Shown in pieces: positions 1-64,000 of a stretch of DNA of 64,000 nucleotides. Source of the stretch: Terriglobia bacterium. Lineage in GTDB: Bacteria > Acidobacteriota > Terriglobia > Bryobacterales > Bryobacteraceae. The stretch spans positions 1 through 64,000 of the forward strand of contig JAJPJN010000144.1 of assembly GCA_021324185.1 (NCBI GenBank). Reading direction: 5' to 3'. Position numbers and translations under genes: made by a program. The notes under the pieces were generated by a model, which saw only the letters and a list, made by a program, of their open reading frames with translations, did no database searches and was not told where the DNA came from. How positions within the stretch are numbered: the stretch's first letter is position 1; the number at the start of each line of letters is the position of its first letter.

Positions 1-2
1 GC

Positions 3-2057
3 TCAGACCATCGCGACCGGCGGGGCCGGCTCATCCGGGCTGCCTGCGCTTCTGAGCGGTGCGCGAATAATAATGATGGCCAGGATCAGCAGAACAACCA
101 GCCCGATCCCGTAAGAAGGGTTCGGGAACAGTTGTAAGTGCTGGCGGACGTTGGGCGGCGTAAATTGGAGTCCCGCCCAGACCAACCCCAGAATCGCCTC
201 GCCCGCAATGAGGCCGGAGGCGGTGAGGATGCCCGCGTTATCTACGCGCGCGCGTTGCGCTTCGTTATACCCGCGCCGCAAGGCCACGCCATCGGCAATC
301 CAGCGGATAATTCCACCTACGAACATCGCCGACGTGGTCCCAAACGGCAGATACATTCCGATGGCGACCAGCATGGGGCTCTTCACCTGCATCGCAATGA
401 ACGCAAATCCCAGAAGAATCCCGGTAATCACCAGCGGCCAGGGCATATCGCCGCCCACGATTCCCTGCGCGAGTAACGCCATCAGCCCGGCTTGCGGCGC
501 CGGAAGCTGCACGTCGCCAAATCCGCTGCCGCCCGCGCGAATGTTACCCTCATGCAGCAGCACGAGAGGAAAATACATCACCAGGCTCGCGACGACCACG
601 GCGATCAGTTCGGCAATCTGAATATTTCGCGGCGTGCCGCCGAGAATGTAACCGACTTTGAAATCCTGCAGCAGTTCTCCGGCTACGGCGGAGGAGACGC
701 ACACCACCGCAGCCACGCCAAGGACGGCGGCAACGCCCCCGACTCCTGACACGCCCAAAGAGACCATCAGCAGCGCCGCAACAATTAAGGTCGACAATGT
801 CAATCCGGAAACCGGATTGTTCGAGGAACCGATCATCCCGCATAAGCTTCCCGAAACGGTTGCGAAGAAGAAGCCGAGGATCAGCATGACAACGGCGGCT
901 ACGATGCCGCCCACCACTTGCCCCGAAAAATAAATGTACAGGGCGATCATGACCGCGAACACCAGCCCGATCAGAGTGAATACCAGCTTCGAGCTCATGT
1001 AGCGTTCGGTGCGCCTCAACGTGGCCGTCTGTTCTGCCGATTGGCGCATGTCGCTGACCGTGCGGCTCAAGCCCGCAATCAGGCTGGCGCGCATGCGGTA
1101 CAGCGTATACGCAGCGCCGACCAGCATGCTGCCAACGGCAATGGGACGCACGATGTAGCGCCACACCGCGCCCGCGAGATCGGGCCAGGATGAATCGGCC
1201 GTGTTGGCCGGCAGAAAATTGCGCAACTGCGGGCCCAGGAAAAAAATGAGCAGCGGCACCATGAGTCCCCAGGCAAGAATTCCTCCCGCAAACTGCAGCC
1301 CGGCCAGACGCGGGCCAATAATGTAGCCGACGCCGATAAATGCGGGGCTGACGCTGGGGGCGTCGAAAGTCGATATGCCGCCGGTGGCAAGAAGCCGCGT
1401 GGTGCCGGCGCCGCCGAGCCGCACCCGGCTGGTTCCCAAACTGCCGACCGCCAAAGGAAACGTCGCATCGGAGGCGAAAAAGCCGAAGCGACTCAGCAGA
1501 TAGATGAGGCCGCCGAGCCCCATGTTCCAGAACAGAAACTTCGCGGCTTCTGCGCCGCGCTGGCCGGCCTTGTGAATCTCCGAAGCGGCCACCGATTCGG
1601 GGAAGGGAAGCTCCGGATCTTCCACCATCACTCGCCGCACGAGCGAAATAAACAGCACGCCAATGACGCTGCCCACCAGAATAAGAACTGACGTTTTCCA
1701 ATATGCGTCGGCGAAACCGAACGAAGGCCAGACGCGCGCAATGAGGAAGGCGGGAATGGTGAAGATGGCGCCCGACGCCACGCCCTCGCCGATGCTGCCG
1801 CTGGTTCGCGCGATGTTTTCTTCAAGCAGCGATCCTTTTGCGGCCCGCAGAATCGCCATGCTGATAACGGCCGCCGGATAGGTCGCCGCCACGGTCATTC
1901 CGGCGCGCAGGCCGAGGTAGGCGTTGGCTGCTCCCAGCACGACCGTCATCGTAAGCCCAAGCAACAGAGCGCGAACCGTCAATTCCCGCAGTTCAAGATG
2001 TTCCGGTACAAACGGGCGGAACGGCTTCCCCGTATTGGTTAGCAGTGGGCTGCTCAT
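3..2057 (-). CDS. OPT family oligopeptide/metal-chelate transporter
   Basis: Integral inner-membrane protein of 684 residues, within the usual OPT size range. The N-terminus (RELTVRALLLGLTMTVVLG, then NAYLGLRAGMTVAA) is typical of bacterial OPT transporters, and long hydrophobic stretches consistent with about 14-16 membrane helices fill the chain. The family imports peptides or metal-siderophore complexes using the proton gradient; the substrate cannot be told from sequence. The stop codon (TGA) lies at the very edge of the window, so the gene is complete. It sits 79 bp downstream of fucU on the same strand and could be the last gene of that sugar operon, but the family is not a known sugar transporter, so the functional link is weak. 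Confidence 0.9.
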   Translation of the reverse strand: MSSPLLTNTGKPFRPFVPEHLELRELTVRALLLGLTMTVVLGAANAYLGLRAGMTVAATYPAAVISMAILRAAKGSLLEENIARTSGSIGEGVASGAIFTIPAFLIARVWPSFGFADAYWKTSVLILVGSVIGVLFISLVRRVMVEDPELPFPESVAASEIHKAGQRGAEAAKFLFWNMGLGGLIYLLSRFGFFASDATFPLAVGSLGTSRVRLGGAGTTRLLATGGISTFDAPSVSPAFIGVGYIIGPRLAGLQFAGGILAWGLMVPLLIFFLGPQLRNFLPANTADSSWPDLAGAVWRYIVRPIAVGSMLVGAAYTLYRMRASLIAGLSRTVSDMRQSAEQTATLRRTERYMSSKLVFTLIGLVFAVMIALYIYFSGQVVGGIVAAVVMLILGFFFATVSGSLCGMIGSSNNPVSGLTLSTLIVAALLMVSLGVSGVGGVAAVLGVAAVVCVSSAVAGELLQDFKVGYILGGTPRNIQIAELIAVVVASLVMYFPLVLLHEGNIRAGGSGFGDVQLPAPQAGLMALLAQGIVGGDMPWPLVITGILLGFAFIAMQVKSPMLVAIGMYLPFGTTSAMFVGGIIRWIADGVALRRGYNEAQRARVDNAGILTASGLIAGEAILGLVWAGLQFTPPNVRQHLQLFPNPSYGIGLVVLLILAIIIIRAPLRSAGSPDEPAPPVAMV

Positions 2058-2136
2058 GACGCCAGATAGATTATCTTACGGGGCGGCGAGTGGTTTGCGG
2101 CAACGCGCGAGGCAAGAAAGGTTTACTGCCGTTGAT

Positions 2137-2571
2137 CTAAGCCGGGCGGATCACGCCTTTTTTCAGCAAAATGTTCCCGCATAGGCGCCTCTCACCGGTT
2201 GCGACGACTGCGAAAGCGGCTTGCGCGCGCTCGTAAAAAGCGAAGCGGTCGAGCATGGTGATGTTTACTTTTTTGTTTTCCGACCTGTCGAGCAGCATCT
2301 GAAAGTCGCGCACAGGTTCGGGAATCTGATCGGAGCCGCCGGGCGCCTGCATGACAGTGGCGGGATTCCCGACAAAATCGTCCAGCGGGAATAACGTAAG
2401 GACGGCTTCGAGAACCTGCGGTGCAGTCGCGCCATCAATGCGCACGAGTTTTCGAGCAAAGGTGACGGCAGGGAAATTAACGTCTACGATAGCAAGCTCA
2501 TCGCCATGCCCCATGGATGCAAGCGCGAATAGCAATTCCGGGTTTAGCAGCGGATCTATATTTTTCAACAT
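2137..2571 (-). CDS. fucU: RbsD/FucU family sugar mutarotase
   Basis: A 144-residue cytoplasmic protein of the RbsD/FucU family, which interconverts anomers of fucose, ribose or related sugars. The conserved start is present: LLNPELLFALASMGHGDELAIVD, with the HGD motif near residues 22-24 that carries the catalytic His and Asp. The C-terminus (FYERAQAAFAVVATGERR) also matches the FucU type better than RbsD. It lies 53 bp downstream of the TIM-barrel epimerase on the same strand, so mutarotase and epimerase probably act on the same sugar. The exact sugar is not determinable. Confidence 0.88.
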   Translation of the reverse strand: MLKNIDPLLNPELLFALASMGHGDELAIVDVNFPAVTFARKLVRIDGATAPQVLEAVLTLFPLDDFVGNPATVMQAPGGSDQIPEPVRDFQMLLDRSENKKVNITMLDRFAFYERAQAAFAVVATGERRLCGNILLKKGVIRPA

Positions 2572-2624
2572 GTCATTTTTCGGTGAGGTGAAGAATCAGC
2601 GCGCGCGCCTCCTGGCTTGCCGGC

Positions 2625-3587
2625 TCATTCGGAGAGCACCAGTTCCTCGCATCTCCGAAAGTACTCCACGCTGTCTTCGACCAGTGCGTTCAGCTTAGCT
2701 CGATCCGGTTTGCCGTACATAGCCGGATAAGGATCGCCGCCCGGCCCGAGCGGTTCGAAGGTGACGAACTTGTTCTCGCTATTAAACCCCAGAATGTATA
2801 AAGCCCGGATGATGGTGCAGACGTCAAGCGAGCCGGCGCCCAGGGCGCAGCGGTTGCTGTCGGCGAAATGAACGTTAACCAGCATGTCGCCGCAGGACAG
2901 TAGAGCTTCCCCGATGTGGCTTTCCTCGCTCTGCATGTGGTAGACGTCCGCATTGATGTGACGAACCCCGGGGTGATTTACGGCGCTGATATAGCGCCTG
3001 GCATCCGCTATCGAGTGAATCAGGCTGGTTTCGGCGGCACGGATAGGCTCGATGGCAGCTTGAACGTGGTGAGTTACAAAAAGATCTGCGCAGCTTTGGA
3101 GCGTTTGCGCGGAACGGTCGAATTCCATCGCATCGTAGGCATTTGGCCGGCCGACGGCAGCAGGCACGACCAGAAGATACGTTCCTCCCACCGCCTGGGT
3201 GAACGGAACTTCGCGCTGAAGATAGCTGATGGCGGCCTGCCGGTGAATGGCGCGGTTGCTCGACAGATCATTATCTGCGGAAAACATGCCACAGACTCCT
3301 GAAACCTTCAGGCCGTGATCGCCGAGGATTTTTAGCGTCTCTTCCGCGCGGTAGCCGAGGTCCTGCCCGTAATGATTCCCATGTAATTCAATAAATTCGA
3401 GCCCTGCTTTTTGGAGTCTCTCTGCTGAATCAGCCAGGGATTCCATTCCAAATCCCCAATTGCTCCACGACAGATTGAGGCGCCGGGCGAACGGCTCCGG
3501 TCGTGTCTTCTTCAGCGCGGTGAATTGATCTTTGATGCGCTGGTTCTTTGCCTCGAAATTCTGCATTGCGATGGATGGTTTCGGCAC
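2625..3587 (-). CDS. Sugar epimerase/isomerase, D-tagatose 3-epimerase-like TIM barrel
   Basis: A 320-residue xylose isomerase-like TIM-barrel protein. The four metal ligands of the ketose 3-epimerase/sugar isomerase group are recognisable in order: Glu in AAIEPIRAAE, Asp in NADVYHM, His in VHFADSNR, and Glu in VTFEPLGPGG. It probably epimerises or isomerises a ketose or sugar acid in the cytoplasm. The first possible start is GTG at 3587; the in-frame ATG seven codons later (MQNFEAKNQR) is equally plausible. It is the first gene of a minus-strand set with fucU, and directly behind the promoter and operator pair at 3615-3718. No secretion signal is seen. The precise substrate is unknown. Confidence 0.85.
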   Translation of the reverse strand: MPKPSIAMQNFEAKNQRIKDQFTALKKTRPEPFARRLNLSWSNWGFGMESLADSAERLQKAGLEFIELHGNHYGQDLGYRAEETLKILGDHGLKVSGVCGMFSADNDLSSNRAIHRQAAISYLQREVPFTQAVGGTYLLVVPAAVGRPNAYDAMEFDRSAQTLQSCADLFVTHHVQAAIEPIRAAETSLIHSIADARRYISAVNHPGVRHINADVYHMQSEESHIGEALLSCGDMLVNVHFADSNRCALGAGSLDVCTIIRALYILGFNSENKFVTFEPLGPGGDPYPAMYGKPDRAKLNALVEDSVEYFRRCEELVLSE

Positions 3588-3614
3588 AGTTCGGATTGCC
3601 CCCTGGGAAAATCA

Positions 3615-3643
3615 AGCGTACTGCGGGTTTGCGCATCAGTCAA
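3615..3643 (-). promoter_or_regulatory. Sigma-70-type promoter of the epimerase/fucU operon
   Basis: On the minus strand TTGACT (3643-3638) is followed after exactly 17 bases by TACGCT (3620-3615). The -35 matches consensus at five of six positions; the -10 is weaker. The predicted transcript would start just upstream of the epimerase start codon. The upstream operator (3651-3664) abuts the -35 box, suitable for repression or activation. Confidence 0.55.
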
Positions 3644-3650
3644 GCAAAAA

Positions 3651-3718
3651 GTGAATCGATTAGAAAATCCCGGGCTCGGCTACATCGCGTATTTTGGTCT
3701 ATAATCTAATCGATTCAC
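3651..3718. promoter_or_regulatory. Paired operators, 14-bp inverted repeat with LacI-like AATCGATT core
   Basis: The 14-mer gtgaatcgattaga (3651-3664) recurs as its exact reverse complement, tctaatcgattcac (3705-3718). Each copy contains the self-complementary core AATCGATT with a central CG, the usual shape of LacI/GalR-family operators. The two core centres are 54 bp apart, close to five helical turns, so a dimer at each site would face the same side of the DNA. The near copy touches the -35 of the epimerase promoter. No regulator gene is nearby, so the identity of the repressor is inference. Confidence 0.6.
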
Positions 3719-3756
3719 TCCAAAAGTGCCGAACAACGCAAAGCCGAATGCCATTA

Positions 3757-5268
3757 CTACACACCCGCCGTGCGTCTTCGTTCTTCAGGCTTCCTTGTTT
3801 CCTGCTCGGACTTCCCGCTCGCTGTTGTGGGACCGCGCTTTCCATCCGGCGTGTGCCTCTCGACGTCCCGGCCAATCTCCAGCGCCACGCTGTCCCGCCA
3901 TCTCGCCGTCACAACCTGTATATTGATCGGCAGCCCATTTTTATCTGCGCCGGCCCGTACCGTCGCCGCCGGATTGCCGCTCATGTTCCACGCCATCGTG
4001 TAGCTGAAGCCTTCAAAGTTGCCGGCTCGCACCGATGCGCCATGATCGAGCGCCGTCTGCGTGTAAACGGGACACAGCACCGCATCGTAATCGCGAAAAA
4101 ATTGCATCATGCCGCGGCGGTATTCATCCCACTGCGCCCAGCGCGCCGCAAGTTCCGATGCCGTGCAGCGATAAGCGCGCATGCGTCCCAGAAAGCCGGC
4201 ATCGAGCAGCGGGTGCGTTCGCGTGCTCCCAACACTTTGCAGATACGCGTCGATTCCGTCTCCGCCATCGGCGCCGAGCAGCGACATCTCTAATTCGTAC
4301 GCTTGCTCTGTGCCCGGCGGCCTCGCTTCCATAATTTCCATCGTCGCGGAAAGGTCCGTGGCGCACCTTCGCACTGCTTCGACGATTTCGGGGGAGCACG
4401 GCGCAATGCCGTTATCGGTGAAAAATGCAATCCGTAAACGGTCCCGCTTCACGGGAAAAGATTCAACCGGCGGCGTGGTGAAATCCTCGCCATCCTCGCC
4501 CTGCAGAATGTTCATGGCCGCTATAAGGTCATCGACGTTGCGCGCCATCGGCCCGATCTGCCAGAGCGCTTCGATCCATCCGCCGGCAGGTGGAACATGG
4601 CCCGTTCGCGACAAACGGCCGCTGGTTGGCTTAATACTCGCGATGCCACAGAACGCGGCGGGAATACGAACGCTGCCGGCAGCATCGCTGCCCAGCCCAA
4701 GCGGCGATCCACACGCTGCAATCAACGCCGATTCGCCGCCGCTGCTGCCGCCGGCCGTCCGGCTCAGATCGTACGGATTGTTGGTACGGCCATAGATCAG
4801 GTTGTCGCTTTCGTAAGCGAATAGTAAGTCCGGCAGATTTGTCTTGGCAATCGGAATAGCGCCCGCATTGCGCAGCCGTTCCACCAGCGTCGCATCGCGT
4901 GCCGCAGGTGCAGCATCTCTCCGGCCCCACGTGCCGGCGGTCGTCTTGATGCCGCGCACGTCAATAGAGTCTTTAATCGAAATCGGGACGCCGTAAAGAG
5001 GACCGGGCTCATGCCCCGAAACAAGCGCCTGATCGGCCGCTCGGGCTTGTTCCAGCGCCGTTTCGGCCAGGATCTCAACCGCAGCGTTGATCTGCGGATT
5101 CACTCGTTCGATCTGTTGGAGGTGAGCCGTGATCAGCTCGACACAGGAAATTTTGCGCAGACGTATGGCCGCTGCCATCTCGACTGCGCTCATACTAACC
5201 AGCGCAAGGGAATCGGATACAGCGTCTGGCAGCGCGGCCGTTTGGCGCGCGTTCTTCGAAACATTCAC
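3757..5268 (-). CDS. Amidase (amidase signature family)
   Basis: A 503-residue cytoplasmic hydrolase of the amidase signature family, which cleaves C-N bonds through a Ser-cisSer-Lys triad. All three elements are seen: Lys in GVPISIKDSIDV, the glycine/serine loop TAGGSSGGESAL, and the nucleophile segment GLGSDAAGSVRIPA. Substrate cannot be assigned; the family spans aryl-amides, peptide amides and Glu-tRNA. It is not in a gatCAB context. The first start is ATG at 5268; an in-frame ATG 25 codons later (MSAVEMAAAI) fits the family start better and would widen the otherwise 15-bp gap to the divergent gene at 5284. Confidence 0.9.
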   Translation of the reverse strand: MNVSKNARQTAALPDAVSDSLALVSMSAVEMAAAIRLRKISCVELITAHLQQIERVNPQINAAVEILAETALEQARAADQALVSGHEPGPLYGVPISIKDSIDVRGIKTTAGTWGRRDAAPAARDATLVERLRNAGAIPIAKTNLPDLLFAYESDNLIYGRTNNPYDLSRTAGGSSGGESALIAACGSPLGLGSDAAGSVRIPAAFCGIASIKPTSGRLSRTGHVPPAGGWIEALWQIGPMARNVDDLIAAMNILQGEDGEDFTTPPVESFPVKRDRLRIAFFTDNGIAPCSPEIVEAVRRCATDLSATMEIMEARPPGTEQAYELEMSLLGADGGDGIDAYLQSVGSTRTHPLLDAGFLGRMRAYRCTASELAARWAQWDEYRRGMMQFFRDYDAVLCPVYTQTALDHGASVRAGNFEGFSYTMAWNMSGNPAATVRAGADKNGLPINIQVVTARWRDSVALEIGRDVERHTPDGKRGPTTASGKSEQETRKPEERRRTAGV

Positions 5269-5283
5269 TCATTTCAGATTAAG

Positions 5284-8200
5284 ATGGTGATTCGAACTCG
5301 TTTGATGAGAAGCTTTGCATTCGCCGGAATACTTGCGCCCCTCTGCGCGCTGGTGGCAATGCAAGTGGATGCCCCGCAAACAAACGACATGTTGTTGTGG
5401 GAGCACCGCAATCTCGGCAAAGCCTTCTACGAAAATCCCGACACGCACGTCCAGGCTGCGGAAGAAGAAAAGAAGGCGCTCGATCTCGCCCCGAATTCCG
5501 TGATGGATCGCATCAATTACGGCCTGGCCTTGCTGCGCGCCGGCCAGACGGATCAGGGCACAGCCGAACTGCTCCAGGCGCAGAAGCGGGATCCGTCCAT
5601 TCCCCACACCTGGTTCAATTTGGGCATCGTTTACAAACACGCGGGCGAATACGACAAAGCCATCGCGGAACTGAAAGAGATGATCCGGCTCGTCCCCAAT
5701 GAGCCGGTGGCCCACTACAACCTCGCGGCTGTCTATCGCGCCACCGGCAACACGCAGGCTGCGCTGCCCGAATTCCTGGAAGCTGAAAAGCTCAATCCCA
5801 ATCTCGCCGGACCGCATTTCCAGCTTTATTCCATTTATCAACGTAGCGGCGATAAAGAGGCCGCTGCGCGCGAGCGCCAGCTTTTTGAAGAAGCGAAAAA
5901 GCGCAACGACGGCGCTGCGGTTCCCGAAGACATGGAATGGTGCTTCTACGCCGAACTGTACGATCCGCCTGTTCCCCGCCCTTCTGCTTTGAGCGAGCCC
6001 ACCCGCTACGATGATCGCGCCGTCAGCAAAGGTTGGGATACGGCAACAACAGGCATGCTGGTCATCGATTCCGAAGGCGCAGGCGCGGCGGACCTGCTGG
6101 TGTGGTCGAACGATCGCGTTGCCCTGCTGAAGCATGGCACGGATCAGGCAACCAATACCGGGCTGGAAAATCTGAAAGGCGTCCGCGATATCGCAGCAGG
6201 CGATTACGATAACGACGGCCTCACGGACCTGTGCATCATTACCGCCCAGGGCGCCAGCATCTACCACAACGGCAAAGGCGTGTTCCAAAAGGCGCTGGAC
6301 CTGCCCAACACAGCCGGCGCAACCATCGCGCTGTGGCTTGATTACGATCACGATTACGATCTCGATCTGTTGCTCTTCGGCCCCGATCCGCGCCTGATGC
6401 GCAACGATGGCCGCGGCAAATTTGAAGACAAGACCTCGAGCTTTCCTTTTGTAAAGGGACAGGCGATCGGCGCGATCGCCACAGCCGTAAAAGGCGATAC
6501 CGCCGCTCGCGATATCGTGGTCTCCTATTCCGATCGCATCGGAACGCTCTATACCGATAAGCTGAACGAAAATTTCGAAGCTTCCGGCCTGCCCGCCATC
6601 AGCCGCGGCAGCGGGGAACTTGACATACAGGACATAAACAACGACGGTTTGCTGGACATCGTCGTGCACAAACCGGAAGTCTTCGCCATCTTAAATGACG
6701 GCAAGGGCGGATTCAAACTCGCGAGCCAGGGCAAGGTGGCGAATTCAGCCGTACGCGCCGATTTCAACGGGGACGGGCGCGAAGATTACGTGCGTCTGGC
6801 GGCCGACGGCTCGCTGCATCTGTTTACCAATGCGTCTTCAAATGAGAAATGGCTCGCCGTGCAGCTCGCCGGCGTGAAAAATCTCAAGGATGCGGAAGAC
6901 GCCACCGTCGAAATGAAATCCGGCGCTTACTATGAGAAGCGCATTTATCACGGCGCGCCGGTCGCCTTCGCGCTGGACAGCCGTTCTCAAGCCGACACCA
7001 TCCGCATCACCTGGCCGAATGGTCTGATTCAAAACGAGACGCGCAAAACCGCCGGCGGGCTTTTGAAAATTGAAGAAGCGCAGCGCCTCTCCGGATCCTG
7101 CCCCATGGTCTTCACCTGGAATGGAAAGCAGTTTCAATTCATCACCGACGTTTTGGGCGTAGCGCCGCTGGGCGCAAGCTCAGGCGATGGCAGTTACTTC
7201 CCCGTCGATCATGACGAGTGCATTCAAATCCCCGGCCCTGCTCTGCAACCGGAAAACGGAAAATATCAGATACACATCACCGAAGAGCTCCACGAAGTTT
7301 CCTATCTCGATAAAGTGCAGTTGATCGCCGTGGATCATCCCGCCGCTGTCGACATCTACACCAACGATAAATTCAAATCCCCGCCATACCCCGAGTTCCG
7401 TCTCTTCGGAGCCGCGGCCAAAATCCATCCATCACGCGCGCTGGATGATCAGGGCAACGATGTGACGGCGCAATTGAAAATGCAGGATCAAAAGTATCCC
7501 GACACTTTTCCTCACAACAGCGCCGGTGTCGCCGCTTTGCATACGCTCGATCTCGATTTCGGCAATGTGGCGCCTGATAACCGGGCCGCCCTGGTCTTGA
7601 ATGGCTGGGTCGATTGGGCCGACGGCAGCACATTTTTGGGCGCCGCCCAGGATGGGACCGGCTTGATCTTTCCATACCTGCAGGTGAAAGACCCCGCCGG
7701 AAAATGGCAGACGGTCGTTCAGGACATGGGGATTCCTTCGGGCAAGCCGAAAACCATTGTGGTCGATCTGACCGGGAAATTTCTCTCCCGCTCGCGGCAG
7801 GTCAGAATCGTGACCAATCTCTGCGTCTATTGGGACGAAATTTTCCTGCTGCCCGATGCGCGCACGCCCCAAGTCAGGCTGACGCCTCTCGACGCAAGTG
7901 CTGCCGGTCTGCACTTCCGCGGATTTTCGCGCGTGATCATTGATCCGAAACGGCAGCAGCCGGAGCGCTTCCTCTACGATGATGTGCATGCGATCTCGAG
8001 CTGGAATCCGACACCGGGTTTTTACACGCGCTATGGAGATGTCACCCCGCTGGTCCGCCAGATCGATGACAAACTGGTCATCATGGGCTCCGGCGATGAA
8101 CTGAAGCTTGAATATCCGGCTGGTAACCTGCCGCCATTGACCCCGGGCTGGAAACGCGACTTTTTGCTACTGGTAGACGGCTGGGCCAAAGATGCCGACG

Positions 8201-8382
8201 CGAATACCGCGTTCAGCCAGTCTGTCCAGCCACTACCGTTTCACGCCATGAGCGCCTACCCGTACAAACCCGATGAACATTTCCCGGACGATGCGCCGCA
8301 TCGCCAGTACATTTCGGAATACCTGACGCGCCCGGCATTACGGCTCATTCGCCCGCTTGCCGGCATAGGGGCCACCCAGTAG
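5284..8382 (+). CDS. Secreted TPR + FG-GAP/VCBS propeller protein with ASPIC/UnbV-like region
   Basis: A protein of about 1032 residues. ATG 5284 or ATG 5305 gives a signal peptide (MRSFAFAGILAPLCALVA), so it is exported. Residues about 30-200 form several TPR repeats (for example RINYGLALLRAGQTDQGTAE and TWFNLGIVYKHAGEYDKAIA). Next come FG-GAP/VCBS calcium-loop repeats such as DYDNDGLTDLCII, DINNDGLLDIVVH and DFNGDGREDYVRL, then an ASPIC/UnbV-like segment around WLAVQLAGVK...IRITWPNGL. The last 350 residues are beta-rich with no recognised domain. It starts a plus-strand set with the pentaheme cytochrome (18 bp gap) and the CRTAC1-like protein. A scaffold or binding role for an extracytoplasmic redox complex is inference; no enzymatic motif was found. 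Confidence 0.85.
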   Translation: MVIRTRLMRSFAFAGILAPLCALVAMQVDAPQTNDMLLWEHRNLGKAFYENPDTHVQAAEEEKKALDLAPNSVMDRINYGLALLRAGQTDQGTAELLQAQKRDPSIPHTWFNLGIVYKHAGEYDKAIAELKEMIRLVPNEPVAHYNLAAVYRATGNTQAALPEFLEAEKLNPNLAGPHFQLYSIYQRSGDKEAAARERQLFEEAKKRNDGAAVPEDMEWCFYAELYDPPVPRPSALSEPTRYDDRAVSKGWDTATTGMLVIDSEGAGAADLLVWSNDRVALLKHGTDQATNTGLENLKGVRDIAAGDYDNDGLTDLCIITAQGASIYHNGKGVFQKALDLPNTAGATIALWLDYDHDYDLDLLLFGPDPRLMRNDGRGKFEDKTSSFPFVKGQAIGAIATAVKGDTAARDIVVSYSDRIGTLYTDKLNENFEASGLPAISRGSGELDIQDINNDGLLDIVVHKPEVFAILNDGKGGFKLASQGKVANSAVRADFNGDGREDYVRLAADGSLHLFTNASSNEKWLAVQLAGVKNLKDAEDATVEMKSGAYYEKRIYHGAPVAFALDSRSQADTIRITWPNGLIQNETRKTAGGLLKIEEAQRLSGSCPMVFTWNGKQFQFITDVLGVAPLGASSGDGSYFPVDHDECIQIPGPALQPENGKYQIHITEELHEVSYLDKVQLIAVDHPAAVDIYTNDKFKSPPYPEFRLFGAAAKIHPSRALDDQGNDVTAQLKMQDQKYPDTFPHNSAGVAALHTLDLDFGNVAPDNRAALVLNGWVDWADGSTFLGAAQDGTGLIFPYLQVKDPAGKWQTVVQDMGIPSGKPKTIVVDLTGKFLSRSRQVRIVTNLCVYWDEIFLLPDARTPQVRLTPLDASAAGLHFRGFSRVIIDPKRQQPERFLYDDVHAISSWNPTPGFYTRYGDVTPLVRQIDDKLVIMGSGDELKLEYPAGNLPPLTPGWKRDFLLLVDGWAKDADANTAFSQSVQPLPFHAMSAYPYKPDEHFPDDAPHRQYISEYLTRPALRLIRPLAGIGATQ

Positions 8383-8400
8383 AGCAATGAGTAGAGCCCA

Positions 8401-11130
8401 ATGAACCGCCGTATTCAAATCGCCTGCATTGCCTCCCTGGCTGCCTTAGCTATTAACAGTGCTCTTCTCTGGGCTTTTCCGGCTGCCACAGCGTTTAATG
8501 TCGCTAATTTGCTGCTGCACATCGCGCTGGGCGGCGCGTTAGGAATTGCGGCGCTGTTTCTTTCGCGCGCCGAAATGCGCTTCACCTGGGTAGCGGCCGC
8601 CGCGCTCAGCGGTGTTGTCTTGGCGATCATCGGCAACACGCGCGATCATCGCGTCATCCTGCTTATACACGTGGCGCTCTCGCTGTGCGCGTTTGCGGTC
8701 TGGTTCGCGCGTACGCAACGGCTTCTTGCCACCAGAGGTGCGCTGGCTGCAACCGCGGCGGTTTTGCTCGGCGGAATTGCCTTCCGCTGGATTATTCCGC
8801 ATTCGGAAGACCACATCGTGAATTCGCGCATCGTGCCGCTCTCGATGAACGAAGAAGGCGCGGGGCCGCGCAGCCCGTTTTTCCCTTCGGCAGCAGACAC
8901 CACCAACGGCCGCCTGGTCCCTTCTTCATTCTTTATGGAATCGAAGAAGTGCGGCGAATGTCATCGCGACATCTACGAACAGTGGAAATCGTCAGCCCAC
9001 CATTTTGCTTCATTCAACAATCAGTTCTATCGGAAATCGATTGAGTACATGCAGTCGGTCATCGGCACCAAACCGAGTAAATGGTGCGCCGGCTGCCACG
9101 ATCACGCCGTGTTCTTCAACGGCCGCTTTGACCGCCCTATCAAAGACCAGATCGATACGCCCGAAGCACAGGCAGGCTTGAGTTGCATGTCCTGCCACTC
9201 CATCGTTCACGTCGGAGGAACCGTAGGGAATGGCGAATTTAAGATGTCCTATCCGCCGCTGCACGAAATTGCGAGCAGTCCCAATCCGCTAATGCATGGC
9301 TTGGAACATTTCGTAACCTATGCGGCGCCGGAGGCCCATCGCCGCACCTTCATGAAACCGTTCATGAAGCAAGCGAATGCGGAATTCTGCTCCGCTTGCC
9401 ACAAGGTCCATTTGGACGTGCCGGTCAATCAGTACCGCTGGTTCCGCGGCTTCAATGAATATGACAACTGGCAGGCAAGCGGTGTGTCGGGTCAGGGCGC
9501 TCGCTCCTTCTACTATCCGGCGAAATCGAGCAACTGCGCCGATTGCCACATGCCGCTGGTGAACTCGCATGATCCGGGCAATATCAACGGCAAAGTGCAT
9601 TCGCATGCCTTTCCGGGAGCGAACACGGCGGTTCCGTTCGTCAATAAGGACCAGAAGCAGCTTTCGCTCGTTGAAAACTTCCTCAAATCGGGCTTCATCA
9701 CCGTCGATATCTTCGCGGTCAGCCCGGTGGTACGGCAGAAGCAGGACACGGAAATGATCCGGCGCGCCAGCAATGTCCCGCAACTCAACACCACCTTTGC
9801 GGTGGGCGAAGAAGCCGAACAGTCGAGCCCCGCTGTGATTCGCCAGGTGGGTGCGGTCGCCGCTCCTGCCGACATTTCCGGCGTTACGCTGCAGCCGGGG
9901 AGCACGGACAGAGTCGATGTTGTGGTGAGGACCAGAACCATCGGGCACTTCTTCCCCGGTGGCACCGTCGATGCGTTCGATGTTTGGCTGGAACTAAAAG
10001 CCGAGGATGATTCCGGGCAATGCATCTTCTGGAGCGGCGGCGTGGAGCAGGACGGGAAAGGCCCCGTGGATGCGGGAGCGCATTTCTACCGCTCTTATCA
10101 GATAGACGCTGCCGGTAATCCGATCAACAAACGCAATGCCTGGCAATCGCGCAGCACCCTCTACGCGCGCCTGATCCCGCCGGGCGCTGCCGATGTCGTC
10201 CATTTCCTCGTGCATGTGCCGAAGACAGCGCAAGGGCACATCCATTTCACCGCCAAACTGAATTACCGCAAATTCTCCTGGTATTACACGCATTTCTCCT
10301 ACGCCGGAGTGCCGAAGCCGGGGCAACCCGGTTTGCTGCTCGCTGCCGATCACAACAGCTTGGAGTACAGTTTCGATCCCAAGAACATTCCACACAATGT
10401 CTCCGGCAAAATCAAGGGAGAGATCCCGGATCTGCCGGTTGTGACGGTGGCACAAGCGAACTTATCTCTTCCGGTGAGCGCCAAACCAACCGATTGGAAC
10501 GCACTGGCCAAGAGCGGAACGCGAGAGCGCTGGAATGATTGGGGCATCGGGTTGCTGCTGCAGGGCGATCTGAAAGCAGCCGAGTTTGCATTCCGCAAGG
10601 CCGCAGAAGCGGATCCGCGCTACGCCGATGCGCCGCTGAACGTAGCTCGCGCACTGATTCAGGAAGGCGAGATGGACGCGGCCAAGCCGTACATCGAGCG
10701 TGCCCTGAAACTGAATCCATCGCTTGGCCGCATTTACTATTTCCGCGCGCTGATCGAGAAAGCAGATGGAAACTATGATGCGGCGCTCAATTCGCTTCAA
10801 CGCGTCGAATCGCATTACCCGAAAGATCGCGTGGTCTTGAACCAGATTGCTCGCATTCTTTTCCTGAAGCGGCAATACGCTGCTGCTGTTGGTTATCTCC
10901 AGCGCGTTTGCGACATCGATCCGGAAGACGTGCAGATGCACTATACCGCCATGCTGTGCTATCGCGGGCTCGGCGATCTCGCCCATGCCCGGCGCGAGCA
11001 ACTGCTCTTTGAGCGGTTTAAAGCCGATGAGGCCTCCCAGGCGATCACCGCCCAGCGCCGCATGATCAGCCCCGAAGACAACAACGAACGGCAGTTGATT
11101 CATGATCATGAATCCATGCCGCTCCCGTAG
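8401..11130 (+). CDS. Membrane-anchored pentaheme c-type cytochrome with C-terminal TPRs
   Basis: A 909-residue protein. The first about 135 residues hold four hydrophobic helices (for example LAALAINSALLWAFPAA and HVALSLCAFAVWFA), so the rest is probably anchored on the periplasmic side. Five CxxCH haem-binding motifs follow: CGECH near 184, CAGCH near 229, CMSCH near 262, CSACH near 330 and CADCH near 379, with scattered extra His as in cytochrome c554-like proteins. Residues about 480-660 are a beta-rich region without assignment. Residues about 705-880 are TPR repeats (AEFAFRKAAEADPRYADAPLN onwards). Role inferred: electron transfer in a periplasmic complex with its propeller neighbours. 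Electron donor and acceptor are unknown. Confidence 0.88.
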   Translation: MNRRIQIACIASLAALAINSALLWAFPAATAFNVANLLLHIALGGALGIAALFLSRAEMRFTWVAAAALSGVVLAIIGNTRDHRVILLIHVALSLCAFAVWFARTQRLLATRGALAATAAVLLGGIAFRWIIPHSEDHIVNSRIVPLSMNEEGAGPRSPFFPSAADTTNGRLVPSSFFMESKKCGECHRDIYEQWKSSAHHFASFNNQFYRKSIEYMQSVIGTKPSKWCAGCHDHAVFFNGRFDRPIKDQIDTPEAQAGLSCMSCHSIVHVGGTVGNGEFKMSYPPLHEIASSPNPLMHGLEHFVTYAAPEAHRRTFMKPFMKQANAEFCSACHKVHLDVPVNQYRWFRGFNEYDNWQASGVSGQGARSFYYPAKSSNCADCHMPLVNSHDPGNINGKVHSHAFPGANTAVPFVNKDQKQLSLVENFLKSGFITVDIFAVSPVVRQKQDTEMIRRASNVPQLNTTFAVGEEAEQSSPAVIRQVGAVAAPADISGVTLQPGSTDRVDVVVRTRTIGHFFPGGTVDAFDVWLELKAEDDSGQCIFWSGGVEQDGKGPVDAGAHFYRSYQIDAAGNPINKRNAWQSRSTLYARLIPPGAADVVHFLVHVPKTAQGHIHFTAKLNYRKFSWYYTHFSYAGVPKPGQPGLLLAADHNSLEYSFDPKNIPHNVSGKIKGEIPDLPVVTVAQANLSLPVSAKPTDWNALAKSGTRERWNDWGIGLLLQGDLKAAEFAFRKAAEADPRYADAPLNVARALIQEGEMDAAKPYIERALKLNPSLGRIYYFRALIEKADGNYDAALNSLQRVESHYPKDRVVLNQIARILFLKRQYAAAVGYLQRVCDIDPEDVQMHYTAMLCYRGLGDLAHARREQLLFERFKADEASQAITAQRRMISPEDNNERQLIHDHESMPLP

Positions 11131-11131
11131 T

Positions 11132-12793
11132 ATGCAGAACCTCACCACAAAATTTTCCGCTGTTGCCTCGCTGATTGCCGCCACAGCGGTTGTCTATGCA
11201 GGCATGCCGAATCCGGTGCAGTTTGTGGATTGCACCCGAGCCGCGGGCATCCACTTCGTCCATCACACCGGCGCTACCGGCAAGAAATATCTTCCCGAGA
11301 CGCTCGGCGCCGGCTGCGCTTTTGTCGATCTGGACGGCGACGGCTGGCCCGACATTCTTCTGCTCAACGGAAAGGATTTCCTGCCGCATGGCCGGCAAAC
11401 GCTTCCCGCGCTCTATCTCAACAACCGCAACGGCACGTTTCGCGATGTGACGCGCGGCAGCGGCTTGGATATCGAAATGTACGCCATGGGAGTGGCGGTA
11501 GCCGATTACGACAACGACGGTTTGCCCGACGTTTACATCACCGCACTCGACGGCGATCACCTGTTCCACAACGAAGGGCACGGCCATTTTCGCGACGTCA
11601 CCGCCGCCAGCGGAATTCACAACGCCAATTTCGGAACCTCCGCCGCTTGGTTTGATTACGATCGCGACGGCAAAGCCGATCTGTTTGTAGCCAATTACGT
11701 GACCTGGAGCCCGCAGAAGGATTTGTGGTGCTCGCTCGACGGCGCTACCAAATCGTACTGCACGCCGGAATCATACAAAGGGACCTCCAGCAAGCTGTAC
11801 CGCAATTTAGGCAACGGCCGCTTTGAAGACGTCACTCAAAAAGCGGGCTTAGCCGATGCAACCAGTAAATCGTTAGGCGTGGTCATCTTCGACTACAACC
11901 AGGATGGCTGGCCCGACATTTTCGTCTCTAACGATACCCAGCCGAGTAAGTTGTACCGCAACAACGGAAACGGCACCTTTACCGAAGAAGGCATGCAGGC
12001 CGGCGTTGCCTATGGAGAGGACGGCGTCGCGCGCGGCGCGATGGGCGTGGATGCATCGGATTATGACCGTTCCGGAAGGCCGCATCTGCTCGTCGGCAAC
12101 TTCGCCAATCAGATGCTCGGGCTGTATCACAACGAAGGAAAAGGATTCTTTGTAGATGAAGCCCCCGCCTCCACGGTGGGCCGCGCCAGCCTTCTGAGCT
12201 TGACCTTCGGCGTCTTCTTTTTCGATTTCGACCTCGACGGATATCCGGATATTTTCGCCGCAAACGGGCATATCGAACCCGATATCAACCACATTCAGCC
12301 GAAAGTGCAGTATCGCGAGCCTCCCTTGCTGTTCCGCAATGAAGGAAATGGCCGGTTTGAAAACGTAAGCGATAGCCTCGGGGCAGATTTTCGCCGTCCC
12401 ATGTTGGCCCGCGGCGCCGCCTATGCGGACTTCGATCACGATGGCGATCTGGACATTCTCGTCACCGAAAACGGCGGGCCGGCCGTGTTGCTTACTAATG
12501 AAGGCGGCAACCGGAATAACTGGCTCTGCCTGCGTCTATCCGGAACCAAGTCGAATCGAAGTGCGCTCGGCGCCGTGGTGAGAATAGAAACGCCCGGCGG
12601 CAAACAATGGCAAACCGTACACAGCGGCTCCAGTTATTGCTCGCAAAGCGATTTGGCCCTTACCTTCGGTTTAGGGAAAGAGAAAAGCGCAAATATATCC
12701 GTCGAGTGGCCAAGCGGCACCCGGCAGCAGTTTAAAGCTGTGGCTGCAAATCAGTTTTTGCAGATCGATGAATCGCGCGGAATCCTAAAGTAA
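11132..12793 (+). CDS. CRTAC1-like FG-GAP/VCBS propeller protein with ASPIC/UnbV domain
   Basis: About 553 residues from ATG 11132, which lies one base after the stop of the cytochrome gene and begins a signal peptide (MQNLTTKFSAVASLIAATAV); ATG 11102 inside the cytochrome gene is the longer alternative. At least six calcium-loop repeats are visible: DLDGDGWPDILLL, DYDNDGLPDVYIT, DYDRDGKADLFVA, DYNQDGWPDIFVS, DFDLDGYPDIFAA and DFDHDGDLDILVT. They form a beta-propeller. The C-terminal ASPIC/UnbV domain (WLCLRLSGTKSNRSALGAVV, then VEWPSGTRQQF) closes the chain. The tight spacing implies translational coupling with the cytochrome. The biochemical function of ASPIC/UnbV proteins is not established. 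Confidence 0.9.
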   Translation: MQNLTTKFSAVASLIAATAVVYAGMPNPVQFVDCTRAAGIHFVHHTGATGKKYLPETLGAGCAFVDLDGDGWPDILLLNGKDFLPHGRQTLPALYLNNRNGTFRDVTRGSGLDIEMYAMGVAVADYDNDGLPDVYITALDGDHLFHNEGHGHFRDVTAASGIHNANFGTSAAWFDYDRDGKADLFVANYVTWSPQKDLWCSLDGATKSYCTPESYKGTSSKLYRNLGNGRFEDVTQKAGLADATSKSLGVVIFDYNQDGWPDIFVSNDTQPSKLYRNNGNGTFTEEGMQAGVAYGEDGVARGAMGVDASDYDRSGRPHLLVGNFANQMLGLYHNEGKGFFVDEAPASTVGRASLLSLTFGVFFFDFDLDGYPDIFAANGHIEPDINHIQPKVQYREPPLLFRNEGNGRFENVSDSLGADFRRPMLARGAAYADFDHDGDLDILVTENGGPAVLLTNEGGNRNNWLCLRLSGTKSNRSALGAVVRIETPGGKQWQTVHSGSSYCSQSDLALTFGLGKEKSANISVEWPSGTRQQFKAVAANQFLQIDESRGILK

Positions 12794-12799
12794 ATTGCC

Positions 12800-13066
12800 T
12801 CAGCAGGCACGTTGAACAGCGGCTTGCTTTGCTTGCAAGTCGTCCAGAAAGACGTAAAAATTAGCGCCCTCCCAAACGACTTTGGCGGTCTGGCGGTCAA
12901 ATCCTTCGCCGCAAATCTCAACCTCTGCTCCTTCTGGCAGTCTGACGAGGGTTCCCAGCCGGAGTTTTCCATTTCCGTCGGGGGTGATTTGTATGGCGGG
13001 GGCATTCTTGGTTAAGCAGTAACGCTTTTCCCGTAATTCTACTGGCATTTCGGTCTCAATTACCAA
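12800..13066 (-). CDS. Small hypothetical protein
   Basis: An 88-residue open frame, probably cytoplasmic: no signal peptide, no hydrophobic segment. The middle (LGTLVRLPEGAEVEICGEGF) and end (VVWEGANFYVFLDDLQAK) look like a small beta-barrel of the SH3 or KOW kind, but this is only pattern impression. It is convergent with the CRTAC1-like gene, seven bases from its stop. Composition is balanced and the sequence looks like real protein. Function unknown. Confidence 0.5.
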   Translation of the reverse strand: MVIETEMPVELREKRYCLTKNAPAIQITPDGNGKLRLGTLVRLPEGAEVEICGEGFDRQTAKVVWEGANFYVFLDDLQAKQAAVQRAC

Positions 13067-13146
13067 GTTTGCACTCTCCGGTATTAGAGGGATTGTAGCC
13101 GTAGAAATGGTTTAGGTCAATTAAGATTTTATGCTCGTAAATACAC

Positions 13147-13596
13147 CTATTTGTGCGGAATAGTGGTCGTAAAGGTTCGCACACGTGTGCGCGAAGCCGG
13201 TTGTGCAGCATCCATCAGCGCCCGAACATCTTTCTGCAGACCGGCCAGTTTGCTGTCCGCCGGTGCCGGACAATTCAAATCCGGCGAACGTTCGCCGTTG
13301 AACTCGACGTAAAGCGAAGAGCCGAAAGAAACACTCTTCATGCAGTGGACCTTTGGCAGCGCACTGAGCGGCCCAGCGGCTTTCAGAGCCTCAAAAAGAC
13401 GCGCGCAAAGATGTGCATCGAAGCTGGTCTTTTGCGTTTCGCCGTCGCGCGGCTGAATTTCTGCTTTCCCGGAGGGATTGACGGTGATTGTCAAACCGGG
13501 CCGGTTGGTAGACCCGGTGTCGATAATGGTGGCCTGTGTTGGAGCTGGTTGCGGCATCAAGAGCATGAGAACCGATAAGAAGACGCTCGCTCCCAT
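13147..13596 (-). CDS. Secreted hypothetical protein
   Basis: A 149-residue protein starting with a short hydrophobic export signal (MGASVFLSVLMLLMPQPAPTQA). The mature part has two cysteines that could pair (in HLCARLF and KVHCMKS) and a third in DLNCPAP. No known domain recognised. It lies between a small hypothetical and an amidohydrolase on the same strand, 28 bp downstream of the latter's stop, so it may be co-transcribed with that enzyme. Function not assignable. Confidence 0.6.
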   Translation of the reverse strand: MGASVFLSVLMLLMPQPAPTQATIIDTGSTNRPGLTITVNPSGKAEIQPRDGETQKTSFDAHLCARLFEALKAAGPLSALPKVHCMKSVSFGSSLYVEFNGERSPDLNCPAPADSKLAGLQKDVRALMDAAQPASRTRVRTFTTTIPHK

Positions 13597-13624
13597 GCCC
13601 TATTATCGCGCTGAACGAGGCGGA

Positions 13625-15157
13625 TCAGTTGGGAGCTGATACGCTGTGCTCGCGACCGGCGCGAGCGGCCGTCACCATCTGGCGGACTTCTGCGGCGAGC
13701 GTTGGTACGTGATAACAGTAGCCATCTTTAATGGTCCACTCTATGCCGCCGCCGTGGACCTGCTTCCCATCTTTGATCGTTTCCACACCGGTGGGATACA
13801 GCACTTTAATGTTTTCGAGCGGATTCCCATTTACTACGATCAGATCGGCAAAATAGCCGGGGCGAATGCCGCCAAGTTTTCCTTCCATGCCGAGAATCTT
13901 CGCGTTATTCCCGGTGACGTGCTGAATTACTTTGATGGGGTTAAAGCCGGCTTCTTCGTGCAGCTCCAGCTCGCGCAGGAGACCAAAGCCGTAAATCTGG
14001 TAAATAAATCCGGCGTCGTCGCCCGCTCCAATGGTGCCGCCCATGCGTTCAAAATCGCGCAATGCCGCTTCCCAAATGCGATAGTTTTCTTTCCAGAAGA
14101 CCTCGTCATTGGAGGTCCAGCCGATGAAATACGACCCGTGATTGCGCGGGTTCGGCCGGAAATAGGCTTCGAGCGTGGGGTGCAGATATTCATGGAACCA
14201 GGGCTGATTCTGCGCGCGCTGCAAATCGCGGCTGGCTTCATAAATATCGAGCGTCGGCACCCAGGCAACGTTGGCCTTCACCATCGCCGCGAGCACTTCC
14301 TGCAAGCGCTTGGGATCGGCTTCGCGCCAGAGATGCCCGGCATAGCGAAAACGGTCCGTCTCGTTGTTGTAGTTGAAACCCGGCGGGAAATTTTGCACTC
14401 CGTCCGGAATGGCAGCGTCGGGAATGCCATACCAGTGCTCGATGCTGCGCGTACCGAAACGGATATCATCCCAGGCGTTTGTCTCTTCAACGCCGGCATG
14501 ATGGGCCACGGGAAGATTCAACTTGTGGGCTTCGTCTTCGAGCGCCTCCATAATGTCGCGGTAGACGCCGAGAATTTTCACGCCGTCCGCACCCATTTCC
14601 TTGTATTCCCGAACGCGCGCGCGCGCCTGTTCGGGAGTCGTGGGCACGGGCGGCTGAGCGTTGAACATGGGGTAAACAAAAAATCGCGGCGCGGCGATCT
14701 CTCCCGCAGCGCTCTTGGCTTTCAGCGCCAGCGTTTTTTTGGTATCGCTGCCGACGTCGCGAACCGTCGTGATCCCGCAGGATAGCCAGATCTTGAGTTC
14801 GTAATCCACCGGCTGCGGGATGCCGCCGCGTTCATCTTGCGTATGGGCATGCGCGTTGATGAGCCCGGGCAGAACGTATTTCCCGGTGGCGTCGATTTCG
14901 GCATCGGCGGGCATGCGCTTGCCGCCGCGCCCGTTCTGTAAAGCAACCGGATCAAGCGGGATAACCGCGACAATGCGGTTGTTCTCAATGATGATGTCTT
15001 TGGGTCCGGCAGCAGGGGTCCCGTTGCCATCGATGATGGTTGCGTTCCGAATCGCCAGCCGCGGGTAGCGGGTTCCGTTCACAGGCTGCTTCGCGCTTTG
15101 AGCAAAGGCGAACAGCGGCACGCAGGACAGGAGGACTAGGTGGAGACAGCGGTTCAT
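13625..15157 (-). CDS. Secreted amidohydrolase (imidazolonepropionase-like)
   Basis: About 510 residues from ATG 15157, which begins a clear signal peptide (MNRCLHLVLLSCVPLFAFA); GTG 15175 is a longer option. It belongs to the amidohydrolase superfamily, TIM-barrel metal hydrolases. The HxH metal motif is in INAHAHTQDERG, further His ligands are in LPVAHHAGVEE and SIEHWYG, and the Asp is in GAGDDAGF. The C-terminal FADLIVVNGNPLENI strand pattern is typical of secreted prolidase/imidazolonepropionase-like proteins common in Acidobacteriota. It probably hydrolyses an amide or cyclic amide in the periplasm; the substrate is unknown. Confidence 0.88.
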   Translation of the reverse strand: MNRCLHLVLLSCVPLFAFAQSAKQPVNGTRYPRLAIRNATIIDGNGTPAAGPKDIIIENNRIVAVIPLDPVALQNGRGGKRMPADAEIDATGKYVLPGLINAHAHTQDERGGIPQPVDYELKIWLSCGITTVRDVGSDTKKTLALKAKSAAGEIAAPRFFVYPMFNAQPPVPTTPEQARARVREYKEMGADGVKILGVYRDIMEALEDEAHKLNLPVAHHAGVEETNAWDDIRFGTRSIEHWYGIPDAAIPDGVQNFPPGFNYNNETDRFRYAGHLWREADPKRLQEVLAAMVKANVAWVPTLDIYEASRDLQRAQNQPWFHEYLHPTLEAYFRPNPRNHGSYFIGWTSNDEVFWKENYRIWEAALRDFERMGGTIGAGDDAGFIYQIYGFGLLRELELHEEAGFNPIKVIQHVTGNNAKILGMEGKLGGIRPGYFADLIVVNGNPLENIKVLYPTGVETIKDGKQVHGGGIEWTIKDGYCYHVPTLAAEVRQMVTAARAGREHSVSAPN

Positions 15158-15187
15158 TTCTCGCAATGATCCCACACCGAAAAGCGA

Positions 15188-15212
15188 AAAGGGAACCGTT
15201 GCGGTTCCCTTT
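15188..15212 (-). terminator. Hairpin with T-rich tail, probable Rho-independent terminator
   Basis: A perfect 10-bp stem (aaagggaacc / ggttcccttt) with a five-base loop. On the minus strand it is followed by TTTTCGCTTTTC, a broken U-tract. It lies after the IS630 remnant and before the amidohydrolase start, so it would stop read-through from the transposase. A second inverted repeat (gtcgatc-gt-gatcgac, 15219-15234) is next to it. Confidence 0.6.
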
Positions 15213-15269
15213 CGTCGCGTCGATCGTGATCGACCCTGGAGTTGTGACTAGATGGTGTTTTCAGTATAA

Positions 15270-15945
15270 CTAATTTGGGTTTAGGAGGGAAGACAACGGC
15301 CTTTTCCACTCGAATGGCGCCGCCGTCGAGTTATAGACGGAGACAAAGTTGTCGTAAGCTTGTCGTAGTTGGTGAGGCGAAGTGAAACTGGCGCCGCGGA
15401 GCGCCTGGCGGCCGAGAATACTGAACCAGCATTCGATTGGATTCAACCATGATGCGTAAGTGGGCGTGAAGTGAAGCTGGACAGTAGGATGGCGCTTGAG
15501 CCAGCGGTCCTGTTTCGGCTTATGCGTGTTCAGATTGTCTAGCACGACATGGATCTCGCGGTTCCGGTGTTCGGCCACAATCTCATTCATGAAGTCCAGG
15601 AACTCGCGTCGCCGTCGACGGCTGTAGTGCGCCGTCTTCACCTGCCCTGGGGTGACCTCGAGCGCGGCAAATAATGTGGTCGTGCCGTGGCGCTTATAGC
15701 AGTGGCTGAATCCGTTCACGGGTTTTCCATACGGCAGACGCAAGTAGCCCTGAGCTCGTTCCAGAGCCTGTATCGACGGCTTCTCATCGACCGCAATGAC
15801 CAGCGCATTCTCGGGAGGGTTGAGGGCCGAACTCCGGCTCCGTACTGATGCACCAGCTACGGCGCCGCTGCAAGCAAATGTTGTGCCGCCGCAGAATGCG
15901 CCAGACCTGATCCTTGCTGAAATCCGGTAATATGGGCCACGTGGC
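15270..15945 (-). pseudogene. IS630-family transposase remnant, frameshifted and internally deleted
   Basis: The minus strand encodes the DDE_3 catalytic half of an IS630 transposase: first Asp in ALVIAVDEKPSIQALERAQG, second in VVLDNLNTHKP, Glu in TYASWLNPIECWFSIL, stop at 15270. The upstream part (FSKDQVWRILRRHNICLQRR, then WCISTEPEF) is in a different frame. Between EF at about 15810 and LNPPENA, about a dozen residues usual for the family are missing and the frame changes, so a short deletion broke the gene. The N-terminal helix-turn-helix part upstream of 15945 is also absent. No matching terminal inverted repeat was found, so the element is dead. Part of it (15475-15541) is repeated exactly at 51425-51491. 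Confidence 0.85.
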
Positions 15946-15999
15946 GCTCCGCGGTTTATGCGCGCTGTGTTTCGTTTTGAGAGGATATGAGGGCATTTT

Positions 16000-16366
16000 G
16001 AAGCTCCGCGTGTTCTGTTCTTGCGCTATGCTCATGGCTTCGTTTGTAATCGGTAGCGCCCCGGGTACGGGCACGCTTCGGGGAATCGTGCGCGATCCAG
16101 AGGGCGCGGTGATTCCCCGCGCTGCCGTTTCCATTCAGCATTGGCGGGTGGAACGGGGCGTCCCCGAGACGTTGTTAGCGAGCCGCTGATCTACGCCGGT
16201 GCTGGCGGAGACTACGCCGCCCATCTGGCTCCAGGCTCGTACGACGTTTTGGTCACCTTCCCCGGTTTTTTCTCCCGTGGCAAAGCAGGTACAGGTGAAA
16301 TCGTCGAGACTGATCACACTCGACTTTGAGCTGCCGCTAAGACCGTTCGTGAAGTTTATCCAATGA
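16000..16366 (+). pseudogene. Frameshifted secreted carboxypeptidase-regulatory-like (CarboxypepD_reg) protein
   Basis: Three consecutive frames together make one small secreted beta-sandwich protein. The first frame gives a signal peptide and GTLRGIVRDPEGAVIPRAAV up to about 16140. The second continues with VVSEPLIYAGAGGDY and LAPGSYDVLVTFPGFF to about 16270. The third gives VQVKSSRLITLDFELPL and ends at TGA 16364-16366. Two single-base shifts therefore interrupt it. The start is TTG 16000 or ATG 16028. Such stand-alone proteins are common in Acidobacteriota, and their role is unknown. It lies directly beside the dead IS630, suggesting a decaying spot, though sequencing error could also cause the shifts. 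Confidence 0.75.
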
Positions 16367-16537
16367 ACAGCAGCCCGGTTCCACGGTGCTGTGCACCGGG
16401 TCACTCAACCACGCCAGTACGTTCAGAAGCCGCTGGAAAATAGTCTGGGTTACCGCAAAGTAACCTTTGAAGAAAAGGCAGGCGGCCGGCGAAAGTCCGC
16501 TTCGAACCTCCGGCCCATGAACCATTAAGATGAACGC

Positions 16538-16723
16538 ATGCGCCGCCGGTTTGAGTGGATGGCATGGTGGTACGCCGCCATTGGGATTGGTTTTATTCTT
16601 CTGGCTATCGATCATCTGCTAACCGGAGACAAGCTCTGGCTGGTCGGCGTGCGTGTCATTATTGCCATTGGCTTCGGGCTGCTCGCTTTGATGGAATTCA
16701 AGGCCAAGAAGCGTAACCGCTAG
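16538..16723 (+). CDS. Small two-helix membrane protein
   Basis: A 61-residue open frame with two hydrophobic segments, AWWYAAIGIGFILLAIDHLL and VGVRVIIAIGFGLLALMEF, and a basic tail (KAKKRNR). It looks like a small inner-membrane protein. It ends 19 bp before the potassium channel gene on the same strand, so the two are likely co-transcribed. No named family was recognised. A role as a channel partner is speculation. Confidence 0.55.
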   Translation: MRRRFEWMAWWYAAIGIGFILLAIDHLLTGDKLWLVGVRVIIAIGFGLLALMEFKAKKRNR

Positions 16724-16742
16724 GCGCGTCATCTGTCCTCTT

Positions 16743-17669
16743 ATGGAAAAGGCTGGCTTCGATCCGGGCTTAACGCAACAATACGCAGGCAATCTCAAGC
16801 GCGTCATAAATAAACAGGGCGAGTTCAACGTCTACCGCTCGGGCTCAACGTGGCGCGATAGCCACCCGTATCTGTTTCTGGTAAACCTGACGTGGCCGCA
16901 ATTTTTCCTGATCTTACTGGCCGCCTACCTCGCGATCAATACGCTGTTTGCGGGCTTGTATATATGGATCGGCACCGATTCCATCTACAATGCGCAGGCG
17001 CCAACAGCCTGGAGGCGATTCGTCAACATCCTGTTCTTCAGCTCGCACACGTTGACGACGGTTGGCTATGGAAATATGTACCCGCTGGGCATCCGCGCCA
17101 ATATTCTGGCGGCGTTGGAGGCGCTGACCGGCCTTTTGAGTTTCGCGATTGCAACCGGCCTGGTTTTCGGGCGCTTCTCACGGCCATCGGCGCGGATCGG
17201 CTTCAGTGACAGCATGGTGGTGGCGCCTTACAGCGGCGGCCGCAGTTTGCAGTTTCGCGTTGTGAACCGGCGGCCGAATAACCTGATCGACGTGGGAGCG
17301 CGGCTGCTGCTGATGACGGTAGAAGAGATGAACGGACGCCTGGGCAGGCGTTATGCGCCACTCGCTTTAGAACGCCCCGAAATACTGTTTTTTCCGCTGA
17401 CCTGGACGATCGTACATCCGATTGATGAGAGCAGTCCATTTTGGGGCAAGACTTTTGAAGACCTCGAGCGGCTGCAGGCGGAGGTGATGGTTTTACTGAG
17501 GGGCTTCGATGATACATTCGGCCAGACTGTGCATGCGCGCTATTCCTATCGTTACGATGAGATCGTCTGGGGCGCACGGTTTGCGCCCGCGTTTGAGTTT
17601 GACCGAAACGGCAATATGCATGTGGAAGTCAACAAAGTCGGTTTAACTGAGCCGGCTGCCTTACCATAG
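16743..17669 (+). CDS. KirBac-type inward-rectifier potassium channel
   Basis: A 308-residue inner-membrane channel. Order: N-terminal cytoplasmic segment with slide helix (SHPYLFLVNLTWPQFF), first helix (FLILLAAYLAINTLFAGLY), pore helix and selectivity filter TVGYG at residues about 106-110, second helix (ANILAALEALTGLLSFAIATGLVFGRFSRP region), and the C-terminal immunoglobulin-like cytoplasmic domain (LQFRVVNRRPNNLIDV...). Length and layout match KirBac channels, which conduct K+ and set or sense membrane potential. It follows the small membrane protein by 19 bp and precedes the HIT gene by 22 bp. All signature elements are intact. Confidence 0.95.
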   Translation: MEKAGFDPGLTQQYAGNLKRVINKQGEFNVYRSGSTWRDSHPYLFLVNLTWPQFFLILLAAYLAINTLFAGLYIWIGTDSIYNAQAPTAWRRFVNILFFSSHTLTTVGYGNMYPLGIRANILAALEALTGLLSFAIATGLVFGRFSRPSARIGFSDSMVVAPYSGGRSLQFRVVNRRPNNLIDVGARLLLMTVEEMNGRLGRRYAPLALERPEILFFPLTWTIVHPIDESSPFWGKTFEDLERLQAEVMVLLRGFDDTFGQTVHARYSYRYDEIVWGARFAPAFEFDRNGNMHVEVNKVGLTEPAALP

Positions 17670-17691
17670 CCGGAACCTTGACGGAACGCGC

Positions 17692-18132
17692 ATGGAACCG
17701 GACAGTTGCATCTTTTGCGAAATTATTGCGAATGACAGGCCCGCCTACATTGTTTACCAGGACGCAAACTCAGTCGCGTTCCTCGACAGCCATCCTCTTT
17801 TTCCCGGACACGTTCTGTTGTGCCCGCGCGCGCATTATGAGACTTTGCTGGATCTGCCGCCGCACTTGAATGGCCCGATTCTGAGCACAACGCAACTTCT
17901 GGCGCGCGCCGTGGAGGCCGCTGTGGATGCGGAAGGCACGTTTATTGCGGTGAATAATCACGTGAGCCAGACGGTTCCGCATCTGCACATTCATATCGTT
18001 CCGCGCAGGCGGCGGGACGGGCTGAAGGGATTTTTCTGGCCGCGCCAGAACTACAAAGACGATGAGGCAAAGGAAGCGGTCCGGAATGCTATCGAGCGGG
18101 AAATAGGGAAATTGCAGCGGGAAAATCAGTGA
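17692..18132 (+). CDS. HIT family nucleotide hydrolase
   Basis: A 146-residue cytoplasmic protein. It has CIFCEIIAND at the N-terminus (a possible zinc pair with Cys residues), the middle segment FLDSHPLFPGHVLLCPRAH, and the histidine triad VPHLHIHIVPR, the HxHxHxx nucleophile motif. HIT proteins hydrolyse or transfer nucleotides such as AMP-lysine or dinucleoside polyphosphates. The length is typical for the HinT/Fhit group. It is 22 bp downstream of the KirBac gene and convergent with the ABC permease, only 3 bp from its stop. Confidence 0.93.
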   Translation: MEPDSCIFCEIIANDRPAYIVYQDANSVAFLDSHPLFPGHVLLCPRAHYETLLDLPPHLNGPILSTTQLLARAVEAAVDAEGTFIAVNNHVSQTVPHLHIHIVPRRRRDGLKGFFWPRQNYKDDEAKEAVRNAIEREIGKLQRENQ

Positions 18133-18135
18133 GGC

Positions 18136-19776
18136 TTACGAAAGCCCGAGGCCAATCACGGATGAGCCTGCGCCTTTCGTGAGTGAATCAATGAGGCGCT
18201 CGCGCGAATCGACGGCCTTCTCGACGGCTGAATCGATTGCGACGCGGTAAACGATATAGCCGATGATCAGCTCGATTGCGAGCACGGCGAGCATGGCCCA
18301 ACTGAGGTCTGTTGCCCAGCGCGCCAGGAAGGCAAGCCCGACTAGAACGAACATGCCCGCCGCGCAGATCAGCAGCCACAATTGCATCCTGCCGCCCGAC
18401 TGTTTGCGAAACGTTTCGGCGGGGTCCAGCGGGCGCGCCATCAGGACGGAGGTCATGTTGCCGACCGAAAGAAAAAATATTCCGACTACGGCTGCGGCAG
18501 CGACGGCATTCAAGACATTCATGGGCGTGAGTGCGATTCTGACGATGGAGGCGACAATCAGGACGCAAACGGATTGCAGCAGCACAAAGGTGATGGCGGT
18601 CAGGTTCTTTGCGATGAGAACGGAACGGAACGGGATGGGCGAGACGAAATAGATCTGTGTCGCGGCGCGATCGAAGCCGAAGACGTTCAGCAGAAGCGCA
18701 TCGCTGACGATGAGGAAGCCATACAGCGTCGCAACTACAAGGAAGTTATTGCTCAGGAATCCGGCGCCTCCGCGGCGGCTTTCGTTGAGCGCCATGGGAA
18801 TGAAGAACACTACGCTGAACACGCATGCCATGCCGAACATTACGCGGAAGCGGGGCATGCGGAGCAGCGAACGATACTCCTTCTGTAGCAATGCGGCGAG
18901 CGGATCTTTGAAGAGACGGTTCGGAATATCTGCCAGCCCATCAAAGATGGACGCTTTGCGCCCCCGGGCCGGGGCGAGATCATTCGCGGAAGCACCGGCG
19001 CGAAACGCGTCCTCGCGGCGCAGGCCCTTTTCGAACTGGCGGCGCGCCAGCCAATAGCAAAGCCAGGTCCAGCCGGCGAGGATTGCAAGACTGACATACC
19101 AGTTGCTGCTTCCCAAGCTAAGTGCAGAAACTTCGCGCCACGGGGCGCCGGGAGCGTGCGCCGCATCCAACAGATACGGAAGCAATCTATGGCCCAGCTT
19201 TGTGCGCGCGAGGATTTGCGGCACAATGCCGATGGAGACGATGACGATGGTGAAGACCTCCCGGAATTTATTGCGAGCGAAGGCATGGAGGACGGATTCG
19301 CGGATGGCAAGAGAGAGAAAGAGATTGAGCGGGATAAAAAGCAGCAGCGCGAATGCGGCGAGAATTCCCACGTCAGGCCGGCGCAGCAAGCCGGCGAGAG
19401 CGCCTGCGAGCACGAGGATCATCTCCGGGGCGGTTGTGGTGCGCAGCATCACCTCAATCGAAAACAGCGTGGAATCTTTGATGGGATAGGGCAGCAGCCG
19501 GTTCAGTTGCAGCGACCAGCCCCCGCTGAGCGTGAATAACGGGATGAGCTGCCAGAAAACAAAAACGCCGAGCAGACCGGCCGGAAGCCAGCGCTGCAAT
19601 TCGTGTTTTGGCAGAGCCGGGAACAACAGCGCGAACATTACCCCGAGGCCGGCAAACATGCCGTACCAAAGGAGGCCGATGAGGCCCAGGAGGATGGCTC
19701 CGACATTGGTGCGCGGCAGATGATTGCGGGTGAGACGGAATTGCGCCCAGAAGATGGCTGAAATCTGCGGCCACAT
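18136..19776 (-). CDS. ABC-2-type transporter permease
   Basis: A 546-residue multi-span membrane protein with about 12 hydrophobic helices (for example VGAILLGLIGLLWYGMFAGL and TAITFVLLQSVCVLIVASIV). It starts 3 bp after the stop of an ABC ATPase gene and is the third gene of a TolC-ATPase-permease set, so it is the membrane subunit of that exporter. The sequence resembles large ABC-2-like export permeases rather than MacB/FtsX types. Substrate not determinable; lipids, peptides or toxic compounds are possible. Confidence 0.85.
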   Translation of the reverse strand: MWPQISAIFWAQFRLTRNHLPRTNVGAILLGLIGLLWYGMFAGLGVMFALLFPALPKHELQRWLPAGLLGVFVFWQLIPLFTLSGGWSLQLNRLLPYPIKDSTLFSIEVMLRTTTAPEMILVLAGALAGLLRRPDVGILAAFALLLFIPLNLFLSLAIRESVLHAFARNKFREVFTIVIVSIGIVPQILARTKLGHRLLPYLLDAAHAPGAPWREVSALSLGSSNWYVSLAILAGWTWLCYWLARRQFEKGLRREDAFRAGASANDLAPARGRKASIFDGLADIPNRLFKDPLAALLQKEYRSLLRMPRFRVMFGMACVFSVVFFIPMALNESRRGGAGFLSNNFLVVATLYGFLIVSDALLLNVFGFDRAATQIYFVSPIPFRSVLIAKNLTAITFVLLQSVCVLIVASIVRIALTPMNVLNAVAAAAVVGIFFLSVGNMTSVLMARPLDPAETFRKQSGGRMQLWLLICAAGMFVLVGLAFLARWATDLSWAMLAVLAIELIIGYIVYRVAIDSAVEKAVDSRERLIDSLTKGAGSSVIGLGLS

Positions 19777-19779
19777 AGG

Positions 19780-20598
19780 TTACAACCAGTCGAGTTTTTC
19801 CGTGTAGCGTTCCGCGCCGATGACATTGACGAATATGTCTTCGAGCGTGCTTACGCCTTCGGCGGCCTGCTGGCGCAATTCGGCCATGGTGCCCTGAACG
19901 ACGACTTTCCCTTTGTTGATGATGGCGAGATGATCGCAGAGCCGCTCCACCACTTCGAGCACGTGAGAGGTCAGGAAGACGGTTGCGCCATGACGGACCT
20001 GTTCGAGAAGAATGTCTTTCATCAGGCGCGCGCCGACAGCATCCACGCCCTCGAACGGTTCATCCATCAGAAACAGCCGCGGGCGGTGTATGAGGGCAGC
20101 GGCCATGGCAACGCGCTTGCGCATGCCTTTTGAATACTCGCCGATCAGTTTGCGGCTGTTCTCATTGAGCTGAAACAGCTCCAGCAGCTCACGGCCGCGC
20201 TCTTTGGCGAGCGGCTTGGCCAGCCCGTAGAGGCGGCCGACGAACTCCAGATACTCCAAACCATTCAGGTAATCGAAGAGCAGTGAATCGTCCGGGACAA
20301 GGCCGATCTGTTTTCGTACCTCAAACGATTGGTCGGGCAGCGGCAGGCCAAGGACGCGCATGGTTCCGGAGTCGGGTTTCGACAGCCCCATCAGCATCTT
20401 GATCGTGGTTGTTTTGCCGGCGCCGTTAGGCCCCAGGAAGCCAAAGAAACAGCCTTGCGGAACGGTGACGGAAAGGCCATCGACGGCGTGAAAACCGGAA
20501 TAGGTTTTGACGAGATCGTGAATTTCGATCGCGGGCGGAAGCGGTGTGGCCGCTTCATTTAAGGAGGCGATGGATTGGACGGCAGGGGTGATGCTCAT
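19780..20598 (-). CDS. ABC transporter ATP-binding protein
   Basis: A 272-residue ATPase. Walker A GPNGAGKTT is at residues about 56-63, the signature is in the degenerate form YSKGMRKR at about 155, and Walker B with catalytic Glu is LFLMDEP at about 175-181. The YSKGM type of signature is usual for ATPases paired with ABC-2 permeases. The ATG overlaps the TGA of the preceding TolC gene (ATGA), and the permease follows after 3 bp, so all three are translationally coupled. Confidence 0.95.
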   Translation of the reverse strand: MSITPAVQSIASLNEAATPLPPAIEIHDLVKTYSGFHAVDGLSVTVPQGCFFGFLGPNGAGKTTTIKMLMGLSKPDSGTMRVLGLPLPDQSFEVRKQIGLVPDDSLLFDYLNGLEYLEFVGRLYGLAKPLAKERGRELLELFQLNENSRKLIGEYSKGMRKRVAMAAALIHRPRLFLMDEPFEGVDAVGARLMKDILLEQVRHGATVFLTSHVLEVVERLCDHLAIINKGKVVVQGTMAELRQQAAEGVSTLEDIFVNVIGAERYTEKLDWL

Positions 20599-21914
20599 TG
20601 TTTAGTAGAAGAGTGAAGGTCGCGCACGGACGCCAATAACGTACCAGTTTGACGCAAAATGGCGATTTTGGCGCGGGTCACCTCCGTCTCGGCGTCATAC
20701 ATAGTAATCCAGCGATTGCTTTCTTCGAGCCGCGCCTGTTCAACACGGCTGAGGGGCACGCGGCCTTCCCCGTTTTGGGCTAACAACACGGTCAGGTCCT
20801 CGCGTGCAAGATCGAGCTGCATGCGCGCGAGGTCCCGAAGCTTTTCTGCTTTTTCCCATTGTTCGTAGGCGCGCCGCGTCTCACTCAAGATTCGATTGCG
20901 CACCTGGGCCATCTGCACCTGAATCTTTTGCATGTCGGTCAGGGCCTGCGCCATGTATCCCTTGATCGCAGTTCCTACCAGGATAGGCACGGTGACCGAA
21001 GCGCCGATCTGAAAGTTATTGCGCTGGAATTTTTGAAAATACTGCTCATAATTGTATTTCGCAAACAGCGCATATTGGGCGACCAGATCGATTTTAGGCT
21101 GGCGGGCAGCACGATAGCTGCGCAGATCGAGTTGTTTGGCGAGCACGTTCGATTGCATCTCCCGCAGCTCGCGGTTGTTCCGCAGGGCCGAATCGGCCGC
21201 TGCCGTTTCGCTGGGCGGGACCATGAGGGCAGCGATTTCCGAATCGACCGGTTTGACACGATCGGTGGCCGGATATCCTAGTGCGATCGCCAGCATCATT
21301 TCGTAATAGTCGCTGTCCATCTTGCCCGTATCGAGACGGACCTGGGCGGTTTGCAAATTGACGCGGGCGCGGGTCAGTTCTACCGGCAGTTCGGAACCTT
21401 CGGTAACCGACGCATTCATCACATCGACGACTTTTTGCAGGCTGGGGAGTTGGGCGGCGAGTTGCGCATCATCGTGCTCGATATCGCTGGCGGTGAGGAA
21501 GAGATCGGCGGCCTGATAAGCCACCTCTTCGGCTTTGGCTTCGGCTCCGTATTGCGCGCCATGGGCCGTTTCGCGAGCCGCTTTCAAGGTGTAGCTTTGG
21601 GCACGGTTGTAAAGCGACATGTCGGTACGGACCTGAAAGACGCTGGGCGCGTTGCCTTCTATGGAGTTGGGGTAACCGTAGGTGTAGGCGAGACCGCTGC
21701 CTCCGTAGACTTTGGGACGGAACGGATCGAGCGCCACATACACGCCCTCTTGCGCGCGTTGTTGATCAAGACGCGCGAGCGTTACATCCGGATTCTGGCG
21801 AGCGGCGATTTCGAGCGCCTGTTCGAGAGTCAGTGAATGCACTTCCGCGCCGGCAAATCCAGCGGCGATGAAAACGGCAAAAAAGATGAGTCTGGGCAGC
21901 ATGACGATTTTCAT
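20595..21914 (-). CDS. TolC family outer-membrane efflux protein
   Basis: A 439-residue exported protein with a signal peptide (PRLIFFAVFIAAGFAGAEVH) followed by the TolC start LTLEQALEIAARQNPDVTLA. Two long helical halves with heptad character follow, as in OEP repeats (for example KDSDYYEMMLAIALGYP and RAYEQWEKAEKLRDLARMQL-type coiled coil). It probably forms the outer-membrane duct for the adjacent ABC exporter. No HlyD-type adaptor gene is present next to it, which is unusual for a tripartite pump; the adaptor may be elsewhere. It is divergent from the sedolisin gene. Confidence 0.9.
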   Translation of the reverse strand: MKIVMLPRLIFFAVFIAAGFAGAEVHSLTLEQALEIAARQNPDVTLARLDQQRAQEGVYVALDPFRPKVYGGSGLAYTYGYPNSIEGNAPSVFQVRTDMSLYNRAQSYTLKAARETAHGAQYGAEAKAEEVAYQAADLFLTASDIEHDDAQLAAQLPSLQKVVDVMNASVTEGSELPVELTRARVNLQTAQVRLDTGKMDSDYYEMMLAIALGYPATDRVKPVDSEIAALMVPPSETAAADSALRNNRELREMQSNVLAKQLDLRSYRAARQPKIDLVAQYALFAKYNYEQYFQKFQRNNFQIGASVTVPILVGTAIKGYMAQALTDMQKIQVQMAQVRNRILSETRRAYEQWEKAEKLRDLARMQLDLAREDLTVLLAQNGEGRVPLSRVEQARLEESNRWITMYDAETEVTRAKIAILRQTGTLLASVRDLHSSTKQ

Positions 21915-22065
21915 GCTATCGCTAGCGGGGACGTGATCCGGGGGCCTGGAGCGTTCACGTTCGCAGGGAGATTTTTTCTAAACGACGAAGTCACTTGTTT
22001 TCAATAGATAACATAGACAACATGCATGTAACACTTAAGCGCGCCGGGCGCATGCGAGCGGTACC

Positions 22066-22079
22066 CTCCTGCGCAGGAG
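22066..22079 (+). promoter_or_regulatory. Palindrome covering the Shine-Dalgarno of the S53 peptidase
   Basis: ctcctgcgcaggag is a perfect 14-bp palindrome. Its right arm, AGGAG (22075-22079), is the ribosome-binding site, nine bases before ATG 22089; its left arm, CTCCT, is the exact complement. A hairpin with a GCGC loop would hide the Shine-Dalgarno and could limit translation. It may be chance, or an operator. Confidence 0.4.
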
Positions 22080-22088
22080 AGCTTAAAT

Positions 22089-23624
22089 ATGTCTTCCAAA
22101 TCTATTCTGCGCGGCAGTTATCGCAAGCACCCCAAGGGTTCGGTGCTGGCTGGTGCTCCCGCGTCATCGGAAGTAGTAAACATCACTTTGATTCTGCGGC
22201 GGCGCCAGAGCGCGCCCGAGGCAGAATGCATTTCTGAACCTCTGAGTTACAAAGATTTCGCCGAGTTGCATGGCGCGGGCGACGACGACATTCTGGCCGT
22301 CGAAGAGTTCGCATCCCGGCACGGATTTTCGGTGAGCCGGGTGGATCGCGGCGCTCGTTCGATTACCATTAGCGGGCCGCTTTCCGATCTGGCTGCGATT
22401 TTCGAAGCCAAATTGCAGATGCGGCAGGTTGGCGGCCGCACGCTACGCACGCGGGCCGGCCATCTTCGTCTGCCGGAAGAATTGAAAGACCGCGTGGTTG
22501 CGGTTCTGGGATTCGATCAAAGGCCGGCGGCGAGGACCTATCACCGTATGCGGAGTTCGGTTCCAACTTCCTACACGCCTCTCGAGGTTGCGAAGCTGTA
22601 TGCGTTTCCGCAAACGAAGGCGCCGAATCAGACGATTGCACTGATCGAATTGGGCGGCGGCTTCCAGCCGGCGGATCTCGAGAACTACTGGAAACAACTG
22701 GGAATCGCGAACGTGCCGGTGACGGCCGTGTCCGTAGATGGCGCGCAGAACGCGCCGACGGGCGATCCGAACAGCGCCGATGCGGAAGTTGTGTTGGACA
22801 TCGAGGTGGCAGGCGCGGTGGCGCCCGGCGCGCGCATCGCGGTCTACTTCGCTCCGAATACGGATCAAGGATTCCTGGATGCGATCAATGCCGCCATTCA
22901 CGATACGGTTCGCAAACCTTCTGTGATTTCGATCAGTTGGGGCGCGGCCGAGCCGGAATGGACACCGCAGTCCATGAACGCATTCAATGCGGCTTTTCAC
23001 GATGCGGCTCTACTGGGCATCACGGTGTGTGCAGCGGCAGGCGATAACGGCTCGTCGGATGGGGAATCTGACGGCAAGTCGCATGTGGACTTCCCTGCTT
23101 CGAGTCCGTGGGTGCTTGCATGCGGCGGCACGCGGCTGCTGAGCAACAAGGGACAGATCCAATCTGAAACCGTTTGGAATGACGGCACGCAGGGCGGAGC
23201 AACTGGCGGAGGCGTGAGCGCGCATTTCTCAAAGCCTTCTTATCAGAGCAAGGTTCCGGTTCCAAAGCCGGCGGGCACTGCGAACTCAACAGGACGCGGC
23301 GTTCCCGACGTGGCGGGAGTGGCAGATCCGGATACCGGCTACACGATTCTGGTGGACGGGCAGCAGAGCGTCATTGGCGGCACCAGCGCGGTGGCGCCCT
23401 TATGGGCAGGGCTGATTGCTTTGTTTAACGCGCAGCTCGGCAAGAATGCTGGATGGTTTCATCCGACCATTTACGGCACTTTTGCTCAACACAAAACTCT
23501 GCGCGATATTACTTCCGGAACAAACGGAATGTACAAGGCTGGAACCGGCTGGGATCCTTGCACGGGTTTCGGGACACCGAACGGCCAGGCGATGCTGAAC
23601 CTTCTAAAAATTTTCTCGAAGTAG
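22089..23624 (+). CDS. S53 family serine-carboxyl peptidase (sedolisin/kumamolisin-like)
   Basis: A 511-residue proenzyme. Residues 1-165 are the pro-activation domain (LSYKDFAELHGAGDDD). The catalytic domain begins near TSYTPLEVAKLYAFP. The Ser-Glu-Asp catalytic set is complete: Glu233 and Asp237 in EVVLDIE, oxyanion Asp319 in AAAGDNGSSDG, and nucleophile Ser433 in GGTSAVAP. Calcium-site residues are in the C-terminal RDITSGTNG segment. These peptidases work at acid pH. No export signal is visible at the N-terminus (MSSKSILRGSYRKHPKG), which is odd for an enzyme expected outside the cell. The gene is divergent from the TolC gene and convergent with pyrF. Confidence 0.93.
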   Translation: MSSKSILRGSYRKHPKGSVLAGAPASSEVVNITLILRRRQSAPEAECISEPLSYKDFAELHGAGDDDILAVEEFASRHGFSVSRVDRGARSITISGPLSDLAAIFEAKLQMRQVGGRTLRTRAGHLRLPEELKDRVVAVLGFDQRPAARTYHRMRSSVPTSYTPLEVAKLYAFPQTKAPNQTIALIELGGGFQPADLENYWKQLGIANVPVTAVSVDGAQNAPTGDPNSADAEVVLDIEVAGAVAPGARIAVYFAPNTDQGFLDAINAAIHDTVRKPSVISISWGAAEPEWTPQSMNAFNAAFHDAALLGITVCAAAGDNGSSDGESDGKSHVDFPASSPWVLACGGTRLLSNKGQIQSETVWNDGTQGGATGGGVSAHFSKPSYQSKVPVPKPAGTANSTGRGVPDVAGVADPDTGYTILVDGQQSVIGGTSAVAPLWAGLIALFNAQLGKNAGWFHPTIYGTFAQHKTLRDITSGTNGMYKAGTGWDPCTGFGTPNGQAMLNLLKIFSK

Positions 23625-23627
23625 AGG

Positions 23628-24344
23628 TTATGCGGGGACGCGGGACGCCTGGCGCGTTTCGCGTTCCGCCGCGATTTCCGCTAGAATTTGCCGGCAGGCC
23701 GCGGCGGGGTCGGCAGCGCGCGTAATCTGGCGGCCGATGACGAGGTAATCGGCGCCGGCGCGGATCGCTTCAGCGGGAGTCGCCACGCGCTTCTGATCGC
23801 CTAGCGATGCGCCTGCGGAACGAACGCCCGGGATCACCAGCTTTAGATCGGGTCCTGCAATCTGCCGGACCTGCGCCACTTCGAGCGGCGAACAGACAAT
23901 GCCGTCGACGCCCGCTTCCACTGCCTTTCTCACGCGCAGCGCAACCACTTCGGAAAGAGCCGCAGTGATGCCCAGATCGGCCAGGTCATTCTGATCAAAA
24001 CTCGTCAGGACTGTGACCGCAAGAATCTTGACGTTGGAACTGGCTCGTCCTTCGACAGCCGCCTGCATGAGAATCCGGCTGGCATGCACAGTTAAGAACG
24101 TGACCGCGCCGGATTCGCAGATGCGCCGGGTGGCCCGCTTCACGGTCTCCGCGATGTCATAGAGCTTCAGATCGAGAAAGACCTGCTTGCCCAGCCCGCT
24201 GACCTGCTTAACAAAATCCATTCCGGCAGCCGCATACAACTCCATTCCAACCTTGTAGAAATCAGCCGCCGGGCCGATCCGCTCGATCAGTTCCAGCGCA
24301 TCCTTCCGGCTCTCGACATCGAGTGCAACGATAACGGGATTCAG
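23628..24344 (-). CDS. pyrF: Orotidine 5'-phosphate decarboxylase, probable CTG start
   Basis: Catalyses OMP to UMP in pyrimidine synthesis. The catalytic signature DLKLYDIAETV (Lys and Asp) is present, with later IPGVRSAGASLGDQKR and YLVIGRQITRA phosphate-binding strands. The conserved first strand NPVIVALDV lies upstream of any ATG, GTG or TTG in this frame: the next in-frame upstream codons are GGT GAC ACA after a TGA. The only start giving the complete family length (238 residues) is CTG at 24344, which overlaps the selD stop (CTGA) and has GAGGTGA at good spacing. The first internal ATG (24245) would delete the first beta strand and its active-site Asp. Confidence 0.9.
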   Translation of the reverse strand: MNPVIVALDVESRKDALELIERIGPAADFYKVGMELYAAAGMDFVKQVSGLGKQVFLDLKLYDIAETVKRATRRICESGAVTFLTVHASRILMQAAVEGRASSNVKILAVTVLTSFDQNDLADLGITAALSEVVALRVRKAVEAGVDGIVCSPLEVAQVRQIAGPDLKLVIPGVRSAGASLGDQKRVATPAEAIRAGADYLVIGRQITRAADPAAACRQILAEIAAERETRQASRVPA

Positions 24345-25375
24345 TGTGTCACCTCAATGGGTTTTTCGCCGCGTTCTCTGACGCGGCCGATTACGTAGCC
24401 GTCCGGATATCGTGATAACAATTGTTCTGCTTCGGACTCCGCGAGGCTGGCAAGCAGGCCTCCCGAAGTCTGCGGGTCGTATAAGAGCGCTTGAATCTCG
24501 TGGGGAATTTCACCGGCCATGCGAACACAGCTTTCCACAAAATCACGATTGTTATGCAAGCCGCCCGAATAACAGCGCATCTGCGAATACTCAATTGCGC
24601 CGGGCAGAAAGCGCACGGCGCTGGCTGAGATTTCGAGTGTCGCACCACTCGCTAGGGCCATCTCACGCGCATGGCCGAGCAGGCCGAAGCCGGTGACATC
24701 CGTACAAGCATGAACGTCGAGCGAAAGCAAGGCTTCGCAAGCGGCGCGGTTCAGCTTTAGCATCTGCTCGATCGAAGCATCGAGGTCATGCGGTTTCGCC
24801 AAACCCTTTTTCAGCGCAGTAGAGATAACGCCGGTTCCTATGCGCTTGGTAAACACGAGCACGTCACCGGGCTTTGCTCTTGTGTTGGTCCAAATTTTTT
24901 GCGGATGGACGACTCCGGTCACGGCGTAGCCGAACTTGATCTCCTCCTCTGAGATGCTATGGCCTCCTAAGATAACGGCACCGGATTCGTGAATCTTATC
25001 CGCGCCGCCTTTGAGAATGGCTTCGAGTTCGGAAATGTCGCCTTTGCCCGGAAAGACAACGAGCGAGAGTGCCGTAATGGGGCGGCCGCCCATGGCATAC
25101 ACATCGCTCAATGCGTTCGCTGCGGCAATGGCGCCGAACGTGTAAGGATCGTCGACAATGGGCGTGAAGAAATCGACCGTTTGTACGATCGCCAGCGCTT
25201 TTCCGGCCGCTTCCGTGAGGTCATAAACACCCGCGTCGTCGGCTGTGTCGTAGCCCACGAGAACTTTTTCGTTGGTGACGCGAGGAACCGATTGTAGCGC
25301 CCGATCGAGGATTTTCGGGCTGAGCTTGGATGCGCATCCGCCGGCTTTGGTGTTAGCTGTTAGTCGCGTTGCCAT
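24341..25375 (-). CDS. selD: Selenide, water dikinase (selenophosphate synthetase)
   Basis: Makes selenophosphate from selenide and ATP, the selenium donor for selenocysteine and selenouridine. A 344-residue protein, normal length. The active-site loop near the N-terminus (KAGGCASKLSP) has catalytic Cys14 and Lys17 corresponding to Cys17 and Lys20 of the E. coli enzyme, so this is the Cys form, not a selenoprotein itself. Further signatures: VDFFTPIVDDPYTFG, NALSDVYAMGG, GGHSISEEEIKFG, TDVTGFGLLGHA and DPQTSGGLL. It overlaps pyrF by 4 bp and follows the AddA-like gene by 15 bp. The selenoprotein gene is three genes upstream. Confidence 0.96.
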   Translation of the reverse strand: MATRLTANTKAGGCASKLSPKILDRALQSVPRVTNEKVLVGYDTADDAGVYDLTEAAGKALAIVQTVDFFTPIVDDPYTFGAIAAANALSDVYAMGGRPITALSLVVFPGKGDISELEAILKGGADKIHESGAVILGGHSISEEEIKFGYAVTGVVHPQKIWTNTRAKPGDVLVFTKRIGTGVISTALKKGLAKPHDLDASIEQMLKLNRAACEALLSLDVHACTDVTGFGLLGHAREMALASGATLEISASAVRFLPGAIEYSQMRCYSGGLHNNRDFVESCVRMAGEIPHEIQALLYDPQTSGGLLASLAESEAEQLLSRYPDGYVIGRVRERGEKPIEVTH

Positions 25376-25390
25376 TCAAGACCAGTGTAG

Positions 25391-28336
25391 TCACGCGGTG
25401 AGAGCAGCCTCTTCGGCAAACTCCCACTCGCGCCAACCACCATCCAGAAGAGGAAAATACAGCCCGAGGGAAATCGGCCCTTGTTCCATACGCGAGATCA
25501 GGGCTGCATAATTTTCAAGCTGGGGACGATATCGACGCTGCTCCTCGTTCAAGAACGTTTCCCGATTTCCACCTTTGTGTTCGCCGGTCTTGTAGTCGAT
25601 GATCCACAACCGTCCATCTGCGTCCCGGAAAATACGATCGATGGCGCCACTGACAAGCTGATCTTTGATACGTCCCGCAATCTGGTACTCGGAACGGGAA
25701 TTCGCGTGCGGCGATAAAATCCAGCGGCCGCGTTCGGTTTCCAAAGCATTCTTCACGGCGGCAACGACTTTCGACACCGCCTTCTTCACGTCATCGCGAG
25801 CAACGCCGAGCAGCAATAACTCGGAGGCGATCATCCTTTCCGATGAGCGCAGACGTTCGGCATTCCACTTTTCAATTCCGTCCGAGCAAATTCGATTCAG
25901 CAGCCGGTGCACGACCGTTCCGGTATAACGCGCGGCGCCTTTGGCCCACTCATAGGTGACATTCTGAGTAGAGGCTGCCGCTTCGCGCAATTCTTGCTGC
26001 CAATCAACAGAACGCTCGAACTGAGGAGCTTGCCAGTGTCGTGGAAGCCGGCGCAGTATGGTTTTGGGCGCCTGTCTCAACTCGGATTTCTGCGCAGTTG
26101 ACGTAGTACGCCGCAGAACCTTTTCGAACTCGCCGCTGACGGAGTCCCAGATTATTTTGAGAAACGTCCCTTCGCCGGCTTTTTGACACTCGCGGCCGTC
26201 TTTTTTACTTTTCGCGCTGCCGAGAAGATAGAGTCTGTTCCTGGCACGCGTGCAGGCCACATAAAAGACGCGTTTGAGCTCATGCTCTTCCTTGGCCTTA
26301 AGGGCATCGCGCACCTCCCGGTATTGCTGGTCTTCCTTTCCTGTTTGCGGCATGGCCGCGATTCTGAGCTGCGGCAGCCCATCTTCGCCGAGTTCTTCGG
26401 TCCAGATCAACAGGTCTTTATCAAGCCGCTGTGTTTTTCTTGAAAGCTGCGGGAGGATGACCGTATCGAATTCGAGCCCCTTGGCCTGGAAGATGGTCAT
26501 CACCTGGACGCAGTTGGGCGCAACGGCAGGCTTGGCATAGAGCTTTTCCAATCGCTTCGCGAGCAGGCCGAAATCCATAGTTGTCCCGCTTTGTTCTTCC
26601 GCTTCGATGAGCCCCAGCACGGTCTCGACATCTTCAAACTCGTTTTTCTGAGGCAACACCGCCGGCCCGCCGAGCGCGATCCAAGCCTCCTCGACCACAT
26701 TCCGCAGCCGTACCCGCCCGGCTTTTTGAACAGCCGCGCTCAAAATTTCCTGGGCTCGCACGGCTCGGAATCGCCCGTCCGGCGATAGCCGCGCGATCAT
26801 CCCGGGGTCCGATATCAAATCAAGTATGGTGCGGTCTGGCTCGCCTTCGGCAAGAGCACACAGATCAGCTACGGTCAAGCCGCACCAGGGCGCGCGCAGG
26901 CAAGCCAGCCAGGAAGCGCGGTCGCTGAGGTGCAGGATGGCGCGCGTTAGCGCGATCACATCGATGACGTGCTGCTGATCAGTCAAGCGATCGATCTCGA
27001 CCGCCTCGTAATCGATGTGCGCCTCGCGCAGCGCCGGCAAAATTTCCGCCAGGTGATTGCGACTGCGCACGAGGATCGCTACGCTTCCTTCCGGCTGCGC
27101 CTGCCGCACCAGATCGACCACCTGTGCAGCCTCCCTGCGGCCATCGTCGTTAACGAAACAACAACATTGCGGCGCATTGCCGCCCGCCGGCCGGTCGGCT
27201 TGCGAGGGCCGAAATCGGACCGCGCCGGCGAAGCGGTCCTCGATCGACATGGCGCGGCCGAATTGTTCCTGCACCCATTCGAGAATCTCCGGCGTACAAC
27301 GAAAATTGGTGGCTAGCGTCACGCGCTCCAGGGAAACCGCGCCCAGCGCCTGTTCATCCCAGCAGCGCAGAAACAGCGCGACCTCGGCCTCGCGAAAGCG
27401 ATAGATGCTCTGCATGGGATCACCCACCAGAAACAATGAATGCTCGTCGCCGGCCGACCACTGTGCCGTGAGCGCCTCCAGCAGATTGTACTGAGCGCGC
27501 GATGTATCCTGAAATTCGTCTACGAGGAGATGCTCGATGCGGTAGTCCAGCCAGTAGAGTAGATCGCTGGGCTTTTCAGGCGAACCGAGCGCATGGATGG
27601 CGGCTTGCGTGATCTCGCTGAAATCGACGACTCGCTGTTCGCGAAAGACCTCCCTGAGGGCCTTGTGCGCTTCGTCTAACAAGCGACGGAAGCGTTTGAC
27701 CAAATCCGGATGCTCACCGGACCGCAAAGACTGCCATTGGTCGCGCTTCTGCAGCATGCGGACGATCTGCTCTTCTAATGCCGGCGCATTGTTGTCGAAA
27801 TAAGTGACTACGGAACGAAACAGTTCCTGGCTATCTTCGTTGCCTTCGGTCAACATGCGCAACGTGCGCCGGGCCGCCATGCGATACAGATCGGCCGCGT
27901 CTTCAAGCACATTCATGTGGCCGCCAAAACCGGATGTCACCGGCATCTGGTGCGTCAGGAACGAGCAGAGCGCATCGATGGTGTAGACCTGCAGACGGCT
28001 CGGATCCATCAGCAGATTCCAGCCCCTGGCGGCATTTCGAGCAAGCGTGTCGAGTGCAAGGCGGCGCGTATGCTGTTCATATTCGTTCTGCACGGCCGCT
28101 CCATTGGCGGCGGCCCTCAGCGCGTCGAAGATGCGGTCCCGCATTTCGGCGGCAGCCTTGCGCGTGAATGTGACCGCCACAACCGATTCGGGACGTTCCA
28201 CCACGGCCAGCAGCCGCAGAAAGCGCTGCGTTAGCAGGCCGGTCTTGCCGCTGCCCGCCGGGGCCTGAACAATGAACGATCGCGAGGGATCAATCGCGCG
28301 CTCGCGCTCGCCTAAATCAATCATCCAGCCGGTCAC
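25391..28336 (-). CDS. addA: AddA-like UvrD/RecB helicase-nuclease
   Basis: A 981-residue DNA repair enzyme. Walker A APAGSGKTG is at residues 25-32; motif Ia is TFTRKAAAEMRDR, the Walker B region VDEFQDTSRAQY, motif III GDPMQSIYRFR, motif V VMTIFQAKGLEFDTV and motif VI VFYVACTRARNRLYLLG. The C-terminal PD-(D/E)xK nuclease is intact (GAIDRIFRDADGRLWIIDYKTG). Such proteins unwind and resect double-strand breaks. GTG at 28336 (or ATG 28324) overlaps the end of the AddB-like gene, so the two are translated together as a heterodimer. Confidence 0.92.
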   Translation of the reverse strand: MTGWMIDLGERERAIDPSRSFIVQAPAGSGKTGLLTQRFLRLLAVVERPESVVAVTFTRKAAAEMRDRIFDALRAAANGAAVQNEYEQHTRRLALDTLARNAARGWNLLMDPSRLQVYTIDALCSFLTHQMPVTSGFGGHMNVLEDAADLYRMAARRTLRMLTEGNEDSQELFRSVVTYFDNNAPALEEQIVRMLQKRDQWQSLRSGEHPDLVKRFRRLLDEAHKALREVFREQRVVDFSEITQAAIHALGSPEKPSDLLYWLDYRIEHLLVDEFQDTSRAQYNLLEALTAQWSAGDEHSLFLVGDPMQSIYRFREAEVALFLRCWDEQALGAVSLERVTLATNFRCTPEILEWVQEQFGRAMSIEDRFAGAVRFRPSQADRPAGGNAPQCCCFVNDDGRREAAQVVDLVRQAQPEGSVAILVRSRNHLAEILPALREAHIDYEAVEIDRLTDQQHVIDVIALTRAILHLSDRASWLACLRAPWCGLTVADLCALAEGEPDRTILDLISDPGMIARLSPDGRFRAVRAQEILSAAVQKAGRVRLRNVVEEAWIALGGPAVLPQKNEFEDVETVLGLIEAEEQSGTTMDFGLLAKRLEKLYAKPAVAPNCVQVMTIFQAKGLEFDTVILPQLSRKTQRLDKDLLIWTEELGEDGLPQLRIAAMPQTGKEDQQYREVRDALKAKEEHELKRVFYVACTRARNRLYLLGSAKSKKDGRECQKAGEGTFLKIIWDSVSGEFEKVLRRTTSTAQKSELRQAPKTILRRLPRHWQAPQFERSVDWQQELREAAASTQNVTYEWAKGAARYTGTVVHRLLNRICSDGIEKWNAERLRSSERMIASELLLLGVARDDVKKAVSKVVAAVKNALETERGRWILSPHANSRSEYQIAGRIKDQLVSGAIDRIFRDADGRLWIIDYKTGEHKGGNRETFLNEEQRRYRPQLENYAALISRMEQGPISLGLYFPLLDGGWREWEFAEEAALTA

Positions 28337-30908
28337 CGTTTCTGCTGCGCCGCGCCTCGTTGATGCGGCACAGTGGTTTCACATCGCAGAAGTCGCAGGC
28401 GTGTGGAAGAGGATCTACTGCGGCCTCGCCCCTGGCAAATGATTCTGCGAGGCGTTCGACCACGGCGATCCGATCTTGCATATATTCGTTCCAATCCAGA
28501 TCTTGAGCCGGCTGCTTTTGGCCGTCCACATGAATCTCGCGAGCATACCCGGCCAATTTCGGCTCACGCGGCTTCAATTGCGCGAAAAACAGGCCGTCCA
28601 CTTCCTCGCGCATCGCCGCCGCATAGGCGAGCAGTTGAGGTTCGTTCGGACGATCACCATTCAGATTTTTTTCCGAAGTGTCACCGCTCTTGTAGTCAAT
28701 CAGCAGGCACCTGCCGTTCTCCAGGCGGTCGATACGGTCGATGCGAATGTCGAGATGCAAACCGGCAATATCCAACCCGCGCTGCTGTTCCGTAATTTCA
28801 ACTTCGAACGGCTTCTTCCGGCGATACTCAATGTCAAGCCACGCCGAGATGACCTCCGCCAGCCTGCTGGTCTCAACGAACGATAACTGTTGATGCAGCG
28901 GACCGCGATCCCGCACCGAAACCGCCGAGTTCACCGCATCATGAATCAGAAACTGCAATTCCAGAGGCTTGATCTGGCGCAGGGCTTCTTGCGTTTTCAG
29001 TTGCTCCCAGATAATGCGCAGCGCCTCGTGGACGAAACTGCCCCGGTCGCGGCTGTCCAAGCCAAATGCTGCATCCTCAGGACAACGCGCATTCAGGCGG
29101 CGAATCGCAAAAGCACGGAAAGGACACTGGGACTGATCTTTGATTAATCCCGTACCGCCGAGTGAACCTCCCGTGTGCCGGTACGGAGGCGCATTCGTGT
29201 CTTCCCGTTGCTCGATGTCTGCTGCGCGGAAAGACTGGAGGGGAGTTCGGCCTTCCCAGGCAATCAACTCGTGCTCTCCTTTAGACAGATAGTTTTGGGC
29301 AGCAGGCAAAATGCGCCATGAATAACTGGCGCAAGCGTCCGCGGCTGCGCTAAAAAGATGCGACAGAACCTGCTGGCGGTTCTCGTGCGCCGAGCGCGCA
29401 GAAACGCCCGGAATGTCACAGGCGCGCTGCAAGCTCAGCGGGATCAGGGGAGAAGTTGAAGCAGTAAAAAAATTGTTTTCTTCCGAGAGGCCTGCAACAA
29501 AAGCGTGATCGAAGCGAAGCCCCGCGGCATCTTGCGCATCGAGCACCTGAATGGGCGACAAAAAATTGCCGGTAACTGAATAGGCTTCGTTCAATATCGA
29601 TTGCAGGTGCGTGAGAGCTTCCTGGTACGTGGCCGCCCGCGAGACCGGCGACAGCGAAGCCAGAACCGAAAGCTTGCTTTTCCACGTCTCGACCAGCTCT
29701 TCTTCTTCGAGGTTGAGAGGTGGAGGTCCGGGCCAGCCGAATGCTTCCAAAAGGTCACTGAAGAATTCGCTCCAAACGGAAAATTCGGCGGTAGCCGGCT
29801 TTTCTTTTAGAACACGCCGCACGCCCCGCAGCACGTCCTGAAATTGCGGGCAGTGCTGAGCTGCATACTCCAGATCGCGCAGATTGACATCGAGCTCGCG
29901 CGGCCGGCGCAGCCGATACTCAGCTAAAGCTCGCTCGCTTCGCTCTTCGGCGGCGCCCTGGATCCAAGGCGAGCGCAGTATGGCGCTACCTTCAGCCACC
30001 GGAATGCGCGGCAAGACGGCGTGTAAGAGCAGCAATGCTCCAGCAATGACGGGATATTCCCGCAGTGGCGGCGCGGCATGCAGATGAAAAACCGATTCAC
30101 CTCTGCGCCCGGATGGATAACAGATCTGGCTGAACATTCGCTCGACGAGATTGCGATGCTTTGCAAGGCCGGGCACAAAAATGCCGGCTGAGCAGCGCGA
30201 ATCGCGCTCGATGACGGCTCTCGCCCATCGTGCTGCGGCTTCTATTTCGAGCGCAAAGTCTTTGTACTCTCGAACGGGAATGTTTGAGGCCGGTTCGAAT
30301 TCTTCAGTGCTCAGTGCGCTCGCAGCCGGACCGAGAACTTCGCGCAACTGCCGCAAGGCCGGCGTCCAATTTGAAAATCCTGCAAACACGACGCGGTTGC
30401 TGCTGCACAACTTGGCACGAATCCAGCCTGGCGCCAGGCGCCACAAATCGGCGCTGCTGATCCAACCTTCCTCATGGCATAGCTTGCGAAACTCGGCGAG
30501 CCAGCTTCGAAACTGCCGGCCGTCCTCATGGTCATCCCAGCTCTCGTTTTCGAGCGGGATGTGCCATTCTGCTATCAGATTTGCAGCGCGGCTCGCCAGT
30601 GCGGCTGTACTTTCGATATCGAACAACGAGGGCGTCTGTTCTTCTATAATGCGCCGCCAAAGCATGTGCTCCTGCGGGCCGGATAATAGCGCCGGAATGT
30701 CTTTTCCGGCATAGCGGGCCTCCTGCCAGCAGGTTTTGAGCCACGCACCGGCATGGTAAACGTTCGGACGATTCCAACTTGTGACACCTTCGTTCAGGCG
30801 TTTGCTGCTGAACTCGTGCGAGGCGGTCTGAGCCAGAAGATAGGAGGGTGCAATGACCGTGCTCCCGGAGCCGAGCATCGGGAGCAGGCCCGGGCAAGCG
30901 AAATGCAT
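28317..30908 (-). CDS. addB: AddB-like PD-(D/E)xK nuclease subunit with iron-sulfur staple
   Basis: An 863-residue protein, partner of the AddA-like helicase. The N-terminal part is an inactivated helicase-like fold without a clear Walker A. The C-terminal nuclease has DIRIDRIDRLENGRCLLIDYKSGD, the PD-(D/E)xK core, flanked by an iron-sulfur staple: one Cys in SQCPFRAFA and three in ACDFCDVKPLCRI. This layout matches AddB and the related DNA-repair proteins often found in Proteobacteria and Acidobacteriota. It begins 11 bp after the stop of the selenoprotein gene. An in-frame ATG at residue 11 is an alternative start. Confidence 0.88.
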   Translation of the reverse strand: MHFACPGLLPMLGSGSTVIAPSYLLAQTASHEFSSKRLNEGVTSWNRPNVYHAGAWLKTCWQEARYAGKDIPALLSGPQEHMLWRRIIEEQTPSLFDIESTAALASRAANLIAEWHIPLENESWDDHEDGRQFRSWLAEFRKLCHEEGWISSADLWRLAPGWIRAKLCSSNRVVFAGFSNWTPALRQLREVLGPAASALSTEEFEPASNIPVREYKDFALEIEAAARWARAVIERDSRCSAGIFVPGLAKHRNLVERMFSQICYPSGRRGESVFHLHAAPPLREYPVIAGALLLLHAVLPRIPVAEGSAILRSPWIQGAAEERSERALAEYRLRRPRELDVNLRDLEYAAQHCPQFQDVLRGVRRVLKEKPATAEFSVWSEFFSDLLEAFGWPGPPPLNLEEEELVETWKSKLSVLASLSPVSRAATYQEALTHLQSILNEAYSVTGNFLSPIQVLDAQDAAGLRFDHAFVAGLSEENNFFTASTSPLIPLSLQRACDIPGVSARSAHENRQQVLSHLFSAAADACASYSWRILPAAQNYLSKGEHELIAWEGRTPLQSFRAADIEQREDTNAPPYRHTGGSLGGTGLIKDQSQCPFRAFAIRRLNARCPEDAAFGLDSRDRGSFVHEALRIIWEQLKTQEALRQIKPLELQFLIHDAVNSAVSVRDRGPLHQQLSFVETSRLAEVISAWLDIEYRRKKPFEVEITEQQRGLDIAGLHLDIRIDRIDRLENGRCLLIDYKSGDTSEKNLNGDRPNEPQLLAYAAAMREEVDGLFFAQLKPREPKLAGYAREIHVDGQKQPAQDLDWNEYMQDRIAVVERLAESFARGEAAVDPLPHACDFCDVKPLCRINEARRSRNGDRLDD

Positions 30909-30919
30909 TTCGAGCTGCT

Positions 30920-31585
30920 TTAAGCTTTATTATCCGCTGTGCGCTCTACTTTCAATTGTTCAAGCTGCGGAATCGTCACTGGTTGTGAGCTGCGGGTGTA
31001 CCCATAAATGGCAGATCGCTTCGCGCCTAGCGCGTGCGCCTCATCGCTCATCGGATGCACGCCGCTGGCGTCGATCCAGCGATTATAAAAATTGAACAGC
31101 GCACAAACGGTAATGGCGTAATAAATCGCTTCATCGCTGTAGCCGGCATCGTGCAGCGCGGCAATATCGGCGGGGCCGATCGTGGGCGACTCGCTATTGA
31201 CTTTTTTGACAAACCGCATCAGCGCCTTTTCCGAGTCGGAAAGAAGCGAGCTTTCGAGGTCTGTCAAGACACTCGTCACCAGCTCTTTGCTGCCGAGCAA
31301 TTCCGCCGCGACCGCGGCGTGCGATTTGGTTCAAAACGGGCAGTGATTCAGGTGCGACGTGTAGGCCGCGATGAGCTCCCGAAAACCCGGTGATAGCGGC
31401 GCCGGTTCGCGCAGTATCTCTTGCGTGAAGCGCTCCAGATGAACGGTGGCCTTCATCTTGTACGAGAACATGTGCAGAATTTGCGGATATTCCGTCATGC
31501 CGGCGCGTTTCATGGCTTCAATAGAGCGCGTGTGATTGTCGTCGCCCTGATGCTGTTGAACGTCTTTGAGAAACATGTCTTTCAT
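30920..31585 (-). CDS. AhpD-like (carboxymuconolactone decarboxylase family) selenoprotein, CxxU, read through UGA
   Basis: Two open frames, 31585-31331 and 31330-30920, are in the same frame and separated only by one TGA (31333-31331). Together they give 221 residues of the peroxidase-related AhpD-like family. The redox motif CxxCxxxH of the family appears here as C82-P-F-U85-T-K-S-H89, with TGA at the second cysteine position. The N-terminal part holds FRELIAAYTSHLNHCPF; the C-terminal part holds HAAVAAELLGSKEL, then ALHDAGYSDEAIYYAITVCA, so family homology continues across the TGA. A SECIS-like hairpin follows, and selD is nearby. It probably reduces peroxides or other oxidants. Automatic callers would split or truncate it. 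Confidence 0.88.
31304..31333 (-). promoter_or_regulatory. Bacterial SECIS-like hairpin directly after the UGA codon
   Basis: After UGA (31333-31331) come 11 bases, then the stem CGCCGC (31319-31314), a four-base loop GGUC (31313-31310) and the exact complement GCGGCG (31309-31304). The loop begins 17 bases after UGA, inside the 16-37 base range accepted for bacterial SECIS elements, and GGUC recalls the apical loop of E. coli fdhF. SelB would bind this loop. Confidence 0.75.
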
Positions 31586-31617
31586 GTGTGCTCCGGGCCG
31601 CGTAAGAGGCGTTGCTG

Positions 31618-32865
31618 TTATGAATTGTACGCCTGCGCAGATTTCTGGCGAGGCGCGCCCAGCGTCAGTTCATTGATCTGGGATTGAAACGGCGTAAGCA
31701 GTCTGAAGCCGGTCTCTGTTACCGCAACCATGTCGCAATGGCGCATGCCGCCATAATCTTCCAGATAGATAGCGGGTTCAACATTGAACACCATTCCAGG
31801 CTGAAGAACGTCTTCTGACTGTGGATGAATGCGCGGCGGCGCATTCGGACTGATCGCCCCAAAACCCACTCCGTGCCCCGTCGAATGCTTAAAGTCGCTG
31901 CCGAAACCGCGTTCCCGCAGAACCGCGCGAGCAGCCCGGTCCACATCGGCTGCCTTCACGCCTGGTGCGATGGTTTTGAGCGCCGCTTCACGCGCCGCAA
32001 ATATGGCTTCGTACATCGCCCGCCGCTTATCATCCAACTCGCCCAGCGAAAACGTCCGCGTGATGTCAGTGCAATAGCCGTTTGCAAAAGAGTTGCAGTG
32101 CACCAAAATCAAATCTCCGGTCTCAATGCGCCTGGTTGAGGAATGCGCAAAAGCGCCAGAGGCCTTGGCCGAATTCGTTCCCGACATCACGAAGACAAAC
32201 GCCTCCGCGCGCTCCACATCCGGGAAGTCTTGCAGGGCGGCAGCAAATAACTTCCGCAATTCAGCAGCGGCTTCGACCTCTGTCAGGCCGCTCCGCAACA
32301 CCTCTGCTGCCCATGCGAAGCCTCGCGCGGCGATCCGGCAGGCCGTCTCGATGCTTCCTATTTCCTCCGCGCTCTTGATGGCGCACAGATTCCGCAGCAA
32401 GTTATCCGCCGGAATAATATTCGCGGACGGCAGCGCCCTTCGGATGATCTCAGGAATTGACCCCTGATAAAGATGCATCGCCGCGTAGGAAGCCGGCTGG
32501 GTATCTGCGCCCAGCTCATATCCGATCCTTGGCTCGGAATTCAGAAGCAGTTTCAGCGTATGGCTTAATGGCTGAACCACGGTTTCCTCGGCTGTCGTGA
32601 TCTTGTCGAGCGAACTCGGTTTGAACGTCTCAATGTTTGTCGCCCGGCTTTTCGCCGCAAATGGCTTCTCGTCTTCCGGAACAATCAGGCAGACCTCGCC
32701 GTTCGAGCGGGCAACCGCCATAGACGTGCCCACAACGGGCCAATACCCCGAGAGGAGCAGAACGTGCTTGGGAAGTGCACATACGAGCCCGTCCAGGGCC
32801 GCCTTTTGCATCTGAGTTGCGATCTGCTGCTTACGATCCGGAATCATACTCGCAGGAATCTCCAT
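31618..32865 (-). CDS. M24 family metallopeptidase (Xaa-Pro aminopeptidase-like)
   Basis: A 415-residue protein with the creatinase N-terminal domain followed by a pita-bread M24 domain. Four of five metal ligands are seen: Asp in GYCTDITRTF, His in HSTGHGVGF, Glu in FNVEPAIY and Glu in VAVTETGFR. The first ligand, normally Asp eleven residues before the TDITRT Asp, is a His here (VHCNSFANGYCTD). His can bind metal, so the protein may still be active with changed preference. It should remove N-terminal residues before proline. It is the first gene of the run leading to the selenoprotein, 32 bp upstream of it. Confidence 0.88.
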   Translation of the reverse strand: MEIPASMIPDRKQQIATQMQKAALDGLVCALPKHVLLLSGYWPVVGTSMAVARSNGEVCLIVPEDEKPFAAKSRATNIETFKPSSLDKITTAEETVVQPLSHTLKLLLNSEPRIGYELGADTQPASYAAMHLYQGSIPEIIRRALPSANIIPADNLLRNLCAIKSAEEIGSIETACRIAARGFAWAAEVLRSGLTEVEAAAELRKLFAAALQDFPDVERAEAFVFVMSGTNSAKASGAFAHSSTRRIETGDLILVHCNSFANGYCTDITRTFSLGELDDKRRAMYEAIFAAREAALKTIAPGVKAADVDRAARAVLRERGFGSDFKHSTGHGVGFGAISPNAPPRIHPQSEDVLQPGMVFNVEPAIYLEDYGGMRHCDMVAVTETGFRLLTPFQSQINELTLGAPRQKSAQAYNS

Positions 32866-32918
32866 AATGAGGATGCGCGGAGAACGTTGCCGTTACACTT
32901 GCGCCACTGTGATTCGGG

Positions 32919-34541
32919 TCATTTCCCGGTTTTGAGGACACGCAGGCCGTCGAACCCGGCTACAGGTTGTCCTAACGAGCCGGCATCGATGGGGCAATCG
33001 GGCCACACGAGGACGTCCGCGATGTGTTCGGACGACAATTGCGCCCGTACGGCGGTAAGCGCCGGAACCGGCTGCTCCGGCCCCTTGAAGCCCGGATTCA
33101 ACCCGCGGGCAACCTCATCGGCATCGTGCTCCGGAACGACCACGCCATCATACGGCTCCTGCAGTAAATAACCGATATAGGCAGATTGAGCCCAGTTTTC
33201 GGAAGAGGCAAACGGTCCGCTCAGTTGCCCACCTTTCTTGAGTGTCTGCGCAAACCCATACAGTGCTAAATTGCGCCGGAAATGTCCACGCAGCGCACCC
33301 AACGGACCTATCGCGAACGACAGGAACAGAATGGCCGCAAACACCGTGTACATTATGCGGGTCGCAGTCGTTTTCTCGAATAGGATTTCGAAAGCGCGGA
33401 ACGCCACCAGCAGAAGTAGCAGTTCCACATACCAGAAATATCTGTCCTCAACGGTGACAAGCACATAACCGGCCGAAAAAATGCAAATCGTGACAACCGG
33501 GTGGGTCCACTCCCAGCGGCTTTTCCTGATTCGCAAACACAACGCTATGTACGCGGTCAGCAGAACCGGCGCAAAGATGCTTTCGCGAAACCAGAAATAG
33601 GCAATGCCATGAAGGTGGAGCGCCACTAGCTTCATTTCGTGGCGCGCGTTTTGAACGATGCTCCAGGGCGGCAGCATTGCGGGTGACGGATTCTGCCAGA
33701 TTGTGATGGCGTGCACGGACGCCGGTGGCATCAGCCCGCGCAATTGCGGATAACCGGCGGATTCGGGGCCAACCAGCCGGTGATTGAATTCACCCGAGGT
33801 GCCGAGCGTCCAAATACCGTACCTGGCATGCAACACAAAAATCCAGAGAGCCGATAGAACGAGGAAGCTGGCCAACCCGCCGCCGAATTGCCGGAGAACT
33901 TCCCGCCGTCTGCTGCGGTCGCACTGGCGCCAATACGCAATAGCGTTGAACACGCAGAAATGGCAAAGGAAGAAAGGGAATCCATAACTTTTCGTATAGA
34001 ACGAGAGCACGCCCAGCACTCCGCAGAGGATGCCGCTGGCTCGCACAGGGTAAGCCGGGTGGAAAATCACCGCTGTATAGAGAAGCAGCAACGCAGTAAA
34101 AAGAAGGTCGGGAGTCTCTGACTCGATCACAAAGGAAAGCAACATCAGCGCTGCCAGCCATAGCACAACCTGCTGCAATAACGGGCTCAGCCGGAACCGG
34201 TTGGATAGCCCATGCAGTGCGTAGAGCGCCATGATGCCTGATCCAATCGCAACTATGCGCACGGCCACCAACCCAGGGATATGCGGGAGCAAAAGAAAAG
34301 CGAGCAACCAGCTATAAAGCGGCCACCAGTAGGCATTAACAGCCTCCTGCCAGTAGCCGCGCGCATATTGGTTCGCGATAGATAAGTAAGAAATGCCATC
34401 GGGGCCCAGTTCGTACCTATAGAACGGTAAAAGCAGCAGGGCAAGCGCTACAAAAGCGGCTATTTGGATTCGCAACATCGGATTGCGGCGCTGCGCAGCA
34501 AGCAATGCATCTCTCTGCGGCATTAAAATCGGTGTGCTCAT
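32919..34541 (-). CDS. GT-C-type integral membrane glycosyltransferase
   Basis: A 540-residue protein with about 11 hydrophobic helices and a short C-terminal soluble tail (KGPEQPVPALTAVRAQLS). The first extra-cytoplasmic loop has YELGPDGISYLSIA, an acidic position typical of lipid-linked sugar-dependent GT-C enzymes (dolichyl-phosphate-mannose type). It probably transfers a sugar from a polyprenyl-phosphate donor on the periplasmic face. The divergent neighbour at 34641 is a polyprenyl-phosphate sugar synthase, a natural donor-making partner. Acceptor unknown. Confidence 0.75.
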   Translation of the reverse strand: MSTPILMPQRDALLAAQRRNPMLRIQIAAFVALALLLLPFYRYELGPDGISYLSIANQYARGYWQEAVNAYWWPLYSWLLAFLLLPHIPGLVAVRIVAIGSGIMALYALHGLSNRFRLSPLLQQVVLWLAALMLLSFVIESETPDLLFTALLLLYTAVIFHPAYPVRASGILCGVLGVLSFYTKSYGFPFFLCHFCVFNAIAYWRQCDRSRRREVLRQFGGGLASFLVLSALWIFVLHARYGIWTLGTSGEFNHRLVGPESAGYPQLRGLMPPASVHAITIWQNPSPAMLPPWSIVQNARHEMKLVALHLHGIAYFWFRESIFAPVLLTAYIALCLRIRKSRWEWTHPVVTICIFSAGYVLVTVEDRYFWYVELLLLLVAFRAFEILFEKTTATRIMYTVFAAILFLSFAIGPLGALRGHFRRNLALYGFAQTLKKGGQLSGPFASSENWAQSAYIGYLLQEPYDGVVVPEHDADEVARGLNPGFKGPEQPVPALTAVRAQLSSEHIADVLVWPDCPIDAGSLGQPVAGFDGLRVLKTGK

Positions 34542-34640
34542 TGTTACACGTGGAGAATTTCCGGAGGACTGCCGATTCGTCTATTTGCGGGCCGAACGTT
34601 ATGATCGGTTAGTCGGTGCTCCGCAGCGTATTTTCATCTG

Positions 34641-35792
34641 ATGATTGAAGTTGCCGTCGTTATACCAACATTCAACGAGCGTGACAATATTTTGCCGCTA
34701 CTCGAACTTCTCTCATCGGCGCTCCAGGGAGTTTCGTATGAAGTCATTTTCGTGGATGACGACTCGCCCGACCGGACGGCGAATCTGATCCGGGAAATTG
34801 CGGTTCGAAACCCGCTGGTGCGCGTGGTGCAGCGTATTAACCGTCGCGGCCTCGCTTCGGCTTGTGTCGAAGGGATGCTGGCCTCTTCTGCTCCGTACAT
34901 CGTGGTCATGGACGCGGACCTACAGCATGATGAGAGGATTCTGCCTCAAATGCTGCGCGAGATTAAAGCGCCCGATGTGGACATCGTGGTGGGCAGCCGC
35001 AATGTCGAGGGCGGCAGCATGGGTGAGTTTTCGAAAGGCCGGGTCCGGCTCAGCATGCTCGGGCGCCGCTTCAGCCAGGCGGTCTGCCGGTGTCCCATTC
35101 AGGATCCGATGAGCGGTTTTTTTGTCTTGAAACGCAGCTTCCTCATGCAAGTGGTGCACCGGGTTTCGGGCATCGGTTTCAAGATTCTGGTGGATTTGCT
35201 CGCCTCATCGGACCCGCCCGCACGCGTAAAAGAGGTTCCATACACCTTCCGGCAGCGGCTGCGGGGAGAAAGCAAGCTCGACGTATTGGTTGGAGTCGAA
35301 TACTTACAACTATTACTCGATAAGGCAATCGGCGACTTTATTCCGCCCAGCTTCGTACTCTTCTCACTGGTAGGCTGCGCCGGAGCTGTTCTACACGTAT
35401 TGCTTCTGTGGATTCAGTTTCACCTTCTGCACGAAAGCTTTTTGCGCGCGCAAGTCATTGCAACCGTGTTTGCAATGACTGCCAATTTCCTGTTGAACAA
35501 CATCATTACGTACCGCGCACAGAGGCTTCGCGGGTGGCGGCTCCTGGAAGGGCTTTTCGTTTTCTATCTGGCCTGCTCGATCGGCGTCTTGATCAACGTT
35601 CGATTAGCCGAATTTGTGCGGGATGCGGATATCAATTCGTATATTGCCGGACTTTTCGGGCTGGCGGTCGGTTCTGTGTGGAACTATGTGGTCACGAGAA
35701 TATTCACCTGGCGTACTTATCGAAAGGCAAACCGGTCCCGCCGGGAGCGGGGTCTAGCCGCCGAAGTGAGAGACGGCTCGGCAGCCGGCTAG
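34641..35792 (+). CDS. Polyprenyl-phosphate glycosyltransferase (DPM1-like GT2) fused to GtrA domain
   Basis: A 383-residue fusion. Residues 1-235 are a GT2 glycosyltransferase: VAVVIPTFNERDNI, FVDDDSPDRTA, and the metal-binding MDADLQHDERILPQML. The chain then enters a GtrA-like membrane domain with four helices (LFSLVGCAGAVLHVLLLW, FAMTANFLLNNIITYRAQ, FVFYLACSIGVLINVRLAEF, IAGLFGLAVGSVWNYVVTR). Such proteins load a sugar on polyprenyl phosphate and help move it across the membrane. It begins 99 bp from the divergent GT-C gene and is followed by a hexapeptide acyltransferase. Confidence 0.92.
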   Translation: MIEVAVVIPTFNERDNILPLLELLSSALQGVSYEVIFVDDDSPDRTANLIREIAVRNPLVRVVQRINRRGLASACVEGMLASSAPYIVVMDADLQHDERILPQMLREIKAPDVDIVVGSRNVEGGSMGEFSKGRVRLSMLGRRFSQAVCRCPIQDPMSGFFVLKRSFLMQVVHRVSGIGFKILVDLLASSDPPARVKEVPYTFRQRLRGESKLDVLVGVEYLQLLLDKAIGDFIPPSFVLFSLVGCAGAVLHVLLLWIQFHLLHESFLRAQVIATVFAMTANFLLNNIITYRAQRLRGWRLLEGLFVFYLACSIGVLINVRLAEFVRDADINSYIAGLFGLAVGSVWNYVVTRIFTWRTYRKANRSRRERGLAAEVRDGSAAG

Positions 35793-35907
35793 CGGCTTTC
35801 CATCACTTCGCCGATAATGACGATAGGCACTAACAGGCTCGCGCCAATCGCTGTCCTTTTCAAATGCTTTCATTTTCAGGTGGGCTTGGTGTGGGGCCAT
35901 TATCGAC

Positions 35908-36669
35908 ATGGCAGTATTTGAGGAAATCGCTTTAAAGATTCGACGAGGAGACGGCTGGTTTTTTGGGGCGCTGCGGCGCATCGCCAAACGGATGCTGCGC
36001 TCCAATCTTCCGCTGCCGTCCTTCTTGCGCACGTTCTACCGAGGTCTTTACCACCTTCATTTTCTCGTTATTTACGCGGTCCGTTGGACAGTCAATTACT
36101 TCTATTGCGAACCGGCATTTCGCAGCCGTTGCACCAGCGTCGGGAAAAATCTCCATTTGTGGCTCATGCCGGACGTGGCCGGGCATGCGGATATCATCAT
36201 CGGAGATAACGTCAATATCTTCGGCCACCTAGGCGTAACCAGCGGGCGGGTAATTGATAAGCCGCGGCTAATTATCAAAGACCGCGCCGACATCGGCCAT
36301 ATGGTCTTCATTGGCGTGAATAAGGAAGTCGTTATCGAAGAGGACGTGAACATTGCCTCTTATGTGCGCATCCTTGACAGCGACGCGCATCCGCGTGACC
36401 CGGAACTTCGAGCCGCTGATTTGCCGCCCAGCCCGGACGAGATTAAACCGGTCAGAATCTGCCGCCGCGCCTGGATCGGGCAAGGTTCTTACATCATGAA
36501 GGGAGTCACTGTCGGTGAGGGCGCGGTAGTCGGGGCAAATAGCGTAGTAGTGACCGACGTTCCGCCATTTGCCGTCGCAATCGGGAACCCGGCGCGCGTC
36601 ATCGTGAAAGACGTCAGGACCACCGTTTCTCACCAGAATTCAACCGTTCCGGTCACTTCGCCGGGCTGA
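35908..36669 (+). CDS. Left-handed beta-helix (hexapeptide) acyltransferase
   Basis: A 253-residue protein. Residues 1-85 are helical and partly hydrophobic (FYRGLYHLHFLVIYAVRW), probably membrane-associated. From about residue 95 the hexapeptide repeats of a left-handed beta-helix run to the end (IIIGDNVNIFGHLG, IGHMVFIGVNKEVVIEEDV, IGQGSYIMKGVTVGEGAVVG). The SDAHPRDP loop probably holds the catalytic His. Similar to maltose/galactoside O-acetyltransferases acting on sugars, here likely on envelope polysaccharide. It shares the strand with the upstream glycosyltransferase. Confidence 0.85.
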   Translation: MAVFEEIALKIRRGDGWFFGALRRIAKRMLRSNLPLPSFLRTFYRGLYHLHFLVIYAVRWTVNYFYCEPAFRSRCTSVGKNLHLWLMPDVAGHADIIIGDNVNIFGHLGVTSGRVIDKPRLIIKDRADIGHMVFIGVNKEVVIEEDVNIASYVRILDSDAHPRDPELRAADLPPSPDEIKPVRICRRAWIGQGSYIMKGVTVGEGAVVGANSVVVTDVPPFAVAIGNPARVIVKDVRTTVSHQNSTVPVTSPG

Positions 36670-36703
36670 CGGCTCACTGGCGTTGCGGGAAGTCTCGTCT
36701 GGA

Positions 36704-37771
36704 TTACGAGGCCGCGGAAGCCCGCTTCGATTCGATCGGCGTCAGCAGTTCGAATTCGGGCATCATTTTCTGGTTTGCGCCATTCCCGTTTAATCCAAGA
36801 ATACGCCGCAATTCATGTTCAATACCGGCCCGAAGCTCGGGCCTGTCAAGCAGCGTTTGACGCGCGTTTTCGCGGCCTTGGCCGATGCGTTCACCCTTGA
36901 AGCTGTACCATGATCCGCTCTTCTCAACTACGCCGTGCTGTGCGCCAAGATCCAAAGCGTCGCCTTCGCGCGAAATGCCCCGGCCGTACAAGATGTCGAC
37001 TTCAACTTCGCGAAACGGAGCGGCCACTTTATTTTTCACAATCTTGATCTTCGTGCGGTTGCCCACCACCGTTTCTCCATCTTTGAGCGCAGTGGTGCGG
37101 CGTACTTCGACGCGCACGGATGCATAGAATTTAAGCGCGCGGCCGCCGGTCGTGGTCTCCGGGTTTCCGAACATGACGCCGATCTTCTCCCGAAGCTGGT
37201 TGATGAAGATCAAACAGGTATTGGCGCGCGACACCGAGGCCGTCAGCTTGCGCAAGGCCTGCGACATCATCCTGGCTTGCAACCCCATATGGCTATCCCC
37301 CATCTCGCCCTCGATCTCAGCCTTCGGCGTCAAGGCCGCTACCGAGTCGATTACGATCACATCAATCGCCTGGGATGCTACCAGGGCCTGGGCGATCTCG
37401 AGGGCCTGCTCGCCGTAATCGGGCTGCGAAACAATCAGGTTTTCCGTGTCGACGCCCAGCTTGGTCGCATAGGTCGGATCGAGTGCATGCTCTGCATCGA
37501 TAAAAGCAGCCGCGCCGCCTGCTTTTTGCGCTTCCGCAATGACATGCAGGGCCAGCGTCGTTTTGCCCGAAGATTCCGGCCCGAAGATCTCAATAACCCG
37601 GCCGCGAGGAAACCCTCCCGCGCCGAGCACGTTGTCTACTCCGATTGAGCCAGTTGGGATTACTTCGACGGGCAAAGTTGCCCGCGACCCCAGCATCAGC
37701 ACCGAGCCTTTGCCAAACTGCTTGTCCATTTGCGCCAGCGTGGTCAAAATCTGCTTGCGGCGATCGTCCAT
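36704..37771 (-). CDS. recA: Recombinase A
   Basis: A 355-residue RecA, normal length. The start is ATG 37771 ([20 protein letters not shown]), preceded by GGAGG at good spacing; the open frame reaches about 96 codons further upstream but without RecA homology. Walker [10 protein letters not shown] is at residues about 64-72; MAW-like [11 protein letters not shown], Walker [16 protein letters not shown], and loop segment [19 protein letters not shown] are conserved. It polymerises on single-stranded DNA and drives recombination and SOS. No LexA box could be assigned by eye. Confidence 0.98.
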
Positions 37772-37916
37772 ATCTCTGCCTCCAGTACGCAAACACGAAG
37801 TTCTCAAAACCGGCTGGGTTTCTCTAGCCGGATCCCCCAGAAAATTCCTTGCCTCCATTACTTTTTCCGATCTGGAGGGCTGGAAAAACTGCTGGAAATG
37901 TGAGAGTCTGTCCCAG

Positions 37917-38513
37917 ATGCCTGGTCCGTACAGGAGTTTTCTGATTAGTTGTTTCGCTCTCTCATCGCTAGTTGCTGGTTTGGCGTATCCGGGATCCACA
38001 CCGAGGCAGGATCTCTCCTGGAAGCGGTACTCCAATCTCGAAGTGGGATATTGCGTCAACTATCCAGCGCGCTGGTACAAAGGAGAAGCATTTGACGGCT
38101 TAGGGATCTACGTCATGACCGGTCTGAAAAAGCATTCCAGACCCGTAGGCGAGATTGATATCGCGGTGTTTCGCGATACCGCCGCCGATGCCGCCCGAAC
38201 CACTCCCATCAGCCTCAAGGACGATTTCGACGTCCACGTGAATGGCCTGAAGAAGTTCGAACGCGCCCAGCAAATGGAGGTATTGGATCAGCACCCGATG
38301 CAGGTCGCCGGTGCGCCCGGCCTGTTCACAAAGGACCGCTACTACGACCCGCAAGACCGGTCGGCGTGGCTGGAAGAGGTACTATTCGTTCAGCGTAAAA
38401 CTGACGTCTACCGCGTAGAACTGGAATGCCCGGCAGATCAGGTCAACCGCTTCGAACCTGTTTTCCTGCACCTGATCAGTACACTTCAGTTCGATTGCCG
38501 AAGCGGCCGCTAG
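37917..38513 (+). CDS. Secreted hypothetical protein
   Basis: About 198 residues from ATG 37917, giving a signal peptide ([18 protein letters not shown]). The frame stays open for 126 codons upstream, but those overlap recA and its leader. The mature part ([46 protein letters not shown]) resembles small periplasmic proteins of the PsbP-like or DUF1795 fold in outline, but the assignment is only pattern impression. It is divergent from recA with 145 bp between the starts. Function unknown. Confidence 0.65.
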
Positions 38514-38522
38514 CCTGCTCGG

Positions 38523-38747
38523 CTACACCGCGTGGCGCCGGGTCTTAGTGAGCAAGTGCTGCGCCTTCGAAATCGCCTGGGATTCAGCTTCTTCAAGCGT
38601 TGGAGCGGCGAAACGCGCCAGGCATGCTGCCGGCGAGACGTTATCGGCTTGGCAGACATACTTTTCGCCGATGCGATAGCTGGTTAGCCTCACCGGCCAG
38701 CCGGCGAGTTCGATCTGGCGTTCCCGGTAATCGTTTGCTGCAGGCAT
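38523..38747 (-). CDS. Small hypothetical protein
   Basis: A 74-residue frame 3 bp downstream of the sulfurtransferase stop, on the same strand, so likely co-transcribed. The sequence (GWPVRLTSYRIGEKYVCQAD, then ATLEEAESQAISKAQHLL-like helix) resembles a small beta-hairpin plus helix fold. No hydrophobic segment. No named family recognised. Confidence 0.55.
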   Translation of the reverse strand: MPAANDYRERQIELAGWPVRLTSYRIGEKYVCQADNVSPAACLARFAAPTLEEAESQAISKAQHLLTKTRRHAV

Positions 38748-38750
38748 CCT

Positions 38751-39614
38751 TTACGCGGCGGCAGCGGCAGCCGCACCCCGCTCAACCGGCGCTCCAACAA
38801 GATTGCCCCATTCGGTCCACGAGCCATCGTAGTTCACCACGTTGGGATGGCCAAGCAGGTATTTCAAAACGAACCAGGTATGGCTCGATCGTTCTCCGAT
38901 CCGGCAGTATGTGATTGTGGGACGCGAGTCATCGACACCTTCAGCCGCATAGAGAGATTTCAGCTCGTCGTAGCTCTTGAACGTACCGTCTTCGTTGCAA
39001 GCTTTGCCCCAAGGCACATTCCGCGCGCCGGGAATATGGCCGCCGCGCTGGCAGGTCTCGGGCAGCCCCGGGGGCGCCAGAATTTCGCCCGTGAATTCCT
39101 GCGGGCTGCGTACGTCAATCAGCGCTGCAGCTTTTGCCCGCACCGCGTCCTGGACTTGTGGCAGGAAGGCTCGTAATGACTGATCCGCCTCTTTCGCTTT
39201 GTAGTTCGTGGCTGGGTAGGAGGGGACTTCGTTGCTCAATTCCCGGCCCTCGGCAATCCACTTCTTACGGCCGCCGTTCAGAATGCGCACGTCCCTATGG
39301 CCGTAAATCTTGAGCTGCCAGAATGCCCAGGCAGCGAACCAGTTGTTGCTGTCGCCGTAAAGAACGATGGTCGTATGGGGCGTGATCCCGGATTTCGACA
39401 GCAGAGCTTCAAGCGGCTCCTTCGACAAAATGTCGCGCCGAACGGTGTCGCACAGTTGTGTGTTCCAGGCCCAGCCAATCGCACCTGGAATATGCCCGAG
39501 ATCGTAAGCGGCGGTATCTACATCAACTTCTACGATTCGAATGTTGGGATCGGAAAGCTTTTTAGCCAGCCAATCAGTCTCAACAAGTACTTCTGGATGA
39601 GCGTACTCTGCCAT
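38751..39614 (-). CDS. Thiosulfate/3-mercaptopyruvate sulfurtransferase (tandem rhodanese)
   Basis: A 287-residue protein with two rhodanese domains, usual length. The N-terminal domain starts VLVETDWLAKKLSDPNIRIV and has HIPGAIGW without an active Cys (FYGDSNN loop). The C-terminal domain has LIDVRSPQEFTG and the active-site loop ITYCRIGERSSHTWF, with Cys as nucleophile; CRIGERS is closer to thiosulfate sulfurtransferases than to mercaptopyruvate enzymes (CGTGVT). It moves sulfane sulfur to cyanide or thiols. Ends in a low-complexity alanine run. No signal peptide. Confidence 0.93.
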   Translation of the reverse strand: MAEYAHPEVLVETDWLAKKLSDPNIRIVEVDVDTAAYDLGHIPGAIGWAWNTQLCDTVRRDILSKEPLEALLSKSGITPHTTIVLYGDSNNWFAAWAFWQLKIYGHRDVRILNGGRKKWIAEGRELSNEVPSYPATNYKAKEADQSLRAFLPQVQDAVRAKAAALIDVRSPQEFTGEILAPPGLPETCQRGGHIPGARNVPWGKACNEDGTFKSYDELKSLYAAEGVDDSRPTITYCRIGERSSHTWFVLKYLLGHPNVVNYDGSWTEWGNLVGAPVERGAAAAAAA

Positions 39615-39656
39615 ATCCAGATAGTAACACCTTCAAGCCTATCGGGAAAGTCATAT

Positions 39657-40154
39657 TTACCTTGGAACCCTATCCAAAGCAGACCAGATTTCGGCGACAG
39701 AAACTCCCGCAAACTCGTCCACCTCCTCGAGCCGATTTCCGCGCCAACGGTACACAATTCGCTTCATTGGATCGACCAAGTAAACCTGCTCAAACCCCCA
39801 TCTGTCGTACGTGCGCAACTTGTTTAGCACACGCGACATGGGATCGTCCTCGGAAAGGATTTCTATAACGACCTCTAGCGGCCTGGTGGGGTACGGAAAC
39901 TCGACTGGCTGCCGCGTTCCAACCACGTCGGGCACAGGTTGGAAATCAGGGTCGATCTCGAGCTTAAGTTCGGAACCTGCCTCATACCCGGCCTTGCCAA
40001 GCAGGTTCATTAGAATTCTTTCCAGCAGAGCGTGGACCCAAGTAGGAATTGACTTTTGAATCGCCTCTCCGTGCCAATATTCGTAATACGGTTTTTCGCC
40101 GGAGTACAATTTGTCGAATTCTTCGACGCTGAGCTTGCTTGCAACCGTCGCCAT
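39657..40154 (-). CDS. Uma2-family (DUF820) putative restriction-endonuclease-like protein
   Basis: A 165-residue protein of the Uma2 family, which has a PD-(D/E)xK-like fold. Recognisable are VEEFDKLYSG near the start, SELKLEIDPDFQPVPDVVG, PLEVVIEILSEDDPMSR (a nuclease-like core ending in Glu) and KLRTYDRWGFEQVYLVDP. The catalytic Lys after the Glu is not obvious. The family is very common in Cyanobacteria, Acidobacteriota and Planctomycetota, with no proven role. It lies 9 bp downstream of the last gene of the secretion operon. Confidence 0.85.
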   Translation of the reverse strand: MATVASKLSVEEFDKLYSGEKPYYEYWHGEAIQKSIPTWVHALLERILMNLLGKAGYEAGSELKLEIDPDFQPVPDVVGTRQPVEFPYPTRPLEVVIEILSEDDPMSRVLNKLRTYDRWGFEQVYLVDPMKRIVYRWRGNRLEEVDEFAGVSVAEIWSALDRVPR

Positions 40155-40163
40155 GTATTTAGC

Positions 40164-41330
40164 TTACGGCTGTTGAGGTGGTGTTGTGCCGGGCGGTGTT
40201 GTGGCGGATGGGGTTGGCGCGGGCGGATTTGCCGAGTTTGCAGGCGCCAGCGTAGCCGGTGAAGCGCCGCTTTGCGGAGCCAGGCCGCCGGCCGCATTCA
40301 TCCCGCTGTTTCCGGTCAAAGAGGTGTCTTTGGTCGGATCGTAATAGAATTCCCACAAAGAGTAGTCGGTCTGATCGTTCACGGTCTTAATGCTTGGCCC
40401 TTTTGCGAGGCTCGCGACCCCAGCCAAGCCGCCCGTTTGAATGACGCCCATACGCGACTGGCTTGTAGTGGCGGCACCGAGTGCGGGCCCGGAACTGCCG
40501 CTTGTTCCCGTGCTTGCATTTGTGGGAGCGAGGGGATTTACAAGCGGCGCGGCTGTTGCGGGCGTACCGCCGCCAGGGAGCGGATTCGGATTGGTCATCA
40601 GGCTCTGCACGCCCTGCATGGGATTCGACGGTGTAGCGCCGTTAGCGGGCTGCATTTGACCCGCCGGTTGCGTCGCGGAAGCGTCCGCTGCGGCCGTGGG
40701 CGCGGCGGTAGACCCGGGCTGAACGGGCACGCGCTGGGCGCTTGAACTTGGCAGCAAACTTTGCGTGGGGTCCGCGTTCGCGGAAGACGCCGCCGCACCG
40801 CCGCCGTTTATCGGCATCTCAGGAGGCCGTTGGGGCAAGGCGGCAACCGTCGCACCCGCCGTGCCATCGCCGGATGTTGAGCTGCCCGAAAAGCTGTTGG
40901 CAAATCCGCTGAAGCCGCTGTTTGTGCCCGAGCCGTTCGCGCCGGAGGTCTGGCCGTTGGCGCTCAAGCCGATTGGGTTTACTTTCGAATCGGTAAGCTG
41001 GCCTCCGGGACCGGCGTGCAACAACCGCCATTTGTCGTCCCCGGTCATTGGATCTTTAAATTTGTGGCGCAGAAATCGAATCCGGTTGGTATTTTCCAGG
41101 GCATCAATAGACGGTGGATAGGTACGGAACTTGCGGTAAAACAGCTTGACCGCATGAGCGTATTCATTCCCGCGATCGATGAGCAACTGTTCCTTGGCGC
41201 GCCTGGCTTCGAATGCCACTGTGGGCATCTCCATATAGAGCGAGATGGCGAGAACAGCGGCAAAGAGAAACACGATCAGCAAGGCCGAACCGCGCTCATT
41301 TTGCTTTGCTGCCGGAAGCATGTGTTTCAT
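40164..41330 (-). CDS. Pseudopilin-like protein with low-complexity tail
   Basis: A 388-residue protein. The N-terminus, NERGSALLIVFLFAAVLAISL, is a prepilin-like signal: a basic stretch, Gly, then a hydrophobic helix without the usual Phe and Glu5, as in GspK/PilX-type minor pseudopilins. Residues 35-95 include YAHAVKLFYRKFRTYPPSID. From about residue 110 the sequence is a Pro/Ala/Gly/Ser/Thr-rich low-complexity tail. It overlaps the upstream gene by 4 bp. Probably a minor pseudopilin of the type II secretion/pilus-like machine; role in tip assembly is inference. Confidence 0.7.
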   Translation of the reverse strand: MKHMLPAAKQNERGSALLIVFLFAAVLAISLYMEMPTVAFEARRAKEQLLIDRGNEYAHAVKLFYRKFRTYPPSIDALENTNRIRFLRHKFKDPMTGDDKWRLLHAGPGGQLTDSKVNPIGLSANGQTSGANGSGTNSGFSGFANSFSGSSTSGDGTAGATVAALPQRPPEMPINGGGAAASSANADPTQSLLPSSSAQRVPVQPGSTAAPTAAADASATQPAGQMQPANGATPSNPMQGVQSLMTNPNPLPGGGTPATAAPLVNPLAPTNASTGTSGSSGPALGAATTSQSRMGVIQTGGLAGVASLAKGPSIKTVNDQTDYSLWEFYYDPTKDTSLTGNSGMNAAGGLAPQSGASPATLAPANSANPPAPTPSATTPPGTTPPQQP

Positions 41331-42049
41331 GGCGTGGGCGCCGCAGCCGGTACTACCAGCAACGTCTGCGACTTCTTGGATTGCGGATCTTCGAGACGGG
41401 CCGTTGTGGGAGTCAGACTGACAACCAGGTACTTCTTCAGGATCGTTTCGCCTTCAGTTCCAAGAATAATATTGTCGCCGCCATCCAGAAACAAGCCCTT
41501 GTTTGCCTGATTCGTTTCAGCGGACTTCACGAATCCGTAATATTTCAATGGAATATTGAGCGGCTGGTCGGCGGGCGCGACCGGAGGCGGGGCGACCGGC
41601 GTGGGCGCTTTCGGCTTAACAATAGGTGGATGCTCTAGCAAGGCTTTTTGGGTAGGCGTGAGCGGTGGCGGCCCTAACTCGAACAGGCTTCGACCCGGCC
41701 CGGCAGGCTGCACATTTTGCAAGCGCGCCAGCAGGTCTAAACGCAAGGTGGGGTCGACATCGCCGCGGCTCGGATCGATGGGCCGTAAGCGCAGCCCGTG
41801 GTCGTTCAGATTGCCTGTCCGGCGTACCCGCGCGATTGCACTTTGCCGGATGGGGGCTGCCGGCGCCGTGGCTGTCTCGTGACGAACTACCGTCGATGTC
41901 ACCGGAACATCATCACTCGAGCGCGTGTTGTACCACAACAGAACCAGGGCGAGCGCGATCAGCACGCCCGCTAAAATCTTCGGGTCTACGCCAACACGAA
42001 TCCCAAAGATCTTCGTTTGTGCCGGAGCAGTCTGGCTCGAGCTGCTCAT
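41327..42049 (-). CDS. Inner-membrane GspC/PilP-like assembly protein
   Basis: A 240-residue protein with one N-terminal membrane helix (KILAGVLIALALVLLWY), a proline-rich linker (VKPKAPTPVAPPPVAPADQ), and a beta-rich periplasmic end (IPLKYYGFVKSAETNQA, then LDGGDNIILGTEGETILK). The domain order is that of GspC/PilP subunits that link the inner-membrane platform to the secretin. It overlaps pilO by 4 bp and the pseudopilin gene by 4 bp. Low direct similarity; the assignment rests on position and layout. Confidence 0.65.
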   Translation of the reverse strand: MSSSSQTAPAQTKIFGIRVGVDPKILAGVLIALALVLLWYNTRSSDDVPVTSTVVRHETATAPAAPIRQSAIARVRRTGNLNDHGLRLRPIDPSRGDVDPTLRLDLLARLQNVQPAGPGRSLFELGPPPLTPTQKALLEHPPIVKPKAPTPVAPPPVAPADQPLNIPLKYYGFVKSAETNQANKGLFLDGGDNIILGTEGETILKKYLVVSLTPTTARLEDPQSKKSQTLLVVPAAAPTP

Positions 42050-42684
42050 TGTTGACTACCTCCGGGTTGAACACTTCCGGCAGCGCCCGGCTGCTCCTGA
42101 ACGACCACCTGAAACCGGATTGAGGTGTTGATCTGTCCCGAACGCTGCTGCGGAGCGGCTTGCAAGTTTTCGAGCATCAGCAGCATTGGCGAATGATCCA
42201 CCTGATATAAGAACCGCATCAGGTTGTCGTAAGTGCCTTCGTAGTTCGCAGTGCAATTGAGCAGATCCAGATCGGCCGTGCCATCAATTGGCTCTTCGGT
42301 ATACACCGCGTCGCGCTGCTGGAAGCCCGCCGCATTCGCCATGCGCTGGATTTCTGTAATCACCTGCGCGTAAGCCAATCGCTTGGGCAGAAAATATTTC
42401 GTTTCGAAATCGCCGGACTCGGAATTTCCCAGTGCGACCTTGGCGGCAACAGCGCCCAGCCGCGCTGCCTTGGCACGCGCCAGGATAATCTGGTTCCGCA
42501 CTGCCAGGCTCTCCTGCGTTAGCTCTTTTCTCGATCCGCCTGGAGGCACCAGATAAAAAAACAGGGCGATGCCGTTGAGCGCAGATAAAACCAGCCCCAG
42601 ACTGCGCAGCCAGAATTTGACGCTGCGGCGGTCCCGGTAGCCACTCGAGAAGATGCCGTTAAAGTTTTTGCGCATAATCGACAT
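42046..42684 (-). CDS. pilO: PilO/GspM-like assembly protein
   Basis: A 212-residue bitopic membrane protein: membrane helix near residue 30 (LGLVLSALNGIALFFYLVPP), a helical coiled section, then the ferredoxin-like PilO core (NYEGTYDNLMRFLYQVDHSP, MLLMLENLQAAP). The last is the characteristic PilO pattern. It overlaps pilN by 26 bp. With PilM and PilN it forms the cytoplasm-to-periplasm alignment complex of a type IV pilus or type II secretion system. Confidence 0.8.
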   Translation of the reverse strand: MSIMRKNFNGIFSSGYRDRRSVKFWLRSLGLVLSALNGIALFFYLVPPGGSRKELTQESLAVRNQIILARAKAARLGAVAAKVALGNSESGDFETKYFLPKRLAYAQVITEIQRMANAAGFQQRDAVYTEEPIDGTADLDLLNCTANYEGTYDNLMRFLYQVDHSPMLLMLENLQAAPQQRSGQINTSIRFQVVVQEQPGAAGSVQPGGSQQ

Positions 42685-43255
42685 TCAACCGGAACTTGTA
42701 AAGCGGATCATTCTGCGTCGGAGGATTCTGCGACATGACCTGGGCAGCGCCGAACAGAGGTGATTGCTGCAGGTTTTTCAATAGCTCGGTGATGGCTTCG
42801 TAATGGTCGGTGCCCACCGTCATTTCCAATTCAATACGGTTTAGTTCCGAGCTTTTATCGGCAGCGACCTGCGGCAGGCGAATGCCCATCAGCCGCATGT
42901 TGCTCGGCATCACCTTAGCGAGGTCCTCGAACACGCGCGTCCAACTCACGGCGCGGCGCGCGATCAATTCATTCAGAAACACGCTACGTGCAAATACATC
43001 CGCATTGTCCGGGCGCGACAACACGGCCGAAAACTGCTGGCCTTTGCGTTGGAGTTGCGCTAATTCGCGGTTTTCCGCATCGATGACTCGTCTTAAATCG
43101 GCGGCGCGGGTGCGGGCGTGTGCAATCAGGCTGATCAGCACGATCAGCGAGCACGTAAGCACCCCGCAAATTAATGCATAAGCTGCATTCTCCGCCCGCT
43201 CGCGGCGGAACGGCTGCGATGCCAGATTGATGCCGGTGTAGTTCCCTGTTGTCAT
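42659..43255 (-). CDS. pilN: PilN/GspL-C-like assembly protein
   Basis: A 198-residue protein starting GINLASQPFRRERAEN, the NxxNL-like PilN N-terminus that binds PilM. A membrane helix follows (AYALICGVLTCSLIVLISLI), then a coiled coil and the ferredoxin-like domain (DLAKVMPSNMRLMGIRLP, EAITELLKNLQQSPLF). It overlaps pilM by 4 bp. Same operon as PilO. Confidence 0.82.
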   Translation of the reverse strand: MTTGNYTGINLASQPFRRERAENAAYALICGVLTCSLIVLISLIAHARTRAADLRRVIDAENRELAQLQRKGQQFSAVLSRPDNADVFARSVFLNELIARRAVSWTRVFEDLAKVMPSNMRLMGIRLPQVAADKSSELNRIELEMTVGTDHYEAITELLKNLQQSPLFGAAQVMSQNPPTQNDPLYKFRLNVDYAQKL

Positions 43256-44121
43256 GCTGCGTATTGTTCCAGTAACCCGAGCAAACCGGCGTTCTGCTGC
43301 GACGGCGCGCCGAATTGGGAGCGCACCGGTGCATAGGGAATTCCAAATTCGCGTGTCACAAATCTGCCCAAATTATCGCTTTCATTGCCAAAGCCGCAGA
43401 GCAGCAGGCGCGTCACCGGCTGGCCAATCTGGTCTTCGGCATAGGCAACGGTCTGCTGCAGTATCGGACCCACGGAACGCTCTTCGCCCGACTCTGCGTC
43501 CTCACTGCCCTCCAGATCAAGGCAGCGGACCAGGCGGACAATGCCGTTATCGAGCAGCAGTACCGAAAGCGTCGCTCCCGCCATTTTTGCCAACAACGTG
43601 AGGCCGCGTTCCGCAGCCGGGCATAAGCGTAAAGTTGCCAGGCACGAGGGCGTGACTAAGCCGAGCCGGTATCCCGCGCTTGTAAAAATGCTTTCGTATT
43701 CTTCCAGAATCGGCTTCGCTATCGCTACCGCCAGCACTTCCCAGTGTTGCGGCGCCTGCACCTGAATCGCATACGACAGCCGTGCTTCATCAATGTGGAA
43801 GGGAACTGTCTTGCGCAGCCGGAAACGAAGCAACGCAAGCCGTTCCTCATCACCGGAGGGAAACTCTTCAAAATCCAAAATAGCCATCCGGACGGCATAA
43901 TCCGGAACCACGAGTGCCGCCGTCGTGCGCCTGGAAACCGGCACAGAGCGCGCGAGCGCATCACGATACAGTTGCGGCTTCAGAAGGTTCGGCGCCGCAG
44001 GCGAAGCGGTCAGACCGCGCTCCACGAGCACCTCCGTCTTCTGCTGTGCAGGCGTGCGCGGCGACGCAAAGGCGAGCGACGTCTCAGTCATTTCAAACAG
44101 ATGATCGGGTGCTGGATCCAT
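43252..44121 (-). CDS. pilM: PilM-like actin-fold assembly protein
   Basis: A 289-residue cytoplasmic protein. It has the PilM/GspL pattern: YAVRMAILDFEEFPSGDEER, LLRFRLRKTVPFHIDEARLSY (the PFHxDxA segment of PilM), LGLVTPSCLATLRL, and a late actin-fold strand TRLLLCGFGNESDNLGRF. The N-terminus is somewhat short and lacks the usual phosphate loop, so ATP binding is uncertain. It is 42 bp downstream of the GspE gene. Confidence 0.8.
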   Translation of the reverse strand: MDPAPDHLFEMTETSLAFASPRTPAQQKTEVLVERGLTASPAAPNLLKPQLYRDALARSVPVSRRTTAALVVPDYAVRMAILDFEEFPSGDEERLALLRFRLRKTVPFHIDEARLSYAIQVQAPQHWEVLAVAIAKPILEEYESIFTSAGYRLGLVTPSCLATLRLCPAAERGLTLLAKMAGATLSVLLLDNGIVRLVRCLDLEGSEDAESGEERSVGPILQQTVAYAEDQIGQPVTRLLLCGFGNESDNLGRFVTREFGIPYAPVRSQFGAPSQQNAGLLGLLEQYAA

Positions 44122-44163
44122 AATCCAGCGCTGGATCCGGTCGACAATTGACAGAGTTGATAC

Positions 44164-45786
44164 CTATCCTTCGATGAAAGTTACCTTATTGGCTTCGCGC
44201 AAGGTGGTGATTCCCTGCCGCACGCGATCGAGCGCCGATTCCCGCAAGAACGTCATCCCGTCTTCGCGCGCCCGGCGCTTGATCTCTGATGTCGATTTGC
44301 GCTCCAGAATCATCTCCCGAATGTCTTCGGTCAAATCCAGCAGTTCATGAATCGCCGTCCGGCCGCGAAATCCCGTGCCGCTGCATTCCATGCAGCCGCG
44401 TCCTTCGTAGAACGGAAATGTCCTCCACTCATCGAGGTTCAGTCCGCTCTCGACGAGATACGCATCGTCGTAATGCACGCGATGGCGGCAATGCGGGCAG
44501 ATGATACGCACCAGACGCTGCGCCAAGATGCAGTTCAGCGACGAGACAAAATTGTATGGTTCAACGCCCATGTTCAAAAAGCGCCCCAGGACGTCCAGCA
44601 CGTTATTGGCGTGAACCGTGGTAAATACGAGGTGGCCGGTGAGCGCCGCGTTAATCGCAATTTGGGCGGTCTCCTGATCGCGAATTTCACCCACCAGGAT
44701 TTTATCGGGATCATGGCGCAGAATCGAACGCAAGCCGCGCGCGAAGGTCAAACCCTTTTTCTCGTTTACCGGAATCTGCGTAATGCCTTTAATCTGATAT
44801 TCGACGGGATCTTCAATGGTGATGATTTTGTCTTCATCGTTCTTGATCTCGCTCAGGGCCGCATAAAGCGTCGTCGTCTTACCCGATCCGGTGGGTCCGG
44901 TCACCAGCACCATTCCGTAGGGTTCTTTGATAAAGCGCCGGAATTTCGCCAGATCCTGATCTGCAAAGCCAACGACGTCCAACGTGAGCCGTGAGAACTT
45001 TTCACTCATCGACTCCTTGTCGAGCACGCGAAGCACGGCGTCTTCACCGTGAATCGTCGGCATGATGGAGACGCGAAAGTCAATAAGACGCCCTTTATAC
45101 CGGACACGAAAACGCCCGTCTTGCGGAACGCGGCGCTCGGCAATATCCAACTCGCTCATTACCTTGATGCGCGAAATCACCGCCGAATACCATTCCTTGG
45201 CGATGGGGCTCATGGCATACTGCAGCACGCCGTCAATGCGGTACTTGATGGCAAGTTCCTGGTCCCGCGTTTCGATGTGAATATCGCTGGCGCGCCTTTC
45301 CAGGGCATTAAAAATGGTGGTGTCCACCAGCTTAATGACGGGCGCGATGTTGCCTTCATCGGAGGTCAGCCGGTCTATGGAAAGGTTTTCGTCGGCACTC
45401 TCTTCGTCGCCGACCACATCGAGAGTGAATCCCTCCGTCACCTCTTCGAGAACGCGCTGCGATTGCTCGGTTTTCTTAAGAAGGTCTGAGATCTGCGAAT
45501 AAGTCGCGACTTTGACCTTCAGCTTCTTTCCAAGCAGTACCGACAATTCATCGATCAGAACAATCTGCCGGGGATCTGATAAGGCGATTTCGAGCGATCC
45601 GTTATTGGCCTGCAGCGGCACAAAGTGATACCGGAACATGAGGTCAACCGGAATGGTGCGGAAGAGTTCATGATCGATCTTGGTGGTTTTGAGATCGACG
45701 AAATCACAGCAGTAGCGCCGCGCAACTAACTGCGCCTGCTCGGCCTCTTCCACCGGATCTTTCAGCTTGATAGTTTCAGTTGCCAT
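44164..45786 (-). CDS. gspE: GspE/PilB-type secretion ATPase
   Basis: A 540-residue ATPase that powers pilus-like assembly. The N-terminal domain (DRLTSDEGNIAPVIKLVDTT, RASDIHIETRDQELAIKYRI) precedes Walker A GPTGSGKTTT at about residues 297-304, the Asp box TIEDPVEYQI, Walker B ILVGEIRDQETA and the His box LVFTTVHANN. The Cys4 zinc site is complete (CPHCRH ... GCMECSGTGFRGR). Its stop abuts pilM and its start touches the GspF gene. Confidence 0.95.
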   Translation of the reverse strand: MATETIKLKDPVEEAEQAQLVARRYCCDFVDLKTTKIDHELFRTIPVDLMFRYHFVPLQANNGSLEIALSDPRQIVLIDELSVLLGKKLKVKVATYSQISDLLKKTEQSQRVLEEVTEGFTLDVVGDEESADENLSIDRLTSDEGNIAPVIKLVDTTIFNALERRASDIHIETRDQELAIKYRIDGVLQYAMSPIAKEWYSAVISRIKVMSELDIAERRVPQDGRFRVRYKGRLIDFRVSIMPTIHGEDAVLRVLDKESMSEKFSRLTLDVVGFADQDLAKFRRFIKEPYGMVLVTGPTGSGKTTTLYAALSEIKNDEDKIITIEDPVEYQIKGITQIPVNEKKGLTFARGLRSILRHDPDKILVGEIRDQETAQIAINAALTGHLVFTTVHANNVLDVLGRFLNMGVEPYNFVSSLNCILAQRLVRIICPHCRHRVHYDDAYLVESGLNLDEWRTFPFYEGRGCMECSGTGFRGRTAIHELLDLTEDIREMILERKSTSEIKRRAREDGMTFLRESALDRVRQGITTLREANKVTFIEG

Positions 45787-46995
45787 TTACCTGATCGTGT
45801 CTGCGAGCGAAAAGATGGGCAGATAGAGCGCAATCAGCACAAACGCCACAAAAATACCCATGAAAATCATGATGGCGGGTTCAATCAGCGAAAGGAGAGC
45901 CGTCATGCGCGTGGATACGTCCTCTTCATAGAACTCCGCCACGCTGCTCAACATCTGCGGCAGGGCGCCGGTGGATTCACCCACTTCCATCATGTCAACC
46001 GCAAGGTCCGGGACGATGCCGGTGCTCTCAAGTGATGAAGAAAGCGACTTCCCTTCCCGCACCAGCACGGCCGTCCGGTCTAACGCTTTTTTCAGCAGCA
46101 CACTGCCGAGTGAGCGGCCCGCCGTTTCCAACGCCTGCACTAATGGTATACCGCCAACCAGCAGCGTTCCCAGCACACGCGACAGTTGCGCCACTTGATA
46201 TTTCGTCCACAATTCGCCTATGACGGGCAGGCGCATTTTCCATTTGTCCAGCGTTTCCTGCGAACTCTCGCGCCGCGCCCAGAAGTAGGTCAAAACGCCG
46301 GCGCCAATTGCCGCCGCTACGCCAGCCAAAACGTAAGCCCGCGCCGTGGTTCCAACAGCAATCAGAATGCGCGTTGCCGCCGGAAGCTTCGCTTCCATGC
46401 TGTTGTAAAGCGCTGCAAAGTTCGGCACGACATAGGTCACCAGAAACACGATGAGCGCAATAACGAGACAAATGAGCACGCAGGGATATAGGAGGGAAAC
46501 CAGCAGCTTTTTGCGCAGCGCAAGCGTAAGCCGCTGATAGCCGATATAGCGTTCGAGAACTTCGACCAGCGCGCCGCTTTTCTCGCCCGCAAGAACAGAG
46601 GTGACGTAAATGGCTGGGAAAACGTGCTGGTTGGCGAACGCTTCCGATAGCACCGAGCCGTTCTTTACTTCTTCCCGCACGGCCCGGATATGCCGGCCTA
46701 ATTTTTCATCCGTCAGGCGATCTGCAAGAAGGTCCAGCCCCTTCAAAATGGGCAGACCGGCCCGAACCAGAGTCACGAACTGCTGGTTGAAGATGAGGAA
46801 TTTCTCTAGATTGACCGTCTTCTTGCGGCCACTGAAACCACCCAGCCGCGCTCCCAGATCTTTGGAGCGGACAGAGTAGACCAGGTATCCTTGCTGAGCC
46901 AGCCGGTCCCTGGCCTCGCGCTCGCTGGGTGCCTCCGCAACCTGTTCATGCATTTGGCCGCGCGGGTCGGCGTATCGCAGCAGGAACTCAGCCAT
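45787..46995 (-). CDS. gspF: GspF/PilC inner-membrane platform protein
   Basis: A 402-residue polytopic protein, normal length. Two T2SSF domains are visible: the first with FLIFNQQFVTLVRAGLPI, LSEAFANQHVFPAIYVTSVL, and GERSGALVEVLERY-like motif; the second with QVAQLSRVLGTLLVGGIPL, MMEVGESTGALPQML and the final helix AIMIFMGIFVAFVLIALYLP. It anchors the machine and interacts with GspE. It abuts the gspE start with no gap. Confidence 0.95.
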   Translation of the reverse strand: MAEFLLRYADPRGQMHEQVAEAPSEREARDRLAQQGYLVYSVRSKDLGARLGGFSGRKKTVNLEKFLIFNQQFVTLVRAGLPILKGLDLLADRLTDEKLGRHIRAVREEVKNGSVLSEAFANQHVFPAIYVTSVLAGEKSGALVEVLERYIGYQRLTLALRKKLLVSLLYPCVLICLVIALIVFLVTYVVPNFAALYNSMEAKLPAATRILIAVGTTARAYVLAGVAAAIGAGVLTYFWARRESSQETLDKWKMRLPVIGELWTKYQVAQLSRVLGTLLVGGIPLVQALETAGRSLGSVLLKKALDRTAVLVREGKSLSSSLESTGIVPDLAVDMMEVGESTGALPQMLSSVAEFYEEDVSTRMTALLSLIEPAIMIFMGIFVAFVLIALYLPIFSLADTIR

Positions 46996-47000
46996 TTGGC

Positions 47001-47684
47001 TTACTTGCCCTCCGAGCGGTATTCGACAGCATCCACCACCTGGGCGCCCGGGGGAACCTCGAAGTGAAACAGACCGTCATTCAAGTGCGGATTGAGCTTT
47101 TCGTCGGTAAATTGATATGACAGCAAGGATTGATCGCGCCCAACCACGTTCAGTTTTTCGATCGAGCCGTCCGGCCGGACCAGCATCTGCACCTCTTTAT
47201 ATGGCAGCCGGTCGCTCTTGGCAGCCGCGTCTAACCAGGTTCCTCCATCGCCTGGGTGCGTCTGAAAATCCCGGAACTCTTTCTTCATGTCCAGGCGGCC
47301 CAGCAAGAACGCAAGCGGAGCCCGCATATCTTCAGTGTCCTTGAGGGGCACTTTTTCTACCCTATTATCCGCTGCGGTATAGAGATATACCTCTTTGCCA
47401 TCGGAGATGAATAGCTTTCCGGGCGGGTTGGAGTAATCCCAACGCATTTTTCCCTGTTTGCGGAGGCTCAGAGTGCCCGATTCCGGCGGCCGGGGATGCC
47501 CCAGGATGCTGTAGTTTTCGACGAAGTGCACCGATAGCGTGCGCGCGCTGTTGTAGTGATCCTGGACTTTCTGAATGAGCTGATCGGTGGCGGAATCGGC
47601 AAGCGCCGCCAAAGACACGACCAGCAGCCACAAAATTCTCAATCTAAAGGACAGACGTAGATTAGGGAGCCTGCGTTGATTCAA
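47001..47684 (-). CDS. lolA: Outer-membrane lipoprotein carrier protein LolA-like
   Basis: A 227-residue exported protein: signal peptide ([17 protein letters not shown]), then [21 protein letters not shown], the first strand of the LolA fold. Later: [36 protein letters not shown] and [22 protein letters not shown]. It ferries lipoproteins across the periplasm. Its start overlaps the pdxH stop by 4 bp; its stop is 5 bp before the GspF start. Its place in this operon is unusual but may be only read-through. Confidence 0.9.
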
Positions 47685-48352
47685 GGCGCTAAGCGTTCGA
47701 TTTTCCAGCCTTGGGTAGCCGCGCGCGTGTACCGGATGCGATCGTGAAGGCGGCTCTTGCGGCCTTGCCAGAATTCAATCACCTCCGGGAAAACGCAGTA
47801 GCCACCCCACGAATCCGGCCTGGGAATCTCATCCGACCCGGCATAGCGCATTTCCAGTTCCCGCATTCGCGCTTCGATCACATCTCTGGAGGGCAAAACT
47901 TGGCTTTGATTTGAAGCCAGCGCTCCCAGCCGGCTTGCTCGGGGGCGCACCCGGAAGTACGCTTCTGATTGTTCGGGAGATGTTCGGGTGACCGATCCCT
48001 CGACGCGCACCTGCCGTTCGAGTTCCGGCCAGTAGAAAGTCAGCGCGGCAAACGGATTGAGCGCGAGTTCACGGCCTTTGCGGCTCTCGTAGTTGGTGTA
48101 AAAAACGAACCCATTTTCGCTGACCTCTTTGAGCAGCACGACTCGGGCAGAGGGCCGGCCGGCGGCTGTCGCGGTGGCTAAAGTCATGGCATTTGGTTCT
48201 TTTAAATCAGCAGCTTGCGCGTGCTTGAGCCAGGTCTCAAACTGCACAATTGGGTTTGAATCGCAATTTGCCTCATTGAGCTCACCCAACCGGTATTCTG
48301 CGCGCAAATCCGCGAGCGAGAGGCAATGGGTTTGTTTGGTAATTTCGGCCAC
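47681..48352 (-). CDS. pdxH: Pyridoxamine 5'-phosphate oxidase
   Basis: Makes pyridoxal phosphate from pyridoxine or pyridoxamine phosphate, using FMN. About 223 residues from GTG 48352 ([20 protein letters not shown]), normal length; the frame opens further upstream to 48427, but that part has no homology and overlaps secG. Signatures: [74 protein letters not shown] and [17 protein letters not shown]. It overlaps lolA by 4 bp and is divergent from secG. Confidence 0.93.
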
Positions 48353-48361
48353 GGCTCCAGT

Positions 48362-48390
48362 TTGGCACCGCCCGGCCCGGTTGCTATACT
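48362..48390 (+). promoter_or_regulatory. Promoter of secG
   Basis: TTGGCA (48362-48367), exactly 17 bases, then TATACT (48385-48390). Transcription should start near 48397, only a few bases before the secG ATG (48401). No Shine-Dalgarno fits in that leader, so the secG message would be leaderless or nearly so. Confidence 0.65.
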
Positions 48391-48400
48391 CGGATCTGGC

Positions 48401-48721
48401 ATGTACTATCTGGTCACGACTCTGCACGTGATTATCTGTTTTTTTCTGATTATTGTGGTTCTTTTACAGAGCGGCAAAGCGGCTGATCTGGCGGGAGCGT
48501 TCGGCGGCATGGGTTCGCAGACGGTATTTGGCCCGCGCGGCACGGCAACGGTTCTCTCCAAGGCGACCACCATAGCGGCCTCGCTGTTCATGATTACTTC
48601 CCTGGCCCTGGCGATTATGGCCGATCGCATATCCCCGAGCACGGGAAGCGTACTTGAAAACCGGAAGGCTCCGGTGGCGCAGCAGCAGACCAAGCAACCG
48701 GCTCCCAAACCCAAGAAATAG
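48401..48721 (+). CDS. secG: Protein translocase subunit SecG
   Basis: A 106-residue subunit of the SecYEG channel. The start is ATG 48401 ([20 protein letters not shown]); the frame stays open further upstream but overlaps pdxH. First helix, then [20 protein letters not shown], the conserved SecG loop, [18 protein letters not shown], and the second helix ([18 protein letters not shown]). The tail is Gln/Pro/Lys-rich ([13 protein letters not shown]). The tRNA-Leu gene follows after eight bases, so both may share the secG transcript. Confidence 0.95.
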
Positions 48722-48729
48722 CCGGCCCA

Positions 48730-48814
48730 GCGGAGATGGCGGAATTGGCAGACGCACTAGCTTGAGGTGCTAGCGGGTAACACCGTGGGGGTTCAAGTCC
48801 CCCTCTCCGCACCA
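48730..48814 (+). tRNA. tRNA-Leu (anticodon GAG)
   Basis: A class II tRNA with encoded CCA. The acceptor stem GCGGAGA (48730-48736) pairs with TCTCCGC (48804-48810), followed by A and CCA. The anticodon stem CTAGC/GCTAG encloses the loop TTGAGGT; anticodon GAG is at 48764-48766. A long variable arm (CGGGTAACACCGTG) and T arm GGGGGTTCAAGTCCCCC complete it. It reads CUC and CUU. Confidence 0.97.
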
Positions 48815-48944
48815 AACAGAAAATTGTCTGATTTTTCTGCATGTAATAGCGCGTGCGCCTAAGTGTTCACATGCGGCCCGAATGGCCGTTTCCTGACACC
48901 TACCCTATGGCTGTTCTTTTTAGAGCGTCGGCAGGGGCGCTGCT

Positions 48945-49370
48945 CTACGAACTATTGGCAAATGGGTTTACGATCCTCACACCTGAGATCGTTTGCCCAG
49001 GATTCAGATCCTCGGATAAAATTCGATCTGCGCCTGCCTTCAACGCCGCGGCCACGATCAGCGCGTCCCAAAACCCGATACGCGCTTCGTCCTCGATCCG
49101 GAAGGCAGCAGAGATTTCCTCCGAAGTGGCGTCCACACACCAAACCAGATAGCTGTTTACGACAGCTCTGGCAGATTTCTTGGGTAATGGCGACGTGATT
49201 TTACGGGTAACATTGACATAAAATTCTTGGAGCACTTGTGTACTAAGGGCGCCCGCTCGTTCACTCCACAGTTGCTGCAGAATTCGCTTCGCCACGTCGT
49301 GCTTAGCTCCGGCATCGAGGTCATGTGCGTAGATCAGAATATTCGTGTCGATGAACGCCTTAGCGTTCAT
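48945..49370 (-). CDS. PIN-domain ribonuclease toxin (VapC-like)
   Basis: About 141 residues from ATG 49370 (ATG 49379 is also possible). The four acidic residues of the PIN nuclease are seen: Asp in AFIDTNILIYAHD, Glu in LSTQVLQEFYVNV, Asp in GFWDALIVAAAL and Asp in LSEDLNPG. It probably cleaves RNA when its antitoxin is degraded. The start overlaps the end of the antitoxin gene. It is located just after tRNA-Leu on the opposite strand, at the edge of a decayed region. Confidence 0.9.
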   Translation of the reverse strand: MNAKAFIDTNILIYAHDLDAGAKHDVAKRILQQLWSERAGALSTQVLQEFYVNVTRKITSPLPKKSARAVVNSYLVWCVDATSEEISAAFRIEDEARIGFWDALIVAAALKAGADRILSEDLNPGQTISGVRIVNPFANSS

Positions 49371-49611
49371 GCAGTTCATCCCGGCTGGCTGTAATCATTC
49401 CGCCCAAGTGAAAGCCTTTTTCCAGCGAGGCCAGTGCTGCGCGTTGGGAGCGCAGATAGACTTCCTCGCCAGCGACAAGGGATTCGATCTGTTCTGCAAG
49501 CAATCCGCTAATAGAGGTCGAGCGCTGGGCCGCAAGTACCTTGGCCTTCTTTATCATCTCGGGACTTAAGCTGATCGTGATGTTTTGCTTTTTCCTAGCC
49601 GGTTCTGCCAT
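49360..49611 (-). CDS. Antitoxin of the PIN toxin, ribbon-helix-helix-like
   Basis: About 83 residues from ATG 49611 (MAEPARKKQN); the frame opens eight codons earlier. The first half (NITISLSPEMIKKAKVLAAQ, then STSISGLLAEQIESL) looks like a ribbon-helix-helix DNA-binding domain; the C-terminal half is charged (RSQRAALASLEKGFHL) and should wrap the toxin. Its stop lies inside the toxin start, typical of a coupled toxin-antitoxin pair. It probably represses its own promoter. Confidence 0.75.
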   Translation of the reverse strand: MAEPARKKQNITISLSPEMIKKAKVLAAQRSTSISGLLAEQIESLVAGEEVYLRSQRAALASLEKGFHLGGMITASRDELHER

Positions 49612-49819
49612 ATTCCAGGTCCGTCTGTTGCGCACGTATCGTACGTGCTACACCAATTGTACGTGAGGGTTTGCTGCGAAACAATCTGCGCAAACCATTC
49701 GTAATCCTGGCGGTGCTTATAATCAGCGGCCACCGCGTAGCCTTTCGGTAGAAACTCCATCCGCTCAATTCCCGGCAAACTTCGCCGTGACGAGTTGCAG
49801 CCTAAGAGGCTTGATTCCG

Positions 49820-50659
49820 TCAGAACAAAAGCCGCAGGGATAACTGTATATTGCGGGGCGGATAAGCTGACGTGATTGTGCCGAATCCTGTGTTCGAGAC
49901 GTTAGTCGTGGGTGCCTGGAAGTTTACGTTATTAAACGCATTCAGAAAATCTGCGCGGAAACCCAACGACGTCCCCTCATGCCAGAGCGGAAAGAGCCTT
50001 GCCACGAACAGGTCATAAGTCTGTAGCCCCGGCCCCCGCACGTCTCCTGCGCCCGCCGTTCCAAACGCGCCTTGCGGAGCGGGAGCATAGACGGCGGGAT
50101 TGATCCATCCGTTTGCGCCGGGATTGGGCAACAGAGCGGAGCCACCGATGTAATCGGCCTGGCGATTGCCCAGTATCGGCGTGTTGCCAGTCACGTTCAG
50201 CGGAAAACCAGTCTGCAGGTGAATAACACCGCTCGATTGCCAGTTGCCGGCGACGCTACGCACGTATGCCGGCTGGTCTTTCAGCCGCGGCAATGACCAC
50301 ACGAATGTGCCGGTGAAAACATGCCTGGCGTCGTAGGAGAGCGGTCCATACATCCAATACAGGTTGTAATAGTCGAACTGATTGTCCGTATCGGACGATG
50401 CATTCCCCAATGCCTTCGAAAATGTGTACGCCGCCGTGAACGTCACGTCTCCGACTCGACGCGATAACTGTGTCTGCAGGGCGTGATAATTGGAAGTCGC
50501 CGCACTCAAAAACTGCTGAATGGTCGAATATCCCGGGAAAGGCCGGATACTGTTCTCATTTGTTGTCGCGGGAACCGGGGCAAGCACAGAGAAATAAGGT
50601 TGATTGATGTCGGGCTCAACGAGCAGATGACGGCCCAAAGTGCCCACGTACTCGCGCAT
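49820..50659 (-). pseudogene. C-terminal fragment of an Oar-like TonB-dependent receptor
   Basis: A 279-residue open frame that matches only the last quarter of a TonB-dependent/Oar-like barrel: PDINQPYFSVL, NSIRPFPGYSTIQQFLSAAT, YHALQTQLSRR, YDARHVFTGTFVWSLPRL, FRADFLNAFNNVNF, and the C-terminal beta strand NIQLSLRLLF ending in Phe, required for barrel insertion. About 800-900 upstream residues, including signal, regulatory domain and plug, are missing. The break is next to 50660, where a 5'-truncated alginate lyase begins on the other strand. Confidence 0.85.
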
Positions 50660-50662
50660 GGT

Positions 50663-51245
50663 TTGTCAACCCCGGCGCATTGATGAACCCGAACCTACAA
50701 TTCGCACAAGCCATTCACGGCCGTTCAACGGGCCGTGGAACGGGCATCATCGAAGAATGGCATGGAGGAGCGCGACGCTAAGAACAACCATGGCGCCTGT
50801 TGGGTATTACAGGTGGCGGTGTTTTCCGGGTATACACAGATCTTCAGAACTACTGCCGCGACCGTTTCAAAACGATTCTGATCCCCAATCAGATGGCGCC
50901 CGACGGCAGCTTCCCGCAAGAGCTACAGCGCACAAAGCCGTACCGCTACTCGCTGTTCAATCTTGAGGTCATGTCCGGCATAGCGCAAGTACTTTCCACG
51001 CGCCCAGACAACCTTTGGACATTCACTCTGCCGGATGGCCGTTGCATGGCAAAAGCTGAGGCGTCATGTACCCGTACATAGCCGATAAATCGAAGTGGCC
51101 GTATCCGGCCGACGTGATGTACTTCGATCAGTGGCCTCTGTCAGAACAGAGCTTACTGTTCGCTGAATAAGCCGGAATATCTAGAGCTCTGGCGCAAACT
51201 CAACGAGGATCCGTCTGTTGAGGAAGCCATCCGAAACTTTCGGAG
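50663..51245 (+). pseudogene. Degraded alginate lyase (PF05426-like), multiple frameshifts
   Basis: Pieces of one protein appear in successive frames: MNPNLQFAQAIHG and GRGTGII at 50690-50750, MEERDAKNNHGACWVLQVAV from about 50763 (contains the catalytic NNHG), NYCRDRFKTILIPNQMAPDG and KPYRYSLFNLEVMSGIAQVL through 51060, then DKSKWPYPADVMYFDQWPL, and KPEYLELWRKLNEDPSVEEA at 51169-51245. This order matches family alginate lyases. The N-terminal part is gone, about 50 residues are deleted after GRGTGII, and at least three frameshifts follow. It is not functional. The neighbouring receptor fragment suggests a former polysaccharide-use locus. Confidence 0.85.
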
Positions 51246-51424
51246 TGATTATCTGCACGCCAAAGGCCTCGGCGTCTTGAAAGTCTATGCGGTTGAAAGT
51301 CACAATGTTGGATCCGGAACGAACCGCCACTTCCAGGATACGATCGTCATCAGCATCCGGCAAAATCGGCCGCCAGCGGTAAAAAATCTGGACCAACCTC
51401 GCCTGACTGCAGAAGTACTCAATG
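51181..51424 (-). pseudogene. 3' fragment of a second PIN-domain toxin gene
   Basis: The frame reads, from the IS fragment leftwards, LIEYFCSQARL, then PILPDADDDRILEVAVRSG, NIVTFNRIDFQDAEAFGVQI and ITPK. DADDDRILEVA and VTFNRIDF with the final GVQIITP are the second half of a PIN (PilT N-terminus) nuclease. The first half with the initial Asp is missing where the 67-bp IS fragment begins. The 3' end runs into the alginate lyase relic. Not functional. Confidence 0.7.
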
Positions 51425-51491
51425 AGCTGGACAGTAGGATGGCGCTTGAGCCAGCGGTCCTGTTTCGGCTTATGCGTGTTCAGATTGTCTA
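51425..51491 (-). mobile_element. 67-bp IS630 transposase fragment, identical to 15475-15541
   Basis: These 67 bases match 15475-15541 without a single difference. In the IS630 gene they code for DNLNTHKPKQDRWLKRHPTV, inside the DDE domain. Both ends here lie within the transposase, with no other IS sequence around, so this is an orphan piece. It sits between the PIN relic and the stop codon of the P5C dehydrogenase gene. Confidence 0.9.
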
Positions 51492-51495
51492 TTAT

Positions 51496-53073
51496 CTAGC
51501 TGATTTTTTCGGCGATGGACTTTGCCTGGACGAACTGCAGCAGATAATCCGGGCCGCCGGCTTTTGAATCCGTCCCAGACATATTGAAGCCACCGAAGGG
51601 ATGAGCGCCGACCATGGCTCCGGTGCATTTCCGGTTGATGTAGAGATTGCCCACGAAAAACCGTTTTCTCGCCTTTTCGGCCTTTGCCGGGTTGTTGGTG
51701 AATACAGCTCCGGTCAATCCGTACTCGGAATCATTGGCAAGCTGTAGCGCGTGGTCAAAGTCCTTGGCTTTAGTCACGGCCAGCACGGGGCCGAAGATCT
51801 CTTCCTGGAAAATGGTGGCCTTCGAATCGACGTCGGCGATCACGGTGGGCTTAACAAAATAGCCCTCACCGCCGGCCTTTTCGCCACCCGTGATGAGGCG
51901 GCCTTCTTTCTTGCCTTTTTCAATGTAGTTGAGGATAGTCTTCTGGGCGCGCGCGCTGATTACCGGCCCCATGTAATTGTGGAAATCGTCGGACGAGCCG
52001 ACAGTCAAACCTTCAACCTTTTCTTTCAATTTGTCGAGGAACTCGTTATAAACAGGCTCGTCGACGATGGCGCGGGAGCAGGCGGAGCATTTCTGGCCCT
52101 GGTAGCCGAAGGCGGAATAGAGCACGCCCAGAACCGCCTGATCGAGGTTCGATTCCCGGTCGACAACAATCGCGTCCTTGCCGCCCATTTCTGCGATGAC
52201 GCGTTTGATCCAGATCTGGCCTTTCGGCGTTTTAGCAGCCAGTTCGTTAATGCGGAGGCCGACATCGCGCGAACCGGTAAAAGAGACGAAGCGGGTTTTC
52301 GGATGCGTAACAATTGTGTCGCCGATGGCGGCGCCACTTCCGGTCAAGAGCGCAAAGCTTTTTGCGGGAAATCCAGCTTCGATCAATACTTCTGCGAACT
52401 TGGCTGCAATGGTGGGAGTTTCACTTGAAGGTTTTAGGACCACTGTATTGCCCACTACAAGCGCAGCGGTGGTCATGCCGACCATGATGGCGAGGGGGAA
52501 ATTCCAGGGTGGAATGACTACGCCCACGCCAAGCGGCACATAGACCATCTCGTCGTGCTCGCCGGGAAGCTGGACGACCGGCTCCGGATTGGCCAATTTC
52601 AATGCCTGGCGGGCGTAATACTCGCAGAAGTCGATGGCTTCGGCGATTTCGGCTTCGGCTTCCACCCAGGTCTTGCCGGCTTCATAGACCAGCCAGGCGT
52701 CGAATTCAAATTTGCGCTCGCGGAAGATGGCGGCAGCGCGCAGCAACATATCGACACGATCCTGCATCGGCAGTTCCGCCCAGGTCGGGAAATATTCGTA
52801 AGCGGATTCCACGGCATCGCGCGCGTCCTGCTCGGTTCCCTTCTGGTGGATGCCGATGATCTCCGAAGGGCGCGAGGGATTGACGGACTCGAATTTATCC
52901 CGCGACGTGCGCCGCTCGCCGGCAATCAGCAATTGGTATTCTTTGCCGAATTCGGAGCGCACCTTTTCGAGGGCGCGCCGCATGGCTTGTGCGTTCTCAG
53001 TCTTGGTGAAATCCGTATACGGTTCGTTCTTGAACGGAGCAAGAGTAGTGGGTGGAGTAGCAACGGCAGACAT
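51496..53073 (-). CDS. 1-Pyrroline-5-carboxylate dehydrogenase (L-glutamate gamma-semialdehyde dehydrogenase)
   Basis: A 525-residue aldehyde dehydrogenase that oxidises the proline breakdown product to glutamate with NAD. The RocA/PutA-type signs are FKNEPYTDFTKTENAQAMRR near the start, VVIPPWNFPLAIMVGMTTAA, the catalytic Glu in AEMGGKDAIVV, catalytic Cys in YQGQKCSACSRAIV, and the end GTDSKAGGPDYLLQFVQAKS. All active residues are present. No proline dehydrogenase gene is adjacent, which is slightly unusual. The stop lies only four bases from the IS fragment, so insertion or deletion nearly reached the gene. Confidence 0.95.
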   Translation of the reverse strand: MSAVATPPTTLAPFKNEPYTDFTKTENAQAMRRALEKVRSEFGKEYQLLIAGERRTSRDKFESVNPSRPSEIIGIHQKGTEQDARDAVESAYEYFPTWAELPMQDRVDMLLRAAAIFRERKFEFDAWLVYEAGKTWVEAEAEIAEAIDFCEYYARQALKLANPEPVVQLPGEHDEMVYVPLGVGVVIPPWNFPLAIMVGMTTAALVVGNTVVLKPSSETPTIAAKFAEVLIEAGFPAKSFALLTGSGAAIGDTIVTHPKTRFVSFTGSRDVGLRINELAAKTPKGQIWIKRVIAEMGGKDAIVVDRESNLDQAVLGVLYSAFGYQGQKCSACSRAIVDEPVYNEFLDKLKEKVEGLTVGSSDDFHNYMGPVISARAQKTILNYIEKGKKEGRLITGGEKAGGEGYFVKPTVIADVDSKATIFQEEIFGPVLAVTKAKDFDHALQLANDSEYGLTGAVFTNNPAKAEKARKRFFVGNLYINRKCTGAMVGAHPFGGFNMSGTDSKAGGPDYLLQFVQAKSIAEKIS

Positions 53074-53114
53074 AATTTGGCTGGATACCTTCTTTTTGAT
53101 GACTCCGACGCGGA

Positions 53115-53396
53115 TTAGATGCGATCCTCAATCGTCTTTTCCGCGATTTTGCGGCCGCGCTCAAACATAGCTGCGGCATCTTCGGCTATTTCCCGGCCGC
53201 GCTCATAGAGCTCGCGACCTCGTTCAAAAAGATCCTGGCTCGATTCGAGGAAGTTTTTCTTGCCGCGTTCGGCCTGGCGCGCCAGACGATGGCGGGTACG
53301 TTCTCCCGATTCAGGCGCCAGCAGAAGAGCCACCGCTGCGCCCAAGACTGCTCCTCCAAAAAACCACAAAAAGACATTGCTGCTATCGCGTTCCAT
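53115..53396 (-). CDS. YtxH-domain small membrane protein
   Basis: A 93-residue protein with one N-terminal helix (NVFLWFFGGAVLGAAVALLL), the YtxH motif APESGERTRHRLARQAERG, and a long charged amphipathic helix with repeating FERGRELYERGREIAED segments. YtxH proteins are small stress-linked membrane proteins of unclear function. It lies 41 bp upstream of the P5C dehydrogenase gene on the same strand. Confidence 0.85.
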   Translation of the reverse strand: MERDSSNVFLWFFGGAVLGAAVALLLAPESGERTRHRLARQAERGKKNFLESSQDLFERGRELYERGREIAEDAAAMFERGRKIAEKTIEDRI

Positions 53397-53434
53397 TTTT
53401 CCTCCGATTACATTCTATGTCCCGCGCGGCCGGT

Positions 53435-55921
53435 TTATCGAAAAGCTTCAATTTCGACGTTGTTTCCATCGGTACGAAAGGTCAGCAGGCCGCGCTGGTC
53501 GGTGCGGAAGACCTGGGTATGGTGCTCGGCCAGCCGGGCCAGAACGTCCGGGTGCGGATGATGGAACTGATTGAGATATCCGTCCGAGATAAATGCAAAG
53601 CTTGGCTGAAGCTGATCGAGAAATGGCTCTGAAGAAGATGTACGGCTGCCATGATGGCCTACCTTCAACAGGGTGATCGGCCGCAGTTCCCCGCTTTCGA
53701 GCATGCCGGCTTCGACCGGGCGCTCGGCATCCCCCGTCAGGAGAATGCGGCGGCGGCCATAGGTGACTTCAAAAACAAGCGAATCATTGTTTCCCGGCGC
53801 AGCGGCAGGGGTGTAATCGGGGCCGGGCGCGAGAAAGCGAATTTTTGTGCCGCCGATGGCAAGCGGCGGTGAATTACGATTCAAAGCCAAAATCTGAACA
53901 TGATCGGCGGCAGCGTGCGCGCGGACATTTTCCCAGGCATCGCTTTCCGGTTCAGCGCCGGTCCAGAGCGCGCGCGGGTGGAAATTGTCCAGTATCGCCG
54001 GAAGCCCCGCCATATGATCCGAATGGCCGTGCGTGAGGACTGCGTAATCCAGGTGGTGGATGCGGCGGGACCATAGATAGGGCGAGACTACGTCCTCACC
54101 CATATCGATTTGGGGCTTGCGCTGCATGCGCTCCAATCCGGGGAAGCCGCCGGCATCGACGAGCATGGTCTCGCCATCGGGAAACACGAGCAGCAGGCTG
54201 TCGCCCTGGCTTACATCGATAGCAGTCAGTTCCAGCAGCTTTGGCTTAATCTGTGGCGGCCAAGGCTGCCAGCACACAACGGCGAATGCGAGCAGCGAAA
54301 ACGCTAGCGCAGAGGCGACATAGCGCCGGCGGCGAATGGCAAGCGAGAGCACGGCCAGCGAAATAGAAAAGACAATCGCGATCCAAAGGGGCAGCGTCGC
54401 GATGCGCCATGCCGGTTCCAGGCGAACGTGCCAGCTTGCCACGTGCTCCGCCAGATGCAGCAAAAGGCCGGTAAGCAACGCCAGGGCTTGCCAGCCGGTA
54501 GCGATGGCAGCGAACCCGGCCGGTACGACAAGCGAGAGCAGCGGAATCACGATGATATTGGCCGAAAGACCGGTGATCGAGAGCCTGTGGAAGTAACTGA
54601 CCATCGGCAAAGCGAGACCGAATTGCACGCAGGCTGAAACGATCACCGCATCGGCTACAAAAGCACCGGCGCGCGCCCCGGCAGCTACGATCCAAAGCGA
54701 CCATTGCCGCCGCAAGCGGGTCCAGAGGCTCAGCGTGTGCGCCAGCAGACGAAGTTCCGTGCGCCATTGCGCGGCGGCAGGCGCCACCTGGGCGTCATAG
54801 GCACTCTGATCGAAGCGCTTGATGGCCGCCCGTAGCGGCTCGGTGGTGCGTTCCATTACCGGTATAGCGAAAACGGCAATGGCTGCGGCGGATAGGAATG
54901 ACAATTGAAAGCTCGGGTCGAACAGCTCGTCCGGATCGAAAATCAAATAGACAATTCCGACGGCCGCCAGCATGTTCAAAATGCGTGTTTTGCGGAAACA
55001 GTAGCTGGCAATCACGAAGAGAGTAAAGCCACCGGCGGCGCGTACAACCGGCGAACTGAAGCCGGAAATGAAGGCGTACATCCAGCTCGCAGCGCCCGCC
55101 GCGAGAAGCGCCTGCATGCGGCGGCAGCGAAAGATCCGAAGAATGGTCAGGATGGTTAAGGCAAGTACGGAGATGTGCTGGCCGGAGATGACCAGAGCAT
55201 GATAGGTTCCGGTAACGCGAAAATCGTTGGTCCAGCGCCGCTCGACGCCGCTGGTTTCGCCGATCAGCGTCGCCTGTAGCAGCGCGGCTGTGTGCTGATC
55301 ATTGGGGTAGAGTGCGGCAAGTCGCGCGAGCGCCCAAGTTCGAATCGCAAAGAGGGCGCCGGCAAAGCGCGAGCCACAGCGGCCGTTCACAACGTGAATA
55401 TCCGCGGGGCCGGCAACGCTTGCGGTCCAATAGATATGTTGCGCGGCGAGATAGCCGGCGTAATCAAAGGCGTCGGGATTTTGAAAGTTGCGCGGCAGGC
55501 GCACCTTCGCTACGGCTTCCACCCGCTGGCCATAGTCAAGCGCAAGCTGCTGATCTCCCTTCAAATTTACGGAAACCCGCGCCTGGGCATTTTTGCCGAG
55601 ATCGAGGGTAAATTGCTCCCGGTTTGGTGAGAAGACAGGCGGATTGGTGACGCAGCCGGAAAGGAGAACGGTTTCGGCATCTTCGGCCGAGAGACGCGGG
55701 GCGCGGCCTTGCCGGTGAATGACCTGGGTAGCGATTCCGGCGACAACCAGACAACAGGCTGTGGCCGCGTACTGCATGCGCCGGGTGAGAAGGGTGACCG
55801 CAAGAACGGCGGCACAGAGCGCGGCTGGAATTGCCAGATCACGCAATTCAAAGAAATAAAAATGCGCCAGGAGGATTCCCGCAGCCAAGGCGACGGAGGG
55901 AAGCACCAGCGGTTCGCGCAC
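53435..55921 (-). CDS. comEC: ComEC/Rec2 DNA-uptake channel protein
   Basis: An 828-residue polytopic protein that carries single-stranded DNA across the inner membrane during natural transformation. N-terminal helices (VALAAGILLAHFYFFELRDL), an OB-like periplasmic part (NREQFTLDLGKNAQARVSVN, GQRVEAVAKVRLPRNFQNPD), the competence core with LVISGQHISVLALTILTILR, and a C-terminal metallo-beta-lactamase-like domain (LTAIDVSQGDSLLLVFPDG, LTHGHSDHMAGLPAIL, LLKVGHHGSRTSSSEPFL). The HxHxDH metal motif is intact. No other competence gene in the window except the pilus-like operon. Confidence 0.93.
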   Translation of the reverse strand: MREPLVLPSVALAAGILLAHFYFFELRDLAIPAALCAAVLAVTLLTRRMQYAATACCLVVAGIATQVIHRQGRAPRLSAEDAETVLLSGCVTNPPVFSPNREQFTLDLGKNAQARVSVNLKGDQQLALDYGQRVEAVAKVRLPRNFQNPDAFDYAGYLAAQHIYWTASVAGPADIHVVNGRCGSRFAGALFAIRTWALARLAALYPNDQHTAALLQATLIGETSGVERRWTNDFRVTGTYHALVISGQHISVLALTILTILRIFRCRRMQALLAAGAASWMYAFISGFSSPVVRAAGGFTLFVIASYCFRKTRILNMLAAVGIVYLIFDPDELFDPSFQLSFLSAAAIAVFAIPVMERTTEPLRAAIKRFDQSAYDAQVAPAAAQWRTELRLLAHTLSLWTRLRRQWSLWIVAAGARAGAFVADAVIVSACVQFGLALPMVSYFHRLSITGLSANIIVIPLLSLVVPAGFAAIATGWQALALLTGLLLHLAEHVASWHVRLEPAWRIATLPLWIAIVFSISLAVLSLAIRRRRYVASALAFSLLAFAVVCWQPWPPQIKPKLLELTAIDVSQGDSLLLVFPDGETMLVDAGGFPGLERMQRKPQIDMGEDVVSPYLWSRRIHHLDYAVLTHGHSDHMAGLPAILDNFHPRALWTGAEPESDAWENVRAHAAADHVQILALNRNSPPLAIGGTKIRFLAPGPDYTPAAAPGNNDSLVFEVTYGRRRILLTGDAERPVEAGMLESGELRPITLLKVGHHGSRTSSSEPFLDQLQPSFAFISDGYLNQFHHPHPDVLARLAEHHTQVFRTDQRGLLTFRTDGNNVEIEAFR

Positions 55922-55954
55922 ATGAAAAAAGTGCGCTGCAGGCGGAATTTTTCG

Positions 55955-58478
55955 CTATTCGTTTCGCAGGGCCCGGACGGGGTCAACGCGGGAAGCACGC
56001 CACGCCGGCACATAGCCGGCCACGACACCGAGCAATAAGATCAGCATCACGGCACTTCCGAATACCACCGGATCAACGGGTTGCAAGCCGACGAGCTGGC
56101 TCTTAATCAGGCGGATAACGAATCCGGATAGAAGCAGCCCGGCTGCCAGGCCCGCCAGAAGCATTGCGCCCATGTCCGTCAGCACCATGGCGATAACGGC
56201 CTTTGCTTCCGCGCCTACGGCCATGCGAATGCCGATTTCCGTTGTGCGCTGGGAAACCGCATAGGCAAGCACGCCGTAGATGCCGATGGCCGCAAGCAGG
56301 AGCGCCAAGCAGGCGAAGATGGATGTCATGCGCGCGATGAGCTGATCGGTCCGGACCCGATCGTTAACCAGTTCGGTAACAGGCCGGGCGAGAGAAATGA
56401 TAGCGTTGGGCTCAACTCTCGTCAGAGCCCGGCGGAGTGAATTGAGTTCGGCCAGCGGATCGAGAATCGTGCGCACTTCGAAATAGACCGAGTCAGGAAT
56501 CTCAGGAACGCCCTGCTGAAGAGCGGAATAAAAGCGCGGGCGAACCGGGCCGCGCAGGCCATGATCCAGCGTGTCTTTGGAGACGCCGATAATTTCGAAG
56601 CTCATCCGCTTGTCTCCATAAACGTCGGTGACGTGCTTACCGATGGGATTTCTATTGGCAAAGAAGATCTTCGCGAATGCCTGATTAATGACACATACAG
56701 GCGGGCCTCCGGGCTGATCGCGTTCATTGATCTCCCGGCCCAGCAACATCGGTATGGCGAGCGTGGAGAAATAATGCGGCCCGACTTCATCCCAGCGCGA
56801 ATTTCGATCATCCTTGCCTTTGGCTGTATAGCCTTCCACCTGGACGTCATCAGCGGATTCGGTGCCGGTCAACAGACCGTTTTCCGAGTAGGCAACGCCG
56901 CGGATTCCAGGGGTGGCGGCAAAGGCGTCGCGCAATCTGTCGTAGAGCCGCACAAGCTGCTTATCTTTGTAGCCCGCGCCGGTTCCATCCACACGCAGGA
57001 TCAGCAGCCGCTCGCGCGTGTAACCCAAATCGACGTGCTGCAAATTCAGAAGCGTGCGCAGGAACAGTCCGGCCCCGACCAGAAGCGCGAGCGAAAGCGC
57101 AACCTGCGCGATGACGAAGAGCTTGTTCAAGCGGAGCTTGCCGGCAGAGGCAGTCATGCCGCCCGCGCCTTCGCGCAGCGCCGTGCCGATTTCCGTACGG
57201 GCGGCGCGCAGAGCCGGCGCAAGTCCCGATAAAGCGGTGGTGAACACGGCAATTCCAGCCGTGAAGAGCAGAACACGCCAATCCAGGCTGATGCCCAGCC
57301 GCACGGGATTGGCGGGCGTGGAGACCATTCGCACCAGAACATTTGCTCCGGTTTGCGCGAGCAACAGGCCGCCGCATGCGCCCAGAACCGAGAGGATGAG
57401 GCTTTCCGTGAGTAGCTGGCGAATGACACGGAACTTATTGGCGCCGAGGGCGAGGCGTATCATCACCTCACGGCGCCGGGTGTTGGCGCGCGCTAACAAC
57501 AAATTGGTTACGTTCACGCAGCAGATGAGGAGGACAGCGGCGACAGCGGCGAAAGATCACGAGCAACGGCTGTTGGACCTGCTCGCGAAGATTGGAGGCT
57601 CCCTGCGCGGCGGGCCGCAGCTTCAGATACTGATTCATGAACTGCTTCCTCGCCTCAGGCGTCAGCGAGGCATAGCTTGCCTCCAGTTCGCGCTTGAAGA
57701 TTGTGTTGGCTTCAGTCTGCGCCTGCGCGAGAGTGTAGCCGGGCTGCAGACGTCCGAAGACGTGCAGCCACATGACCTTTTCCGTAGGGTCGGGCAGCGG
57801 ATCCAGATAGTCGCGGCCGGGCATGACTGCGAGCGACATAGTCACTGGCGCCCACATATCCGGGTTGGCGCCCACTGTTTCGCCAAAAAAGCCGGGCGGC
57901 GCGACGCCGATCACGGTGAGAATCGCCCGCCGTACTCTAATGGTTTTTCCGAGAATGTCCTGGGCGTGGCCGAACCGCCGCTGCCAATAGTCATAGCTCA
58001 GGACTGCATAGGGAGCCTGCCCGATTTCCTTATCTACCGAAGCATCGAAGAAGCGGCCGATGTAGGGCTGGACTCCGAGGGTTGAAAAGAAGTTGCCGGA
58101 GACCAGGCGAAGATAGATGTCTTCGGTCTGATCGCCTCGGATGACGCCCTGATAGGCCGCCAGACCGCTCTGGGTGGCAAACAGGCCAGAGAGCGAACGC
58201 ATCTGCTGGTGCAGTTCCAGAAATTCCGGGTAACTGAGCAACCCGCGCTCGCCGCCTTCGCTGCCGATTGCAAGCCCGCTGTCGCTGGGATTCGTCAGTA
58301 TAACGAGCTGTTCCGGATGCTTTACCGGAAGCGCCTTCATCAACAGCGTGTCGAGCAGGCTGAAGATGGCGGTATTCGCGCCGGTACCCAGCGCAAGCGA
58401 TAAGACCGCTACGGCAAAAAAGCCGGGCGTGCGCGCCAGTGAGCGCCAGCCGAACTGCAAGTCGTGCCACAGCAGCAT
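55955..58478 (-). pseudogene. ADOP-type MacB/FtsX permease interrupted by one frameshift
   Basis: 58478-57550 gives the first half of an acidobacterial duplicated orphan permease: DLQFGWRSLARTPGFFAVAV, GTGANTAIFSLLDTLLMKAL, YDYWQRRFGHAQDILGKTI. The second half, from about 57560 down to 55955, is in another frame: AAVLLICCVNVTNLLLARAN, GISLDWRVLLFTAGIAVFT, YGVLAYAVSQRTTEIGIRMA, VDPVRALRNE. The total length is one base more than a multiple of three. The shift is in the helix after QPLLVIF, where one extra C in a C/G-rich stretch would explain it. About 840 residues if joined, the normal size. It could be a young pseudogene or a sequencing error. Confidence 0.85.
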
Positions 58479-58565
58479 ATCTGGTTTATATCAGCATGCA
58501 GCGCGCTAAGCTAAGTGGCTGAAAAAGCTGATGAGCGCAGGTGTAGCGTGTCCGCTTTTGGAACC

Positions 58566-61500
58566 TTACCAGACCAGCCGCGCACCCAGTTGCACGCGGC
58601 GCGGCGTATTCGCCTGAGCGCCGATGATGCCGAAGGTGGAACTGGTCGGGTTCAGATTGGGAGCCGCAAAGCCGACACGATTTGTTGTGTTGAAGGTTTC
58701 GAAACGAATCTGCAGCTTGGCTCCCGTCTCGCTGAAGACGAAATCTTTCAATAGGGACGCATCCAGATTTTTCGTCGCGTCGGCTCGCAGATTGTTGAAC
58801 ATGGTATCGAACGTTCGGATATTAAAAACCAACTGCTGGCTCGATACGGTGTCGAACTGCGAAATATCGAACGCATGGCCGTCCGGCTGGTGCGGGTTGA
58901 AGTTCAGCGGGCCGCCGTAGTAGATCACGTTTCCCCATGCAAGCGGTGGCCCGGATTGGAAGGTAATGTTGGCGTTGACAACCCATCCGCCGAACAGCGC
59001 ATTGGCCCAACGGGAGTTCAGGTCGAGAGCGCCGCCGCGACCGATTGGAAGCTGATAGACCACTGCCGCCACTTCGCGCAGCGGGCGCGAATCGGAGCTA
59101 ATTACTTTCTCAGGCCGCGTGTCGGTATCGTTCAGATAATTGACGCGGTCGATCTGTTTGCTCCAGATAAAGTTGTTTATGAATTGCAATCCGTGCGTAA
59201 CCCGCTTTTGCACACGCACATCGAGACTTTCGAAATAGGAGCTGCCTGCGCTCGCCCCCTGCTCCAGGATTCCGTTCGGGGTCCCGGTTGTGGATGCGGT
59301 AGGAACGCCCGGCACACTATATTGCGGAAACGGAAGCAACAACTGATCTAACGCGATGGTTGAATTGTTCAATGAGCCCGCATTCGGAACCAGTCCGGCA
59401 AATGGATTTTTGACGGGCGTTGTCAGCAATGTATTCAGCGCGTTATTCCGAACGGTTGTGGAAGGCGACAGATCCTGGCGCGGGATGGGGTCCAACTGCG
59501 TTGCGATGGGCAAGCGCACGGCGTGACTGCCGATATACGCCGCCTCAACGACAATTTGGCCGGGAAATTCGTGCTGGATACTAAAATCCCAGCGAATGTC
59601 GTATGGATTCGTCACGTTCGGATTGAAGAACGCGATGCCCTGACCGATGAAAGCGCCGGGGCCCACGCTACTGCCCTGGGGCAGGATTCCCGTGGGGAAC
59701 GCATTACTCAAGGTGAACAGCGGCGTGATGTTGCTGTTGTTGTTATAGACCGTGTTGGTGCTGAATCCGGGCTGCTGCACGCGATACAGGTTGCTGAGAT
59801 TTTCGCTTCCATCGGTAACGCTGTTATCGAATAGCTCCACAGGAAAGACGAAGACACCGAAGCCGCCGCGGATGACCGTTTTATTTCCCAGTGCGGCAGG
59901 CGTCCAGGCAGCCCCGATGCGAGGGCTGAAGAAGCCCCAGATGGTGTGGTAAAGCTGGCGGTTCTGGGGAGTGGCATACATCAGGCCGCCGAGCGTGTTG
60001 AACTGGCCGGGCGGCGGCAGCAGCGCGAGTTGGGATGAGGTGTAGGCGCCCGAGTTGTACAGCGATGCATAAGCAGACGCAGCCGCGGGGCTGATGGGGT
60101 TGGTGATCAATGGATTAAATCCGTTGACCGCGCGGTTGAACAATTCAGTCGCCGGAGACTCGTGTTCAAAGCGTATGCCGAGATTTAACGTCAGATTCGG
60201 CCTGGCGCGCCAGTCATCCTGCAGGAATGCGGCTTGATAGGTGGCGCCTACGGTGCTCGCCGTATTGTTGGCAAAGCTGGCGGAGGTGGGCAATCCGAGC
60301 AGGAAGTCCGCCATATCTGCGCCGAACGGAGGGGGAGTGGCGTTGTAAGCCGGACCGTTGGTCCAGTTTGCCGTGCTGGTCAAACTACTGCCGAAGGCAA
60401 ATGTGCCGGCGGAGGCGCCTTTGGTGAAGGAACTCCAGCGGTAATCGCGCAGGTCCACACCGAATTTCACCGTGTGATTGCCCGCAACCTTCACGAACTG
60501 CACATAGCCCTGATAGGTGTCGTATGTATCGCTGCCATCCGAGTTGTAGCCAAGACACTGGAAGCTGATTTGCGCGCCGCCGGCATAGCTGCATCCGGAA
60601 AAGGTGATGTACGGAAACTGCGGCTGCACCGAAGAGGTTTGCATATAAGACGGGAAGCCGAGTGAGGTGAGATTAAAGCCGTCGCTCGGATTCGAGTGCA
60701 CCTCGATATAGCGGGTCCAGGCCAGCCGGACATCCATAAACGTTGTCGCCGAAAAGGTGTGCGTTTCGTCCACATCCGCGCCCTGGTTCAGGCGGTGAAA
60801 ATAGTTGCCTTCCGTGATGTTGGCGGCGCCGAAGTAAGGATTCTTGAACTGCGTGCGATAGTTGTGGCGCGCGGTGGCAAAGAGCTTGTCGTTGTTTCCG
60901 ATATTCCAATCCAACCGGCCGAGTTCGTTGTCAAAAGTGTCTGTATCCACGGCATTGACAATGTAGTTATTTTGCCCGGTGGCTGTGCCGGTACTATTGG
61001 GCGCCGGATAGTACTTCAATATGGCCAGCGCGACGGGATTCAGAAGACTGGCCGGGATGACGTTATTCGGGAACGGCGCGCGCGTGACGACGCCGTTGAC
61101 GGTAGTGGTCGAGAACGGATTGTACAACTGGTATTGCTTTCCGAGCGCCAGCAGCGCTGAGAAATCCCCGTTACGCTCTGCCGCGGTGGGCACGGTGGCG
61201 AAGTTAATGGGACTTCCGGTTTCGAGCGGCGAATTGGCCGGGTCGGAATCCTTCAATCCTTCATAAGCCATGAACCAGAAGAGCTTGTCTCTGCCTTTGA
61301 ATACTTTGGGAATCCAAACCGGCGCGCCCGCGGTAAAGCCCCACTGGTTGTAATGATAGGGCGGCGTAGGCGTGCCCGCTTTGTTGTTGAAAAACGAATT
61401 CGCATCCAGATCGGAGGTTTGGTTGAACCACCAGGCCGAACCGTGCAGTTGATTGGTGCCGCTCTTCGTAATCTGGTTCAGGACGCCACCGCCGGTGTGC

Positions 61501-62231
61501 CCCAGGCTGGCGTCGGATTCGAATGCGTCGACGCGCACTTCGGTGACCGCATCTTGCGGCGGGCTGTATGCCAACTGATTGCCGAATCCGGCGTTGGGAG
61601 CGCCATCGAGCAGACTTTCATTCGAGCCAACCGGCGCGCCGCCGAGGCTGACCTGGGTAGCGGCGGGCTGATCGAACGGGCGTACCGGTCCCGGTTGGAA
61701 AACTGAAATGGCGCCCATGGCCAAGGTATCGAGCATCAGCGGTGTTCGCCCGTTCAACGGAAGATCTTCTACCTCACGCGTTGTGATTACCTGCCCGACG
61801 GTGGCATTGGAGGCCGTGACCAAAGGCGACTCTTCGGTGACGGTGACATTTTCGGTTACGGCGCCAATGGACATTTTGATATCGATGACCGGATGCGCGC
61901 CGGCATCGAGGGTGACGCCTCGCTGCTCGAACGTTTTGAAACCGGGCGCCTCGGCGCTGATGTCGTATTTGCCGGGCGCAAGAAATGGCAGCGTATAGGC
62001 GCCGGAATCAGCAGAAACCGTATCCGCTTTGGCGCCGGTGGCGGTTGCGGTGGCAGTGATTTTCGCTTTGGGAACGGGCGCGCCACTGGGATCGGTAACG
62101 GTGCCGCTGATTGTGGCGCTGGTTTGTCCCCAAGCTGCGCTTGACAGGAGAAGGAGAGCGCACAACCCAACGGGGAGGCGTTGCGCGCGATGCAAATTCG
62201 GTGGGGCGACGTGGCCAATTTTCGACATCAT
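58566..62231 (-). CDS. Oar-like TonB-dependent receptor with carboxypeptidase-regulatory domain
   Basis: A 1221-residue outer-membrane protein. Order: signal peptide (LPVGLCALLLLSSAAWGQ), CarboxypepD_reg domain (ATISGTVTDPSGAPVPKAKI), plug domain (TREVEDLPLNGRTPLMLDTL, and the GGGVLNQITKSGTNQLHGSA motif), then a 22-strand barrel ending in RRVQLGARLVW. No TonB box is clear at the N-terminus, as is usual for Oar-like proteins. The family handles large substrates such as polysaccharides or surface proteins. Stop is 87 bp from the ADOP gene start. Start is ATG 62231 or the next codon, with AAAGGGA at good spacing. Confidence 0.93.
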   Translation of the reverse strand: MMSKIGHVAPPNLHRAQRLPVGLCALLLLSSAAWGQTSATISGTVTDPSGAPVPKAKITATATATGAKADTVSADSGAYTLPFLAPGKYDISAEAPGFKTFEQRGVTLDAGAHPVIDIKMSIGAVTENVTVTEESPLVTASNATVGQVITTREVEDLPLNGRTPLMLDTLAMGAISVFQPGPVRPFDQPAATQVSLGGAPVGSNESLLDGAPNAGFGNQLAYSPPQDAVTEVRVDAFESDASLGHTGGGVLNQITKSGTNQLHGSAWWFNQTSDLDANSFFNNKAGTPTPPYHYNQWGFTAGAPVWIPKVFKGRDKLFWFMAYEGLKDSDPANSPLETGSPINFATVPTAAERNGDFSALLALGKQYQLYNPFSTTTVNGVVTRAPFPNNVIPASLLNPVALAILKYYPAPNSTGTATGQNNYIVNAVDTDTFDNELGRLDWNIGNNDKLFATARHNYRTQFKNPYFGAANITEGNYFHRLNQGADVDETHTFSATTFMDVRLAWTRYIEVHSNPSDGFNLTSLGFPSYMQTSSVQPQFPYITFSGCSYAGGAQISFQCLGYNSDGSDTYDTYQGYVQFVKVAGNHTVKFGVDLRDYRWSSFTKGASAGTFAFGSSLTSTANWTNGPAYNATPPPFGADMADFLLGLPTSASFANNTASTVGATYQAAFLQDDWRARPNLTLNLGIRFEHESPATELFNRAVNGFNPLITNPISPAAASAYASLYNSGAYTSSQLALLPPPGQFNTLGGLMYATPQNRQLYHTIWGFFSPRIGAAWTPAALGNKTVIRGGFGVFVFPVELFDNSVTDGSENLSNLYRVQQPGFSTNTVYNNNSNITPLFTLSNAFPTGILPQGSSVGPGAFIGQGIAFFNPNVTNPYDIRWDFSIQHEFPGQIVVEAAYIGSHAVRLPIATQLDPIPRQDLSPSTTVRNNALNTLLTTPVKNPFAGLVPNAGSLNNSTIALDQLLLPFPQYSVPGVPTASTTGTPNGILEQGASAGSSYFESLDVRVQKRVTHGLQFINNFIWSKQIDRVNYLNDTDTRPEKVISSDSRPLREVAAVVYQLPIGRGGALDLNSRWANALFGGWVVNANITFQSGPPLAWGNVIYYGGPLNFNPHQPDGHAFDISQFDTVSSQQLVFNIRTFDTMFNNLRADATKNLDASLLKDFVFSETGAKLQIRFETFNTTNRVGFAAPNLNPTSSTFGIIGAQANTPRRVQLGARLVW

Positions 62232-62369
62232 AGAAATTCCCTTTATGCTGCGATTCGTAAGAGTACGCTATTGCCTGCACTATAAATCGGGGAATGGGAT
62301 CTCAGAAAGCAGATTATTTGAACGGTGCGTTCAGTCGGACTAAACGGGTTCACTATTGCCGCGGGGGAC

Positions 62370-62398
62370 TTGACAGCGTTGTTAGACTGAGGTTTTAA
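62370..62398 (+). promoter_or_regulatory. Sigma-70-type promoter upstream of the small gene at 62460
   Basis: TTGACA (62370-62375), a perfect -35, then 17 bases and TTTTAA (62393-62398), or TTTAAA with an 18-base spacer. It lies in the 228-bp gap between the receptor (minus) and the small plus-strand gene, about 60 bases before its ATG. The rest of the gap holds no other gene. Confidence 0.55.
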
Positions 62399-62459
62399 AG
62401 ACGTTTTCAAAGCGTCCGATAAAGAATACGATTATTGCGCTCCAAGCAAAACAGGCAGT

Positions 62460-62726
62460 ATGATGCACCGCGAAGAACTGGACCCGCTTGCCCCCCAGCG
62501 AGAGGCAGCGATTTTTTACGGGCTCTTCTTGCGCGGGCACTCGGCGGACGCTTTGCGCCGCGATATCGATGTACCCAGACCGGTGTTTGACCGCTGGCTA
62601 CAGCCGCAACGTTATGAGGCCCACTTCCGGGACTCGCTCCGGCAGATGTATTCCTACCGGAAAAAAGTGCTTGCCATTTTTGACGAGCTGGTGCTGAAAG
62701 AGAAGCATCGCGCGCGCGTCAACTAA
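62460..62726 (+). CDS. Small hypothetical protein, possible helix-turn-helix
   Basis: An 88-residue cytoplasmic protein. HSADALRRDIDVPRPVFDRW resembles a helix-turn-helix of the Homeodomain-like or transposase-HTH kind (alpha helix, turn with small residue, second helix starting at VPRPV and ending in Trp). The C-terminal part is basic and helical. It precedes the Hsp20 gene on the same strand with a good promoter of its own. A regulatory role is only inference; no named family recognised. Confidence 0.5.
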   Translation: MMHREELDPLAPQREAAIFYGLFLRGHSADALRRDIDVPRPVFDRWLQPQRYEAHFRDSLRQMYSYRKKVLAIFDELVLKEKHRARVN

Positions 62727-62812
62727 CGACTTTTTCAGAGCACGGAAACCTCCAAAAATTTCGAGTGACAGACGCACTCCTCTGCGCGTCTTAGGCGTGG
62801 AGGTAAGCATTT

Positions 62813-63502
62813 ATGGCCTCGACAGGAACACAAACAGCTAAAACTCAGGAAGCCCAACAGCAGTCCGGCTCGGGCCAGGCTGCATCGCAGCAAACAGCGC
62901 CCCAGCAGCAGCAAAAGGCGCAACAGTCTCAGCAAGGATCGGGCCAGCAGGGCTCGACTCAGCAGGAATCGGGAGGCGCGCGCTCCAGATCCTCGGATCA
63001 GGGTCAGGAACTGGCGCGGCGCGGCAGCTTCGGCTCGATGTATTTCCCCTCTACCGCAGAGTTCTTCTCAAATCCGTTCGGCGTGATGCGGCGCATGCAT
63101 GAAGAGATGGACCGCGCCTTCGCCGACGCTTTGCGCGGTACGGGAATACAGGGGACGCGCGGGGGTATGTGGGCTCCGGCGATTGATGTTTCAGAGCGGC
63201 AGGGCAACCTGGTGGTGCATGCGGAATTGCCGGGCGTCAAACCGGAGGATGTACAGGTTGAAGTGGAAAACGACACGCTGGTGCTTTCCGGCCGCCGCGA
63301 GCGCTCCGAAGAGCACGACGAAAAAGGCGTGCATCGAAGCGAACGTATGTTCGGAAGCTTTTACCGCGCCATACCGCTGCCGGAGGGAACCGATACGGAG
63401 AAGGCTCGGGCACAGTTTAACAACGGAGTGCTGGAGATCACCATTCCCGTGCCGCAGCAGCAATCGCAAACGCGCCGCATCCCTATAAACGAGAGCAAGT
63501 AG
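62813..63502 (+). CDS. Hsp20/alpha-crystallin small heat-shock protein with Gln/Ser-rich N-terminus
   Basis: A 229-residue chaperone. Residues 1-65 are an unusual low-complexity stretch of Gln, Ser, Gly and Ala. A short linker (FGSMYFPSTAEFFSNPFGVM, MRRMHEEMDRAFADAL) leads into the alpha-crystallin domain at about 120-215 (PAIDVSERQGNLVVHAELPG, EDVQVEVENDTLVLSGRRE, FNNGVLEITIPV) with the conserved GVL motif. The tail RRIPIN contains an IxI-like anchor (IPI) for oligomer assembly. Small heat-shock proteins hold unfolding proteins. The stop is inside a 19-bp tandem duplication. Confidence 0.93.
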   Translation: MASTGTQTAKTQEAQQQSGSGQAASQQTAPQQQQKAQQSQQGSGQQGSTQQESGGARSRSSDQGQELARRGSFGSMYFPSTAEFFSNPFGVMRRMHEEMDRAFADALRGTGIQGTRGGMWAPAIDVSERQGNLVVHAELPGVKPEDVQVEVENDTLVLSGRRERSEEHDEKGVHRSERMFGSFYRAIPLPEGTDTEKARAQFNNGVLEITIPVPQQQSQTRRIPINESK

Positions 63503-63522
63503 GATAAACGAGAGCAAGTAGG
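63485..63522 (+). repeat. 19-bp tandem duplication across the Hsp20 stop codon
   Basis: ataaacgagagcaagtagg occurs twice without gap (63485-63503 and 63504-63522). The first copy holds the last codons (INESK) and stop; the second is a non-coding copy. It looks like a recent replication slip. If the first stop mutated, the second copy would supply a new stop. Confidence 0.9.
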
Positions 63523-63634
63523 CTGAGTTGCGGGCGTCCATCGTTGTGCGGGTGTTTCGCGTCCGGTGGGGCGCTGGGAGGAGGTAGATCCAGCCGCTTC
63601 GGGGTGGCTCCCGGCGCACCGGTCACAATGAGGA

Positions 63635-64000
63635 ATGCGCAACATCCCTATCTATCAGGTGGACGCCTTCAGCAGCAGCGTGTTCTCCGGCAATCCGGCG
63701 GCTGTGTGCCCGCTCGAGGAATGGCTGCCTGACGAGCAGTTGCAGGCCATAGCCGCCGAAAATAATCTTTCAGAGACGGCTTACTTTGTCCGCAAAGACG
63801 GCGACGGTTATCAGCTTCGCTGGTTCACACCCGGCTGCGAGGTGGATTTGTGCGGGCATGCGACACTTGCATCCGCTTATGTTCTGTTCCATGAATTAGG
63901 CGACCCGGGCGATCTGCTTCGCTTTCATACCCGTTCCGGCGAACTGCGCGTTAAGCGCAAAGGCGGACTGCTGGCGCTTGATTTCCCCGCCCGGCCGCCC
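63635..64000 (+). CDS. PhzF-family isomerase, partial at the window end
   Basis: The first 122 codons of a PhzF-like protein (ATG 63635, MRNIPIYQVDAFSSSVFSGN). Recognisable: GNPAAVCPLEEWLPD, IAAENNLSETAYFVRKDGDG with the conserved catalytic Glu, LRWFTPGCEVDLCGHATLAS. The family isomerises phenazine precursors and other compounds; most members are of unknown role. The stop is outside the window. ATG 63628 is upstream but in a different frame. The ribosome-binding site (GAGGA) is very near the start codon. Confidence 0.9.
   Translation, partial: MRNIPIYQVDAFSSSVFSGNPAAVCPLEEWLPDEQLQAIAAENNLSETAYFVRKDGDGYQLRWFTPGCEVDLCGHATLASAYVLFHELGDPGDLLRFHTRSGELRVKRKGGLLALDFPARPP

Follow-up and report, generated by a model that had tools for sequence, protein, structure and literature searches.

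AhpD-like proteins with a CxxU motif were described as selenoproteins from the Sargasso Sea in 2005 (PMC1088965), and 'AhpD-like protein, TIGR01926, CxxU' appears in the catalogue of prokaryotic selenoproteins given by a 2026 review (PMC13188914). The 64,000-nucleotide stretch of Bryobacteraceae DNA analyzed here, hereafter the window, contains an AhpD-like gene with an in-frame TGA that belongs to this known family. Compared by description, the gene agrees with the catalogued proteins in family, in having Sec as the last residue of the CxxC motif and in combining a UGA with a SECIS hairpin, whereas the published examples are largely from marine metagenomes and the present ones, almost exclusively in the Sec form, are from Acidobacteriota and relatives (PMC1088965, PMC13188914). 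A CMD/AhpD domain and a C-x-x-U-T motif are also shared with the AhpD_rel_CFYUT (seleno)protein NF041238; the latter is, however, a much longer protein (profile of 357 positions), against which the window protein scores 40.6 bits, under the cut-off of 175. None of the NCBIfam selenoprotein models matched by the window protein passes its cut-off. We regard the gene as a new, well-supported member of an already known selenoprotein family.

The first-pass annotation of the window, which was made from the sequence alone, had proposed an unannotated selenoprotein gene at this place. Its coordinates proved correct; the strand, which it had left unstated, is minus (Table 1). The gene starts with an ATG at 31585 and terminates with a TAA ending at 30920, and translation with the TGA counted as one residue yields 221 amino acids and no further stop. 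The second half of the open reading frame begins immediately 3' of the TGA, which places both frames in phase, as had been claimed. The joined protein scores 99.4 bits in TIGR01926, above the curated cut-off of 81.8, and also matches Pfam CMD; the homology spans the TGA, as the annotation had said. The first half alone matches no NCBIfam model and the second half alone reaches 61.2 bits in TIGR01926. Because neither half attains the cut-off of that family, the warning that automatic callers would produce two fragments is a sound expectation. The TGA lies within H81-C82-P-F-U85-T-K-S-H89, exactly where the first pass had located it, in place of the second redox Cys in the CxxCxxxH motif. The triplet at 31333 to 31331 is almost certainly a selenocysteine codon and not a stop.

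Table 1. Features of the AhpD-like locus and its surroundings in the window.
Feature	Position	Strand	Remarks
selD (selenide, water dikinase), Cys form	24341..25375	-	TIGR00476, 364.5 bits; third gene downstream
UvrD-family helicase/nuclease (AddA-like)	25391..28336	-	neighbor outside the finding
PD-(D/E)XK nuclease (AddB-like)	28317..30908	-	next gene downstream, 11 nt gap; neighbor outside the finding
AhpD-like selenoprotein gene (peroxidase-related, TIGR01926/PF02627)	30920..31585	-	221 residues, Sec at residue 85
Bacterial SECIS hairpin CGCCGC-GGUC-GCGGCG	31304..31319	-	loop 17 nt after UGA
In-frame TGA, taken as selenocysteine	31331..31333	-	U85 of C82-P-F-U85-T-K-S-H89
GGAG, Shine-Dalgarno-like	31591..31594	-	5 nt 5' of the ATG at 31585; read directly from the sequence
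M24 family peptidase	31618..32865	-	upstream gene, 32 nt gap; neighbor outside the finding

Relatives of the gene were collected from two whole-genome surveys, one of 60 relatives and the other of 297 genomes from the phylum, in which matches at E 1e-45 or better comprised 32 Sec and 4 Cys forms (the window itself excluded). A scan of the genome_contigs collection kept 80 loci, all 80 with a TGA at the codon position, while an exact-DNA scan of the same collection gave no match; some of these loci overlap the survey genomes, and identical sequences were counted once. The resulting alignment holds 92 distinct Sec homologues with TGA, that of the window included, and four Cys homologues with TGC (L130, L046, L133, and L043; 47-52% identity), which answers the check on a Cys or TGA in relatives that the first pass had recommended. 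Glu70, Cys82, Phe84, and His89 are unchanging across all 92 Sec and 4 Cys proteins aligned. The TGA is kept across several Acidobacteriota families and also on contigs labelled as Gemmatimonadota or other phyla. Seven Sec homologues (L109, L117, L120, L125, L091, L108, and L072) lie on contigs filed as Gemmatimonadota, Proteobacteria, Cyanobacteria, or Chthoniobacterales, which reflects either cross-phylum transfer or misfiled metagenome bins. At three loci (L078, L045, and L116) the Sec gene stands in tandem 3' of CxxC AhpD-like paralogues with the same orientation; the equivalent, third place of such an AhpD triplet is taken by the Cys form in L046.

The bacterial SECIS model specifies a stem of 4-16 bp, a loop of 3-9 nt placed 16-37 nt after the UGA with a G within its first two positions, and a folding energy of -7.5 kcal/mol or lower (PMC13188914). 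The hairpin noticed in the first pass agrees with the model throughout: six Watson-Crick pairs closed by the 4-nt loop GGUC, with stem and loop beginning 11 and 17 nt past the UGA, respectively, and an energy of -10.8 kcal/mol. The model is likewise satisfied by 84 of the 87 distinct Sec sequences. While this geometry holds as first described, the hairpin by itself is unconvincing, because the folding energy of the whole 81-nt stretch is no lower than that of its shuffles (z 0.33) and the Ala-Ala-Val-Ala-Ala codons already dictate four of the six base pairs. Regional folding energy, not significant against shuffles, was dropped as evidence, and we therefore examined pairs of third codon positions, at which the DNA is free to vary synonymously.

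When the 1110 third-position pairs in the 87 distinct Sec sequences were ranked by mutual information, +18/+21, +15/+24, and +12/+27 came out as numbers 1 to 3; these are exactly the pair that closes the hairpin loop and the two stem pairs that are free to vary. Positions +18/+21 read G-C in 54 sequences, A-T in 32, and C-T in one, and +15/+24 read C-G in 81 and T-A in six. Mapped onto a 96-row protein tree, the +18/+21 pair requires 18 changes, as does each of its sides alone; for +15/+24 the pair and its two sides gave 8, 8, and 8 changes. Such equal counts indicate that the two sides changed jointly many times and not once in an ancestor. The exact number depends on the tree, for which support is modest: another tree restricted to strongly supported branches left few independent pairs, five for covariation, none against, and one neutral. 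As judged from these alignments, the pattern is the one that selection on an RNA hairpin would be expected to leave, and not one expected from protein constraint. Of all the evidence for the selenocysteine reading, this comparison of relatives weighs most. Of 93 Sec sequences, 84 form the full stem; all 12 Cys sequences (the four homologues plus eight more distant paralogues) lack it, and the mean hairpin energy is -10.2 kcal/mol for Sec versus -1.8 kcal/mol for Cys. In L136, a divergent Sec homologue, Thr replaces Val (AATAA) and the hairpin loop lacks the usual G-U; it has either another SECIS type or a differently placed loop.

The selA, selB, and selC genes that the first pass had asked to be sought elsewhere are all encoded in the genome of the window together with selD (SelA, 500.9 bits; SelB, 376.7 bits; tRNA-Sec with anticodon UCA, 72 bits). 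The SelD active site in the window reads G-G-C-A-S-K, which we take to retain one Cys of the E. coli enzyme with the second being Ser. The same genome encodes a second selenoprotein, the formate dehydrogenase alpha subunit FdhA (L137, contig C68:10053-13100), with an in-frame TGA in ARIU-HSSTV, where proteins of that family normally carry Sec, followed by a strong hairpin, GGTCCCCAGTTTGGGGACC. The machinery and FdhA together establish that a Sec system is present with at least one classical client. Among the four Cys carriers, the one-contig genome G276 has neither SelB nor tRNA-Sec and the remaining three have the Sec machinery. Three Sec-bearing drafts (G010, G019, and G034), each of hundreds of contigs, show no clear SelB and all have tRNA-Sec. 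Because SelB (50) and SelA (56) are common among the 60 relatives, including genomes without the AhpD-like Sec gene, their co-occurrence with it alone discriminates poorly.

The AlphaFold model of the protein is all-helical and AhpD-like with a mean pLDDT of 90, and its best structural matches are the AhpD-like peroxidase-related structures 6k40 (D. radiodurans), 3c1l (Mlr4105), 2prr, 2oyo, and 2pfx. The predicted fold is common to about 175 residues of these proteins at 20-28% identity, and all five carry Cys at the Sec position of the window protein. The CxxC...H active site is aligned in the printed alignments of 3c1l and 6k40, and phmmer likewise aligned U85 to the second catalytic Cys of 3c1l. 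The proton relay of M. tuberculosis AhpD consists of Glu118, Cys130, His132, Cys133, and His137 (PMC3141380). Glu70, Cys82, Sec85, and His89 follow the order Glu, Cys, Cys, His of that enzyme (1gu9) with equal spacing of 12, 3, and 4, although the overall structural match is weak (E 0.15). The sole difference is in the fifth relay residue, between the two Cys (His132/Tyr50), which is Phe84 in the window protein.

The genes around the locus are a local arrangement, since they almost never occur in the flanks of the 80 related loci. The M24 peptidase and the AddA- and AddB-like genes are absent from all of these flanks, and were rejected as functional partners because they lie near no relative. 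The first pass had cited selD three genes downstream as support; its position and strand are as reported, but it recurs in the fetched flank of only one of the 80 loci (L057), and its proximity adds little and was rejected as evidence. At 34 of the 80 loci (e.g., L096:5594-6817) the AhpD-like gene is followed directly, in the same orientation, by an MFS transporter (Pfam MFS_1), which is not among the genes adjoining it in the window. No ahpC was found among the adjacent window genes examined.

Several other accounts of the in-frame TGA were weighed. The window comes from a draft assembly of 184 contigs, in which a sequencing or assembly error might have replaced a true TGC or TGT; independent projects, however, have recovered the same TGA in over 90 distinct homologues, some of them on long contigs or in a nearly complete genome (L096, L124). 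It is therefore not a read error, which leaves this account with a negligible probability. The second half by itself resembles a truncated open reading frame, as it would in a pseudogene cut by a nonsense mutation. Yet changes relative to relatives 3' of the TGA are mostly at third positions (e.g., 66 at position 3 against 19 and 18 at positions 1 and 2), and the invariant residues C161, F164, W170, and G175 persist beyond it. Conservation of the TGA itself and covariation of the synonymous hairpin pairs also speak against a pseudogene, to which we give next to no credence. Some UGA read-through occurs in many bacteria, and the 84-residue fragment upstream begins at a start codon preceded by a Shine-Dalgarno-like sequence, features that would suit insertion of a different residue at the UGA (near-cognate Trp or Cys), or regulated termination with a functional short product. 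Both are very improbable, given a UGA exactly at the redox Cys of homologues, a SECIS-like hairpin under selection, and a genome that encodes a second, canonical selenoprotein besides the Sec machinery; the short fragment, moreover, would contain only half of the active site.

A different question is whether a real selenoprotein of this kind has peroxide reduction as its main role. It might instead be a disulfide reductase or adaptor, or catalyze reductive dehalogenation like the AhpD-like debrominase Bmp8. Bmp8 (6ohi, 6ohj) is among the structural matches, the Cys-containing relative PA0269 reduces H2O2 only weakly (PMC3141380), and the MFS transporter that adjoins the gene in 34 of the 80 loci gives a hint of a small molecule as substrate. 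The Bmp8 matches, however, rank far below the peroxidase-related structures, and the adjacent window genes offer no dehalogenation context. We consider a non-peroxidase role a serious possibility but not the favored one.

With high confidence, we read the gene as encoding an AhpD-like thiol-selenol oxidoreductase in which UGA85 is decoded as selenocysteine. In the cell, SelB and tRNA-Sec would carry out this decoding, directed by the hairpin that lies within the coding sequence from 11 nt downstream and presents G-U at its loop tip. In the proton-relay site of AhpD (here Glu70, Cys82, Sec85, and His89), Sec85 would thereby stand in for the second catalytic Cys. The Sec85 selenolate would attack peroxide, probably the likeliest substrate, or another oxidized substrate; Cys82 may then resolve the intermediate as a selenenylsulfide, from which a thiol partner would regenerate the reduced enzyme.

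Our search, limited and of partial literature, found no description of this selenoprotein in Bryobacterales, and the widespread, almost exclusively Sec clade in this order and its relatives may be new. More tentatively, and with considerable doubt, we suggest that Acidobacteriota possess an almost exclusively Sec subfamily of their own (C-P-F-U-x3-H-A-A-V-A-A), in which protein and SECIS constrain each other and which, together with the MFS transporter alongside, would handle one particular small molecule and not be a general peroxidase. The clade is prone to truncation or splitting by standard annotation. The gene adds a clear, testable selenoprotein to the Acidobacteriota, and the Sec and Cys homologues that can be paired, among them those in AhpD triplets, provide natural material on what Sec brings to an AhpD-like enzyme.
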